From Caldifarciminota bacterium (lineage in GTDB: Bacteria > Hydrothermota > Hydrothermia > LBFQ01), in contig JALWYV010000044.1 in NCBI GenBank assembly GCA_027003075.1, positions 1-45,866 on the forward strand: DNA of 45,866 nucleotides. Direction: 5' to 3'. The notes beneath the pieces are model-generated. The model saw only the letters and a list, made by a program, of their open reading frames with translations. It had not been told where the DNA came from and did not search any database. Of this stretch, positions 1-45,866 are shown one piece after another. Made by a program: the position numbers and the translations under genes. Every line of letters begins with the position of its first letter. The stretch's first letter is position 1.

Positions 1-367
1 ATCTGTCCTTTACGTAGCTCGTAGAGGAAACGATCTCAACTACCAAATCGGGAGGGCCATAGATACGCTCCTTTACGATATTCTTGCGTCCTCCGGATAC
101 AAAGAGGATGTCCGGCTGGACAACGGTTGTTTTGGAGAGTACCACATCCACAGGGGCGTACAGAGCAAGGCCAAGATTCCCTTCGCTGACGAACTTTTCT
201 ATAAGGAGAAAAAGCCGCTTTGAAATTATCTGATGCTCCGTCGTAGGTGCTGGCATCTCTTCCAACCTCCCGTTTATGAGCTCGTACCTCTTGTCGTCCT
301 CAAGGCGGAGGTAGTCCTCGTAGGTTAAAACCTCTTCCCCCGGCCTATCAAGTACGGCTTTCCTCAT
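1..367 (-). CDS. Uma2-family nuclease-fold protein, partial (C-terminus beyond window)
   Basis: About 122 residues can be read; the 3' end lies left of the window. The N-terminus contains VLTYEDYL and RYELINGRLEEMPAP, followed by TVVQPDILFVS and GPPDLVVEIVSS, the PD-(D/E)XK-like core of the Uma2 (DUF820) family. The family has a restriction-endonuclease fold, and its members are usually of unknown cellular role and often occur in many copies. The start overlaps the stop of the upstream gene as ATGA, with GGAGG in the end of that gene as ribosome-binding site. It is the fourth copy of a tandem array. The Uma2 assignment is firm; nuclease activity is inference. Confidence 0.85.
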   Translation of the reverse strand, partial: MRKAVLDRPGEEVLTYEDYLRLEDDKRYELINGRLEEMPAPTTEHQIISKRLFLLIEKFVSEGNLGLALYAPVDVVLSKTTVVQPDILFVSGGRKNIVKERIYGPPDLVVEIVSSTSYVKDR

Positions 368-927
368 TTCAACACCTCCTCAACTTTTACTTTAAAGCCC
401 TTAAGGACGCAAGACTTAACCTCCCCGCTGCCAGAGGCGACGGTGTGCAAGGCGTACTTGCCATCCTTCAAACACCAGACTTCTATAGCCCTGTATTCCG
501 GATAAACTATCCAGTATTCCTTAACGCCGTACCTCTCGTAGAGGGAGAACTTCTCGTACCTATCGCGGCGATAACTACCCGGTGAAACTATCTCTATCGT
601 CAAGTCAGGAGGACCAAAGAGACGGCCGTTCTTGATGTTCTTCAGGTTATCCTTGGATATGAAGAGGATGTCGGGCTGGACGACTACGGTCTCGGAGAGG
701 ATCACGTCAAAGGGCGCATAAACAACCACCCCCATATTCCTGTCGTTGACGAAACGATCAAGTGCTATCACTATCGCTTTAGAAATCAGCTGATGCTCAA
801 ACCCCGGTGCGGGCATCTCCTCCAACCTCCCGTTTATAACCTCGTAGCGTTTGTCGCCTGTAAGACGAAGGTAGTCCTCGTAGGTCCATACCTTATCCTT
901 CGGCCTATCAACTACTGCTTCCTTCAT
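364..927 (-). CDS. Uma2-family nuclease-fold protein
   Basis: Full-length Uma2 (DUF820) protein of about 187 residues. It has VWTYEDYL, RYEVINGRLEEMPAPGFEHQ, the acidic motif VVQPDILFIS, PPDLTIEIVSPGS and the downstream Lys of YGVKEYWIV, which together make up the expected PD-(D/E)XK-type site. A TTG six bases upstream (933) is possible, but I chose the ATG at 927 because AGGAGG lies six bases before it. It overlaps the end of the preceding Uma2 gene by 20 bases and the next copy by ATGA. Very similar to the copy at 1471-2034. Catalytic activity and target are unknown. Confidence 0.85.
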   Translation of the reverse strand: MKEAVVDRPKDKVWTYEDYLRLTGDKRYEVINGRLEEMPAPGFEHQLISKAIVIALDRFVNDRNMGVVVYAPFDVILSETVVVQPDILFISKDNLKNIKNGRLFGPPDLTIEIVSPGSYRRDRYEKFSLYERYGVKEYWIVYPEYRAIEVWCLKDGKYALHTVASGSGEVKSCVLKGFKVKVEEVLK

Positions 928-1474
928 CTCCAACCTCCTTTAGCAGGTCTTTAAGCCTGAACTTCACGTCCTCTAAAAGTTTAACCTCATCCTTTTCAGA
1001 GAAAACCTTAACTCCTCCTTCATCAACCACCATTACCTTCCTATCCTCCGGGAATACCCATACCTGCCTCTTAACCCCCCACCTCCTGTAGTCTTCTATC
1101 TTCTCAAGGATGTAGGGCAGGCTGTCGGAAGGTGATACTATCTCTACTATCAGGTCGGGAGGCACTTCTATCGCCCCTCCTTTCAGCTTCCACCTATCTC
1201 CGGATATCGCCACCACGTCCGCCCCCCGTAAGGTCAGGGGAGAACGGGAGAGTAGTAGCGCAACCTCACCACTAAGGACGATATAAGGTCCTTTAGATTT
1301 GATCAGTAATCCGGTTATAAGGGCTTCCATAAAACCGTGTATATCCCCCGCAGGCATCTTTCTAACCTCCTTGCCTTTCACGACCTCTGAAACTTCCGCC
1401 GGGATCCGCCCGCTTAAGTAGTCCTCGTACGTCCAGACTTTTCCCTTCGGTCTTTCAAGTACAACCTCCTTCAT
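908..1474 (-). CDS. Divergent Uma2-family protein
   Basis: A 188-residue member of the same tandem array, clearly more diverged than its neighbours. It keeps the shared N-terminal signature (MKEVVLERPKGKVWTYEDYL), then departs: the RYEVINGRLEEMP segment becomes EVVKGKEVRKMPAG, and the QPD motif becomes GADVVAIS with the Asp kept. PPDLIVEIVSPSDS and the late Lys (WGVKRQVWVF) remain, so the nuclease-fold core residues look intact. The N-terminus is almost that of its neighbour, so its first exchangeable segment may have come from a sister copy while the body belongs to another Uma2 subfamily. Start and previous stop overlap as ATGA. Confidence 0.8.
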   Translation of the reverse strand: MKEVVLERPKGKVWTYEDYLSGRIPAEVSEVVKGKEVRKMPAGDIHGFMEALITGLLIKSKGPYIVLSGEVALLLSRSPLTLRGADVVAISGDRWKLKGGAIEVPPDLIVEIVSPSDSLPYILEKIEDYRRWGVKRQVWVFPEDRKVMVVDEGGVKVFSEKDEVKLLEDVKFRLKDLLKEVGDEGSSS

Positions 1475-2034
1475 TTCAAAACCTCCTCAACCCTCATTTT
1501 AAAACCTTTAAGAACGCAGGACTCAACCTCACCGCTACCAGCGGCGACGGTGTGGAGGACGTACTTACCGTCTTTTAAGCACCAGACCTCTATGGCTCTG
1601 TATTCCGGATATACCAGCCAGTACTCTTTGACACCGTGTTTCTCGTAGAGTGCAAATTTCTCATACCTGTCCCTCTTATAACTGCTCGGCGAGACTATCT
1701 CAACGACCAGATCGGGAGGGCCAAACAGCCTACCGTTTTTTATGTTCTTCAGGTTCTCGTTGGATATGAAGAGGATGTCAGGCTGAACGACGACCGTATC
1801 GGATAGCACGACGTCAAAGGGTGCAGGAAGAACCTTGCCCATACCTTTATCCCTTACGAAGAGATAGAGCAGCACATTCAGAGTGTTCAGAACCTCCTGA
1901 TGCTCAAAGCCCGGTGCCGGCATTTCGTGCAACCTCCCGTTTATGAGCTCGTACCTCTTGTCGTCCTCAAGGCGGAGGTAGTCCTCGTACGTCAGGACCT
2001 TATTTTCGGGTCTCTCAAGCACCGCCCCCTTCAT
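1471..2034 (-). CDS. Uma2-family nuclease-fold protein (first of the array)
   Basis: A 187-residue Uma2 (DUF820) protein, the first of the four in transcription order. Motifs: VLTYEDYL, RYELINGRLHEMPAPGFEHQ, TVVVQPDILFIS, PPDLVVEIVSPSS, HGVKEYWLVYPEYRAIEVW. It lies 60 bases downstream of the secA stop, so it could be read through from secA, but a TAAAAT hexamer and a six-codon leader reading frame sit immediately in front. The start is supported by GGAGG in the leader. The C-terminal RVEEVLK tail is shared with the copy at 364-927, and it supplies the ribosome-binding site of the next gene. Confidence 0.85.
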   Translation of the reverse strand: MKGAVLERPENKVLTYEDYLRLEDDKRYELINGRLHEMPAPGFEHQEVLNTLNVLLYLFVRDKGMGKVLPAPFDVVLSDTVVVQPDILFISNENLKNIKNGRLFGPPDLVVEIVSPSSYKRDRYEKFALYEKHGVKEYWLVYPEYRAIEVWCLKDGKYVLHTVAAGSGEVESCVLKGFKMRVEEVLK

Positions 2035-2051
2035 TTCAAAACCTCCTTCAT
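2031..2051 (-). other. Possible six-codon leader peptide (MKEVLK) coupled to the Uma2 array
   Basis: An ATG seven bases after a TAAAAT hexamer opens a frame of six codons, MKEVLK, ending in TGA that overlaps the Uma2 start as ATGA. The bases match the 3' end of the Uma2 genes (EEVLK then ATGA), so this may be the leftover tail of an earlier array copy that now serves as a translated leader bringing ribosomes to the first Uma2 gene. Translation is inferred, not shown. Confidence 0.35.
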
Positions 2052-2058
2052 CAAGGGT

Positions 2059-2064
2059 ATTTTA
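2059..2064 (-). promoter_or_regulatory. Candidate -10 element of the Uma2 array (TAAAAT)
   Basis: TAAAAT on the minus strand, seven bases before the leader ATG at 2051, matches the spacing seen at the other leaderless starts of the window. No clear -35 box. Confidence 0.4.
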
Positions 2065-2094
2065 AAGCCGATTTACTGTGAAACCCGGAGAGTC

Positions 2095-5000
2095 TTAATC
2101 CTCAAATACGACCCCTCTCCTCCTCCGCTTCTTCCTCTTCTTCGCCGCAGCCGGTACGGGTACCTCCTCCCCGGAAGGTTTCTTCTCCGGCATGGGTACG
2201 AACATGGGAGGAGGCTCCGGCTGGGCGGTCTGGAGATACTGAATTCTGAAGAGCCTCTCAAGGGTCAGGTCCCTTATCCTGTCCAGAGTCTTGTTGAAGA
2301 CGGCGAAGGCCTCCTTCTTGTACTCAACAAGGGGGTCCTTCTGGCCGTAGGCCCGGAGTCTCGTCTCCTCCTTCAGGTGGTCAAGGTGGTAGAGGTGGTC
2401 CTTCCATATCTCGTCAAGGGTGGTTAAGAGGACCCACCTCTCGGCCTCCCGCATGGCCTCGCTCCCCAGCTCCTCCTCCTTCTTCCGGTAGAGATCCATC
2501 ACCTTCTGGAGTATCCTCTCCCGCAGCTCCTTCCTGTCGGTTATCTCGTCTATGAAGGTGAAGTCCCCGAGGAACAGGAGGGTGAGCCTCTCCTTTATGG
2601 CCTTCTTGTCCCAGAAGTCGGGGTTGGGTGAGTTGGCGTACTCCTCTATGAGCTGATCCACCAGCTCCTCCATAAACTGCTTTATGACGTCCTGAACGTC
2701 CTCCCCGGCCACTATACGGTCCCGCAGGGTGTATATTACGGTGCGCTGACGGTTCAACACCTCGTCGTACTCAAGGAGCCTCTTCCTCATCTGGAAGTGC
2801 ATGTACTCCACCCGCTTCTGGGCGTTCTCTATGGCCTTGGTGACCATCTTGGACTCCTGGGGCCACTTCTCCTTGTAGCCGAACTTCTCGGACATCTCAA
2901 CGGCCTTGTCCGCCCCGAAGAGCCTCATCAGGTCGTCCTCAAGGGAGAGGAAGAACTTGGACATACCGGGGTCCCCCTGACGGCCGGACCTACCCCGCAG
3001 CTGGTTGTCTATCCGCCGGGCCTCGTGCCTCTGGGCGCCCATCACGTACAGGCCGTAGTACTCCCAGGTTGAGGGGTCGTTCTCGTCGTAGGGCGGTATC
3101 TCCCCCCTCTTCACGATCTCCTTCCAGGTGGGGGGCGGATCCTCCTTCACCTCCTCAATTATCTTCTTTACGGTCTCCTTGTCGTAAGGCTCAAGTACCC
3201 CCTTCTCCAGTTTGATGTCCGTACCCCGTCCGGCCATGTTGGTGGCGATGGTGACGGCCCCCCTCCTGCCGGCGAGGGCGACTATCTTGGCCTCCCTCTC
3301 GTGGTGCTTGGCGTTCAGGACCTGATGGGGGATCCTCCGCAGCCGCAGATACCGGGAGAGCAGCTCGGACTCCTCTATGGACGTTGTACCCACCAGTATG
3401 GGCCTCCCGAGGCGGTGCCACAGCTCAATCTCCTTAACCATCGCGAGGTACTTGTCCCTCTTCGTGCGGTATATGATGTCGGGCTTATCCACGCGGCGCA
3501 CAGGCCGATTGGTGGGGATGGTGATGACGTCCAACTTGTATATCTCCCAGAACTCCTGGGCCTCCGTGGCGGCCGTCCCGGTCATCCCGGCGAGGACCTC
3601 GTACATCTTGAAGTAGTTCTGCAGGGTGATGGTGGCGAAGGTCTGGGTCTCCTGCTGGATGGGTACCCCCTCCTTGGCCTCCACCGCCTCGTGCAGGCCG
3701 TCGCTCCAGCGTCTTCCGGGCATGAGACGGCCGGTCTTCTCGTCCACGATTATGACCTTCCCCTGCATCACGACGTAGTCCACTTCCTTCTCAAAGAGGG
3801 TGTATGCTTTTATGAGCTGCTGGAGGGCGTGGAGCTTGTCCGTCTTGTCCTGAAACTCCCTGTAGAGGGCCTCCTTCAGCTCGTACTTCTCCTTGGGGGA
3901 GAGTTTGGGGTTTATCTCAATCTCGTGTATCTCGGTGGATATGTCCGGGAGCTTGAAGAGGTCGGGGTACTTCCATATCTTCTGGAGCTCGTGCCACTTC
4001 TTCTTCGTGTAATGCTCGTTTACGAAGTCCCTCCCCTTCTCCGTGAAATCCACCGTGTGGAACTTCTCGTCCACGACGAAGTAAAGCTCGGCGTCCCACT
4101 CCCTGATCTTCTTGTCCCGCAATCCCTCGCTCTCCATCTTATCCACGAGGGACATCATCCCCGGCCTCTGGAGGAGGTTGAAGAGGCGACGGTTCTTGGG
4201 GTCTCCACGCTTCACCTGTAGGAGGCGGCGGGCGGCCTCCTTCTTCCTGCCCTGCGATAGGAGCCTCTCGGCGTCGTCAAGGAACCGGGCGACCAGTTTC
4301 TTCTGCTCCTTGTACATCGCCTCAACGACGGGCTTCATCTCCCGGTACCTCTCCACGTTGGAGTGCTGGGCGGGTCCGGAGATTATGAGGGGGGTACGGG
4401 CTTCGTCTATGAGGATGGAGTCTATCTCGTCTATTATGGCGTAGTAGTGGCCCCGCTGTACCTTCTCCTCCTTGGAGAAGACCATGTGGTCCCGCAGGTA
4501 GTCAAACCCGAACTCGGAGGCCGTCCCGTACGTGATGTCGGCCTGGTAGGCCCTCTTGCGCAGCTCGTGGGGCATCTGGGAGTATATGACGTCCACAGTG
4601 AGGCCGAGGGTGTCGTAGAGGGGGTACATCCACTCCCTGTCCCTCTGGGCGAGGTAGTCGTTCACCGTGGCGAGATGGGCGCCCTTGTTCTTTATGCGAC
4701 CTATGAGGCCGTGGAGGTACATGGGGAGCGTGGCGACGAGGGTCTTACCCTCACCCGTGGCCATCTCGGCTATCTTCCCCTCAAAGAGGACGATGCCACC
4801 GATGAGCTGGACGTCGTAGTATATCATCTCCCAGCGGGTCTTTATCCCCCGCACCTCGTACTCGTAGCCCTTCTCGGTGAGGAGTTTGGTGGCGTACTTG
4901 GCAACGGCGAAGGCCTCCGGAAGGAGTTCCATCGGCCTGGCGCCCTCCCTGAGGGCCTTCTCAAAGTACTCTGTGCGCTTGAGGATCTCCTCCGGGGTTA

Positions 5001-5118
5001 GGTTCAACCTCTCGTAAATGCGGTTTATCTTCTCAACTATCTTCCACCTCTTCCTGACCTCCCTCTGGTTCCTGCTCGCCGTTAAAAAGTTACTGAACTT
5101 CTCTACTATTCCTAACAC
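2095..5118 (-). CDS. secA: Protein translocase ATPase SecA
   Basis: Motor ATPase that drives unfolded secretory proteins through SecYEG at the inner membrane. About 1,007 residues. Walker A (MATGEGKT) lies near residue 120 and the DEID Walker B box near residue 230; the MAGRGTDIKL and QLRGRSGRQGDPG motifs of the second helicase domain are clear. Residues about 270-370 hold an extra helical, charged insertion of the type I associate with FCB-group SecA. The C-terminus has no Cys-rich zinc motif and ends in a Pro-rich and then Lys/Arg-rich tail (AAAKKRKKRRRRG). I chose the GTG at 5118 over a TTG at 5127 because LGIVEKF aligns with the usual SecA N-terminus and TATAAT lies eight bases before it. 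Confidence 0.97.
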   Translation of the reverse strand: MLGIVEKFSNFLTASRNQREVRKRWKIVEKINRIYERLNLTPEEILKRTEYFEKALREGARPMELLPEAFAVAKYATKLLTEKGYEYEVRGIKTRWEMIYYDVQLIGGIVLFEGKIAEMATGEGKTLVATLPMYLHGLIGRIKNKGAHLATVNDYLAQRDREWMYPLYDTLGLTVDVIYSQMPHELRKRAYQADITYGTASEFGFDYLRDHMVFSKEEKVQRGHYYAIIDEIDSILIDEARTPLIISGPAQHSNVERYREMKPVVEAMYKEQKKLVARFLDDAERLLSQGRKKEAARRLLQVKRGDPKNRRLFNLLQRPGMMSLVDKMESEGLRDKKIREWDAELYFVVDEKFHTVDFTEKGRDFVNEHYTKKKWHELQKIWKYPDLFKLPDISTEIHEIEINPKLSPKEKYELKEALYREFQDKTDKLHALQQLIKAYTLFEKEVDYVVMQGKVIIVDEKTGRLMPGRRWSDGLHEAVEAKEGVPIQQETQTFATITLQNYFKMYEVLAGMTGTAATEAQEFWEIYKLDVITIPTNRPVRRVDKPDIIYRTKRDKYLAMVKEIELWHRLGRPILVGTTSIEESELLSRYLRLRRIPHQVLNAKHHEREAKIVALAGRRGAVTIATNMAGRGTDIKLEKGVLEPYDKETVKKIIEEVKEDPPPTWKEIVKRGEIPPYDENDPSTWEYYGLYVMGAQRHEARRIDNQLRGRSGRQGDPGMSKFFLSLEDDLMRLFGADKAVEMSEKFGYKEKWPQESKMVTKAIENAQKRVEYMHFQMRKRLLEYDEVLNRQRTVIYTLRDRIVAGEDVQDVIKQFMEELVDQLIEEYANSPNPDFWDKKAIKERLTLLFLGDFTFIDEITDRKELRERILQKVMDLYRKKEEELGSEAMREAERWVLLTTLDEIWKDHLYHLDHLKEETRLRAYGQKDPLVEYKKEAFAVFNKTLDRIRDLTLERLFRIQYLQTAQPEPPPMFVPMPEKKPSGEEVPVPAAAKKRKKRRRRGVVFED

Positions 5119-5126
5119 GAGTTGCA

Positions 5127-5132
5127 ATTATA
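5127..5132 (-). promoter_or_regulatory. Candidate -10 element of secA (TATAAT)
   Basis: TATAAT on the minus strand, eight bases before the secA GTG start at 5118. It leaves no room for a ribosome-binding site, which suggests a leaderless mRNA. It also argues against the TTG at 5127, which overlaps the hexamer. Confidence 0.6.
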
Positions 5133-5241
5133 CAGCCGGACGGATTGTTCCCTCTTACCATCTACGACCATTGAACTCTGGGAACGCCGACGCTTACTTT
5201 ACCGGAGGCTTCGTCAGGTGTGGGGCTGACCTTCCGAATCC

Positions 5242-6072
5242 CTATATCCCCTCTACATCACCGAGTTCCTTATCAACCGCGTCCCCATCCACGTCAACGG
5301 TGACACTCCCGGAGGAAAGAACACCGGTGGAGTCCACCGTGGCCGATCCTTTAGTGTTCACGCGAGCGTTAAAGTTACCGCCATTGAAAGTTCCATCTGC
5401 TCCGTTCCTCTGCACCTGTGAAACACTACCCTTCCATACGACCGTCATACTCCCGGAGCGTGGAGTTAAAAGGGTTCCCGAAACGTCAGGGTTGAAAGAA
5501 GTACGTGCGGTATCCAGAGAAAGCGTGAGGTTCAGAGTTCCGCTTCCCACGTGTTTCTGATAAGAGACGTCCACACCAACCAGCATCTCGTCCGATGTGA
5601 AGTACCATCCGCTACCGCTTCCCTTCGGAGTCAACGTGATATTCACGTTCTTACTTCCGTACTCAAGTGAAAGGTTCGCTTCGTCTCCAAGAGTTATCTG
5701 GCCGTTGCCCGGGGAGGAGTCGTCGTTATCTATCAGGCTGAAGTCACCGCTCAGATTGTACGTGATGCTGAGCGATCCATCCACCACAGTACCGCTACAG
5801 GCTGTCACGTTCACTGACGAAGCCGGGAAGCCATCCCCGTCCATATCCACAAACGAAGAGGTATCCACCCCACAGGAAGGCAAAACCCTGAGATCTCTGA
5901 GGAGGTAGGCCGCGGCGAAGTAGTGGTTGTTTATACCTCCGCCGAACATACTCTTCGTTATGATCACCACCGTCTTGTAAGGTTCCTCGGGAAGGGACTT
6001 CTTACACGATGCGAAAGCTATGACACCGGCGAGGGTGATAGCCACACCATAAATGCGAAAGTTCTTTTTCAT
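5242..6072 (-). CDS. Predicted secreted lipoprotein of unknown function
   Basis: A 276-residue protein with a basic N-terminus, a hydrophobic stretch and FASCKK near residue 23, a near-match to a lipobox. The mature protein is rich in Ser, Gly, Thr and Asn, with Asp-rich loops such as DMDGDGFPAS and IDNDDSSPGNGQ that could bind calcium. The repeated beta-strand-like pattern suggests a beta-rich extracytoplasmic protein. No family recognised. It has its own TATAAT nine bases before the ATG. The 120 bases between its stop and the secA start show no terminator I could recognise. Confidence 0.7.
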   Translation of the reverse strand: MKKNFRIYGVAITLAGVIAFASCKKSLPEEPYKTVVIITKSMFGGGINNHYFAAAYLLRDLRVLPSCGVDTSSFVDMDGDGFPASSVNVTACSGTVVDGSLSITYNLSGDFSLIDNDDSSPGNGQITLGDEANLSLEYGSKNVNITLTPKGSGSGWYFTSDEMLVGVDVSYQKHVGSGTLNLTLSLDTARTSFNPDVSGTLLTPRSGSMTVVWKGSVSQVQRNGADGTFNGGNFNARVNTKGSATVDSTGVLSSGSVTVDVDGDAVDKELGDVEGI

Positions 6073-6081
6073 GAGTCAGGT

Positions 6082-6087
6082 ATTATA
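6082..6087 (-). promoter_or_regulatory. Candidate -10 element of the lipoprotein gene (TATAAT)
   Basis: TATAAT on the minus strand, nine bases before the ATG at 6072, in the AT-rich gap between two divergent genes (6073-6299). Confidence 0.55.
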
Positions 6088-6180
6088 TCGCAGGTAGTAC
6101 AATAATTTTATGATGTTGATGATATAATTCTTAAAACCCCAAAAACATATGACTGTTACTTTATTACTGTTGTACGTTGA

Positions 6181-6200
6181 TGCAGATTTGGGATTCTGCA
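6181..6200. repeat. Inverted repeat in the divergent intergenic region
   Basis: TGCAGA and TCTGCA arms, six bases each, separated by eight bases, in the AT-rich region between the divergent genes starting at 6072 and 6300. It could be an operator or a chance hairpin; there is no T-run to make it a terminator. Confidence 0.3.
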
Positions 6201-6287
6201 GTGTAATAAATTAATGTCTGATGTTAAAACTAACTCACGTCCGTAGCGTTTACTGTAGGTGCATAACATAAAAGGGTAATTCATCTG

Positions 6288-6293
6288 TAGAAT
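6288..6293 (+). promoter_or_regulatory. Candidate -10 element of the V4R sensor operon (TAGAAT)
   Basis: TAGAAT six bases before the ATG at 6300; no ribosome-binding site is present, so the transcript is probably leaderless. Confidence 0.6.
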
Positions 6294-6299
6294 TATCTC

Positions 6300-7373
6300 A
6301 TGGCTGAATTAGACAAAGGAACAAGTAATATAAAACGAAGAATTATGGACTTATTTAAAAATTTTGATGATATTCAGAAGGGCGGAGCATCCGTAGTCAT
6401 ACGTCTGAGAAGACAACCCTTTGACGATCCCCTTCTTACGGTTTACTTCGTGAAAGGCAGGCCCATAATGGCCAACTCTTTCGTAGTTCATGAGCCGTGG
6501 TACGACGGACTTCTTGATGAAAAGGAGGTAGAAATGGCGAAAGGTGACCTCCTGGCTTACGCACATCAGAAATACGGAGATGAACTGTTTGAGCATCTGG
6601 AAACCTACAGTCGTACGGTGATTGAAAGGGTAGTAGAGGAAATTAACCGCAACGGATGGGACTTTTCTCTCCGGCAGGACAATCTCAGAGAAGAGGCCAT
6701 AAAGGAACTGTTCGGTGGTGGAAAGGACCTGAAGTTAAAGGTGAAGGAGGTTGACGACACCCTCTCCATTCTACCGGAGTTAAACTCCATGGGTATAAAT
6801 CTGGTCCTGTTTACGGATACCATGGAGCAAGCCGGTAAGGGTCTGAGCGCCCTCAGAGATATACACTACCACATGCTCGCCTCCGGCATAGGGGGACATT
6901 ACATCCTGTTCTTCCCGTACAGTATGGTCGTCTATGGAACCTTCAAGGGGCATGAATTTATCGGGGATGCGGAGTACGGACCGAATCTATCCCGGCTGTT
7001 TCCCCTGCTCAAAAAAGAGGTCAGCACGGCTCCTGAACTTCTAAAGAAGTATACATGGGAAACGACCGGTAAAGTGGGAGTGGGAAGACCTTTCGGTCTA
7101 TACGTCCGTTATAAGGAGAAGGGGGTTCTTACGGTTTTCAGGAGTAGCAACGGAAGTATTTACCCCTGCAGGATACAGGTATCTCCGCCTGAAAGGACAA
7201 TAAAGGAAGTCAACCGCCTTCGGGATAATCTGTCCAACATGATAGAGGAAGTCATGAAAAAAATAAAAGATCAGCCCCGCAGTCTGCTACGTATGGAAAT
7301 ACACCGGTACGTCAGATCCTACCCCCATCCGGACGACCTCTACACACACCTTAAAGTTAACTTCAATCTGTAG
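6300..7373 (+). CDS. Unknown cytoplasmic protein paired with a V4R-domain protein
   Basis: A 357-residue soluble protein without signal peptide or membrane segments. The first 120 residues (VVIRLRRQPFDDPLLTVYF, KGRPIMANSF, then a helical stretch) faintly recall DUF4388/PATAN-type regulatory modules, in which a strand pair is followed by a residue run such as GRPI; this is a weak resemblance only. The C-terminus is helical and charged. It lies three bases upstream of the V4R-domain gene, so the two are probably one operon and may act together, for example as sensor and adaptor. Function not recognised. Confidence 0.75.
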   Translation: MAELDKGTSNIKRRIMDLFKNFDDIQKGGASVVIRLRRQPFDDPLLTVYFVKGRPIMANSFVVHEPWYDGLLDEKEVEMAKGDLLAYAHQKYGDELFEHLETYSRTVIERVVEEINRNGWDFSLRQDNLREEAIKELFGGGKDLKLKVKEVDDTLSILPELNSMGINLVLFTDTMEQAGKGLSALRDIHYHMLASGIGGHYILFFPYSMVVYGTFKGHEFIGDAEYGPNLSRLFPLLKKEVSTAPELLKKYTWETTGKVGVGRPFGLYVRYKEKGVLTVFRSSNGSIYPCRIQVSPPERTIKEVNRLRDNLSNMIEEVMKKIKDQPRSLLRMEIHRYVRSYPHPDDLYTHLKVNFNL

Positions 7374-7376
7374 AAT

Positions 7377-8576
7377 ATGATGAAGCACAGCCTTGACTTT
7401 GTAAAGTTCAATGCGGAAACTGGTAGGGCACTTATTCACGGGTATCCGTACGCCTACAGATCCGCCTTTCTGAACCAGTACTTTGAGAACGCTGTACGTT
7501 CTGCACATCCGGATGGTACGGGTGTACTGTATAAGGCTTCCCTGTTTGCGAACTACCGTGTACTGAGAAGGGCAAAGGAGTCCCTGAATCTGGAGGATGA
7601 GAGTGAGTTTCTGAAATTTCTGGAGATGCTGTTTATGAGTCTCGGATACGGGAAACCTCTCACAAGCAAAGAGGATATAAAGCTTATCGCCTCGCCGATA
7701 GCTCAGACGTACCTGTACGTTCACCACACGACTTCGGACGTACCCATGTGCAACTTCCAGCGTGGTTTCTTTGCAGCATCCCTTGACGTTATCCTCAACC
7801 AGTCTCCGGGGACAGTGTACGTTGAGGAGACCGAGTGCGTGGCCATGCAGGATCCAGTGTGCCGTATGGTTCCCCACGTTAAACCTTACGACGTTGACTT
7901 CCCCGATGTGGACTACTCCAGAATAGACTTCTATACGGAAGAGGATCCCCACTTTATGGAAAAGGTGAACCTGTTGAGAAAGGCTATACCCAAAGCCGAT
8001 GACACCGGTAACATATACGTTCAGTCGGCCTACGGCGGCCTGAAAAGGGCAGCCTTCCTCTATTTCCCCACCGAGTACTTCTCTTACGCCACATGGAAGG
8101 CTCTGACGGAGGGGGATTTCAGCACCGCCGACCTCACCCTCCGCTTTGCGGGATACTCCGGATTTTTGATGACCTTTGTTTCACTTTATTACACGCCCAT
8201 AGGGAAGGTTGCCTACGGGAACCCCGAAACCCCTGAGGACCTCTTCAGGGCGATTATGGGGAGCATGAAGTACTGGGGTATGGGATTCTGGAAAGTTGAG
8301 GAAGTCGGAGAGGGAAGGGCGGTCGCGAAAGTTCATAACTTCTACGAGAACGACTTCCAGAGGCTCGTTGGTGTTGGGGAACCCTATTCCCCCTACGTGG
8401 TGGGCGGCATCATGGGGTTGCTCTACGCCATATATAGGGTGAGGTTTTACCTGAAGGAAGAACCCCTCTTCATTTCGGAGGCCATTCAGTCCTACGATGA
8501 GGCTCTGGAAACCTTTAAAGTCAGTTCCTCCTTTGACCACAGCGAGAACGCTCAGATAGTGGAGTTTGAGTGGTGA
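7377..8576 (+). CDS. V4R (4-vinyl reductase)-like ligand-sensor protein
   Basis: A 399-residue soluble protein. Around residues 145-165 the motif VYVEETECVAMQDPVCRMV fits the C-terminal signature of V4R domains, which bind small hydrophobic ligands or cofactors in XylR/DmpR-type regulators and in vinyl-reductase-like enzymes: a Cys, then a Cys after a short Gly/Asp-bearing loop. A second half of similar size may be a diverged second copy (RAVAKVHNFYENDFQR near residue 315). No DNA-binding or output domain is visible, so it could signal through its operon partner. There is no good ribosome-binding site, and the start is set by the ATG pair three bases after the previous stop. Its stop abuts the stop of hisS on the other strand. 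Confidence 0.6.
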   Translation: MMKHSLDFVKFNAETGRALIHGYPYAYRSAFLNQYFENAVRSAHPDGTGVLYKASLFANYRVLRRAKESLNLEDESEFLKFLEMLFMSLGYGKPLTSKEDIKLIASPIAQTYLYVHHTTSDVPMCNFQRGFFAASLDVILNQSPGTVYVEETECVAMQDPVCRMVPHVKPYDVDFPDVDYSRIDFYTEEDPHFMEKVNLLRKAIPKADDTGNIYVQSAYGGLKRAAFLYFPTEYFSYATWKALTEGDFSTADLTLRFAGYSGFLMTFVSLYYTPIGKVAYGNPETPEDLFRAIMGSMKYWGMGFWKVEEVGEGRAVAKVHNFYENDFQRLVGVGEPYSPYVVGGIMGLLYAIYRVRFYLKEEPLFISEAIQSYDEALETFKVSSSFDHSENAQIVEFEW

Positions 8577-9770
8577 CTACAGGGATATTAGACTCTCCTC
8601 GCCCGTCTCCATGTCTTTAAGCCGGTACATACCTTTACCGTACTCCTCCTCACCGACTATTACCACCCATCTGGCTCCCACCTTGTTGGCGTACCTCATC
8701 TGCGCCCTGAGGCTCCTCTTCTCGTAGAGCATGTCCGCCCGCTTCCCCTCCTCCCGCAGTTTGTTCAGAACGAAGAAGGCGTACTCCTTCAGATCCTCCG
8801 ACGTCCTCACGACGAAGTAGAGGGGCCTCCGCTCTATCCCGCCACCGTACACCAGAACTATCCTGTCCACGCCGGCTGCCCATCCGAAGGCGGGGGTGGG
8901 CTTACCTCCGAGGTCGGCGACGAGGGTGTCGTATCTGCCCCCGGCCAGGACCGTACTCTGGGCGGCCTCAAGTTCTTTCGCCTTTATCTCAAACACCACC
9001 CCCGTATAGTAGTCAAGGCCCCTTACGAGGTTCGGATCCCTGCGGACCGGCACCCCCATCTCCTTTAACTTCTCCAGCGTCTTCCGGAAGTTCTCCCTCT
9101 CCTCGTCCGTCGTGAAGTCCAGTATGTCCGGAGGGTTGAGTCTTGGGCCGTCTATCTTACAATCCAGCACCCGCAGGGGATTGGTCTCCCTTCGCCGTTT
9201 GCAGTCGTCACAGAGGTCGTCCCTGTCCGTCAGGTACTCCCTCAACGCCCGTGAGTACCTGCGTTTGGTTTCGGCTCCTCCGAGTGTGTTTACCAGAACC
9301 TCCACGTCTATACCGAGGGTTTTAAGGGGAAGGTAGGCGGACCATATCCCCTCAACGTCGGATAGGTATCCGGAGTACCCTATGAACTCCGCCCCTATCT
9401 GGTAGAACTGCCTGTACCTACCCTTCTGAGGCCTCTCCGCCCTGAACATGGGGCCGAAGTAAGCCAGCTTCTTCGGTGGAGCCATGCCGTGTTCTATGAA
9501 GGCTCTGACCACACCTGCCGTCCCCTCTGGCCTCATCACGACCTCTCTCCCCCCACGGTCTTTAAAGGCGAACATCTGCTTCTGTACGATATCCGTCTCC
9601 TCGCCCACGGAGCGAACGAAGAGCTCAAGACGCTCAAGTATGGGCGTCTCTATCCACGTGAAGTTGAAGAGGTCAAGGACTTCCCTGAAGACCTCGTAAA
9701 CCTTCCAGAACTTCTCCCACTCCTCGCCGTATATATCCCGGAACCCCCTGAGGGTGGTTATCCTGCCCAT
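8577..9770 (-). CDS. hisS: Histidyl-tRNA synthetase
   Basis: Class II aminoacyl-tRNA synthetase that charges tRNA-His. It is 397 residues, a normal to slightly short length. Visible: the N-terminal TLRGFRDIYGEE, motif 2 with RYRQFYQIGAEFIG, the histidine-binding LVRGLDYYTGVVFE, the AGGRYD loop, motif 3 around GWAAGVDRI, and a C-terminal anticodon-binding domain. An internal segment with LCDDCK and LDCK carries Cys residues often seen in bacterial HisRS. It starts one base after the upstream gene's stop, with GAGGT as ribosome-binding site, so the two are co-transcribed. Confidence 0.97.
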   Translation of the reverse strand: MGRITTLRGFRDIYGEEWEKFWKVYEVFREVLDLFNFTWIETPILERLELFVRSVGEETDIVQKQMFAFKDRGGREVVMRPEGTAGVVRAFIEHGMAPPKKLAYFGPMFRAERPQKGRYRQFYQIGAEFIGYSGYLSDVEGIWSAYLPLKTLGIDVEVLVNTLGGAETKRRYSRALREYLTDRDDLCDDCKRRRETNPLRVLDCKIDGPRLNPPDILDFTTDEERENFRKTLEKLKEMGVPVRRDPNLVRGLDYYTGVVFEIKAKELEAAQSTVLAGGRYDTLVADLGGKPTPAFGWAAGVDRIVLVYGGGIERRPLYFVVRTSEDLKEYAFFVLNKLREEGKRADMLYEKRSLRAQMRYANKVGARWVVIVGEEEYGKGMYRLKDMETGEESLISL

Positions 9771-9771
9771 A

Positions 9772-10221
9772 TTACCTCAGTATGAACCGCAGGCCTATGC
9801 CCATGGAGAGGCCAAAACCCACGTCTCCGTCCGTGGTGAAGTAGAATATCGGAGGGACCTCCATGAAGATGTCAAGGGGGGCCTCGCTCAGGATAAACTC
9901 AAGACCGAAGGGCATCTGCAGGCCCATGATACCGTAGTCTTCACCATACTTGCGGTTGTGCATACCAACGTAGGCCCCTATACCGAGGTAACCGTTTATG
10001 GGGGTCTGTCGGGTCAGGGCGGTGTGGAACAGAATTGAACCGGACATGGCTATGTGTGCCGGAGCGAAGAACCCTCCACCTCCCGCGTGCAACTGGAAAG
10101 CCGTGTTGTTCCCCACTCCCCAGAACTTCAGGGATATCCCGGTCGGATCACCGATCACCAGACCTATGCTTATACCCGAAGAGGGGGTCGTGGTAAGTGC
10201 AGAAATAAGAAACGCAAGCAT
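9772..10221 (-). CDS. Small predicted outer-membrane beta-barrel protein
   Basis: A 149-residue protein with a short signal peptide (MLAFLISALTTTPS) and then alternating Gly/aromatic strands typical of small outer-membrane barrels. ISIGLVIGDPTGISLKFW resembles the opening strand of small barrel families such as DUF3996. It ends in SMGIGLRFILR, a plausible last strand. The family is uncertain. TAAAAT lies six bases before the ATG, and hisS follows one base after the stop, making a two-gene operon. Confidence 0.65.
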   Translation of the reverse strand: MLAFLISALTTTPSSGISIGLVIGDPTGISLKFWGVGNNTAFQLHAGGGGFFAPAHIAMSGSILFHTALTRQTPINGYLGIGAYVGMHNRKYGEDYGIMGLQMPFGLEFILSEAPLDIFMEVPPIFYFTTDGDVGFGLSMGIGLRFILR

Positions 10222-10227
10222 GCCATT

Positions 10228-10233
10228 ATTTTA
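10228..10233 (-). promoter_or_regulatory. Candidate -10 element of the barrel gene/hisS operon (TAAAAT)
   Basis: TAAAAT on the minus strand, six bases before the ATG at 10221; no ribosome-binding site between them. Confidence 0.5.
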
Positions 10234-10265
10234 AGCCGGTAATGGGGAGCAGGCATCATCGTCTC

Positions 10266-10781
10266 TCACCGTCCCAACAGGCCGTTAATCCTATCCCTGT
10301 TGAACCTCTGCACCATAACCGGATAACCGTTGAGGAGCATGTTGAAGAGAAAGTACCAGAACGCCGTCGCCCACCATCCACGGAACAGGGCGTAAAGCGT
10401 TAATCCGGAAACTATGGCGAAGATCATGGCGTGGGCCTGTTCGGCCCCCCGCATGGCCTTCTCAAGCCTCACGAGATCCTTCTTGCCTCCCCTAAGACGT
10501 ATCTCCCGGTTGAAGACGCTGACGTGTCGGAGGATGCGCTGGAAGTACCCGACACCGAGGAGTCGGTACAGACGCCTCTCAAAGGGACGGACCCGGAAGT
10601 AGGCCTCCGGGAAATTCACGGCACCGGTTCGGTGTAGGGCGTATGCCCAGAACATCAAAAGCCAGTTTATCCAGAAGGCGAAGGATATGCGGTTTATACC
10701 CACGCCAAGGGCGAGATAGAGGACGACCACTCCCATAATTAGGGTGATTAGTATGGCGAGGATGTACGATAACGGTTTCAT
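10266..10781 (-). CDS. CrtO-like membrane acyltransferase family protein
   Basis: A 171-residue membrane protein with about four hydrophobic segments. FPEAYFRVRPFERRLYRLLG and the C-terminal YPVMVQRFNRDRI resemble the family of glycosyl-4,4'-diaponeurosporenoate acyltransferase (CrtO), whose members share a near-terminal Gln-Arg-x-Asn-Arg motif. In Staphylococcus this enzyme acylates a carotenoid. Here no carotenoid genes are nearby, so the substrate may be another glycolipid. GGAG sits unusually close to the ATG. A TAGAAT about 27 bases upstream is the nearest -10-like element, so this gene does not follow the tight leaderless spacing. Confidence 0.55.
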   Translation of the reverse strand: MKPLSYILAILITLIMGVVVLYLALGVGINRISFAFWINWLLMFWAYALHRTGAVNFPEAYFRVRPFERRLYRLLGVGYFQRILRHVSVFNREIRLRGGKKDLVRLEKAMRGAEQAHAMIFAIVSGLTLYALFRGWWATAFWYFLFNMLLNGYPVMVQRFNRDRINGLLGR

Positions 10782-10823
10782 CGCTCCATACTTACCGAAT
10801 TACACTGAATTCTACAGGAAATT

Positions 10824-11363
10824 TCAAATCCTATCAAGGCGTTTCCCCATCACGAAGAATCTGACGCCGTCCGGAGAAAAGCGGAAGTCGTCTAAGACCA
10901 CCACCCACCCCCTCTTCCTGTACAGGGAAATGGCAGGCTCGTTATCGGCTCTCACCGTGAGCAACGCCACAGGCTCAGGACGTTCCTTCAAAAGTAAATC
11001 GTGGAGCCTTCCTCCGATTCCCCGCCTCTGATATTCGGGATGTACGGCCAGCTCAACGAATTCGTAATGCTCCGGCTCCATCCACTCCTTTCGCTGTTCC
11101 GGTGTCATGGCCGCCCAGACCTTATCGTACCAGTACTGTCCCGGATCCCCCGTATAACCGTAGGAGAAACCCACGAGCCTGTCCCCATCAACGGCGATGA
11201 AACCCCTGTACCCTCTCCTCCTGAAGTGCCTCCGCATGATCTCATCGCGCTCTCTGATAGCCCTCTCACTTAGACCGTGGACGATGGCGTATATTTCAAG
11301 AATCTCCGGCAACCGCCTTTCCATCTCCTCCCGCAAGGCTTCCCGGATCTCTACCTTACCCAT
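10824..11363 (-). CDS. GNAT-family N-acetyltransferase
   Basis: About 180 residues. The acetyl-CoA-binding motif A is clear: ELAVHPEYQRRGIGGRLHDL, followed by ALLTVRADNEPAISLYRKRGW, the usual motif B region of GNAT enzymes that acetylate amines of small molecules or protein N-termini. The substrate cannot be told. Three starts are possible (GTG 11372, ATG 11369, ATG 11363). I chose 11363 because GAGG lies eight bases before it. The longer options overlap the VOC gene stop. Confidence 0.85.
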   Translation of the reverse strand: MGKVEIREALREEMERRLPEILEIYAIVHGLSERAIRERDEIMRRHFRRRGYRGFIAVDGDRLVGFSYGYTGDPGQYWYDKVWAAMTPEQRKEWMEPEHYEFVELAVHPEYQRRGIGGRLHDLLLKERPEPVALLTVRADNEPAISLYRKRGWVVVLDDFRFSPDGVRFFVMGKRLDRI

Positions 11364-11368
11364 ACGCA

Positions 11369-11713
11369 TCACCTCAGAGGTGTGGCCAGTTCAACACGGT
11401 TCCCAAAGGGGTCCATATACATAACCGTCCTGTAGCCGAAATCCTGATCCTTAGGAGGATGCACGGGTTTTAGGCCTGCACCGTTGAGACGTTCCGTTGT
11501 AGCATCCACGTCTTCCACAACTATGAATATTCCCGCTCCGTGCGTCTCATCCTCTGGACTTTCGGCACGGTGAAGGGCGATGGTCGCCGGGGACAGATCA
11601 AACTCCACGTACTCCGGCGATGCGTACCGTACGGGCAGGCCTAAGACGTCCCGGTAAAAACGCAGGGCCTTCTCCATATCCGCAACGTGCAGGACGCATA
11701 CGGTGAACTTCAC
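11369..11713 (-). CDS. VOC (glyoxalase/bleomycin-resistance) superfamily protein
   Basis: A 114-residue single VOC module. The opening strand VLHVADMEKALRFYRDVLGL and the closing MYMDPFGNRVEL are typical of glyoxalase/dioxygenase-like small proteins; His and Glu in these segments are the usual metal ligands. Function cannot be narrowed further. The start is GTG, with TAGAAT six bases before it inside the end of deoC, so it may be transcribed separately as well as with deoC. Confidence 0.85.
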   Translation of the reverse strand: MKFTVCVLHVADMEKALRFYRDVLGLPVRYASPEYVEFDLSPATIALHRAESPEDETHGAGIFIVVEDVDATTERLNGAGLKPVHPPKDQDFGYRTVMYMDPFGNRVELATPLR

Positions 11714-11717
11714 GTCC

Positions 11718-12416
11718 CTATTCTAAGCCCGCCACCTGAGGCCCCCTGCTCGTGCCGAGCCTCTTCGCCCCCGCCTTTATGAGCTTCAGGGCGAACTCCT
11801 TCGTCCTTATCCCCCCGGAGGCCTTTACAGGTAGTTTGGTGGCCCTCGCCATGAGGAGGACGTCGTAGATGGTGGCCCCACCTTTTATGAAGCCGGTGGA
11901 GGTCTTTACGAAGGATGCCCCCGCCTCCTCGGCCAGTCTGCACGCCATCACCTTCTCCTCGTCCGTTAGAAGCCCCGTCTCTATGATCACCTTCACGGGG
12001 ACGCCTGCCGCCTCCACCACCGCCCTTATATCCTCCTTCACCTCATCGTATCTGCCGGCCTTCAGGAGGCCGACGTTTATTACCATGTCTATCTCGTCCG
12101 CTCCGTCCTCTACGGCCTTTCTGGCCTCGTAGGCCTTGACGTCGCTCCTGCTGGCCCCGAGGGGGAACCCCACGACGCTAACTACCTTCATCCTGTCCCC
12201 CACGACTCCCTTCGCCAGTCTCACGTAGTAGGGGTTAACGCACACGCCTAAGAAACCGTACTTCAGGGACTCCTCACAGAAGGCCTTTATCTCATCCGGC
12301 GTGGCTTCCGGTCTGAGTATGGTGTTCTCTACGTAGGGTCTCACGTCCACGCTCTCGTCTACGGGGGAAGCTTCTATTTCCGCAGCGAGCCTGCGTATCT
12401 CGTCAAAGTTTACCAT
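11718..12416 (-). CDS. deoC: Deoxyribose-phosphate aldolase
   Basis: Splits 2-deoxyribose-5-phosphate into glyceraldehyde-3-phosphate and acetaldehyde in nucleoside catabolism. It is 232 residues, a normal length for the short bacterial type. The Schiff-base Lys sits in SFVKTSTGF, with [10 protein letters not shown] before it and VKASGGIRT after it, all diagnostic for DeoC. It follows the PpiD-like gene by about ten bases, with GGAGGGG as ribosome-binding site, so it is a downstream operon gene. Confidence 0.96.
11720..11725 (-). promoter_or_regulatory. Candidate -10 element of the VOC gene (TAGAAT)
   Basis: TAGAAT on the minus strand, six bases before the GTG at 11713 and overlapping the last codons and stop of deoC. 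Confidence 0.5.
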
Positions 12417-12427
12417 GTCGCCCCTCC

Positions 12428-14254
12428 TCAGTAGATGTAGCCCCTGTAATCCTTGAGCGGGTAGAGGTCTTCCAGCTCCCTCGCGAAACCGCCTATGAAC
12501 TTCATGGCTACCTGCTGATGCTCCTGCGGGAGCAGAGTCTGGAACTTCTTGTTGAACTCCTCCTTACTTACGGGTACCTCGTACCTCTTAAGGACGAGAT
12601 ATGCCCCCGTCTCGTAGTCGTACGGGCCCTGCCACTCGCCGGCCTTCACCTTCCTCAGGAGGGAGAAGAAGAGGTCCTTCGCCACGAGTCCCCTCACGAA
12701 AGCGTTGGAGCTGACGGAGTCTTCCGTCCCGACCCCCAGACGCACGTCGGGGTAGAGGGCGGGTATGCTGTCCACGGGAGTTCCGGCCGAGAGTTTCGCC
12801 TTTATCTCCTCCATGAGCTTCAGCCCCTTCCTGCGCCTGTAGTCAAGGGTGTACTCCCTCTTAACGTCCTCTTTAACCTCCTCGTAGGGCGGTACCCCTG
12901 CCTCCCTCTTATCAAGGAGTTTGGCCACCAGATAGAACTGCGGCCTGTAAACGATATCGGACACTTCCCCTACCTTCGCCCTCTTTATCCATGAGAGGAG
13001 CGCCCTGTCCGGCCCGACGAAGGGGATAAAGCCGTCGGCGAGGCTGAAAAGCCCCGTACTGTCAACCCGAAAGCCGTACTTCTTCGCCAGACCCACGAAG
13101 TCCTTCGTCTTCTTCGCCTCCTCAAGGAACCTTATGAGGGAGTCCCTTATCTCCTGCTTGCTCTGGTAAGACGTCTTCACGGTTATTAATATGTGGGCGA
13201 GCCTGACGCTGTCTCCGGTAGTATCCTTTTCCAGAACCTTCACTATGTCCCAGCCGAAGGGGAACAGGAAAGGCCCGAGGACCGCTCCGGTGTCGGCGTT
13301 GGAGAGGGCGGCCTTTATCTCAGGGGGGAGGTTGGGGTCGTCCACGGCGAACCACCCCAGTTCCCCGGCGTTCTCCCTCGTTCTTACGTCCTCGCTGTAG
13401 GCCTTTACGGCTCCCTCCCAGTTTACCCTGGCCTCCTCAAGGGCGTTGTCCACCAGCTCCTTCGCCTGAACGGAGTCGGCCTTTAAAGGGACCTTGTCCA
13501 CCCTGACGATGTAGAGGTCGGCCCTCGGAGGCTTGCGGAACTTCTCCTTGTTCTTCTCGTAGAACTCCTTCAGTTTTTCCTCCGTTACCCCCGTTGGGGT
13601 ATCCTGAATCTGGTTGTAAACGAGATTTACAAAGGAAAAACCGTACTTCGTGTTCTCCTCCTCGTACTTCTTCCACATCTCGTGGCGGGATATTGAGGGG
13701 ACCTTCACGAAGAGCGCCCTCGTTATTTCAACCGGTATTACCCTCCTCAGTTCACGCTCGTAGGCGGCGAATATGGGGGCGTAACGCTTATCGTTCAGGA
13801 CCTGAAGGTAGAGCTGGTAGTTGAACTGTCCGTCCTTGTTGAAGAGGGTGTCCCTCATGATCTCCGGAGGGGGAAACAGGGCCACTAACGTCAGAACAGT
13901 TTTATCGTTCAACTTTATGCCATACTTGTCCGCCAGCATCTTCCAGCGGATCATGTCCACCAGCTGGTAGAATACGGCATCCCGTATGGCCTCCTCCTCC
14001 TCCGGAGGCAGGGACTCAACGCCCCTTACGGCGAGGGTTTCGGCTATGGCCTTTTGAACTGCCGCATCGTACTCCTGTACCGTAAGCTGGTAGTCCCCTA
14101 TCTCCGCAACAATACCTTCCTGCCACGGTTTGGTTCTAGTCCAGTTGAAGTTAAGTATGTTAGCCCCCAGCTCCAGACCCAACCACGCTACGAAGGCTAT
14201 GGCCACGAGCCAGATGAGCCACTTAAAACTTTCACGGAACTTCCTTATCGCCAT
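12428..14254 (-). CDS. PpiD/SurA-type periplasmic peptidyl-prolyl isomerase chaperone
   Basis: A 608-residue protein anchored by one N-terminal membrane helix (about residues 12-33, [19 protein letters not shown]). The N-terminal SurA-like helical region runs to about 225, followed by a parvulin-like domain ([20 protein letters not shown] and [17 protein letters not shown]) and a second region starting with [10 protein letters not shown]. This order fits PpiD-type chaperones that help proteins leave the Sec channel on the outer side. A true isomerase role is not certain because parvulin domains in this family are often inactive. TATAAT lies eight bases before the ATG. Confidence 0.85.
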
Positions 14255-14522
14255 AGGCGGGGATTATACTGGGGAAGGGGTAGAAGTTAAGCAGATCATC
14301 AAGTGAACGCCGGTGAAATTTGGGGTGACCATGTTTGTCTATGCTCAAGGAAACCTATTCTCCCTTCAGGAGCGTCAACACTCAACAAAGTTCAAGCTCT
14401 CGTCTCCCATATCAAAAACCAACCCTGAACCTTTTCTTTCAACCTCAAAAACACTTCCCCACCATCAAACCTCCTACAGCCATTTCAAAGTTGAAACTAC
14501 ACCGTACACGTTCCGGTAAGAC
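14255..14522. other. Intergenic region with strong strand skew
   Basis: A 268-base gap between the outer-membrane protein gene of the pgs operon and the PpiD-like promoter. The minus strand is G/T/A-rich and notably C-poor between about 14310 and 14500. Two overlapping plus-strand frames of 60-70 codons lie here but have low-complexity, Ser/Thr/Pro-rich translations and no ribosome-binding site, so I do not call them. No repeat array, tRNA or recognisable terminator is seen. Confidence 0.4.
14263..14268 (-). promoter_or_regulatory. Candidate -10 element of the PpiD-like/deoC operon (TATAAT)
   Basis: TATAAT on the minus strand, eight bases before the ATG at 14254. Confidence 0.6.
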
Positions 14523-16376
14523 CTAAAACCTGAACCTCACCGGTACCCTTATCCCGGCCGTGAATATCGTCTCCCTGTAGTCCTTGAAGACGTCCACCTT
14601 CGGCGTGGGAGCCGTCGTGCTGCGGCTCCTTATCCGGTAGGAGAGGAAGGGTCTGACGTAGGGGAGGTCCCCGGAGATGCCAAAGGTTAGGTCGTTCTCC
14701 TTGTCTTCCCTGCCGTAGTGGGAGTCGGCGGTGTTGGTGGTGGTGTAGTTGCGCACGGTGTACCTGTAGGAGACGTAGGGGGATACGTAGGGGAGGGAGA
14801 GGCGGAGACCCGCCTTGAAGGTGGTGTACTCGTGGGACCAGTCCCTGGGGGTTCCGGCGGGGAGGTTCGTCGCCTCCACCTTGCCGAAGAGGACGTCCCC
14901 TTTTACGGAGAGGACGGAGTACCTGAAGGTCAGACCCACCCCCGACCTATGAAATCGGGCGTCGTAGACGTCAAACGTGGGGTTAAAGTCGTAGTTTCCG
15001 AAGCCGTACGTACCCCTTACGGTCAAAAGCTTGAACGTGTAGGAGACGGACAGGCCCGTCCTCGTATAGGCGAAGGAGAGGAGCTCGTAGGCCCTCGAAG
15101 ACCCCGTGTACGTGGGTCTTACGCCGTAGAAGGGCATCTTTAGGTAGTAGATTGACGCCCGAAGGCCGTAGTACCTACCCTCAAGGGATGCCCTGTACCG
15201 GCTGCGGTTGAGCTGCTGGTTCTGGACGTACCTGTAGAGGGAATATGAGAGGGACGGGCCGACGAAGACCCGCCTCTTGAAACGGTAAAGGTAGGTGAGG
15301 GATACTCCGGCCCTCCAGATCCCGTCCCCTATCCCCTCAACTTCGGGGTACCTGTAGGGCTTGAGGCCGAGGTAGAAGGTGTCTATCTGGGGTTGGCTGT
15401 AGTGATAGACGTTGTCGGAGGACATGTAGGCGATAACGGGAGATACGCTGACGTAGTGGTGCTTGAAAGTTCTCCGACGCCTGCGGCGCTTTCTGGCCTT
15501 CTTCTTTTTCCTTTTCTTCTTCTTCAACTTTGCCTCTTTGTAGTCCACAGCTTTGAGGGAAGCGAGCATGGGGCCGTACCCGGCCATACCCATATCCGTG
15601 AACCGGAACAGTCCTCCTTCCCTTTTCTTACGTCTAACCTTTTCCACGTAAGGTTTGACCGCGCCTTCCGCACCGGATACCACTATCCTGTAGCGGTGGA
15701 GACCTTTGGGGACCTTCAGACTGAGTTTCAGAGGTACGGATGCGGCAATTCTACTGTTTCCCGACAGAAATACGGCTCTCCTTGAAGGTTTAAGCGTCTT
15801 TATGGCCGATTTTACGAGCCGTCTCCCCTTATACACCTTGAGCTTCGCCTTCACCCTGTTCCTACCTTTCATAAAAGCGCGGAAGAAGATGTGGAGCTTC
15901 GTCGGTCCCTTGACCTTGACCACGACCTCCTTATCCGCCCTGTAGTAGGTGTAGCGGTTCTCACCCACCAGGAGGACGACGGGGTACCCTCCCCCCTCCG
16001 GCTGGATGGGTTTCCAGCGGCGGCGCACGTACCTGTAGATGCGGGCTATCGCCTCCGGTGAGGCGTAGAAGTCGTAGGTGCCGGCCGTTAGGTGCATCCT
16101 TATCTCGCTCTTACCCTTCTTGAAGGGGAACACCCTCCGTTTTCCGTTCTTGCGGTTTACGTACCAGAGTTTGCCGCTCCTGTCCGCCCGGAGTTTCCAC
16201 TTGACGCTCATGCTCTTTTTTACCTTGATCCTCACGGGCGTGTTGGGTGAGAGCTGGAGGTAATCCTTCTTCCCGACCGTGGCTCTCGGCCCTTCGGCCA
16301 GATCCGTAATATCAACCCATGCCCCCATCAGGGAGACGGGAATTAAAGCAGAGATGAAAAACGCTAACCTCTTCAT
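14523..16376 (-). CDS. Large outer-membrane beta-barrel protein of the poly-gamma-glutamate operon
   Basis: About 617 residues from the ATG at 16376. An earlier in-frame start at 16484 would bury the signal peptide MKRLAFFISALIPVSLMGA, so I reject it. Residues about 20-260 form an extracytoplasmic basic domain. Residues 283-305 are an almost unbroken run of Lys and Arg. After that come many alternating aromatic strands (for example YVSVSPVIAYMSS and VRPFLSYRIRSRS) ending in VPVRFRF with a terminal Phe, the mark of an outer-membrane barrel. The start overlaps the pgsW stop as ATGA. Role inferred: export or anchoring of the polymer made by the upstream genes. Confidence 0.75.
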   Translation of the reverse strand: MKRLAFFISALIPVSLMGAWVDITDLAEGPRATVGKKDYLQLSPNTPVRIKVKKSMSVKWKLRADRSGKLWYVNRKNGKRRVFPFKKGKSEIRMHLTAGTYDFYASPEAIARIYRYVRRRWKPIQPEGGGYPVVLLVGENRYTYYRADKEVVVKVKGPTKLHIFFRAFMKGRNRVKAKLKVYKGRRLVKSAIKTLKPSRRAVFLSGNSRIAASVPLKLSLKVPKGLHRYRIVVSGAEGAVKPYVEKVRRKKREGGLFRFTDMGMAGYGPMLASLKAVDYKEAKLKKKKRKKKKARKRRRRRRTFKHHYVSVSPVIAYMSSDNVYHYSQPQIDTFYLGLKPYRYPEVEGIGDGIWRAGVSLTYLYRFKRRVFVGPSLSYSLYRYVQNQQLNRSRYRASLEGRYYGLRASIYYLKMPFYGVRPTYTGSSRAYELLSFAYTRTGLSVSYTFKLLTVRGTYGFGNYDFNPTFDVYDARFHRSGVGLTFRYSVLSVKGDVLFGKVEATNLPAGTPRDWSHEYTTFKAGLRLSLPYVSPYVSYRYTVRNYTTTNTADSHYGREDKENDLTFGISGDLPYVRPFLSYRIRSRSTTAPTPKVDVFKDYRETIFTAGIRVPVRFRF

Positions 16377-17503
16377 ACCGTTTCTTCCTCCTTTCTCGGA
16401 TTTCCAAAGAACCTGCCGAGGTATCCGTTGACGACCAGAAAGACCAGGACGAGGTAGCCAAAAAGGAGAAGGGCCTGAACCCACAGGACGTACCTCTCCT
16501 CAAAGAAGAGCCTACCCTCTCCAACCTCCGGCATGGCCGCCACTACGAGGGGGAGGCCGTACCTCTTCGCGAGGGTCCTGACGTGCAGCAGGTGTATCAC
16601 CGGGGCGCCCTCCTTTAGGAACTTCGCCACCAACCCCTCAACCGGGTAGTCCGATAGGGAGAGGTCGGTGTATGTGCGGGGCCAGTTCACGCCCGGATTT
16701 AAAAGCTCTCCCACCTCGTGGGAACCGAGGCTGGCCACCCCACCGCCGATGTTTATGAAGGCCCTTATCCTGCCCTTCGCCGCACCTTTTAGGGCGGAGT
16801 ACTTGGCATCTACGGACCTCTGCAGGGGTAGGACCTCAAGGAGGCGGTACCCGTTCCGCCTTATGGCCTCCCGCAGCATCCTCCGGCCCTCCTCCGGCAG
16901 CCCCGCCCCTACGTCGTTGTTCCCTCCGAGGGAGACGAGGAGAGATGCCCCCTTGATCACCCCCTTCTCCCGCAGGGCCTTTTCCATATCCGGCCAGGTG
17001 AAGTCGGGGATGTTGGCCCCCCAGCTGGAGGAGCCGGCGGAGGAGACCCAGACCGGGATAGCGCCGTAGGTCTCAATCGCTATCAGGGTGGCGACGTTCA
17101 GGGCGGGGAAGGATCCGGTCATATGGACGGCGACGTAGTCTCCCCTCTTAACCTTCGCCTCTCTCAACAGTTCCACCACTAAGGCCGCCCAGTTGGGGTT
17201 TATCGTCATCTGCTTTGCCAGCAGGTCGCCGGTGGTCGTAGTTATGGGGGAGTCCTTGTAGCCTATAAGCCCGCTAAGGGCGGGGTCGTTCACGGAGTCT
17301 ATGGGTATGTCCCTGCGGAGCCTCTCCCTTTTCAGAACTGCGAACGCCTTCAGGGTGCGCCTTGCGGCCGTCAATTTTACGTCGTACAGGGGCGCCCTGG
17401 CCGTCGTCCTGGCCAGAGCAGAGAGGGCTATCACCACCATCCCCACCACGCCGAGGAAGACCATCTCGGCCGTGTTTAAGCGGTGCTTGAAGAAGATCCT
17501 CAT
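16373..17503 (-). CDS. pgsW: Poly-gamma-glutamate system protein (PgsW type)
   Basis: A 376-residue protein with an N-terminal membrane helix (about 13-31) and a C-terminal one (about 345-365). Between them are ITTTTGDLLAKQMTINPNWAALVVELL, YVAVHMTGSFPALNVA and SSAGSSSWGANIPDFTWPDME, which match the family named poly-gamma-glutamate system protein, found next to pgsB and pgsC in Gram-negative bacteria. Its biochemical role is not established. Its position directly after pgsC, with GGAGG and an ATGA overlap, fits a role in making or moving the polymer. Confidence 0.85.
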   Translation of the reverse strand: MRIFFKHRLNTAEMVFLGVVGMVVIALSALARTTARAPLYDVKLTAARRTLKAFAVLKRERLRRDIPIDSVNDPALSGLIGYKDSPITTTTGDLLAKQMTINPNWAALVVELLREAKVKRGDYVAVHMTGSFPALNVATLIAIETYGAIPVWVSSAGSSSWGANIPDFTWPDMEKALREKGVIKGASLLVSLGGNNDVGAGLPEEGRRMLREAIRRNGYRLLEVLPLQRSVDAKYSALKGAAKGRIRAFINIGGGVASLGSHEVGELLNPGVNWPRTYTDLSLSDYPVEGLVAKFLKEGAPVIHLLHVRTLAKRYGLPLVVAAMPEVGEGRLFFEERYVLWVQALLLFGYLVLVFLVVNGYLGRFFGNPRKEEETV

Positions 17504-17952
17504 ATCACCACCTCCCCACCATGGAGGAGTATGAGCAGGAGCCTCACGACGGCCACATTAACGAAGAGCATTCCGAGGGTGGGGAGGACGCCCTGCTTGT
17601 CCATCCAGTAGGCGAGGAGTCCGGGGATCACGAAACCGAAGGCCTGAAGTTTGAAGAGGATGGGGGAGGGGTAGGCGACGGCCACCCACTTACTGAGGTA
17701 GGAGAAGATGAAGCCGAGGAGAACGGCGACGAGGAGCCTTCTACGGCCGTAGAGGAGCATCTGTGAGGATATGATCCTCAAAAACAGGTAAGCCAGAAAG
17801 GCCGCCATCAGGGTGGCGAGAAGCATCAGGGGCCGGGAGGATATTACGACGAAGTACCCCGGCACCACCAGACCCCCGGCGACGAAGCCGAGGACCTCCG
17901 AGGAGTAGAGGGAAAACACCAAACCGAGGGCTACGGCCTCCGTAAGTATCAT
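17500..17952 (-). CDS. pgsC: Poly-gamma-glutamate synthesis membrane protein PgsC/CapC
   Basis: A 150-residue, very hydrophobic protein with about five membrane helices. The opening ALGLVFSLYSSEVLGFVAGGLVVPGY is the hallmark of PgsC/CapC, and YPSPILFKLQAFGFVIPGLLA and DKQGVLPTLGML recur in the family. In Bacillus, PgsC (CapC) forms the synthase complex with the ligase PgsB (CapB) in the membrane. The start overlaps the pgsB stop and the end overlaps the pgsW start, both as ATGA, so the products are probably made in fixed ratio. Confidence 0.93.
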   Translation of the reverse strand: MILTEAVALGLVFSLYSSEVLGFVAGGLVVPGYFVVISSRPLMLLATLMAAFLAYLFLRIISSQMLLYGRRRLLVAVLLGFIFSYLSKWVAVAYPSPILFKLQAFGFVIPGLLAYWMDKQGVLPTLGMLFVNVAVVRLLLILLHGGEVVI

Positions 17953-19157
17953 ACCTTCGCCTCCTTTTCAAGTACTTCCACGATTTTGCCGCCTATCCCA
18001 ACGATGTTGCCCATGGTGACGAGGACGTTCTCCCTGTCGGCCACCTTCCATATCTCCTCAACGACTCTTCTGGCTACCTCCTCCGCCTCCGGGTCCGGGA
18101 CGGGGTTGGTATGCTCAACGGCCGTTATCTTCTCTTCGGGGACGCCGGCCCCTTTGAGGGCCTTGACGATGTAGGAGGTGAAGGTGCCGACGATGAAGTA
18201 GTGGTCGGCCTCTATGCGGGTCCCCACTATCTTGGCGAAGCTCTCCGTCCTCTGCGGCCTGTCCTTTCGCAGGGTGAGGACGACGAGCCTCTTCCCCTTC
18301 CTCCTGCGTCCCGTCATGTCCCATATTATCACGGTTGAATCGGGGTCGTTGGCGGCGAAGGCGTTGAAGAGGTATATCCGCTTCCCCTCCCTCTCAACGA
18401 TGGTCTCCGTCAGGACGCCGGGGTCGGGGATCACCTTGTACATCCTCTGGAGGGCCACCTCCCGCGGTACGCCGAAGTGTCTGGCCACCGCGAGGGCTAT
18501 GGCCACGTTCTCCTTATGCTCTATGTAGGGGAAGCCCAACATCTCCTCGTCTCTGACGTCCTCTGCGGAGACCTTGATAATCCGCGTGTTCCTCTTCTTC
18601 GCCTCCTCCTCAAATACCCAGAACCATCTGTCCTCAGCCGTGAAGGCTACGCCGTTTCGGGGAAGGGAGAGGGCGAGGTTCCGAGCGACGTCGTAGAGGG
18701 TCGGCCCCATGACGTCAAGGTGATCCTCCCTCACGTTGGTTATGACCCCCACGGTGCTGCGGATTATCTTCTCCTCAAGGATGCGGATGTAGTCCGGTGT
18801 TATGGCCATACACTCCACCACGAGGGTATCCGCCCCGACCTCAACAGCCCTCTTTACGACCTTCAACTGCTCTATTATGTTGGGCTTTCCGGGGCGGAAT
18901 ATAGGGACCTCCCTGCCGTCCGGGTATATGAAGCGCGGGGTAGTCCCGGTCGTCTTCACGACCACCTTGCGGCCATCCCCCCGCAGGGCAGCCCCGATCA
19001 GGCGGGTGACGGAGGACTTACCCCGCGAGCCGTTCACGTGTATGCGGTTGGGGATGAGCCTTAGCCGCCTCAAGTGCAGGCGGTACCTGACCGCCTCGGC
19101 CACCATGAACGTCAGGGCGGCCCCCCCAACGCTCAGAACGAAGGGGTCAGTCATCAT
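17949..19157 (-). CDS. pgsB: Poly-gamma-glutamate synthase, ATP-dependent ligase PgsB/CapB
   Basis: Mur-ligase-like ATP-dependent amide ligase that joins glutamate through the gamma-carboxyl. About 402 residues, close to the usual length. An N-terminal membrane helix precedes the P-loop HVNGSRGKSSVTRLIGA. Then come KTTGTTPRFIYPDG, VVECMAITPDYIRILEE, NVREDHLDVMGPT and FAANDPDSTVIIWDM, all matching Bacillus PgsB landmarks. The ATG at 19157 has GAGGAGG directly before it (three bases from the second ATG at 19154). GTG starts at 19196 or 19190 would add a short basic N-terminus and cannot be ruled out. It overlaps the end of the upstream membrane gene. Confidence 0.93.
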   Translation of the reverse strand: MMTDPFVLSVGGAALTFMVAEAVRYRLHLRRLRLIPNRIHVNGSRGKSSVTRLIGAALRGDGRKVVVKTTGTTPRFIYPDGREVPIFRPGKPNIIEQLKVVKRAVEVGADTLVVECMAITPDYIRILEEKIIRSTVGVITNVREDHLDVMGPTLYDVARNLALSLPRNGVAFTAEDRWFWVFEEEAKKRNTRIIKVSAEDVRDEEMLGFPYIEHKENVAIALAVARHFGVPREVALQRMYKVIPDPGVLTETIVEREGKRIYLFNAFAANDPDSTVIIWDMTGRRRKGKRLVVLTLRKDRPQRTESFAKIVGTRIEADHYFIVGTFTSYIVKALKGAGVPEEKITAVEHTNPVPDPEAEEVARRVVEEIWKVADRENVLVTMGNIVGIGGKIVEVLEKEAKV

Positions 19158-19641
19158 CCTCCTCTTCTTTCTCCGGATACATCCCTTCACCCTCACCGGA
19201 GGGGAAGGAGGTCAGGCCCTGCTCCGCGGCGTGTTTTATGGCGCCTCCGGTCTTTGCGGCGTAGACGCCACCGCCGAGGGAGAGGACGGAGAGGAGCAGG
19301 AGCGCCCAGTCCCCGAACCGGAAGGGGAGGAAGAGATAGACGGCGGAGAGGATACCGGTTATGATGGAGAGGTAGAGGGGAAACCTGGCAGCCTCTTCGT
19401 GCTTATCTATGGCCTCCTCAAGGACCCCCGGAAGGTGTTCAACCATCTCCTCGGCGTTATGCCCGCTGAAGTAGGCCACCACCGTGCCGAGGGCGGCGAG
19501 GAGGAGAATGAAGGCGGCCACCCGCTTGATCTCCGTATTCCCCCTGACCATGCCGTAGGCCAGAAGGCCCGCCCCAAAGAGAAAGCCAAAGACGGGTATG
19601 TGGTTGGTTAAAAGGTGCAGGTACGCAGCGTTCATATTCAC
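19147..19641 (-). CDS. Four-helix membrane protein with conserved His, DUF2231-like
   Basis: A 164-residue protein with about four membrane helices. AYLHLLTNHIPVFGFLFGAG and GHNAEEMVEHLPGVLEEAIDKHEEAA are typical of DUF2231-like membrane proteins often found in cytochrome operons. The His residues near membrane faces could bind haem b, but this is inference. The tail is acidic (EKEEEDDD). The start is GTG at 19641, overlapping the previous stop as GTGA; an ATG two codons later is also possible and has AGGTGA before it. It lies between the two-haem lipoprotein and pgsB. Confidence 0.65.
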   Translation of the reverse strand: MNMNAAYLHLLTNHIPVFGFLFGAGLLAYGMVRGNTEIKRVAAFILLLAALGTVVAYFSGHNAEEMVEHLPGVLEEAIDKHEEAARFPLYLSIITGILSAVYLFLPFRFGDWALLLLSVLSLGGGVYAAKTGGAIKHAAEQGLTSFPSGEGEGMYPEKEEEDDD

Positions 19642-20117
19642 CTGTTGCAGGATAAGACGTTCCCGGCCTTACCTCCGGGCCTGTGGCAGTCGTTGCAACC
19701 GCCGTGGTAGGGGTGGAGCCTCATAGCAAGGACCTTCCCATCGGGACACTCCACACGGGCGTAGTACTGGGCCGTACTCAAGGAAGAGGAAGTCTTGAGG
19801 TTGCCGTACGTGTCCGTGGTCAGGACGATGGAGTCTCCGGCACCTACGGCCTTGAGGATGACCCTGGCACCGGGGAGGGGGTCTCCGTTGGGCCTGTCCC
19901 ATACCGTCCCCGCGTACCTGAACATGGGCCTCTCCAGTTCCCCCTCTTCCTCCTCGTACTCCGGTCGGGCGTGGCAGGAGAGACAGTCGGCCTTGAACTT
20001 CAGGCCGGCCTCCCGTATCAGGGCGTGGTTGGGTCCGTAATCCTCCTCCCCCTCAAACTCCTCAACCTCGCATCCGATCAGGAGGAGCGCCGGAATCATC
20101 AGAAGGAACCACCTCAT
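19638..20117 (-). CDS. Two-haem c-type cytochrome lipoprotein with a carboxypeptidase-like beta domain
   Basis: A 159-residue lipoprotein: the signal peptide ends in ALLLIGC (Cys16). Two c-type haem sites, CLSCH (45-49) and CNDCH (141-145), flank a segment with FRYAGTVWDRPNGDPLPGARV and LTTDTYGNLKT. That segment has the pattern of a carboxypeptidase regulatory-like (Ig-type) domain. It is probably exposed in the periplasm or at the surface, passing electrons between membrane cytochromes and an unknown partner. It follows the b561-like gene by ten bases, with a GGGGGAG ribosome-binding site. Confidence 0.85.
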   Translation of the reverse strand: MRWFLLMIPALLLIGCEVEEFEGEEDYGPNHALIREAGLKFKADCLSCHARPEYEEEEGELERPMFRYAGTVWDRPNGDPLPGARVILKAVGAGDSIVLTTDTYGNLKTSSSLSTAQYYARVECPDGKVLAMRLHPYHGGCNDCHRPGGKAGNVLSCNR

Positions 20118-20127
20118 ACTCCCCCTT

Positions 20128-20721
20128 TCAGAAGATTATCCACAGACCCGTCAGCGTAGCCAGGCCCGTTGCGACCAGCATCCAGTTCCGGTGCTGCTCG
20201 TAGTACCCCCGGTAGCCGAGGTACCCGGCGTAGAGGTAGGCCCCGGTGGCGGACCACGCCAGGACACCGTGTACGAGGCGGCGGAAGGACCCTTCCTCCT
20301 CCCCCCAGAGCTTTAGGGCGTTGTACGTGCCGACGGTGGACTGGACGAGGGAGAGGGAGAAGACGGTGTAGCCTATTGCCCTGTGCGTAATCCTTAGGGG
20401 GTCGGGTGGTGTCTGACGGTTTTGGTATAGGTTGAGCTCGTACAGGCCGAGGCCAGCGTTGGCGAGGCTTCCGAGGATTATACCGTACCCCATCCAACGG
20501 TGGAGGGTGAAGGTAGTGTAGGACTCGTGTTCCTCCTCTTCCGCCTCTTCGTCCTCAACTTTCACCATCTCCTCTCCGGTGGATGCCTCCTCCTGCATTA
20601 GATCCTCGGCCTCTTCGCCCTCCTCGTCGGCAAGGGCGAGTTGTACCTCCCGATTGCAGCAGATATCCGCCCCCTTCAACCCATCACCCGAATAGAGGGA
20701 CAAAAGCATCAACCACGTCAT
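20128..20721 (-). CDS. Cytochrome b561-like four-helix membrane protein with acidic N-terminal region
   Basis: A 197-residue protein. A signal-like start is followed by a very acidic stretch (about residues 30-67). Four membrane helices then each begin with a His: LHRWMGYGI, THRAIGYTVF, VHGVLAWSAT, QHRNWMLVAT. Four such His residues are what a two-haem b561-type cytochrome needs, so I infer haem-b binding and electron transfer across the membrane. It overlaps the YceI-like gene as ATGA. In E. coli a cytochrome b561 homologue (yceJ) sits next to yceI, which supports this reading. Confidence 0.7.
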   Translation of the reverse strand: MTWLMLLSLYSGDGLKGADICCNREVQLALADEEGEEAEDLMQEEASTGEEMVKVEDEEAEEEEHESYTTFTLHRWMGYGIILGSLANAGLGLYELNLYQNRQTPPDPLRITHRAIGYTVFSLSLVQSTVGTYNALKLWGEEEGSFRRLVHGVLAWSATGAYLYAGYLGYRGYYEQHRNWMLVATGLATLTGLWIIF

Positions 20722-21266
20722 CTTCTTACCTCCAGAACAATTCTACCTGAGACAACTACATCATCCGGCGCCCGCTTTACGAAGCCGAAGAGGGTGGGCG
20801 GCTTTATGCCAAAGTCGGTGAACTTGACGTGCCGGGAGGTCTTCAGCTCAAGGAGGTTCTCCGAGAGCCAGCGGTACTCCACCTTCCACGTATAGGTCTT
20901 CGCCTTCCCCTTAACCCTGAGTCTGGCCCGTACCTTCACCGTGCCGCTGTCGGAGTTCAGGACCCTGTCTATGGCGTCCTTCGGATACGCGAGGAGGGAG
21001 AAGTATATGTACTTGTGCTCTGGATAGCCCAAAATTTTGGCCACATCCCTGTCTCTGGTCGTGTTTCCCGATTTAAAGGATCTCACGGGTACCCTGATAT
21101 GGAAGTAAAACTTCCCGTCCTTGTTAAATCCAGCGCTCACCTTAAGTCTTTTACTCTTGCCACTTACGGGATCCGGGAGGGTACCGAAGGCCTTAAGTAC
21201 CGTATGGTACTGAACGTAGCCCTCTTTGAAGGAGAGAGCCACAAAAGATAAGAAAACTGGCAGCAC
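20718..21266 (-). CDS. YceI-like periplasmic protein
   Basis: A 182-residue protein with a signal peptide (LPVFLSFVALSF) after a GTG start. NTTRDRDVAKILGYPEHKYIYFSL and the late SRHVKFTDFGIKPPTLFGF match the YceI fold, a lipocalin-like barrel that binds isoprenoid-type lipids such as quinones in known members. It is the first gene of the operon that runs through the cytochromes to pgsBCW. TATAAT lies six bases before the GTG, with no ribosome-binding site. Confidence 0.75.
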   Translation of the reverse strand: MLPVFLSFVALSFKEGYVQYHTVLKAFGTLPDPVSGKSKRLKVSAGFNKDGKFYFHIRVPVRSFKSGNTTRDRDVAKILGYPEHKYIYFSLLAYPKDAIDRVLNSDSGTVKVRARLRVKGKAKTYTWKVEYRWLSENLLELKTSRHVKFTDFGIKPPTLFGFVKRAPDDVVVSGRIVLEVRR

Positions 21267-21272
21267 CTACAT

Positions 21273-21278
21273 ATTATA
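21273..21278 (-). promoter_or_regulatory. Candidate -10 element of the yceI-cytochrome-pgs operon (TATAAT)
   Basis: TATAAT on the minus strand, six bases before the GTG at 21266. It is the only candidate promoter I see for the eight-gene operon. Confidence 0.6.
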
Positions 21279-21315
21279 GGCTTGAATTCAATGAAATGTG
21301 CTAACACGTAAAGCT

Positions 21316-21338
21316 CGGGCGGGGCTACGCCCCGCCCG
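21316..21338 (-). terminator. Strong GC hairpin after the secreted-repeat genes
   Basis: A perfect ten-base-pair GC stem with a three-base loop (CGGGCGGGGC, TAC, GCCCCGCCCG), six bases after the stop at 21344 and about 40 bases before the next promoter. On the minus strand it is followed only by a weak T-run (AGCTTTACG). It probably ends transcription of 21344-23076. Confidence 0.6.
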
Positions 21339-21343
21339 TACAC

Positions 21344-22123
21344 CTACCGGGTCTCCTTCCACCTCTTTACCTTCTCAGGTTTTTCCTTCAGGAAAGACGC
21401 GGGGTAGGAGGTCTCGTACGTGTAGAGGGCGGCGGGGGAAGGGATGGAGAGTAGTATCTCAAGGAGGCCGTCCCCATCGTAATCCATGGCGACCAGGGAG
21501 AAGTACCCGGATGCCGTACGTGAAGGGGAGGTGTACACGAGGTCGGTGAAGTTCTCGTACACCTCAAAGTAGACCGTACCGGAGGTGGTCAGATAACCCA
21601 GAAGGATCCTGCCATCTCCCATGGGGAAACCCGTCCACATGCTCGCACTGGTGGGTTTGTAGTAGGTGACCAGCTTTACCGTCGGGTCGCTGCCGTCGTA
21701 TATCTCAACGGAGTCCCCGTAGTAGATCAGGATCTCGCGCACTCCGTCCCCCGTGAGATCATCGAAGTCGTAGACGTCGGCGGATACGGGCCCCCCGGTG
21801 TAATCTAAGGTCAGGTTGTCGTAAACCTCGTACTCGTACCCCGAAGGGACGGTATAGATCACGAGTAGCCTGCTGGACGACAGGGGGTAGTGATGGGTGG
21901 GGTAGCGGGAGGAGGTGCCGTCAAAGACGGCAAGGGGGGTGTTGGACACACCGTCGTACACGACCACGGAGTCCGTATAGGTACGCCCCGCATCGGCGTA
22001 GTAAATCACGGCGTCTTTAACGCCATCGCCGTTGAGATCCTCGTTTACGCCCGTGTATCCCAACAGGACGTTGGGATAGGTGCCGTGGGCAACCATGGAG
22101 ATCTGAGAAAGTACAAACAGCAT
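21344..22123 (-). CDS. Secreted FG-GAP/VCBS-like repeat protein, no sorting tail
   Basis: A 259-residue protein with a short signal peptide (MLFVLSQISMVAHG). Three Asp-rich loops of the calcium-binding FG-GAP/VCBS type recur at about 80-100-residue intervals: NEDLNGDGVKDAVIYY, FDDLTGDGVREILIYY and MDYDGDGLLEILLS. This suggests part of a beta-propeller. It is a shorter sister of the upstream gene but lacks that gene's C-terminal sorting-like tail, ending in a basic EKPEKVKRWKETR. GGAGGTGA before the ATG marks it as a downstream operon gene. Confidence 0.75.
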   Translation of the reverse strand: MLFVLSQISMVAHGTYPNVLLGYTGVNEDLNGDGVKDAVIYYADAGRTYTDSVVVYDGVSNTPLAVFDGTSSRYPTHHYPLSSSRLLVIYTVPSGYEYEVYDNLTLDYTGGPVSADVYDFDDLTGDGVREILIYYGDSVEIYDGSDPTVKLVTYYKPTSASMWTGFPMGDGRILLGYLTTSGTVYFEVYENFTDLVYTSPSRTASGYFSLVAMDYDGDGLLEILLSIPSPAALYTYETSYPASFLKEKPEKVKRWKETR

Positions 22124-22134
22124 CTTTCACCTCC

Positions 22135-23076
22135 TTACTTTAAGATGACCATCTTTCCGGATAGGGTCCTATCCCCTCTGTGGAGCGTGTAGAAGTAAAC
22201 ACCGGCGGGGAGGTTGAGGCGTACCCTGCTCTCCCTCACCCGTAAGGTGGCCACGGTCCTACCGGAAACGTCCATAACCTTGAGCGTAGCCCCGACAAGT
22301 CCCTCGTCCAATTTCAGGGTGCCGTTCTTTACGAGGCTTGGCAGTACGGTCTCGGTCTCCTTCTTCCTCTCGGAGACGCCAAGGAAGTTGGTTGAGAAGA
22401 CGTAGAAGTCCGCCGTCCACGAAGAGCTTACGGTGCCGAGGAGTATGTCGGCGTAGTCGTCGTTGTCGTACAGGAAGGGCATAACGTCCGACGTGATGGC
22501 GTAGGGATAGGCGGATGAGGTATAGACGAGGTTCGTGGCGTTGCTGTACACCTTGAAGGAGACGTTCCCGGAGTTATGAGCGAAGACCAGAACGTTCCCC
22601 GGCGTTATGAGTCTCATCTTACCCTCGTACGCCCTTATGAGGCCGTAGGGTGCGGCTCCGCTGTAGAGGTAGGTGGTGTCGTATATACCGTCGTACACGG
22701 TGACGTCCGCGTTCCCGTCCCCGTCGGCATCCCCTATGGCCTGCACCATGGAGTAAAGGTGGGAGGGGGACGTATATTCCACGGTCGTGAAGCCGGAGTA
22801 TATCTTGAAGAGGTAGTTTCCGGACGGATCGGAGTACGACACTGCTATCCTGCCTCCGGACAGGGGAAAGGCGTTCGTTGGACTGTACGTACCATCGGGG
22901 CCGTAGACTCCGAGCAGAGTCGTTGAGACCCCATCGTGTATCTTTATGCTATCGGAGGACTGCTCAACGGCGTCAAGGACACCGTCCCCGTTGTAGTCCC
23001 ACTCCATCCAGATGCTCCAGCCGGAAGGTGAGACCACGCTATCGCCAGGCGTAATCTGCGCCAATATCCATAACAT
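22135..23076 (-). CDS. Secreted FG-GAP/VCBS-like repeat protein with a type IX-like sorting tail
   Basis: A 313-residue protein with a signal peptide (MLWILAQI). Asp-rich loops EWDYNGDGVLDAVEQ, IGDADGDGNADVTVYD and YDNDDYADILLG mark FG-GAP/VCBS repeats. The last 65 residues (KVMDVSGRTVATLRV ... LPAGVYFYTLHRG ... GKMVILK) match the C-terminal sorting domains of FCB bacteria, suggesting attachment at or export to the cell surface. TAGAAT lies nine bases before the ATG; a GGAGGT also lies between them, so this start may work in either mode. Confidence 0.8.
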   Translation of the reverse strand: MLWILAQITPGDSVVSPSGWSIWMEWDYNGDGVLDAVEQSSDSIKIHDGVSTTLLGVYGPDGTYSPTNAFPLSGGRIAVSYSDPSGNYLFKIYSGFTTVEYTSPSHLYSMVQAIGDADGDGNADVTVYDGIYDTTYLYSGAAPYGLIRAYEGKMRLITPGNVLVFAHNSGNVSFKVYSNATNLVYTSSAYPYAITSDVMPFLYDNDDYADILLGTVSSSWTADFYVFSTNFLGVSERKKETETVLPSLVKNGTLKLDEGLVGATLKVMDVSGRTVATLRVRESRVRLNLPAGVYFYTLHRGDRTLSGKMVILK

Positions 23077-23085
23077 GACCTCCGT

Positions 23086-23091
23086 ATTCTA
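23086..23091 (-). promoter_or_regulatory. Candidate -10 element of the FG-GAP gene pair (TAGAAT)
   Basis: TAGAAT on the minus strand, nine bases before the ATG at 23076. A GGAGGT lies between the hexamer and the start. Confidence 0.5.
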
Positions 23092-23126
23092 ACACGCCGT
23101 GGGGCGAATTTCAAGTGGGACAGGAT

Positions 23127-24335
23127 TTACCTTACTTTCCGTCCCGATGGGTCGTATTTACCCCTGAGGATTATCCTGCGGCCTATAACCGCGTTGGCTG
23201 TGGTCCCATCACTGCGTAAAACTTCCCTTTGAGCCTCCTCAACACCCACGGGGGAGAGACTCCTGACGTAGAAGATACGGGGGAAGGAGGAGCCGTAGGA
23301 TCTGTCCACGTAGGTCAGATGTACGTACCCCTCCCCGTCCACAAAGACCGTCGGCCTTCCCTGAGGGCCGTTCTGGTGTATCCGGAAGGTGTCCCTTAAG
23401 GATAGATCACTCCGCAGGACGGCGCCGACCACATCGCTATCGTAGGCGTCGTAATCCTCCCTCCAGACCACGACGAACCCGCTGCCGAAGGGGAATACGG
23501 CCGGTTCCTTCTGGGGGTTTCCCGTGGGGAAGACCGGACGGGGCAGGCTCCAGACCGTATCCCTTTCCACGATATACACGTCCCCACTCCCGTCCTGCCA
23601 TACCACCACGTACTTCCCGTGGCCGTAAGCCGCATCCGGATAGTAGCCCGTCCTTCCGGAGATAGGAAAGTCGGAGGTTCCGAAATTTCCGAATATCTCG
23701 TAACCGCCGTTACGGTTGTCCGCCCACACGTACAGGACGCTGTCCGGACCCGGGGCGAAGGCCGGGTACCACGCGTTCCCCGGTGAGTCGCTCACCCTCA
23801 CATCCGGTTCCCAGCCGGACGGCCCCCGCACCTTGGTGTAGATCTCGGCGTCGTAGGCCATGGGATCGTCCCGGTAGTCGTACCACACCACCCGCAGGGT
23901 CCCGTCCCCCTGAACCTTCATCGCCGGCACGTATCCGTTATCCCCCGGACTTCCCGACGAGGTGTAGGTAAGCCTCTCCTCGTTGGGCCAGGTGTCCCCG
24001 TAAACGGGTTTGGAGTTGAAGAATAGTTCAACGTTGGATATACCCCCAACCCTGTAGTCGTGCCACACCAGAAAGACGCTGTCCCTTGCGACCACCACGG
24101 CCGGATACTTGGCGTCGGCCGTGTCCGTAAATACGACCCTTTCCTCCGGAAGCCACCCGCTTCCGTCCCTCATCCTGTAGAAGACCTGCCACGTACCCCC
24201 AACCTTCCTGTGATAGGCCACGTGTACCCTCCCGGCGATGTCCACGAACAGGGACGTATGGTTGAGTCCGCTTTCACACGTGGTATCGCACACCAGCTCA
24301 GGAGTCCCGAAGTTCAGGGAGATGAGGATAAGCAT
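23127..24335 (-). CDS. Secreted sialidase-like beta-propeller protein with a shortened sorting tail
   Basis: A 402-residue protein starting with a short hydrophobic signal-like stretch. Repeats such as GRVHVAYHRKVGGTWQVFY, DSVFLVWHDYRVGG, GTLRVVWYDYRDD and GKYVVVWQDGSG resemble the blades of sialidase/BNR-type propellers. Catalytic residues of a sialidase cannot be assigned. It ends in VEEAQREV ... YDPSGRKVR, which looks like the first part of the sorting-like tail of its neighbours, cut off before the G-V/I-Y-F part. TATAAT lies eight bases before the ATG. Confidence 0.7.
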   Translation of the reverse strand: MLILISLNFGTPELVCDTTCESGLNHTSLFVDIAGRVHVAYHRKVGGTWQVFYRMRDGSGWLPEERVVFTDTADAKYPAVVVARDSVFLVWHDYRVGGISNVELFFNSKPVYGDTWPNEERLTYTSSGSPGDNGYVPAMKVQGDGTLRVVWYDYRDDPMAYDAEIYTKVRGPSGWEPDVRVSDSPGNAWYPAFAPGPDSVLYVWADNRNGGYEIFGNFGTSDFPISGRTGYYPDAAYGHGKYVVVWQDGSGDVYIVERDTVWSLPRPVFPTGNPQKEPAVFPFGSGFVVVWREDYDAYDSDVVGAVLRSDLSLRDTFRIHQNGPQGRPTVFVDGEGYVHLTYVDRSYGSSFPRIFYVRSLSPVGVEEAQREVLRSDGTTANAVIGRRIILRGKYDPSGRKVR

Positions 24336-24343
24336 GAGAGCGT

Positions 24344-24349
24344 ATTATA
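24344..24349 (-). promoter_or_regulatory. Candidate -10 element of the propeller gene (TATAAT)
   Basis: TATAAT on the minus strand, eight bases before the ATG at 24335, partly over the stop of the upstream gene. Confidence 0.55.
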
Positions 24350-24354
24350 AGCCC

Positions 24355-25857
24355 TTACACCATACCCCTCGCCCTCCGCAGGAACCACTCCGTCCACGCT
24401 ATCAGGACGACCAGAAGGAACAGGGGCAGGAGGGAAGATAGGGTAAGACGCCTTTCGTTCCGCTTTTTTAACACGTCTATGGCCGTTTGCAGATCCCTGA
24501 ACACTTTCCCACCCGAAACGGAGGCCATATTCTTAAGGAGGGTCGTATCAAGGCCCACGTAAACCTTCTCCGCCGGGACGTCCCGCAGGTTTATCCGGAG
24601 GGTCTCCGAAAGGATCCTCACTCCCTTTCTGAATACGTCCACGACAAAAATCGTATCTCCGGCTTTAAGTCGTTTTGTGTACGTGTACAGTGAGGATATG
24701 CGGACGGCCTTCCCGCGGTTTACCGATACGGCCATGGGAAAAGGGGGGTACACCCTCAGCTCAAACGTCTCCCCCGGAGCGTAAACGGGCTTCTCGGTGT
24801 AGACCTCTACGTCCCTAACGACGAACTTTCTGAGATAGTTTATGAACCTCTCGTAGGATGAGGGGTCGGCCAGCCATACCTTCCAGATGTCGGGAGAGAG
24901 TACGAACAGGGCGTTTCCTCTGGAGGCTATCAGGGGATACCTCCCTACCCTCTCGTATACCTCGTCGTACTTAACGTCTAACGTGTAGATCTCCCTGATG
25001 GGCGGAACATCCCCCTTCAGGTAAAAGGCCCCTCTTATGGCACGGAACCCACCCCTCGGTCCAGGGACGTAAAGGGAAGGCCTGCCTACCGATAGCGTTC
25101 CCGCGGGGGGATCCACGAAGACGGTGAAGGAGTACCTTCCGGTCGGGCGGGCGGTATCGCGCATAAGTTTTAAAGTGGCATCCGTAAGGAACCACCTCAC
25201 GAACCGGACGACGGGCAGAGGCGTCCAGACCAGTATACCCACACCCCTCGGCTGACGGGCGAACACCCTGAAGGAGAGCGTATCGGACGGGAGGACTATC
25301 CTCGCGGGTGTGTCTTTCCTTTTAACCTTCACTTTAAAGGTCGCCCTGTCCGTAGCGTAAACCCTCCTCTTGTCCTTCCCGTAGACGAGGGTGAGGGTGT
25401 CGTTCAGTGGTGAGGAGAGTTCAACCGTTATCTCCGCCGTTTTATCCACGGTTGCCGGCGTCTTCATCCTCACGTGGGTGACCTTTACGGGGAGCTTGCG
25501 GGGTCTGAGAAGGAGAACGTTGACCTCCTTATCGTAAGCCACGGACAGGGGATCTCCCTCGCCGTTGTGCATGCCGTCGGATACGAGGAGGATAGGGGGA
25601 GATGCACCGGCCAGAGCCGATTGGATGTCGCTCATCGTATCGGATCCGAAACGTTTTATCCGGAACCCAGTCTTCCTTAGTTCGCTTTCCACACCTTTAA
25701 GAACGCTTTCACCAAACACGAGGCGGGAGCTGTAGGAAACGTCAATCAGGGCCACGGGTTTCCCCGGAATGCGGATTCCCACGTTCCATAGAAGGAGGAT
25801 GGCCAGAAGGACCCACAGGAGTCGGAGGAGGTAGAGGAGCCGTCTGTATCCTCTCAT
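24355..25857 (-). CDS. Membrane protein with a von Willebrand A-like domain
   Basis: A 500-residue protein with an N-terminal membrane helix (about 8-28) and a C-terminal one (about 475-492, LLPLFLLVVLIAWTEWFLRR). After the first helix comes ALIDVSYSS, which fits the DxSxS metal-site motif of vWA domains, then ILLVSDGMHNGEGDP, the usual second vWA landmark. The long middle part is beta-rich (Ig-like), including VTHVRMKTPATVDKTAEITVEL. This resembles the large membrane-anchored vWA proteins of Bat-type clusters. One base separates it from the upstream stop. Exact function unknown. Confidence 0.65.
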   Translation of the reverse strand: MRGYRRLLYLLRLLWVLLAILLLWNVGIRIPGKPVALIDVSYSSRLVFGESVLKGVESELRKTGFRIKRFGSDTMSDIQSALAGASPPILLVSDGMHNGEGDPLSVAYDKEVNVLLLRPRKLPVKVTHVRMKTPATVDKTAEITVELSSPLNDTLTLVYGKDKRRVYATDRATFKVKVKRKDTPARIVLPSDTLSFRVFARQPRGVGILVWTPLPVVRFVRWFLTDATLKLMRDTARPTGRYSFTVFVDPPAGTLSVGRPSLYVPGPRGGFRAIRGAFYLKGDVPPIREIYTLDVKYDEVYERVGRYPLIASRGNALFVLSPDIWKVWLADPSSYERFINYLRKFVVRDVEVYTEKPVYAPGETFELRVYPPFPMAVSVNRGKAVRISSLYTYTKRLKAGDTIFVVDVFRKGVRILSETLRINLRDVPAEKVYVGLDTTLLKNMASVSGGKVFRDLQTAIDVLKKRNERRLTLSSLLPLFLLVVLIAWTEWFLRRARGMV

Positions 25858-25858
25858 G

Positions 25859-26272
25859 TTATATCAGGGCTGTTCCCCTCTCCTTAACCCTGTGGTATAG
25901 GAACGATATGGAAGCGACGGCGACGGACGTGAAGAGGACCTCCTGAAGGTCCAGTCTGGCGCCCCAGAGGAGAGACCTCATGATCAGGTCTATAGCGTAG
26001 ATGAACAGAACTACCCCCGTGAGTATCACCCAGTGGGGCCTTACACGGTTTATCAGGATTACCCCCACGGTCATCAGGAGGGCGGAGTACCAGGGCTTAC
26101 TCAGGAAGAGGGCGTCTCTGGTCAGGCCTATGGCCACGTATACGGCAAGTGCAAAGGGACGGGAGGTTTCCCGCGTGAGGACGAAGCCCAGATAGGCGAA
26201 GTCCAGAGGTATCCTAAGGGTGGAGTAGAAGGCGTTGAGGATCAGTATGAGAATCAGTACGGCGTATATCAT
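25859..26272 (-). CDS. Small integral membrane protein, MreD-like topology
   Basis: A 137-residue hydrophobic protein with four to five membrane helices, including [20 protein letters not shown] at the start and [20 protein letters not shown] later. Size, helix number and the [16 protein letters not shown] segment recall MreD-type rod-shape proteins, but I see no diagnostic motif and no mreB or mreC nearby. The start overlaps the lipA stop, and the next gene starts one base after its stop, so it belongs to the galT-dnaN-lipA transcription unit. Confidence 0.6.
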
Positions 26273-27144
26273 GACCCTCCGGTGGCCCCAGCGAAAACCC
26301 TGTCCGCCCTGTAGGAGGATCGGACGAGGGGACCTGAGAAGACCTCTCTGAAACCGAGTGAATAACCTATCTCCCTGTATCGGGCGAAGACCTCAGGACG
26401 GACGTACTCCTTAAGGGGGTAGTGTCTCGGCGTGGGCTGGAGGTACTGGCCTACGGTCAGGATGTCCACACCCACCGACCTGAGGTCCCTCATGGTCCCG
26501 ATCACCTCCTCTTCGGTCTCCCCCATGCCCACCATTATGCTTGACTTCGTGAGTATTTCGGGCCTCGTATCCTTGGCGAACTTCAGGACACTGAGGGATA
26601 GGTCGTAGGACGCCCTCCTGTCCCTGACGTAGGGTGTGAGACGTCGCACGGTTTCAACGTTATGGGCGAAGACGTCAAGGGGGGACTCCACCACCTCCCT
26701 TATGGCGTCCTCGTCCCCCTGAAAGTCACCCACCAGAGCCTCCACCTTCACGTCCGGCCTGACCTCCTTTATACGCCTGATCGTCTCGGCAACGTGGGAG
26801 GCCCCGCCGTCGGCGAGGTCGTCCCTGTCCACCATGGTGAGGACGACGTAACGGAGGTTGAGCCGCTTAACGGCGGCGGCCACCCTCAGAGGCTCAAGGG
26901 GATCCACCACCCCTCCGGGGTTTCCCGTCTTAACGGCACAGAAACGGCACCCTCTCGTACATACGTCCCCGAGGATCATTATCGTGGCGGTACCGTGGGA
27001 CCAGCACTCGTGCAGGTTGGGGCATTTCGCCTCCTCGCAGACGGTATGAAGACCGTACCCCCTCAGGGTACCCTTTACATCGCTGAACCCCCCTTCGCTG
27101 GATAGCCTGATCTTCAACCACTCCGGCTTACGGTGTACCTTCAC
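26269..27144 (-). CDS. lipA: Lipoyl synthase
   Basis: Radical SAM enzyme that inserts two sulfurs into octanoyl groups on lipoyl-domain proteins. It is 291 residues, a normal length. [12 protein letters not shown] carries the auxiliary cluster Cys set, [10 protein letters not shown] the radical SAM CxxxCxxC, and the C-terminal RSSYRAD provides the conserved Ser of the sulfur-donor cluster. The start is GTG overlapping the previous stop as GTGA. A nearby lipoyl user is implied by gcvPB at 40287, since glycine cleavage needs lipoylated H protein. Confidence 0.97.
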
Positions 27145-28097
27145 CCGATCATCTCCCTTATTCTCGCCTTTATGCCTTCGGCGTCCAGGCCGTAGTACCG
27201 GTAAAGTTCCTCGTACTTACCCGACCTTCCGAACTCGTCCCCCATGTTCACGAAGGAGAGCGGCACGGAAATCCCCTTCCGGGCGAGGAGGGAGGAGACG
27301 GCCATGCCAAGGCCACCCCAGAAGACGTGATCCTCAACGATAAGAACACCGTGCCTCTTCCGTGCAGCGTCCATTACGGCCTCCTCGTCAAGGGGTTTTA
27401 CGCTCAGGAAGTCGTAAACCGCTACGGATATCCCCTCACCTTCAAGGTCAAGGGCGGCCTTAAGGGCGTGATGTACGGGAATGCCCGTGGCTATTACGGC
27501 CACGTCCTCACCGTCCTTTATGAGATTGGCTTCCCCCAGGCTGTAGGGGAACTCCTCAGGGTAGACTGTGGGGGTTTTGGGCCTCACCAGGCGGACGTAA
27601 ACGTACCCCTCGTACTCGTACGCCGCTCTCAGTACGCTCAGGGCTGAGTAGTAATCGGAGGGGGAAAGGACCTTCATCCCGGGTATCGCCCCCATCAGGG
27701 CGAAGTCCTCCGTCATCTGGTGGGAGGCCCCGTCCTCACCCGTGGCTATACCTCCGTGGGTCGCCACTATCTTCACGTTGAAGTTGGAGTAGGCTATGGA
27801 GAGCCTTATCTGCTCCCAGGGCCTCCCGGTTGAGAATATGGCGAAGGTGGAGGTGAAGGGTATCTTGCCCACGGCAGCGAGTCCGGCGGCCATGCCCATC
27901 ATGTTCTGCTCCTGAATCCCTATCTCCACGTACCTGTCCGGATACCTCTCACCGAATTTGGCCGCCTTGGTGGAGTGGCCGAGGTCACAGTCTATCACGA
28001 CCACCCTCTCGTCCTCTCCCACGCTGAGGAGGAAGTCCCCGTAGGCCTCCCTTATGGCCTTAGGCGGACCCAGAGTCTTTATCTCGTACCTCTTCAT
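27141..28097 (-). CDS. Transketolase, C-terminal subunit
   Basis: A 318-residue protein covering the pyrimidine-binding and C-terminal domains of transketolase. [20 protein letters not shown] has the catalytic Glu that activates thiamine diphosphate, and [24 protein letters not shown] and [12 protein letters not shown] are typical of split transketolases. Two-gene transketolases are common in thermophiles and need a separate N-terminal, diphosphate-binding subunit. No such gene is next to it here, so the partner must lie elsewhere. Overlaps dnaN by ATGA. Confidence 0.9.
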
Positions 28098-29182
28098 GCT
28101 ATGGGCAGGGTGAGGTAGAAGTGCCTGTCGTTCGTGGTGGGTCCCACCATAACCGGGGTGCTTTCACCGGAGAAGGCGAGTCTAACGGAGGGGGAGTCTA
28201 TGTACTTGAGCATGCGGGTAAGGTGGCTACCGATGAGGCGAACCTTTATCTCCCCCTTTGTCTCCGCCGCCAGCTTCTCTACACCTTCACCCTTGGGGGA
28301 AACCGTCCTGAGGGTAAGCTCCCCGTCCGTTATCTCAACGTCCACCTCGTAGGTATCCGGGGCGAGGGCCATCATACGCTCAATCTTCCGGCGTATTACC
28401 GTCGTGTCCACCACGGCCTCTGCAACGAACTCCTTGGGTATTATACCCTCGTAGTCAACGTACTTCTCGTCTATCCCCCTGACCACGGCCAGAACGTTTA
28501 CGGGGTCGTCGTCGGCCGATATGTGGAACATGCCGTCCCTGACCGACACTATACCCTTGCTCTTCGGCAGGGTCTTCAGTATGGCCTGAGCCGTTGAGGG
28601 GAGTATTATTTCAATATCCCCGGAAAAATCGGGGTGAGCGTAGAAACCGAGAACGGAGCCGTCAGAAGCCACGAACCTCAACTCCCCGTCCTTAGTATGG
28701 AGGTATATGCCCGTGAGGAAGGGACGGGGGTCGTCCTTGGAAGCACACCACCCTACCTTTTCAACCCCCTCCATCAGCTCCTCAACGTCCACCATGAGAC
28801 CCTCGTCAACTCCCACGTCAGGTATGGCGGGGAACTCCTCGTCGTTGTAGAGGTTTATGCGGTACGTAGCGTCGTCCCCTATCTTAACCGTCAGGACGGT
28901 GTCCTCCCTCTGGAGGACGACCGAACCGCCGTCGGCCCCCTTGAGTACGTTGGTCAACTCCTTAACGGGGGCGTAGGCTTTACCCTCCTCCCCCTCGTAA
29001 ACCGGCATACGCTGTACCACCCAGTTGTCCATATCCGTGGCGTAAACCGTAAGGGTCTCCCCCTCCACCTCAAGGAGTACACCCGGATTTATGAATGCCC
29101 CCTTTCCAAGGCGAGACACGAGTTTCCCCGCCCTTGAGAGTACCTCTCCCAGACTCTCCCTATCAAGTACTGCCTTCAACAT
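28094..29182 (-). CDS. dnaN: DNA polymerase III beta sliding clamp
   Basis: Ring-shaped processivity clamp of the replicase. It is 362 residues, with the three-domain layout of the family. MLKAVLDRESLGEVLSRAGKL opens domain 1. FPAIPDV, FVASDGSVLGFYAHP and ILPSTAQAILKTLPKS follow, and the end [19 protein letters not shown] fits the usual C-terminal strand, with Ile-Ala in place of the more common Met-Arg. Unusually, its start lies inside the 3' end of galT (20-base overlap) and has its own TATAAT eight bases before the ATG. dnaA is not adjacent. Confidence 0.95.
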   Translation of the reverse strand: MLKAVLDRESLGEVLSRAGKLVSRLGKGAFINPGVLLEVEGETLTVYATDMDNWVVQRMPVYEGEEGKAYAPVKELTNVLKGADGGSVVLQREDTVLTVKIGDDATYRINLYNDEEFPAIPDVGVDEGLMVDVEELMEGVEKVGWCASKDDPRPFLTGIYLHTKDGELRFVASDGSVLGFYAHPDFSGDIEIILPSTAQAILKTLPKSKGIVSVRDGMFHISADDDPVNVLAVVRGIDEKYVDYEGIIPKEFVAEAVVDTTVIRRKIERMMALAPDTYEVDVEITDGELTLRTVSPKGEGVEKLAAETKGEIKVRLIGSHLTRMLKYIDSPSVRLAFSGESTPVMVGPTTNDRHFYLTLPIA

Positions 29183-30020
29183 AGGTGGCGATTATATCGG
29201 TGAACTTCCATGCGAACTCTTCGGGGTCGTAATGTACCACCCTCATGCCAGTCCCCAGTTCAAACCCGGCGAACCTCCCCATGCGGGGCAATATCTCCAG
29301 ATGCCAGTGGTAATCGTACCCTTCGGGTGCCTGATGGAGAACGAGGTTGTAATCCCGGACGTTGAACTCCTTCTTCAGGACCCGTACGGTGGCAGACAGG
29401 AGTCTACCGAACGGAGGAGAGGGGGAAAAGTGGCGCCTATGGGATAGGGGGTGTATCCACACCTCGTAGGGTACGGTCTGGACCTCGGGTACGTTTATGA
29501 CGTACCCGCCGGATATGAAGGCCTTCCTGCCGTACATACTGCACAGGACGCAGTCGTGTTCCCGCAGGTTTGCGCTCTCCCTCAGGGCGACGTCCGGCAC
29601 CACATCAAGGGCGACTATCTGCGTATGGGGGTGCATTATGGACGCCCCGGCACCGTGACCGTAGTTCCTGAAGAGGAGAACGTACGCGTGGTTCCGTAGG
29701 GCGTGAATTCTCTCCCTCCACACCTCAACGAGAACGTTCAGGTGTCTCTCGTCCATGGTATCAAGGTCGGCGTCGTGATCCGGGGAGTCAACTATAACCT
29801 CGTGGACGTCCGTTATGGGGTACCTGTTGGGTACGACCCTCACCACCCATCCGTACTTACCACCCGGCACCCTGTAGATCTCCGGCGGGGTCATATGTTC
29901 GTTTCCGGGGCAGAAGGGACATACGAAACCTTTATCCCTATCTTCGTGGGGCCTCCTCTTCCGTTCCGGGGAGGTTATTACCCATATACCCCTGAGGGGG
30001 TCCCTTTCCAGATACGGCAC
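29163..30020 (-). CDS. galT: Galactose-1-phosphate uridylyltransferase
   Basis: HIT-type transferase that exchanges UMP between UDP-glucose and galactose-1-phosphate. About 285 residues, somewhat short but complete. CPFCPGNE gives the first zinc site, and ASIMHPHTQIVAL holds the active HPHTQ with the nucleotidylated His. The second Cys pair is CVLCSMYG, and the end YHWHLEILPR is typical of the family. GTG start with TAGAAT five bases before it. First gene of the overlapping galT-dnaN-transketolase-lipA unit. Confidence 0.9.
   Translation of the reverse strand: MPYLERDPLRGIWVITSPERKRRPHEDRDKGFVCPFCPGNEHMTPPEIYRVPGGKYGWVVRVVPNRYPITDVHEVIVDSPDHDADLDTMDERHLNVLVEVWRERIHALRNHAYVLLFRNYGHGAGASIMHPHTQIVALDVVPDVALRESANLREHDCVLCSMYGRKAFISGGYVINVPEVQTVPYEVWIHPLSHRRHFSPSPPFGRLLSATVRVLKKEFNVRDYNLVLHQAPEGYDYHWHLEILPRMGRFAGFELGTGMRVVHYDPEEFAWKFTDIIATYVEGST
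29191..29196 (-). promoter_or_regulatory. Candidate -10 element of dnaN, inside galT (TATAAT)
   Basis: TATAAT on the minus strand within the last codons of galT, eight bases before the dnaN ATG. It allows dnaN to be transcribed without galT. Confidence 0.55.
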
Positions 30021-30025
30021 GGTGT

Positions 30026-30031
30026 ATTCTA
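30026..30031 (-). promoter_or_regulatory. Candidate -10 element of galT (TAGAAT)
   Basis: TAGAAT on the minus strand, five bases before the GTG at 30020, the shortest such spacing in the window. Confidence 0.5.
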
Positions 30032-30041
30032 AGGAGGGACT

Positions 30042-31247
30042 CTATACCGGCGGTCTGGCGAAGACGGGGGGTTTCAGATCTCCAGTCCTTCTGAGCTTAT
30101 CTTTTAGAGCGTTTGCCCACGGTTCGGTCTCGTCGTAGAGAAAGGATCCGGAATGCAGGGTGAACTTCAGGTTGGTGGGTGCGTACCGGTACTCCCGGAT
30201 AAAGCGCATGTAGTCGTACACCGTCTTCATAGGGTTCGCACTGTTGGGGAAAATATCTTTCGCCATAGACCTCAACCCTTCCGTACCGGCACTTCGGAGT
30301 ACGGCCAGTATAACGAGAGCCTTGCGACGGGATAGGTGTATCTCCTTAATACCGTTCAGCAGTCTCAACTTACCCCCGAAGGAGAGAAAAACTCGCTTAT
30401 CCCTTATCTTCCTCATGTGCCATATAAAACTTTCCATACCCATGGGTATATCCGCAATATCACACTTTTCACTTCCCAATATGCAGGCCCTTGCCATACG
30501 CAGGAACCGGACGTACTCCGGTATATCCTCATCCGAAACGGAAAATGAAGGGTCAAACATGCTCCCCAGTATCAGGCCGGCCGTATACAGGTACTTCTCG
30601 CCCTCCCTCTCAAAGTTCCTTAGCATTATCTCGTACGTGAGTAGATCTTCCTCCATAAGGGCGGTTATCATACGGCCTATGATCGTCAGGCGCTTGGAAA
30701 AGGGATGGGAGAGGGCGAACTCAAACTTTCCCGGTCTAAAAGCGTTCAGAAGTGCGTAAGTGTCACCTGCCACAAAACGGTTAAAGTCAAGGTAAACGTT
30801 CATGGGACCATGCAGATTTCTCATTATGTTTTCGGGTATCACGTACAACCTGCCCATGAAGTTATATACCTGTATGTAAAGGGAATAGTAGAGTTCCGGG
30901 GATACGTCGTTAAATATGGTTTTTCCGAACCTATCAAGGACTTCCTTTGCACGGTCCGGGTCCCCCCTGTAGTAGAGGTAGTAAAAGAAGGCCTGCAGAG
31001 GCTCTTTGGGTTCACTTAGAGGCTCCATGGCAAGAAATTTGAGCATAAACCCCAACCAGCGTATCTCCCTATCACCTTCTCTGAACAAATCCGAGTACAG
31101 ATTCAAGTATTTCCGCAGTTTGGCGGTATTCATATTAAAGAAATAGTATATCAGAAGAGTTTTAATATCTTTTTTCGGTACAACTCCGCGTTTAATGAAC
31201 TCTTCCAGCCTTCGCTCCAGATGTAAAAAATCCTCCTTTCTCCACAT
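30042..31247 (-). CDS. Putative regulator with a C-terminal winged-helix-like region
   Basis: A 401-residue soluble protein. The first 290 residues are helical, in a repeat-like pattern that may be TPR-like (LIYYFFNMNTAKLRKYLNLY, AFFYYLYYRGDPDRAKEVLD). Residues about 295-375 (SFGGKLRLLNGIKEIHLSRR, then KALVILAVL and GLRSMAKDIFP) follow the pattern of OmpR/SARP-type winged-helix domains, in which two strands precede a recognition helix and a 'wing'. I infer a DNA-binding regulator. The start is flanked by a 13-base palindrome that could be its own operator. It is divergent from fabH. Confidence 0.5.
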   Translation of the reverse strand: MWRKEDFLHLERRLEEFIKRGVVPKKDIKTLLIYYFFNMNTAKLRKYLNLYSDLFREGDREIRWLGFMLKFLAMEPLSEPKEPLQAFFYYLYYRGDPDRAKEVLDRFGKTIFNDVSPELYYSLYIQVYNFMGRLYVIPENIMRNLHGPMNVYLDFNRFVAGDTYALLNAFRPGKFEFALSHPFSKRLTIIGRMITALMEEDLLTYEIMLRNFEREGEKYLYTAGLILGSMFDPSFSVSDEDIPEYVRFLRMARACILGSEKCDIADIPMGMESFIWHMRKIRDKRVFLSFGGKLRLLNGIKEIHLSRRKALVILAVLRSAGTEGLRSMAKDIFPNSANPMKTVYDYMRFIREYRYAPTNLKFTLHSGSFLYDETEPWANALKDKLRRTGDLKPPVFARPPV

Positions 31248-31256
31248 ACAGTATGT
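31244..31256. promoter_or_regulatory. Palindrome over the start of the putative regulator
   Basis: ACATACAGTATGT: perfect arms ACATAC and GTATGT around one central base. It covers the start codon of the minus-strand gene and lies 31 bases before the fabH -10 element. Possible autoregulatory operator; it may be chance. Confidence 0.35.
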
Positions 31257-31286
31257 ATGTTAAAGCGGGACCATTAAATCCGTCTA

Positions 31287-31292
31287 TAGAAT
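31287..31292 (+). promoter_or_regulatory. Candidate -10 element of fabH (TAGAAT)
   Basis: TAGAAT eight bases before the ATG at 31301. It supports the shorter fabH start over the in-frame ATG at 31253, which lies upstream of this element. Confidence 0.55.
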
Positions 31293-31300
31293 ACGATGTA

Positions 31301-32254
31301 ATGGTGCGGATAGTAGGTCTGGGGGCGTACGCCCCGCCCGACAGGCTTTCCAACACGGACTTTGAGAGGTTTATGGATACCAACGACGAGTGGATAAGGA
31401 GCAGAAGCGGTATAAGGTACCGCCACATATCGCCACCCGAGGTGCTTACGTCCGATCTGGCAACCGAGGCGGCCTCTAAGGCGCTCATGAGGGCGGGTCT
31501 ATCACCGAAGGACGTTGATATGGTTATAGTGGCCACTTCCTCCCCGGATACCCTTACCCCATCTACGGCGTGCGTTACGGCGGCAAAACTGGGCATGGGA
31601 AAGGTTCCGTGCTTTGATATAAGTGCTGCCTGTCCGGGCTTCCTCTACGGTCTTGAGATCGGATCCGGCCTTCTCAAGACGGGCAACTACCGTTACGTGC
31701 TTGTGATAGGGGTTGAGGCGGGAACGAAGTTCATAGACTGGTCGGATAGGGGTACGGCCGTCCTCTTCGGCGACGGCGCGGGGGCTGCTATACTTACGGA
31801 GGACGACAGCGGATATGGCATCCTATCCACGTACCTTCAGGGAGACGGGAGACTGGGGGAACTGCTCAAGATAGAGGTGGGTACGGCCTATCCTCCCGGA
31901 AGCTGGGGGGTGAGGATGAAGGGCAGGGAGGTTTTCAGGAACGCCGTGGTGCAGATGGGAGACGCTGCTATAACCGCCCTCAAAAGGGCGGGTACGGAAC
32001 CGGAGGAACTGGACTGGCTCGTTCCCCATCAGGCTAACCTTCGCATAATAGAGGCCACCCGTGAGAGGCTCAGTCTTCCCCCGGAGAAGGTGTACGTGAA
32101 CATTCAGGAGTACGGGAACACCTCGGCCGCATCCATACCTCTGGCCATGGACGAGATGATAGAGAGGGGATTGTTGAAGGAGGGACATAACGTCCTGGCC
32201 GTATCCTTCGGTGCCGGGTTTACATGGGCCTCCGCCCTTATAAGGTGGGGGTAA
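31301..32254 (+). CDS. fabH: Beta-ketoacyl-ACP synthase III
   Basis: Starts fatty acid synthesis by condensing acetyl-CoA (or a branched acyl-CoA) with malonyl-ACP. It is 317 residues, the normal size. The catalytic triad is visible: Cys111 in AACPGFLYGL, His243 in VPHQANLR and Asn273 in EYGNTSAAS. A longer frame from 31253 would add 16 residues not seen in the family. MVRIVGLGAYAPP fits the usual FabH N-terminus, and TAGAAT lies eight bases before this ATG, so I place the start here. GTG at 31304 is an alternative. Divergent from the putative regulator. Confidence 0.95.
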   Translation: MVRIVGLGAYAPPDRLSNTDFERFMDTNDEWIRSRSGIRYRHISPPEVLTSDLATEAASKALMRAGLSPKDVDMVIVATSSPDTLTPSTACVTAAKLGMGKVPCFDISAACPGFLYGLEIGSGLLKTGNYRYVLVIGVEAGTKFIDWSDRGTAVLFGDGAGAAILTEDDSGYGILSTYLQGDGRLGELLKIEVGTAYPPGSWGVRMKGREVFRNAVVQMGDAAITALKRAGTEPEELDWLVPHQANLRIIEATRERLSLPPEKVYVNIQEYGNTSAASIPLAMDEMIERGLLKEGHNVLAVSFGAGFTWASALIRWG

Positions 32255-32381
32255 GGGGGAGTCAATCGTACCCCGCATACACGATACCTGATAAAACCGG
32301 ATAATTCACCCCTTGGGAGATAAAGGGTATAATAGACGTAAGTTCAAAAATTATCCCACTATTGAGACCGGGATGCGACCT

Positions 32382-32387
32382 TAGAAT
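32382..32387 (+). promoter_or_regulatory. Candidate -10 element of dnaE (TAGAAT)
   Basis: TAGAAT six bases before the GTG at 32394. A second hexamer, TATAAT, lies about 50 bases further upstream. Confidence 0.55.
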
Positions 32388-32393
32388 TGATCC

Positions 32394-35300
32394 GTGGCCG
32401 ACTTCGTACACCTCCACGTGCATAGTGAGTACAGCCTTTTGGACGGTGCCGCCCGTATAAAGGATCTGGTCAGGAAGGCGAAGGAGATGGGCTTTCCCGC
32501 CCTCGCCCTCACGGATCATGGGAACCTCTACGGCTCAATAGAGTTCTACAAAGCGGCGAAGGAAGAGGGAATCAAACCCATACTCGGCATGGAGGCCTAC
32601 ATTGTTGAGGATCACTCCAAGAAGGGGAAGGAGTATAAGGAGTACAACCACCTGACCCTCCTCGCCGCCGATAACGAGGGGTGGAGGAACCTTATGAAAC
32701 TCTCCTCCCTCGGTTTCCTTGAGGGGTTTTACGGCAAACCCCGTATAGACTGGGAGCAACTTAAGGAACATTCCAGAGGGTTGATTGTCCTTTCGGGATG
32801 TCCCAAGGGTACGATAGCCGAGAACATCGTAAAGGGCCGATACGACGAGGCAAAGAGGTGGGTGGAGTGGTTTAAAGACGTCTTCGGTGAGAGGTTCTTC
32901 CTTGAGGTGCAGGATGTGGGAATATCTGAGAACGAGGCCATAAACAAGACCCTGCTTGAGTTCTCAAAGTACTACGGTATACCTCTGGTAGCGACGAACG
33001 ACGTCCACTACGTAAACCCCGGCGACCACGAGCTTCAGGAGATCCTGATGGCCATCGCCCAGAACAAGAAGATAAACGACAGGAGTCGCTTCATGCTCAG
33101 CACGAAACAGCTCTACATGCGGAGCGAGGAGGAGATGTTAAACCTCTTCTCGTGGATGCCGGAGGCCGTAAGGAACACCATGATAGTGGCCGAGATGTCC
33201 AACGTTCAGATAGAGCTGGACGCGACCAAACTCAAGCTTCCCCACTTCCCCCTGCCCGAAGGGTACTCCTCAGACGTTGAGTACCTGAAGGATCTGGCAA
33301 GGAAGGGACTTGAGGAGAGGATAAGTGATCTACCCGAAAGCGAAAGGCAGAAGTACAGGGAGAGGCTGGAGTACGAGCTTTCCGTAATAGAGGGGACGGG
33401 ATTTGCGGGGTACTTCCTGATAATATGGGACCTCGTTAACGCGTCCCGCAGGATGGGTGTAAAGGTAGGTCCGGGCAGGGGATCGGCTGCCGGTTCCCTC
33501 GTTCTCTACTCCCTCGGTATCACTCAGATAGACCCTCTGAAGTACGATCTCCTCTTTGAGCGTTTCCTGAACCCGGAGCGTATATCTCCCCCTGACGTGG
33601 ACATTGACTTTCAGGATAACCGCAGGGAGGACGTTATAAACTACCTGAGAGATAGGTACGGGAGCGACAGGGTCGCCCAGATCATAACCTTCTCCAAACT
33701 GAAGGCCAGAGCCGCCTTTAAGGACGTTGCCCGGTACTACGACACCCCCTTTGAACAGGCCAACCAGATCTCCCAGCTCATACCCAACGTACCCACCGAC
33801 CCCATAACTCTGGCCGAGGCCTACGAGAGCGTTGAGGACTTCCGAAAGGCGGTTGAAAAGGAACCCTGGAAGACGGTGGTTGAGAAGGCTATAAAACTTG
33901 AGGGATTCACCCGTGGCACCAGCGTTCACGCTGCCGGGGTCGTGGTATCTCCCGACGAACTCACAAACCACGTTCCACTCGCCAAGAGCAAGGACGGTCA
34001 GGTAATAACCCAGTACGATATGGGAATACTGGAACTCCTCGGTATGCTCAAGATAGACGTCCTCGGCCTGCGCACCCTCTCCATGCTTGACCATGCCGAA
34101 AGACTCGTCCGGCAGCACTACGACCCCCACTTCACCCTGGAATCCATCCCAACCGACGACCCCGAGACTTTCCGGCTCCTTCAGGAGGGTAAGACCATGG
34201 GGGTCTTCCAGCTGGAAGGGACCAACATGCGCAAGATACTGATAAGACTCAGACCCACAGCCCTTGAAGACATAATCGCCCTGAACGCCCTGTACCGTCC
34301 TGGTCCCATACAGAGCGGGATGGTGGACGAGTACATAGAGAGAAAGCACGGAAAACCCTTTGAGTACGAGTTCCCTGAGCTGGAGCCTATCCTCAAGAAC
34401 ACCTACGGTCTCTTCGTGTATCAGGAGCAGATAATGCTCATGTCCCGCGTTCTGGCCGGTTTTACCCCCGGAGAGGCAGATACCCTGCGTAAGGCCATAG
34501 GAAAGAAGAAGAAGGCCCTCATGGAGAAGATGAAGGACAAGTTCATAAAGGGAGCCGTAGAGAGGGGATACGACGAGAAGAAGATCGTGAAACTCTGGGA
34601 GGATATAGAGAAGTTCGCCTCGTACTCCTTCAACAAATCTCACTCCGCGGCCTACGGCCTCATGGCCTACTGGACGGCCTACCTGAAGACCCACTATCCA
34701 CTCGCCTTCTACACGGCCGCCCTCTCGTCCTTCAAAGGGTCCCAGCAGCAGAGGTTTTTCAAGAACGCCCCCCTCTTCATAGCAGAGATGCGGAAGATGG
34801 GCATAAAGGTGGTGCCTCCGGATGTGAACAGGAGCGACGTTGACTTTACTCTGGACAAAGAGGAAAACGCCGTCGTGTGGGGTCTGGGATTCCTTAAGGA
34901 CGTGGGCCTTGAAATGGCCGAAAGGATAGTCAGGGAGAGGGAAAGGGGTGGAGAGTACAGAAGCGTTTCCGACTTCGCCCGCCGCACAAAGGCTAACAAG
35001 AAGGTGCTTGAGGCCCTCGCAAAGGCCGGTGCACTTGACTCCATATCAGGGATGACCAGATCCCAGCTCCTGAAGGACATCCGATCCGGAAGGGTGAGTA
35101 AGAGGGCTACGGGGAGCCTGTTCGGAAGCATAATGGACAGCAAGGTGGAGGAAGCGAGGGAGGATCTGAACACCCTCCTGAACATGGAGAGGCAATCTCT
35201 GGGCCTTTACATCTCTGGAAAGCCCTACGACGCCTACAGGGACGTCGCAAAAGCCTACGGTTTCCCGAAAATAGAGGAACTGGAGAACTACGTTAACCGG

Positions 35301-35900
35301 GAGGTCGCCTTTGTAGCGTCCCTGCTATATTACGATAAACGTAAGTTCAGGAGCGGAACGAAACTATCGCTCCTCTTTGAAGACGACACCGGAACCGTAG
35401 ATGCCACGATGTTCATATCCGAAGGCCTCACGGAGCTCCTTGATAAACTGGAAAACGACCTCGTTTTCGTGGTAAAGGGAACGGTCAGAGGGGTATCCGA
35501 CGATAACGAGGAGGAGGAGCGTATAGAAGTCAGGATAAAGGACGCTTCATCCATAACCCCGATCAGGGATTTCATAGCTCAAAACAGGATACTACGGAAC
35601 GGAGATCCGCGAAAGGTCCTTGAAGCTGCCCTGAAGAAGTTTGAGATAATGGCACCGAACGGATTTAAGAGCAGGGAGGAGGGTAAACTCGCCTTCGTGA
35701 GGTTCTGGATAAGGGATCTGTCCGGTGAGGAGTTCGCCGAGGAGGTACCCTACGGTGTTGGCCTCAGGATACTTAAGAGGCTGGTCGTTAAGGACTCGGG
35801 CCTTTTCCTTGAGAGGAGGGACGCTTACGATGAGGCGGCCTATGCCCTACTGATCCGGGACGTTGAGAGGTGGTTCAGGGCGCTGAAGAAGGTGAAGTAG
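32394..35900 (+). CDS. dnaE: DNA polymerase III alpha subunit
   Basis: Replicative polymerase of 1,168 residues, the normal DnaE length. An N-terminal PHP domain (HLHVHSEYSLLDGA, ALTDHGNLYG, VATNDVHYV) retains His residues of a possible metal-dependent proofreading site. GPGRGSAAGSLVLY and PDVDIDFQDN (Asp401, Asp403) form the palm, with the third acidic residue in LEDIIALNALYRPGPIQSGM. Residues beyond about 830 carry helix-hairpin-helix and OB-fold regions. The start is GTG with TAGAAT six bases before it. It lies 139 bases after fabH. A long antisense frame over its middle is a shadow. Confidence 0.98.
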   Translation: MADFVHLHVHSEYSLLDGAARIKDLVRKAKEMGFPALALTDHGNLYGSIEFYKAAKEEGIKPILGMEAYIVEDHSKKGKEYKEYNHLTLLAADNEGWRNLMKLSSLGFLEGFYGKPRIDWEQLKEHSRGLIVLSGCPKGTIAENIVKGRYDEAKRWVEWFKDVFGERFFLEVQDVGISENEAINKTLLEFSKYYGIPLVATNDVHYVNPGDHELQEILMAIAQNKKINDRSRFMLSTKQLYMRSEEEMLNLFSWMPEAVRNTMIVAEMSNVQIELDATKLKLPHFPLPEGYSSDVEYLKDLARKGLEERISDLPESERQKYRERLEYELSVIEGTGFAGYFLIIWDLVNASRRMGVKVGPGRGSAAGSLVLYSLGITQIDPLKYDLLFERFLNPERISPPDVDIDFQDNRREDVINYLRDRYGSDRVAQIITFSKLKARAAFKDVARYYDTPFEQANQISQLIPNVPTDPITLAEAYESVEDFRKAVEKEPWKTVVEKAIKLEGFTRGTSVHAAGVVVSPDELTNHVPLAKSKDGQVITQYDMGILELLGMLKIDVLGLRTLSMLDHAERLVRQHYDPHFTLESIPTDDPETFRLLQEGKTMGVFQLEGTNMRKILIRLRPTALEDIIALNALYRPGPIQSGMVDEYIERKHGKPFEYEFPELEPILKNTYGLFVYQEQIMLMSRVLAGFTPGEADTLRKAIGKKKKALMEKMKDKFIKGAVERGYDEKKIVKLWEDIEKFASYSFNKSHSAAYGLMAYWTAYLKTHYPLAFYTAALSSFKGSQQQRFFKNAPLFIAEMRKMGIKVVPPDVNRSDVDFTLDKEENAVVWGLGFLKDVGLEMAERIVRERERGGEYRSVSDFARRTKANKKVLEALAKAGALDSISGMTRSQLLKDIRSGRVSKRATGSLFGSIMDSKVEEAREDLNTLLNMERQSLGLYISGKPYDAYRDVAKAYGFPKIEELENYVNREVAFVASLLYYDKRKFRSGTKLSLLFEDDTGTVDATMFISEGLTELLDKLENDLVFVVKGTVRGVSDDNEEEERIEVRIKDASSITPIRDFIAQNRILRNGDPRKVLEAALKKFEIMAPNGFKSREEGKLAFVRFWIRDLSGEEFAEEVPYGVGLRILKRLVVKDSGLFLERRDAYDEAAYALLIRDVERWFRALKKVK

Positions 35901-35962
35901 TCACGGTTATAGGAACGTAATTCATGTGCAGTTCCCGGGTATTATTGAGATACGTACCACTC

Positions 35963-35968
35963 TACAAT
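35963..35968 (+). promoter_or_regulatory. Candidate -10 element of the small gene after dnaE (TACAAT)
   Basis: TACAAT seven bases before the TTG at 35976 and 13 bases before the ATG at 35982. Confidence 0.4.
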
Positions 35969-35975
35969 TCCGTCG

Positions 35976-36305
35976 TTGTGCATGGGAGACAAAGGGGGTA
36001 GTATTTTGGACTTCGTTGAGAGCCTATCCCGGAAGATGGAGGAGTACATGTATACCCACGGTTTACCGTCCCCGACATTTCGGGTGTACGTGGACGGAGG
36101 ATCAAGGGTTATTATGGAGTCGGAGAGATCCAGGAGGTTTCCCAGATCCGTAAAGTGCGTTTTTACCCCTCCGACGTACACCGTCATGGTTGAGGGACGG
36201 GTTATAACTTACGACACCCTCCTATCTCACGATGGGTTCAGGGTTGAGGAGAGGATACTGAACACGCTCTTTGAGGTGATGCTTGAGTACGTGATTGAAG
36301 ATTGA
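35976..36305 (+). CDS. Small unknown protein
   Basis: A 109-residue soluble protein, mixed alpha/beta by pattern, with no signal peptide. Landmarks: SILDFVESLSRKMEEYMYTH, VYVDGGSRVIMESER and VIMVEG-like strands late in the chain. No family recognised. The TTG start fits the leaderless spacing to TACAAT (seven bases); the ATG at 35982 is the ordinary alternative. Its end overlaps nothing, and the next gene's TAGAAT lies just after the stop. Confidence 0.6.
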   Translation: MCMGDKGGSILDFVESLSRKMEEYMYTHGLPSPTFRVYVDGGSRVIMESERSRRFPRSVKCVFTPPTYTVMVEGRVITYDTLLSHDGFRVEERILNTLFEVMLEYVIED

Positions 36306-36309
36306 GGCT

Positions 36310-36315
36310 TAGAAT
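36310..36315 (+). promoter_or_regulatory. Candidate -10 element of the small lipoprotein gene (TAGAAT)
   Basis: TAGAAT seven bases before the ATG at 36323. It supports this start over an earlier in-frame one at 36302. Confidence 0.55.
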
Positions 36316-36322
36316 ACCGACC

Positions 36323-36700
36323 ATGCGTAAGTTTGTTCTGCTGATCCTGACCGTGTTATTTCTCTCGTGTTCGGGGGAAGCCTCAAAGTCGGAAGAGGGA
36401 ACTGCCCTCGCGACCGGAGTGACGGAACAGGTAAAGGTTCCCGAAGATCTGAGGAGGTTTCTGTATCCGGGATCGGCCGTTGAAAAGGTGCTCGTAGGTG
36501 AGGGGTCCATTGGCGTAGTTATGCGCACTAAAGACGATATAAGGAAAGTTGCCGAATTTTACCTGAAGAAATTCGGGAAGCCGGAGGACAAAGTCGTAAA
36601 CTCGTGGGCGGTCTCTTACCTCTACCGTAGGGAGAACGCCATGATCCACATAGAGAGGGAGGACGGAGGGAGCGTAATATCCGTCTCGCTTGTAAAATAA
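36323..36700 (+). CDS. Small predicted lipoprotein
   Basis: About 125 residues. The signal peptide MRKFVLLILTVLFLSC ends at a lipobox-like LFLSC. The mature part starts with a Ser/Glu-rich linker, then YPGSAVEKVLVGEG and DDIRKVAEFYLKKFGKPE, a small alpha/beta domain of the kind seen in many short periplasmic lipoproteins. An earlier in-frame start at 36302 would place seven residues before the signal peptide and lies upstream of the -10 element, so I reject it. The stop overlaps the T-run of the opposing tRNA terminator. Confidence 0.7.
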   Translation: MRKFVLLILTVLFLSCSGEASKSEEGTALATGVTEQVKVPEDLRRFLYPGSAVEKVLVGEGSIGVVMRTKDDIRKVAEFYLKKFGKPEDKVVNSWAVSYLYRRENAMIHIEREDGGSVISVSLVK

Positions 36701-36719
36701 AAAAAGGGCCTTTCGGCCC
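36698..36719 (-). terminator. Rho-independent terminator of tRNA-Val
   Basis: On the minus strand GGGCC, a GAAA tetraloop and GGCCC are followed by TTTTTTT, three bases after the tRNA 3' end. On the plus strand the hairpin sits just after the lipoprotein stop, but the A-run is on the wrong side for plus-strand termination. Confidence 0.85.
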
Positions 36720-36722
36720 AAG

Positions 36723-36796
36723 TGGGCGCGGGAGGAGTTGAACCTCCGACCTCTCGCATGTCAAACGAGCGCTCTAACCACCTGAGCTACGCGCCC
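36723..36796 (-). tRNA. tRNA-Val (GAC anticodon)
   Basis: A 74-base cloverleaf: acceptor stem GGGCGCG/CGCGCCC, D-stem GCTC/GAGC, anticodon stem CTCGT/GCGAG around loop TTGACAT, T-stem GGAGG/CCTCC with loop TTCAACT, and discriminator A. The anticodon GAC reads GUC and GUU valine codons. CCA is not encoded, so it must be added after transcription. A TATAAT lies upstream and a terminator follows directly. Confidence 0.97.
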
Positions 36797-36809
36797 GGAT
36801 GAGGATGAT

Positions 36810-36815
36810 ATTATA
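36810..36815 (-). promoter_or_regulatory. Candidate -10 element of tRNA-Val (TATAAT)
   Basis: TATAAT on the minus strand, 13 bases before the mature tRNA 5' end. A plus-strand TAGAAT for the next gene lies 26 bases away, making a compact divergent promoter. Confidence 0.55.
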
Positions 36816-36841
36816 CTGTGGAACGGTGTGCGTGTGGGGTT

Positions 36842-36847
36842 TAGAAT
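36842..36847 (+). promoter_or_regulatory. Candidate -10 element of the flippase-like gene (TAGAAT)
   Basis: TAGAAT six bases before the TTG at 36854. Confidence 0.5.
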
Positions 36848-36853
36848 TCCCGC

Positions 36854-37696
36854 TTGAAGAGGATACTCCGCTACGCCGTCGCCTTTCTTGGGATACTGTT
36901 CGCCGTTTATCCCATGCTAAGGGACATTCATCGCCTGCGGGAGATAAGGTTTGACCCGATCCTGTTCGCAACGGCCGTACTGGTCATGCTACTGTCTTAC
37001 AGCCTCCTTCCCCTTATCTGGCTATACGTGGGCAGGGCTTTTGGTATACCTCTAAACATAAGGGAGGCCGTGAACTCGTGGTTCGTTTCGTCGGTCGGCA
37101 GGTACATACCGGGGAAGGTGTGGCAGTTCGTGGGGCGGGCCTCCCTTCTGCCCTATCCCGCATCCGTGGTGATATCGGCCATGTTTTACGAACATCTCAT
37201 CCTTATGACGGGGGCATCCCTGTTCTCCTTCGTACTCCCCCGGTTTCCCCTCCTGCAGGTCCTGATAACCTTAACCCTTACGGCCACCCTTCTGTTGTGG
37301 AGATACTTCATCCTTCTTATTCACAGATGGTTCCCCAGAGTTCGGCACTATCCCCGTAGATGGAAAGACGTGGTCGTGGCCGTACTCCTGTCAACCCTCT
37401 ACTGGGCGATATCGGGGTTTGCGGCTTACCTCATAGCGAGAAGTACCTTCTGGGGTAAGGGTTATCCGGAGATAGCCTTCGTTTACTCCTTCTCCTTTGT
37501 GGCCTCTTACGTGCTTCCCCTAACTCCGGCGGGTCTCGGTATAAGGGAGGCCATCATATCGGGGATAATGGGGTACAACCTCCAGTCCTCGGTATTCGCC
37601 CTTTTGACCCGTCTGGCCATACTGGTGGTGGACCTGATAACCCTCGGAATAGGGGTTCTGGCAGGGGTTAGAGGTGGTAGGAGAGAAGACTCATAG
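36854..37696 (+). CDS. LPG-synthase-TM/YbhN-type flippase-like membrane protein
   Basis: A 280-residue membrane protein with about seven helices. AVNSWFVSSVGRYIPGKVWQFVGRA and the late YVLPLTPAGLGIREAIISGI are the two hallmark loops of the lysylphosphatidylglycerol synthase transmembrane / YbhN (UPF0104) family, whose members are thought to move or modify membrane lipids or lipid-linked sugars. The substrate is unknown. The start is TTG, with TAGAAT six bases before it. The 3' end overlaps the opposing phosphoesterase gene by 29 bases. Confidence 0.8.
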   Translation: MKRILRYAVAFLGILFAVYPMLRDIHRLREIRFDPILFATAVLVMLLSYSLLPLIWLYVGRAFGIPLNIREAVNSWFVSSVGRYIPGKVWQFVGRASLLPYPASVVISAMFYEHLILMTGASLFSFVLPRFPLLQVLITLTLTATLLLWRYFILLIHRWFPRVRHYPRRWKDVVVAVLLSTLYWAISGFAAYLIARSTFWGKGYPEIAFVYSFSFVASYVLPLTPAGLGIREAIISGIMGYNLQSSVFALLTRLAILVVDLITLGIGVLAGVRGGRREDS

Positions 37697-38399
37697 GCAG
37701 ACCCGCCTCCCCGATCTCCTTTTTCAGGTTGGATAGGTCGTAATCCACCCTGTACCAGGTGAACGATGGCTCCTCATCGTCGTAGATGCCGAAGGAGGCC
37801 CCACCGAGGCCGTCCCGTGGTTGCCCCACGGAGCCGGGATTCACTATGTACCGTACGGAGGGCAGGAACCTCATCTTCATACGGTCGCTCACCACCTGTC
37901 CCCCCACAACCACCGTCCTGTAGCGGGCAAAGTAGGAAGGTACGTGGGTATGGCCAACGAAGATTAAGCGGGCGTCTGTACTGCTGAAGGATCTCGTGGC
38001 ATCAGTCGGATCAAAGATGTACTTCCATATCGGGTCGTCTGGTGCTGCATGGACGTACAGGACATCCCCCTCACGGGCAAGTGGCCTCAGGTTACGTATA
38101 AAGTTGAGATTTTCCGGCTTGATCACCTTCTCCGTCCATACGCTACACGTGTAGGCCAGATCGGAGAAGTAGTTTCGCTCCTCGGGGTTTATGAGTGCGG
38201 CATCGTGGTTCCCGAGGAGGCAGATATCGCACTTCCCCCTGAACCACTCTATAACTTCGTTGGGCCTCGTCCCGTAGTCCACGTAATCGCCAAGGGACAC
38301 TATGCGGTCGTACCTGATATTCTCCCTTTCAAGGAAATCCAGAACGGCCTTCAGCGCCCACCAATTGGCGTGTACATCGGATAGTATAAGCGTTCTCAC
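37668..38399 (-). CDS. Metallophosphoesterase (YfcE-like)
   Basis: A 243-residue calcineurin-like phosphoesterase. The metal-site motifs appear in order: SDVHANWWAL (near 8), LGDYVDYG (near 36), LGNHDAAL (near 61), YVHAAPDD and FVGHTHVPS (near 166), followed by NPGSVGQPRDG. This order is typical of the YfcE-type/DUF-named bacterial phosphoesterases. The physiological substrate is unknown. The start is GTG, with AAGGAACAGG upstream. It follows the YtxH gene by 30 bases and is probably co-transcribed with it. Confidence 0.9.
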   Translation of the reverse strand: MRTLILSDVHANWWALKAVLDFLERENIRYDRIVSLGDYVDYGTRPNEVIEWFRGKCDICLLGNHDAALINPEERNYFSDLAYTCSVWTEKVIKPENLNFIRNLRPLAREGDVLYVHAAPDDPIWKYIFDPTDATRSFSSTDARLIFVGHTHVPSYFARYRTVVVGGQVVSDRMKMRFLPSVRYIVNPGSVGQPRDGLGGASFGIYDDEEPSFTWYRVDYDLSNLKKEIGEAGLPMSLLSYHL

Positions 38400-38429
38400 A
38401 TTTTGAACCTGTTCCTTAGTATTCTCCGT

Positions 38430-38723
38430 TCAGGAAAGGTACTCCTCAAGTCTATCCAGCATCTCATCAACCCTTTTTCTCATAGCCTCTAACTTCTCCG
38501 CAGCCTCACCCCTGAGTTTACCGGACTTCTCACTGAACTCCCTTTCAATCTGAGCCCTCAACTCCCTCAACTTCTCACGGGCCATCCTGCCACGATCTAC
38601 CAGTTTGCCGCGTACCTCCTTCCCGGTGTAGGGGGTGGTCAGGAGCGTCGCCAGAGCCCCTATGGTCATTCCGGTTAAAAGTCCCATTACGAACAGCAGT
38701 GCATCTTCACTTCTTCTTGCCAT
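38430..38723 (-). CDS. YtxH-domain membrane protein
   Basis: About 97 residues from the ATG at 38723. One N-terminal membrane helix (ALLFVMGLLTGMTIGALATLL) is followed by TTPYTGKEVRGKLVDRGR and a charged coiled coil, the standard YtxH (gas-vesicle/stress-type) layout of unknown role. A longer in-frame reading from 38957 would add an unlikely Pro-rich, antisense-type N-terminus over the divergent gene, so I reject it. TAGAAT lies eight bases before this ATG. Confidence 0.85.
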   Translation of the reverse strand: MARRSEDALLFVMGLLTGMTIGALATLLTTPYTGKEVRGKLVDRGRMAREKLRELRAQIEREFSEKSGKLRGEAAEKLEAMRKRVDEMLDRLEEYLS

Positions 38724-38731
38724 AGGGTAAA

Positions 38732-38737
38732 ATTCTA
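38732..38737 (-). promoter_or_regulatory. Candidate -10 element of the YtxH gene (TAGAAT)
   Basis: TAGAAT on the minus strand, eight bases before the ATG at 38723. Confidence 0.55.
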
Positions 38738-38765
38738 AAGGAGAATGAAAAATTCTGGACGGGAT

Positions 38766-38771
38766 TAGAAT
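38766..38771 (+). promoter_or_regulatory. Candidate -10 element of the DUF5683-like gene (TAGAAT)
   Basis: TAGAAT 11 bases before GTG 38783 and 14 before ATG 38786, slightly further than the usual spacing. Divergent from the YtxH promoter 28 bases away. Confidence 0.45.
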
Positions 38772-38785
38772 AGCAACGTCTGGTG

Positions 38786-39427
38786 ATGGGTGATACTCTT
38801 CTTGTACTTGCCCTACTCTCTGTGGGAGATGGGGATGCGGCACAGGTTGAGGCCCTTCGGGTGAGGTCCAGCTACCTCCATGCGAAGGCTCTGGCACTTT
38901 CCGGGGACACCCTGAAAGCAATAAACGTACTATTACAGGAGGAGGGGTGCAGGGCAAAGAGGTACAGGCTCGTCCTTATGATGGGGAAGTTTTACCTTGA
39001 CGGCGCCACGGAACTCCTTGAGGACACGGTGTGCTTCGGCCATAGGGACCTTATCCTGTATAACGCCTACGTCCTGAACTTCCTTGACGATCCCCTATCG
39101 GATAGCCTCCGTTCCACGGTTCCCCCTCTTCTGGATCCGGGGAAGGCCATACTCTACAACCTCGTTCCGGGCATGGGTCTCGTATATGCCGGGAGGCCGT
39201 GGCAGGGGGTAAAGACCTTTCTGGCCAACGCAGTCGGTATAGCAGGTATTACCTATTCCATTAAGAATAAGAGGTACGTGGATGCGGCCGTGTGGTACAT
39301 CTTCTGGGAGGGAAGGTTCCTCACCGGCAGTTTTCAGAACGCTATAAGCGCAGTCTGGGACGAGAACCGGAGGCGACTCCGTCCTTACTTCCGGAAGATC
39401 CTGCAGATGATAGAGGAGGGGGGGTAG
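38786..39427 (+). CDS. Secreted/membrane protein with a DUF5683-like C-terminal region
   Basis: About 213 residues with a signal-like N-terminus (TLLVLALLSVGDGDAAQ). The first half is helical and may hold TPR-like units. The second half has DPGKAILYNLVPGMGLVYAG and GVKTFLANAVGIAGITY, a Pro-Gly-x-Gly-x-x-Tyr pattern as in DUF5683-type envelope proteins. The role is unknown. A GTG one codon earlier (38783) is possible. The stop is followed by a 249-base gap. Confidence 0.6.
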   Translation: MGDTLLVLALLSVGDGDAAQVEALRVRSSYLHAKALALSGDTLKAINVLLQEEGCRAKRYRLVLMMGKFYLDGATELLEDTVCFGHRDLILYNAYVLNFLDDPLSDSLRSTVPPLLDPGKAILYNLVPGMGLVYAGRPWQGVKTFLANAVGIAGITYSIKNKRYVDAAVWYIFWEGRFLTGSFQNAISAVWDENRRRLRPYFRKILQMIEEGG

Positions 39428-39676
39428 GGACCTTTTCCCTTATCTGACCACAACCTCATTACGATCTCTCCAGTAGACGAATACACCCCCGGCACGCCAT
39501 CAAACCAGGATAGCAATTACCGTTCTATCATCGGGATGATAGTCGATACCCTTTTAACCGTAATATACGTTGCGCTCTTAATGTTGCTATGGTTCTACGG
39601 CCATTGCCCATAGACGTAATGAACAGGCGACTCGTTCACACCAACGGTCTTCACACGGTAAGCCTTTCTTAAAGGT
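39428..39676. other. Intergenic region between convergent genes
   Basis: A 249-base gap between convergent stops. It holds one short plus-strand frame (39536-39613, listed separately). No hairpin with T-run, tRNA or repeat was found by eye. Confidence 0.4.
39536..39613 (+). CDS. Possible 25-residue membrane peptide
   Basis: ATG to TAG, 25 residues: MIVDTLLTVIYVALLMLLWF then YGHCP. It is a single hydrophobic helix with a charged N-terminal edge, like known small membrane proteins. A TATCAT lies four bases before the ATG; there is no ribosome-binding site. The upstream frame is also open for some distance, so it may be chance. Low confidence. Confidence 0.25.
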   Translation: MIVDTLLTVIYVALLMLLWFYGHCP

Positions 39677-40267
39677 TCAAATTTCCACCCTGACCCTTAC
39701 GAGCCACGTCCTTTTTTTACTATCCATAAGCACCACACCCGTAAAGGCCGTGTGGCCAAAGCGTTTGAGGAGGTCGTAAGCCAGATCGTAATCCTTCCCC
39801 TTAACCTCCGTCTTACCTATGAGGGCTTCGTATTTCCCGGCGGGTATGGGTTTACGCCTGACGTCTACCTTTTTCCATTCAAGGGTTATCCTTTTCGGCT
39901 TAACCTCTCCCTCACAGGGTACCTGCATGACGGTCTTAAAGACGGCTCCGAGGAAGGGGTTAACGTTCGGTGGGCCGTAAGTCTCCACCTCCTTGACCAT
40001 ATCTCCGTGCCTGTACCTGAAGTGGTAGGTGGGTAGATCCGTACCCTGAAACATAACGTACCTCTCCTCAAGGCTCTTCCATCTATCCGGATTCAGGATG
40101 GAGTCGGGAACCTCTATACGGCAGTAGAAGGTCTTTGCCCCAACGGTTCTCAGGGAAATCCCTCTCCTTCCCTTTAATTTTGCTAGGGGTATCTTTGCTC
40201 CCCAGTGCTCCTCGTAGATGTAGAGGCTAACCGGCACCTTGGGCGATAGTGAAAACAGAAAGAACAT
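39677..40267 (-). CDS. Secreted protein of unknown function
   Basis: About 196 residues from the ATG at 40267, with a short signal peptide (MFFLFSLSPKVPVS). The rest is beta-rich: LYIYEEHWGAKIPLAKLKG, GISLRTVGAKTFYCRIEVPD and a late GHTAFTGVVLMDSKKRTW. It recalls periplasmic DUF3108-like proteins, but I cannot confirm a family. An ATG nine bases earlier (40276) lies inside the TAGAAT hexamer, so I prefer 40267, which sits seven bases after it. Confidence 0.6.
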   Translation of the reverse strand: MFFLFSLSPKVPVSLYIYEEHWGAKIPLAKLKGRRGISLRTVGAKTFYCRIEVPDSILNPDRWKSLEERYVMFQGTDLPTYHFRYRHGDMVKEVETYGPPNVNPFLGAVFKTVMQVPCEGEVKPKRITLEWKKVDVRRKPIPAGKYEALIGKTEVKGKDYDLAYDLLKRFGHTAFTGVVLMDSKKRTWLVRVRVEI

Positions 40268-40274
40268 GATGTCC

Positions 40275-40280
40275 ATTCTA
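40275..40280 (-). promoter_or_regulatory. Candidate -10 element of the unknown secreted gene (TAGAAT)
   Basis: TAGAAT on the minus strand, seven bases before the ATG at 40267, just after the gcvPB stop. Confidence 0.5.
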
Positions 40281-40286
40281 AGGGGG

Positions 40287-41741
40287 CTAACTACCTTCCC
40301 ACTTAACCTTTAACTGTTTGGCGGCCTTCACCTCGTCCAGACGTCTCACCGGTGTGGTATGGGGAGCGGTCTTCACAACCTCCGGGTTCTCGTAGGCCTC
40401 TCTCTTTATCTTTATGAGGGTTTCGGCGAAGGCCTCAAGCGTCTCCTTCGTCTCGGTCTCCGTTGGCTCTATCATGAGGGCCTCCGGAACTATGAGCGGG
40501 AAGTAAACCGTCGGAGCGTGGAAGCCGTAGTCAAGGAGCCTCTTGGCTATGTCGTACGTCCTTACGCCGGTCTCCCTCTTTATGGGCATGGCCGTGGCGA
40601 CGAACTCGTGCATGTTCCGGGTGGGATAGGCTATTCTGTACTCTCCCTCTATGAGGTGCCTCAGGTAGTTGGCGTTCAGGACCGCGTCAGCGGCCGCCTG
40701 TCTCAAGCCTTCCCCACCCATGGAGAGGATGTAGGCGTAGGCTCTGACCATCACGAGGAAGTGGCCGTAGAAGGCGTGGACTTTCCCTATGCTCAGGGGT
40801 CTGTCCCAGTTCAGGTAGTACTCCCCCTTCTCCGGGTTGTACTCAACCGTGGGTACGGGAAGGAAGGGTTTCAGATGCTCCTTTACCAGAACGGCACCCG
40901 CACCCGGTCCCCCTCCGCCGTGGGGAGTTGAGAAGGTCTTGTGAAGGTTCAGGTGTACAACGTCTATGCCGAGGTCGGAGAGATTCACCCACCCCATTAT
41001 GGCGTTGAAGTTGGCGCCGTCCATGTACACCTGCCCACCTGCCCCGTGTACCAGATCCGTGATCTCCCGTATGTCCCGCTCAAAGAGGCCGAGGGTGTTG
41101 GGATTCGTGATCATCAGGCCGACTGTCCTGTCGGAAAGTTTGCTCTTGAGATCTTCAACGTCCAGTGTACCCTTATCGTTGGACTTCACCTCAATCGCCC
41201 TGAAGCCGGCCATGGAGGCCGTTGCGGGGTTCGTACCGTGGGCGGAGTCCGGGATCAAAACTTCGTCCCTGTGGCCCTCTCCCCTGTGCCTCAGGTAGGC
41301 CTTTATCATGAAGATACCCGTCAACTCTCCGCTGGCGCCGGCAACCGGCTGAAGCGTGATCCCACCAAGATCCGTGAGTTTTTTCAGGTACTCCTGAAGC
41401 TCGTACATCAGCCTGAGGGCGCCCTGAACGAGATGGGTGGATGCGTGGGGATGCAGGTGGGTGAAGCCGGGGAGACGGGAAACGTCCTCGTTGAACTTGG
41501 GGTTGTACTTCATGGTACAGGAACCGAGGGGATAGAAGCCTATATCTACGCCCCAGTTCTTCTGTGAGAGCCTTACGTAGTGTCTGACGACCTCGTTCTC
41601 CGGAACTTCGGGCAGGTTAAGGGGTACCCTCCTCCTCAACTCCTCCGGTATACCGTACTCAACCGGGAAGTCCGGAACGGGAAAACGGGCGGTTCCTTCC
41701 TTGTGTTTCTCAAATATGACCTTATCGTCCTTAACGAGCAT
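40287..41741 (-). CDS. gcvPB: Glycine dehydrogenase (decarboxylating) subunit 2
   Basis: P protein, second half, of the glycine cleavage system, which decarboxylates glycine and passes the aminomethyl group to lipoylated H protein. About 484 residues, the usual size for the split form. GVDIGFYPLGSCTMKYNPK, SAHGTNPATASMAGF and VHLNLHKTFSTPHGGGGPG (PLP Lys) are visible. The partner subunit GcvPA and the H and T proteins are not in the window. I chose the ATG at 41741; the TTG at 41747 is too close to the TAGAAT, which is eight bases before 41741. Confidence 0.96.
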   Translation of the reverse strand: MLVKDDKVIFEKHKEGTARFPVPDFPVEYGIPEELRRRVPLNLPEVPENEVVRHYVRLSQKNWGVDIGFYPLGSCTMKYNPKFNEDVSRLPGFTHLHPHASTHLVQGALRLMYELQEYLKKLTDLGGITLQPVAGASGELTGIFMIKAYLRHRGEGHRDEVLIPDSAHGTNPATASMAGFRAIEVKSNDKGTLDVEDLKSKLSDRTVGLMITNPNTLGLFERDIREITDLVHGAGGQVYMDGANFNAIMGWVNLSDLGIDVVHLNLHKTFSTPHGGGGPGAGAVLVKEHLKPFLPVPTVEYNPEKGEYYLNWDRPLSIGKVHAFYGHFLVMVRAYAYILSMGGEGLRQAAADAVLNANYLRHLIEGEYRIAYPTRNMHEFVATAMPIKRETGVRTYDIAKRLLDYGFHAPTVYFPLIVPEALMIEPTETETKETLEAFAETLIKIKREAYENPEVVKTAPHTTPVRRLDEVKAAKQLKVKWEGS

Positions 41742-41749
41742 GGACAACG

Positions 41750-41755
41750 ATTCTA
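41750..41755 (-). promoter_or_regulatory. Candidate -10 element of gcvPB (TAGAAT)
   Basis: TAGAAT on the minus strand, eight bases before the ATG at 41741. Confidence 0.55.
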
Positions 41756-41791
41756 AGGACGGAGTCCCCCCGTAGGTTAAGGTTTACCGCA

Positions 41792-42007
41792 TTAAGCCTC
41801 CTTAAGTTCAACTACCTCGTACCCGACGTCGGCGACGGCTTCGGCTACCTCCTCAAAGAACACCTCTTCCTCGCTCTTAAAACGGGCCTCTCCCCTGTCA
41901 AGGGAGACCTGAACGTCCTTATAGCCGGCGTTCTCAAGAACCTTCTTTACCTTCATGGCGCAGTGGGGGCAGGTCATACCCTTTATCTTCGCTACGTACT
42001 CTCTCAT
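41792..42007 (-). CDS. Heavy-metal-associated (HMA) domain protein, CopZ-like
   Basis: About 71 residues, a single HMA domain. IKGMTCPHCAMKVKKVLENA has the GMTCxxC metal site (Cys13, Cys16) typical of copper chaperones and P-type ATPase N-termini; VQVSLDRGEARF is the usual second strand. It probably carries copper or a similar soft metal in the cytoplasm. An earlier start at 42040 would add 11 residues before the first strand and overlap the divergent promoter, so I reject it. TACAAT lies nine bases before this ATG. Confidence 0.9.
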   Translation of the reverse strand: MREYVAKIKGMTCPHCAMKVKKVLENAGYKDVQVSLDRGEARFKSEEEVFFEEVAEAVADVGYEVVELKEA

Positions 42008-42016
42008 GTTACGGCA

Positions 42017-42022
42017 ATTGTA
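42017..42022 (-). promoter_or_regulatory. Candidate -10 element of the HMA gene (TACAAT)
   Basis: TACAAT on the minus strand, nine bases before the ATG at 42007, back to back with the plus-strand element at 42044. Confidence 0.45.
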
Positions 42023-42043
42023 AGGGAGAACAAAAGGCAACCT

Positions 42044-42049
42044 TAAAAT
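42044..42049 (+). promoter_or_regulatory. Candidate -10 element of the A-B-B'-A' cluster (TAAAAT)
   Basis: TAAAAT eight bases before the ATG at 42058. It is the only candidate promoter I see for the four-gene cluster. Confidence 0.5.
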
Positions 42050-42057
42050 GCACTTTC

Positions 42058-43026
42058 ATGCTCTACCTTATAACCGATCTCTCTTTTGTGGGCTATACCG
42101 CCGGAAACTGGTGGTTTTACGACGTGTGGGAGGAGAACTTCGTCCTGCACTACGAGATCGTGGATTCGGTGGTAGGAAACGACACGTGGGACGGAAGCGG
42201 CAGTAGATGTTCTTTCTCCTCCCCCGTTGATAGGGCCACGTTCCACATGTGGACTTACATGTCGGTTTATATGGACGTCACCTACGCCTATTACGACGGG
42301 ACCTATCTGGTAGACCTTGTGGAATCAACCAGACATTCGCCTTTCCTCGGCGTTGGGATAAGGACGCTCAAGTTCCCTCTAACGGTAGGAGATACGTGGC
42401 AGGCCATAGACACGTGCATATACGCCCTCGGCCAGAGGATACCCCATCCCAACGGCAGTATAGACGATGACACCATCGTGGATACCCTCTGGTACGACAC
42501 CTCGTACGCGTATCTGGAATCCTACACGGGAGACACCATAATCGTGCGATTTTCTCCCATAAAGGTCTACGAGAAGGCGACCTTCACTATCCCCTACGGA
42601 GATACGGCGTTCTTGTGCTGTATAAACAACTACCGCTACATCTACGGCTACATCAAGTACGTCGTAGGCTTCGGCATGTACAAACTCCAGATGGATAGCA
42701 TGGTCCTTTACCAATCGTGGGGGATAGTGGACACGACGTCCACACCGTGGGATACGACCTTCTTCCCTCCGACCTATATGCTTACGACCCCCTACTACGC
42801 CGTGTGGACCTACGTACCGGTGGGTATTTCGGAGAAACCTATAAGAGGTCGGCATTCATCGTTCGGTATAAATGGGAGGGTTCTGACCGTTACGGACGAT
42901 ACGGAGGTTTACTCCATAGACGGTCGCCTCGTGAAGCGCCTGAGGGCAGGGGATAGCTTCCGCCTTAGACCGGGGATCTACTTCATACGCTTTAAAGGTA
43001 CTATCCGTAAGGTGGTGGTACGATGA
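42058..43026 (+). CDS. Secreted protein A with a type IX-like sorting tail
   Basis: A 322-residue protein with a short hydrophobic start (MLYLITDLSFVGYTAG), perhaps a signal peptide. Four Cys are shared with its paralogue at 44422: SGSRC, IDTC and FLCC. The central stretch GIRTLKFPLTVGDTWQAIDT through VDTLWYDTSYAYLESYTGDT is the best conserved part. The end (VYSIDGRLVKRL ... RPGIYFIRFKG ... RKVVVR) fits the C-terminal sorting tails of FCB-type secreted proteins. Family not recognised. It is the first gene of the A-B-B'-A' cluster. Confidence 0.7.
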   Translation: MLYLITDLSFVGYTAGNWWFYDVWEENFVLHYEIVDSVVGNDTWDGSGSRCSFSSPVDRATFHMWTYMSVYMDVTYAYYDGTYLVDLVESTRHSPFLGVGIRTLKFPLTVGDTWQAIDTCIYALGQRIPHPNGSIDDDTIVDTLWYDTSYAYLESYTGDTIIVRFSPIKVYEKATFTIPYGDTAFLCCINNYRYIYGYIKYVVGFGMYKLQMDSMVLYQSWGIVDTTSTPWDTTFFPPTYMLTTPYYAVWTYVPVGISEKPIRGRHSSFGINGRVLTVTDDTEVYSIDGRLVKRLRAGDSFRLRPGIYFIRFKGTIRKVVVR

Positions 43027-43730
43027 AACGACTCCTGAAACTCTCCCTGCTCACCCTAACCTTTGTCTTTCTAATAGGGGGTAGGTGTGGCTCCGAGTGC
43101 GAATGTTCCTGTTCCCCTCAGGAAGTCAGCACCTACGCCTTGGATAGGGGACGCTACCTTGAAGCGACGTGGTGTTCCCCCGAAGAAGGAGAGTTCGTCA
43201 CGGATACCTTCCATGAGATCGCCTCCGAAATAACCGTAGGGAACGAAAGTTGCAACATAACCCTGCTTTACAGTCCTACGGTCGGCGATACCCTCGTATG
43301 TGCCTCGGACACCTGTGCCAACGTGGTCGGTCTGGACGTCTTCCATCCCATACACCTTTACGGCGAGGGGGATACCCTTCCGGGAGACGGCTTCTACCTG
43401 AAGGTGGTACGGATGGACACGTCAATCTACCTGATAGGGCTTGAATACGGGAACGGCAGGGTGCATATCTCCCCCGACCTCTACAACGATTTGGCCCCGG
43501 ACACTGGAGGGTACTCCGACACCGTAAGGGCTTTGGTTCCGACGGACCCGTCCTACGGCCACGCCCTGTGGTTAGACAGAGGGGACAGGGACATAAACTT
43601 CGTAGCCCCGGGCGACATCTTCGGCAAGATAACCGTCTTAGGAGTCAGTGGGGACAGCGTCAGGATAAGGGTACTCTACAGGTTTACGCCCTTCAACGTA
43701 CCGGGGTTAAGGTGGATAAAGGGAGGATAA
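43023..43730 (+). CDS. Secreted Cys-rich protein B
   Basis: A 235-residue protein with a signal peptide (KRLLKLSLLTLTFVFLIGG). The mature N-terminus is Cys-rich (RCGSECECSCSP); -1 of the first Cys is Arg, so a true lipobox is unlikely. Later landmarks are TLVCASDTCANVVG, GEGDTLPGDGFYLKVVRMDT, YGHALWLDRG and the end VPGLRWIKGG, all shared with the next gene. The cysteines could form disulfides or hold a metal. The start overlaps the previous stop as ATGA. No family recognised. Confidence 0.65.
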   Translation: MKRLLKLSLLTLTFVFLIGGRCGSECECSCSPQEVSTYALDRGRYLEATWCSPEEGEFVTDTFHEIASEITVGNESCNITLLYSPTVGDTLVCASDTCANVVGLDVFHPIHLYGEGDTLPGDGFYLKVVRMDTSIYLIGLEYGNGRVHISPDLYNDLAPDTGGYSDTVRALVPTDPSYGHALWLDRGDRDINFVAPGDIFGKITVLGVSGDSVRIRVLYRFTPFNVPGLRWIKGG

Positions 43731-43734
43731 CGTT

Positions 43735-44418
43735 ATGAAAAAGGCTTTACGTATTCTCTTAATGCTCCTGACCGTCTGGCTCATGATGGGGTTCAAGTGC
43801 AACGTCTGCGAATGTGAGAATAGGGAGATAAACCTACGGGCCATAGAGCGGGGGGCGAAACTTGAGGTTGAATGCTGCCTGCCGGGTGAGGAGACTTGGA
43901 CCGACACGTTCGCCGAGCCGAAGAGGGAGCTGTACGTGGAGAGGTGCGGCCATGCCCTGCCATCGCCGGAGGTTGAAGACGTCAGGACCTGCCTATCGTC
44001 CGGATGCAGGAACGTCCTTATGCTAAGCGAAGGCCTCCCCATCCAGCTCTACGAGGAGGGGGACACCCTGCCGGACGAGGGCTTCTACCTGAAGGTGGTC
44101 AGAATTGACACGTTAATCTACCTCATGGGGCTTAACCGTGGAGACAGGAGGGTTTACATCTCTCCCACACTGCACGAAGGCCTCGCCCCGGATACGGGGG
44201 ATTATGCGGATACCGTTATCGCCACGGTGCCGGCCGATTCCTCCTACGGTCATGCCATCTGGATGGACAGAGGCTCACCGGATATAGACACCCTCCCCTA
44301 CGCCCCCGGAGATTTCTTCGGTAAGGTGAGGGTTATGGAGGTCTGGGGGGACAGCGTACGCCTGAAGGTGGGCTACAGGTTCAAGGTCCCTGGCCTCAGG
44401 TGGATAAAGGGAGGTTAG
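43735..44418 (+). CDS. Secreted Cys-rich protein B', paralogue of B
   Basis: A 227-residue paralogue of the preceding gene. Signal peptide KKALRILLMLLTVWLMMG, then KCNVCECE. It shares EEGDTLPDEGFYLKVVRIDT, YGHAIWMDRG and the identical ending VPGLRWIKGG with B. The middle is more diverged (ECCLPGEETWTDTFAEPK). It starts four bases after the B stop and ends three bases before A', so all four genes are probably one transcript. Function unknown. Confidence 0.65.
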   Translation: MKKALRILLMLLTVWLMMGFKCNVCECENREINLRAIERGAKLEVECCLPGEETWTDTFAEPKRELYVERCGHALPSPEVEDVRTCLSSGCRNVLMLSEGLPIQLYEEGDTLPDEGFYLKVVRIDTLIYLMGLNRGDRRVYISPTLHEGLAPDTGDYADTVIATVPADSSYGHAIWMDRGSPDIDTLPYAPGDFFGKVRVMEVWGDSVRLKVGYRFKVPGLRWIKGG

Positions 44419-44421
44419 GCT

Positions 44422-45387
44422 ATGGTCCTGCTCTTAGGTTCGCTCTCCTTTGTGGGGTACGATGCCGGGAAAGGCTGGTTGTACGATTACGTGGTGGAGG
44501 ACTCCATACACTACCTTTACCTGTACGACACCCTCCTGAGCGTCGGAGCATGGGACGGCTCGGGAAGCCGTTGTACATTCTCACCGTCGGTTGACAGGGC
44601 GCTTATGGTCTTTTCCGATTACCCTATGTCCTACCTTCCGGACAGTGCCTTCGCGTACTACGATGGTACGTATCTGGTGGACCTCGTGGGTGTTGCCACG
44701 TATTCCCCCTTCTACGGCGCCGGAATAAGGACTCTCAAGTTCCCTATCACTGTCGGCGATACGTGGCAGGCGATAGACACGTGCATATACGCCTTAGGTC
44801 AAAAGGTACCTCACCCCCAAGGGAGCATAGACGAGGATACCCTCGTGGATACCCTCTGGTACGATACCTCCTACGCATCTTTGGAATCCTACACCGGGGA
44901 TACCATAACCGTGGCCTTCGCTCCGATAAATATGGTTGAAAAGCTCACAGCCCTACAGGTATGGGACGACACCACTTACCTGTGTTGCCGTACGTACTAC
45001 CATCAGCTCTACGGAAAGGTGATATACATCGCCGGGATGGGGATGTACGGCCTCCGTATAGACAGCGCGGTCGTGGATATAGCCTACGGCCTGATAAACA
45101 CCAACACGTGGGACACCACGTTCGTGCCGAGGACCTACCTCCAGACCGTTTACTCTCCTCTCAGGTGGGATTACGTAAGTACGGATGTAGCAGAGAGACC
45201 TTCTAAGGAAGGGTATCCGGCAGTTGATGTGTACGGTCGTACCCTAAAGGTACGGAGAGATGCCCTCGTGTACGCCGCGGACGGGCGCTTACTCTTCAGG
45301 CTCGGTCCTGGGGCGTCCGTTTCACTTCAACCGGGGGTGTACTTCGTTAAGACCCCTGCAGGGGTGAGGAAGGTGGTAATACGTTAG
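44422..45387 (+). CDS. Secreted protein A', paralogue of A, with a type IX-like sorting tail
   Basis: A 321-residue paralogue of the first gene of the cluster, matching it in length and in its four Cys positions (SGSRC, IDTC, YLCC). The block GIRTLKFPITVGDTWQAIDT through LVDTLWYDTSYASLESYTGD is nearly the same in both, while the flanks differ, which hints at gene conversion or strong constraint on the core. The tail VYAADGRLLFRL ... QPGVYFVKTPAG ... RKVVIR is again sorting-like. It ends the A-B-B'-A' order. Confidence 0.7.
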   Translation: MVLLLGSLSFVGYDAGKGWLYDYVVEDSIHYLYLYDTLLSVGAWDGSGSRCTFSPSVDRALMVFSDYPMSYLPDSAFAYYDGTYLVDLVGVATYSPFYGAGIRTLKFPITVGDTWQAIDTCIYALGQKVPHPQGSIDEDTLVDTLWYDTSYASLESYTGDTITVAFAPINMVEKLTALQVWDDTTYLCCRTYYHQLYGKVIYIAGMGMYGLRIDSAVVDIAYGLINTNTWDTTFVPRTYLQTVYSPLRWDYVSTDVAERPSKEGYPAVDVYGRTLKVRRDALVYAADGRLLFRLGPGASVSLQPGVYFVKTPAGVRKVVIR

Positions 45388-45400
45388 GCCTCTCCGGGAG

Positions 45401-45406
45401 TAGAAT
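45401..45406 (+). promoter_or_regulatory. Candidate -10 element of the CofE-like gene (TAGAAT)
   Basis: TAGAAT six bases before the GTG at 45413. Confidence 0.55.
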
Positions 45407-45412
45407 ACATCC

Positions 45413-45866
45413 GTGGAACTCAAACCCAACCCCGGAAAGAGCCTAACCATAGACGTAAACGGAAAGGTATGGGCGAGGTACCCCGTAAAGACCCATGTTA
45501 TAAAACCCGGTGAGGATATAGTGGAGGTTGTGGCCCGGTACGTGAAGTCCCACCTCAAGGATGGAGACATCGTTTTCGTAAGCGAGAAGATTGTCGCCAT
45601 CTCCCAGGGCAGGGCGTACCCCATAGATGAGATAAAGCCCTCCTTCTGGGCGCGACTCCTCTCCCGCTTCGTGACGAAGAGTCCGTACGGCATAGGTCTG
45701 GGAAGCCCCTGGACGATGGAACTGGCCATAAGGGAGGCCGGACTACCCCGTATCCTCTTGGCCGCCTTCGTCGCCGTCCTCACCAAACCCTTCGGCATCC
45801 GTGGTATGTTCTACAGGGTGGCCGGCAGGAACGTCTCGGCCATAGACGGCCCCACCCCCTACACCC
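45413..45866 (+). CDS. CofE-like (F420-0:gamma-glutamyl ligase family) protein, partial
   Basis: About 151 residues before the window ends. KTHVIKPGEDIVEVVARYVKSHLKDGDIVFVSEKIVAISQGRA matches the opening of the coenzyme F420-0:L-glutamate ligase (CofE/FbiB) family, which adds glutamate to F420-0 with GTP. GIGLGSPWTMELAIREAGLPRI and GIRGMFYRVAGRNVSAIDGPT follow, as in the variant found in bacteria that may not make F420. No other F420 genes are in view. The start is GTG, with TAGAAT six bases before it. A family call is sound; the substrate is inference. Confidence 0.75.
   Translation, partial: MELKPNPGKSLTIDVNGKVWARYPVKTHVIKPGEDIVEVVARYVKSHLKDGDIVFVSEKIVAISQGRAYPIDEIKPSFWARLLSRFVTKSPYGIGLGSPWTMELAIREAGLPRILLAAFVAVLTKPFGIRGMFYRVAGRNVSAIDGPTPYT

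Follow-up and report, generated by a model that had tools for sequence, protein, structure and literature searches.

A cluster of probable cargo and putative partner genes

Four consecutive genes in the window (the whole stretch of 45,866 nucleotides that was analysed) probably form an operon of T9SS cargo proteins (A1 and A2) and exported envelope proteins (B1 and B2). In the reading favoured here the operon derives from a B-A module found widely in a WOR-3 family, a module that was duplicated, converted and shuffled, with the mirror order A-B-B'-A' as a by-product. The named relatives of the host MAG are labelled candidate division WOR-3 or Thermotogota. The initial annotation had described the cluster as lying at 42058-45387, entirely on the plus strand and with gaps of at most 4 bases, and all four frames are present as described:

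42058-43026, plus strand: A1, open frame of 322 aa; predicted exported protein with a T9SS-type C-terminal domain, outside known families
43023-43730, plus strand: B1, open frame of 235 aa; predicted Cys-rich exported protein with a signal-like N terminus and the non-canonical lipobox GGRC
43735-44418, plus strand: B2 (B'), open frame of 227 aa; paralogue of B1 with the non-canonical lipobox GFKC
44422-45387, plus strand: A2 (A'), open frame of 321 aa; paralogue of A1

A1 and B1 overlap by 4 bases (ATGA, -4), B1 and B2 are separated by a 4-base gap (CGTT) and B2 and A2 by a 3-base gap (GCT). A sigma-70 promoter scan of the cluster region found none. The proposed paralogy of A with A' and of B with B' was borne out over the full length of the proteins and lies far above chance or low complexity, with 52% identity over 323 columns for A1 versus A2 (E 3e-116) and 53% over 237 columns for B1 versus B2 (E 3e-76).

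It is very unlikely that the cluster is an assembly artefact that fuses separate loci. Although the MAG consists of 62 contigs with an estimated contamination of 3.9%, related loci sit at contig edges, and the left edge and the A1-B1 join (which has no counterpart in another genome) lack support from a second genome, the B1-B2 junction is also present in G006, the B2-A2 spacer TAGGCTATG recurs in G004:C17, A1 and A2 adjoin in G003 too, and the ATGA coding overlap is unbroken.

The A proteins carry T9SS-type sorting domains

Sorting-like tails had been noted on A and A' and as absent from B and B'. The restriction of such tails to A is borne out and, judged from both profile and fold, the A tail is of a genuine T9SS type:

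42859..43023, plus strand: A1 C-terminal sorting domain; 17.3 bits against TIGR04183, under the cut-off; family profile matches the RgpB CTD
45220..45384, plus strand: A2 C-terminal sorting domain; predicted fold that of the RgpB CTD (7pq4, prob 1.00, TM 0.55 of target)

With a TIGR04183 cut-off of 23 bits, the A1 tail by itself is a weak match. A profile of 13 A proteins matched the RgpB CTD in hmmsearch (5ag9, E 0.0033; 7pq4, E 0.0072), and the predicted A2 model (pLDDT 81) retrieved solved RgpB CTDs in Foldseek (7pq4, prob 1.00; 5hfs, 0.98), so that the C-terminal Ig-like sorting domain of T9SS cargo was found in A by two routes. The host genome holds approximately 79 matches to TIGR04183-type tails, 43 of them above the cut-off, and the translocon was recognised by an SprA_N domain, likewise above its cut-off, in a frame of 1856 aa (E 1.6e-16). 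Together with the RgpB CTD matches, these tails and the SprA_N protein make A very likely a T9SS cargo. The nearest known system is the gingipain RgpB-type cargo with a type A CTD of the Bacteroidota T9SS: A likewise ends in an RgpB-like CTD by profile and fold, and the likeness extends to the SprA_N protein and the many tails of the host. A differs from such cargo in its WOR-3 host, in CTD scores under the curated cut-off, in an N terminus far shorter than the usual signal peptide and in a cargo domain that belongs to no known family. An open-access literature search found no paper combining the terms T9SS and WOR-3, and the present data point to a repertoire of T9SS-type cargo beyond the Bacteroidota, in a candidate phylum of hot environments.

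Searches with A against Pfam and NCBIfam returned no family above cut-off. A fold match of the A body to 4fvs (prob 0.90) was weak and was not used for function. At the N terminus of the A proteins lies a short run of some 6-12 hydrophobic, uncharged residues (MLYLITDLSFVG, MIILVSSLSFAG), which was observed at window positions 42058 and 44422 and in the A genes of loci L030, L031 and L075-L092. This stretch is shorter than a usual Sec signal peptide, and its unusual shortness and lack of charge count against regarding Sec export of A as established; other secreted proteins of the host genome are similar. Most A genes have a strong ribosome-binding site directly 5' of the start, and in A2 an in-frame TAG lies 3 bases 5' of the ATG. 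Elsewhere in the window (21344-24335, minus strand), secreted repeat proteins (FG-GAP, BNR-like) with the same short N termini are encoded by three successive genes; one of them has a weak sorting tail.

The B family

Most members of the B family are predicted lipoproteins, with a canonical lipobox in most paralogues (e.g. LSGC, LTGC, GTGC). In the window B1 and B2 a Cys aligns at the lipobox position of the paralogues, but Arg (GGRC) or Lys (GFKC) precedes it where the lipobox has G, A or S, and these two proteins therefore fail the lipobox test for a lipoprotein. Both match the B-family profile over most of their length (E 1.8e-68 and 5e-64, with both in the seed alignment) at 22% identity to the other seeds. 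Neither Pfam nor NCBIfam holds a family that B matches above cut-off, and a PDB sequence search with B gave no match. The top Foldseek match of the B2 model was the DUF4466 fold (4ei0, Parabacteroides merdae; prob 1.00), which at a TM-score of 0.31-0.42, 6% identity and E 0.007 is a lead only and was too weak to be used for function. In general kind, B resembles the envelope lipoproteins of operons that also encode a secreted partner, as its members mostly have a lipobox and are encoded directly upstream of the secreted protein; it differs in that no sequence relation to a named pair was found and that window B1 and B2 have no canonical lipobox.

Distribution and gene order in relatives

Full-length A is confined to one WOR-3 family; beyond it, two genomes from the same order gave profile fragments only. 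B-type proteins are spread more widely, being present in 38 of the phylum's 147 genomes. A search for A/B pairs in other genomes established, at the level of gene neighbourhood, that the two families co-occur: a B homologue lies directly upstream of 18 of the 23 A genes with a visible upstream side, in 6 genomes. Three more (G005:C40, G005:C41 and G006:C79) follow an exported Cys-bearing protein of similar size, which was not accepted as a B homologue (hhalign 67.6%, with the alignment mostly over the signal region). The two A genes without an upstream B are A1 of the window and the second A of G003. The usual orders in the family are B-A, B-B-A and C-B-A; B-A-C-B-B-A and B-A1-A2 occur as well, and B-B-A is the order at both remaining main loci in the window's genome. 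B before A, with coupling, is consistent across two genera. The mirror order was found in the window only and is absent from all other loci of the 8 genomes, and a B-B' pair without A is present in G006 and G007. The distances among A and among B proteins correlate (Mantel r 0.55, reached in 0 of 5000 permutations), partly because related loci share both genes.

Gene C, which lies upstream of B-A at loci L078, L084, L085, L087 and L090, encodes a predicted secreted protein of 700-760 aa with a sorting tail; its copies have a VVVPIEVPPDI-like start in common and belong to no Pfam family.

The shared B ending contains the next ribosome-binding site

The identical ending of B and B' noted at the outset is real, as both terminate in GLRWIKGG, but it is not specific to the pair: the same residues close the B genes in G003, G004 and G006. 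The codons of this ending (ATAAAGGGAGG) hold a GGAGG that is correctly spaced from the next start:

43714..43730, plus strand: B1 3' end (ATAAAGGGAGGATAA); codes for IKGG and contains the GGAGG ribosome-binding site of B2
44402..44418, plus strand: B2 3' end (ATAAAGGGAGGTTAG); codes for IKGG and contains the ribosome-binding site of A2, with the GCT spacer before A2 the same in G004:C17

At other loci, too, GGAGG falls within the last codons of the upstream gene, using other residues. Since B genes elsewhere share it and the GGAGG for the downstream gene lies within it, the ending was discarded as evidence for conversion between B and B'; shared ancestry and its use as the ribosome-binding site of the following gene explain it.

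Old paralogues with a converted core

A near-identical core inside diverged flanks had been described for A and A', and codon-level comparison agrees. Residues ~100-164 (about 65 codons) show 80-95% amino acid identity per 20-codon block versus 20-70% elsewhere, and alignment of A with A' at the DNA level places a conversion tract in this core:

42355..42549, plus strand: A1 core, made alike to that of A2 by gene conversion; the edges of the tract are approximate
44722..44916, plus strand: A2 core, partner of the A1 conversion tract

By phylogeny, A1 and A2 prove to be old paralogues. A tree built from 22 A proteins places the window A2 in a clade with G3C5_A2 and G4C17 (100/97) that excludes both the window A1 and G3C5_A1, which implies that the split between A1 and A2 predates the divergence of these species. 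The orthologues of A1 and A2 are adjacent in G003 and follow a B gene whose two parts lie on separate contigs with a 73-base overlap. In AU tests the orthologue trees are rejected for the core (p 0.0002 and 0.01) and the paralogue tree for the flanks (p 0.0004), and informative sites divide 25:2 between the paralogue and orthologue groupings in the core and 35:60 elsewhere (Fisher p 1e-7). Since core sites group by genome and the AU results are opposite for core and flanks, the trees demonstrate homogenisation of the core by gene conversion, separately in two species, with flanks that keep their own ancestry. This makes the A genes a clear natural example of surface-protein genes converted in their core.

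That strong purifying selection rather than conversion keeps the cores alike is improbable. It would fit the synonymous codon identity of the two window genes, which is little raised in the core (30/51 versus ~50/109) and implies that any conversion in the window's genome is not recent. It does not fit the grouping of core sites by genome against the flanks, nor G003, where the core blocks are 88-97% identical at the DNA level versus 32-72% around them, nor the paralogues G0C54 and G0C8, which are only ~50% identical over the same columns. Codons ~121-160 of the B alignment may hold a conversion pattern similar to that of the A core. For B1 and B2 the AU tests favour no single tree relative to the B genes of other species, and they do not separate a tandem B1-A1-B2-A2 ancestor from a later duplication of B.

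Turnover of the genes at chromosomal sites

The closest genome, G005, has flanking DNA ~95% identical to that of the window, with the cassette replaced by 238 unrelated bases between edges that correspond to ~42026 and ~45393; the right edge follows the A2 stop by 5 bases. G006 has the B1-B2 pair on its own beside glmS with no adjacent A, and the homology starts 5 bases before the B1 start and ends 2 bases after the B2 stop:

42027..45392, no strand: stretch missing from G005 at the equivalent site, where 238 unrelated bases lie between the same flanks
43018..44420, plus strand: B1-B2 pair standing alone at another chromosomal site in G006, 89% identity

The 238-base filler has no convincing match within the family. 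The glmS genes of G000 and G005 lie elsewhere, without B1-B2. In the G006 pair (G006:C97) a deletion of 7 bases close to the 3' end disrupts the B2 orthologue (L095:1208-1886). Gene combinations at the sites after argS and after murG differ between genomes. In G006:C190 (L075:8500-9465), the gene G6C190b is 86% identical in its body to the orthologue G0C54 and 97% identical in its tail to the neighbour G6C190a. Alignment of these loci demonstrates that the cassette is present or absent at the window site, that the B1-B2 pair either moved or was lost differentially, and that a tail was swapped between A genes in G006.

More speculatively, the T9SS cargo and envelope-partner genes might be gene-sized cassettes that are exchanged among a small set of fixed positions in the chromosome (behind argS, behind murG, and flanked by an HMA gene and an F420-ligase gene). 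Their edges would lie at reading-frame ends, conversion would keep the cores alike and tails would be swapped; we regard such a surface-variation system without a dedicated recombinase as possible yet doubtful. Multigene families of surface proteins under concerted evolution likewise show tracts homogenised within a genome, swapped tails and turnover of copy number and site. The present genes differ from these in forming paired cargo/partner operons, and no phase-variation or recombinase gene was seen in the cassette.

Interpretation of the mirror order

The initial annotation had argued that the mirror order needs either separate duplications of A and B or selection. Separate duplications suffice, whereas selection found no backing, the order occurring at no other locus and the cassette being absent from G005. 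Selection for equal and symmetric production of a secreted 2A:2B assembly is accordingly quite improbable: the tight coupling of co-occurring A and B genes and the correlation of their distances would suit it, but the order was seen once in 8 genomes, the closest relative does without the cassette, G006 retains B-B' without A, and B:A gene ratios vary among 1:1, 2:1 and 1:2 across loci. These ratios also speak against a fixed 2A:2B assembly read from gene order, which is not supported. Of the broader interpretation, the secreted and paired nature of the families and conversion in the A core hold, and the gene order as a design and the B ending as conversion do not. By itself, an unusual gene order is a poor argument for a complex, and here the relatives and the empty site explain it.

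It is less easy to dismiss, though still unlikely, that A and B are mere neighbours in arrays of surface-protein genes, with no common function and a co-occurrence that stems from tandem origin and shared regulation. B-type proteins do stand alone in 38 of the phylum's 147 genomes, and G006 and G007 keep B-B' pairs without A; against this, A is almost never found without an upstream B, and the B-before-A order and its coupling hold across two genera. Co-occurrence, order, coupling and correlated divergence together mark B as a putative partner of A. Under the preferred reading of a duplicated B-A module, B would be translated just before A and coupled to it through its own 3' end. A would be exported by Sec and then cross the SprA pore, to be displayed at the cell surface or released from it, and B would stay in the envelope and help to place or anchor A. 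Conversion would preserve the common core while flanks and tails diversify, and the A-B-B'-A' order would reflect duplication, loss and rearrangement of module genes with no selected design. The two families appear to be undescribed ones that occur as a unit, of a general kind that is already known.

Two minor observations concern other sequences. Contigs C18/C46 and C15/C27 of G000 have identical tail matches with equal scores and are either recent duplicates or redundant assembly contig ends. Positions 364-2034 of the window (minus strand) encode three tandem overlapping paralogues of ~188 aa each, which we take to resemble Uma2-type nuclease-fold proteins.
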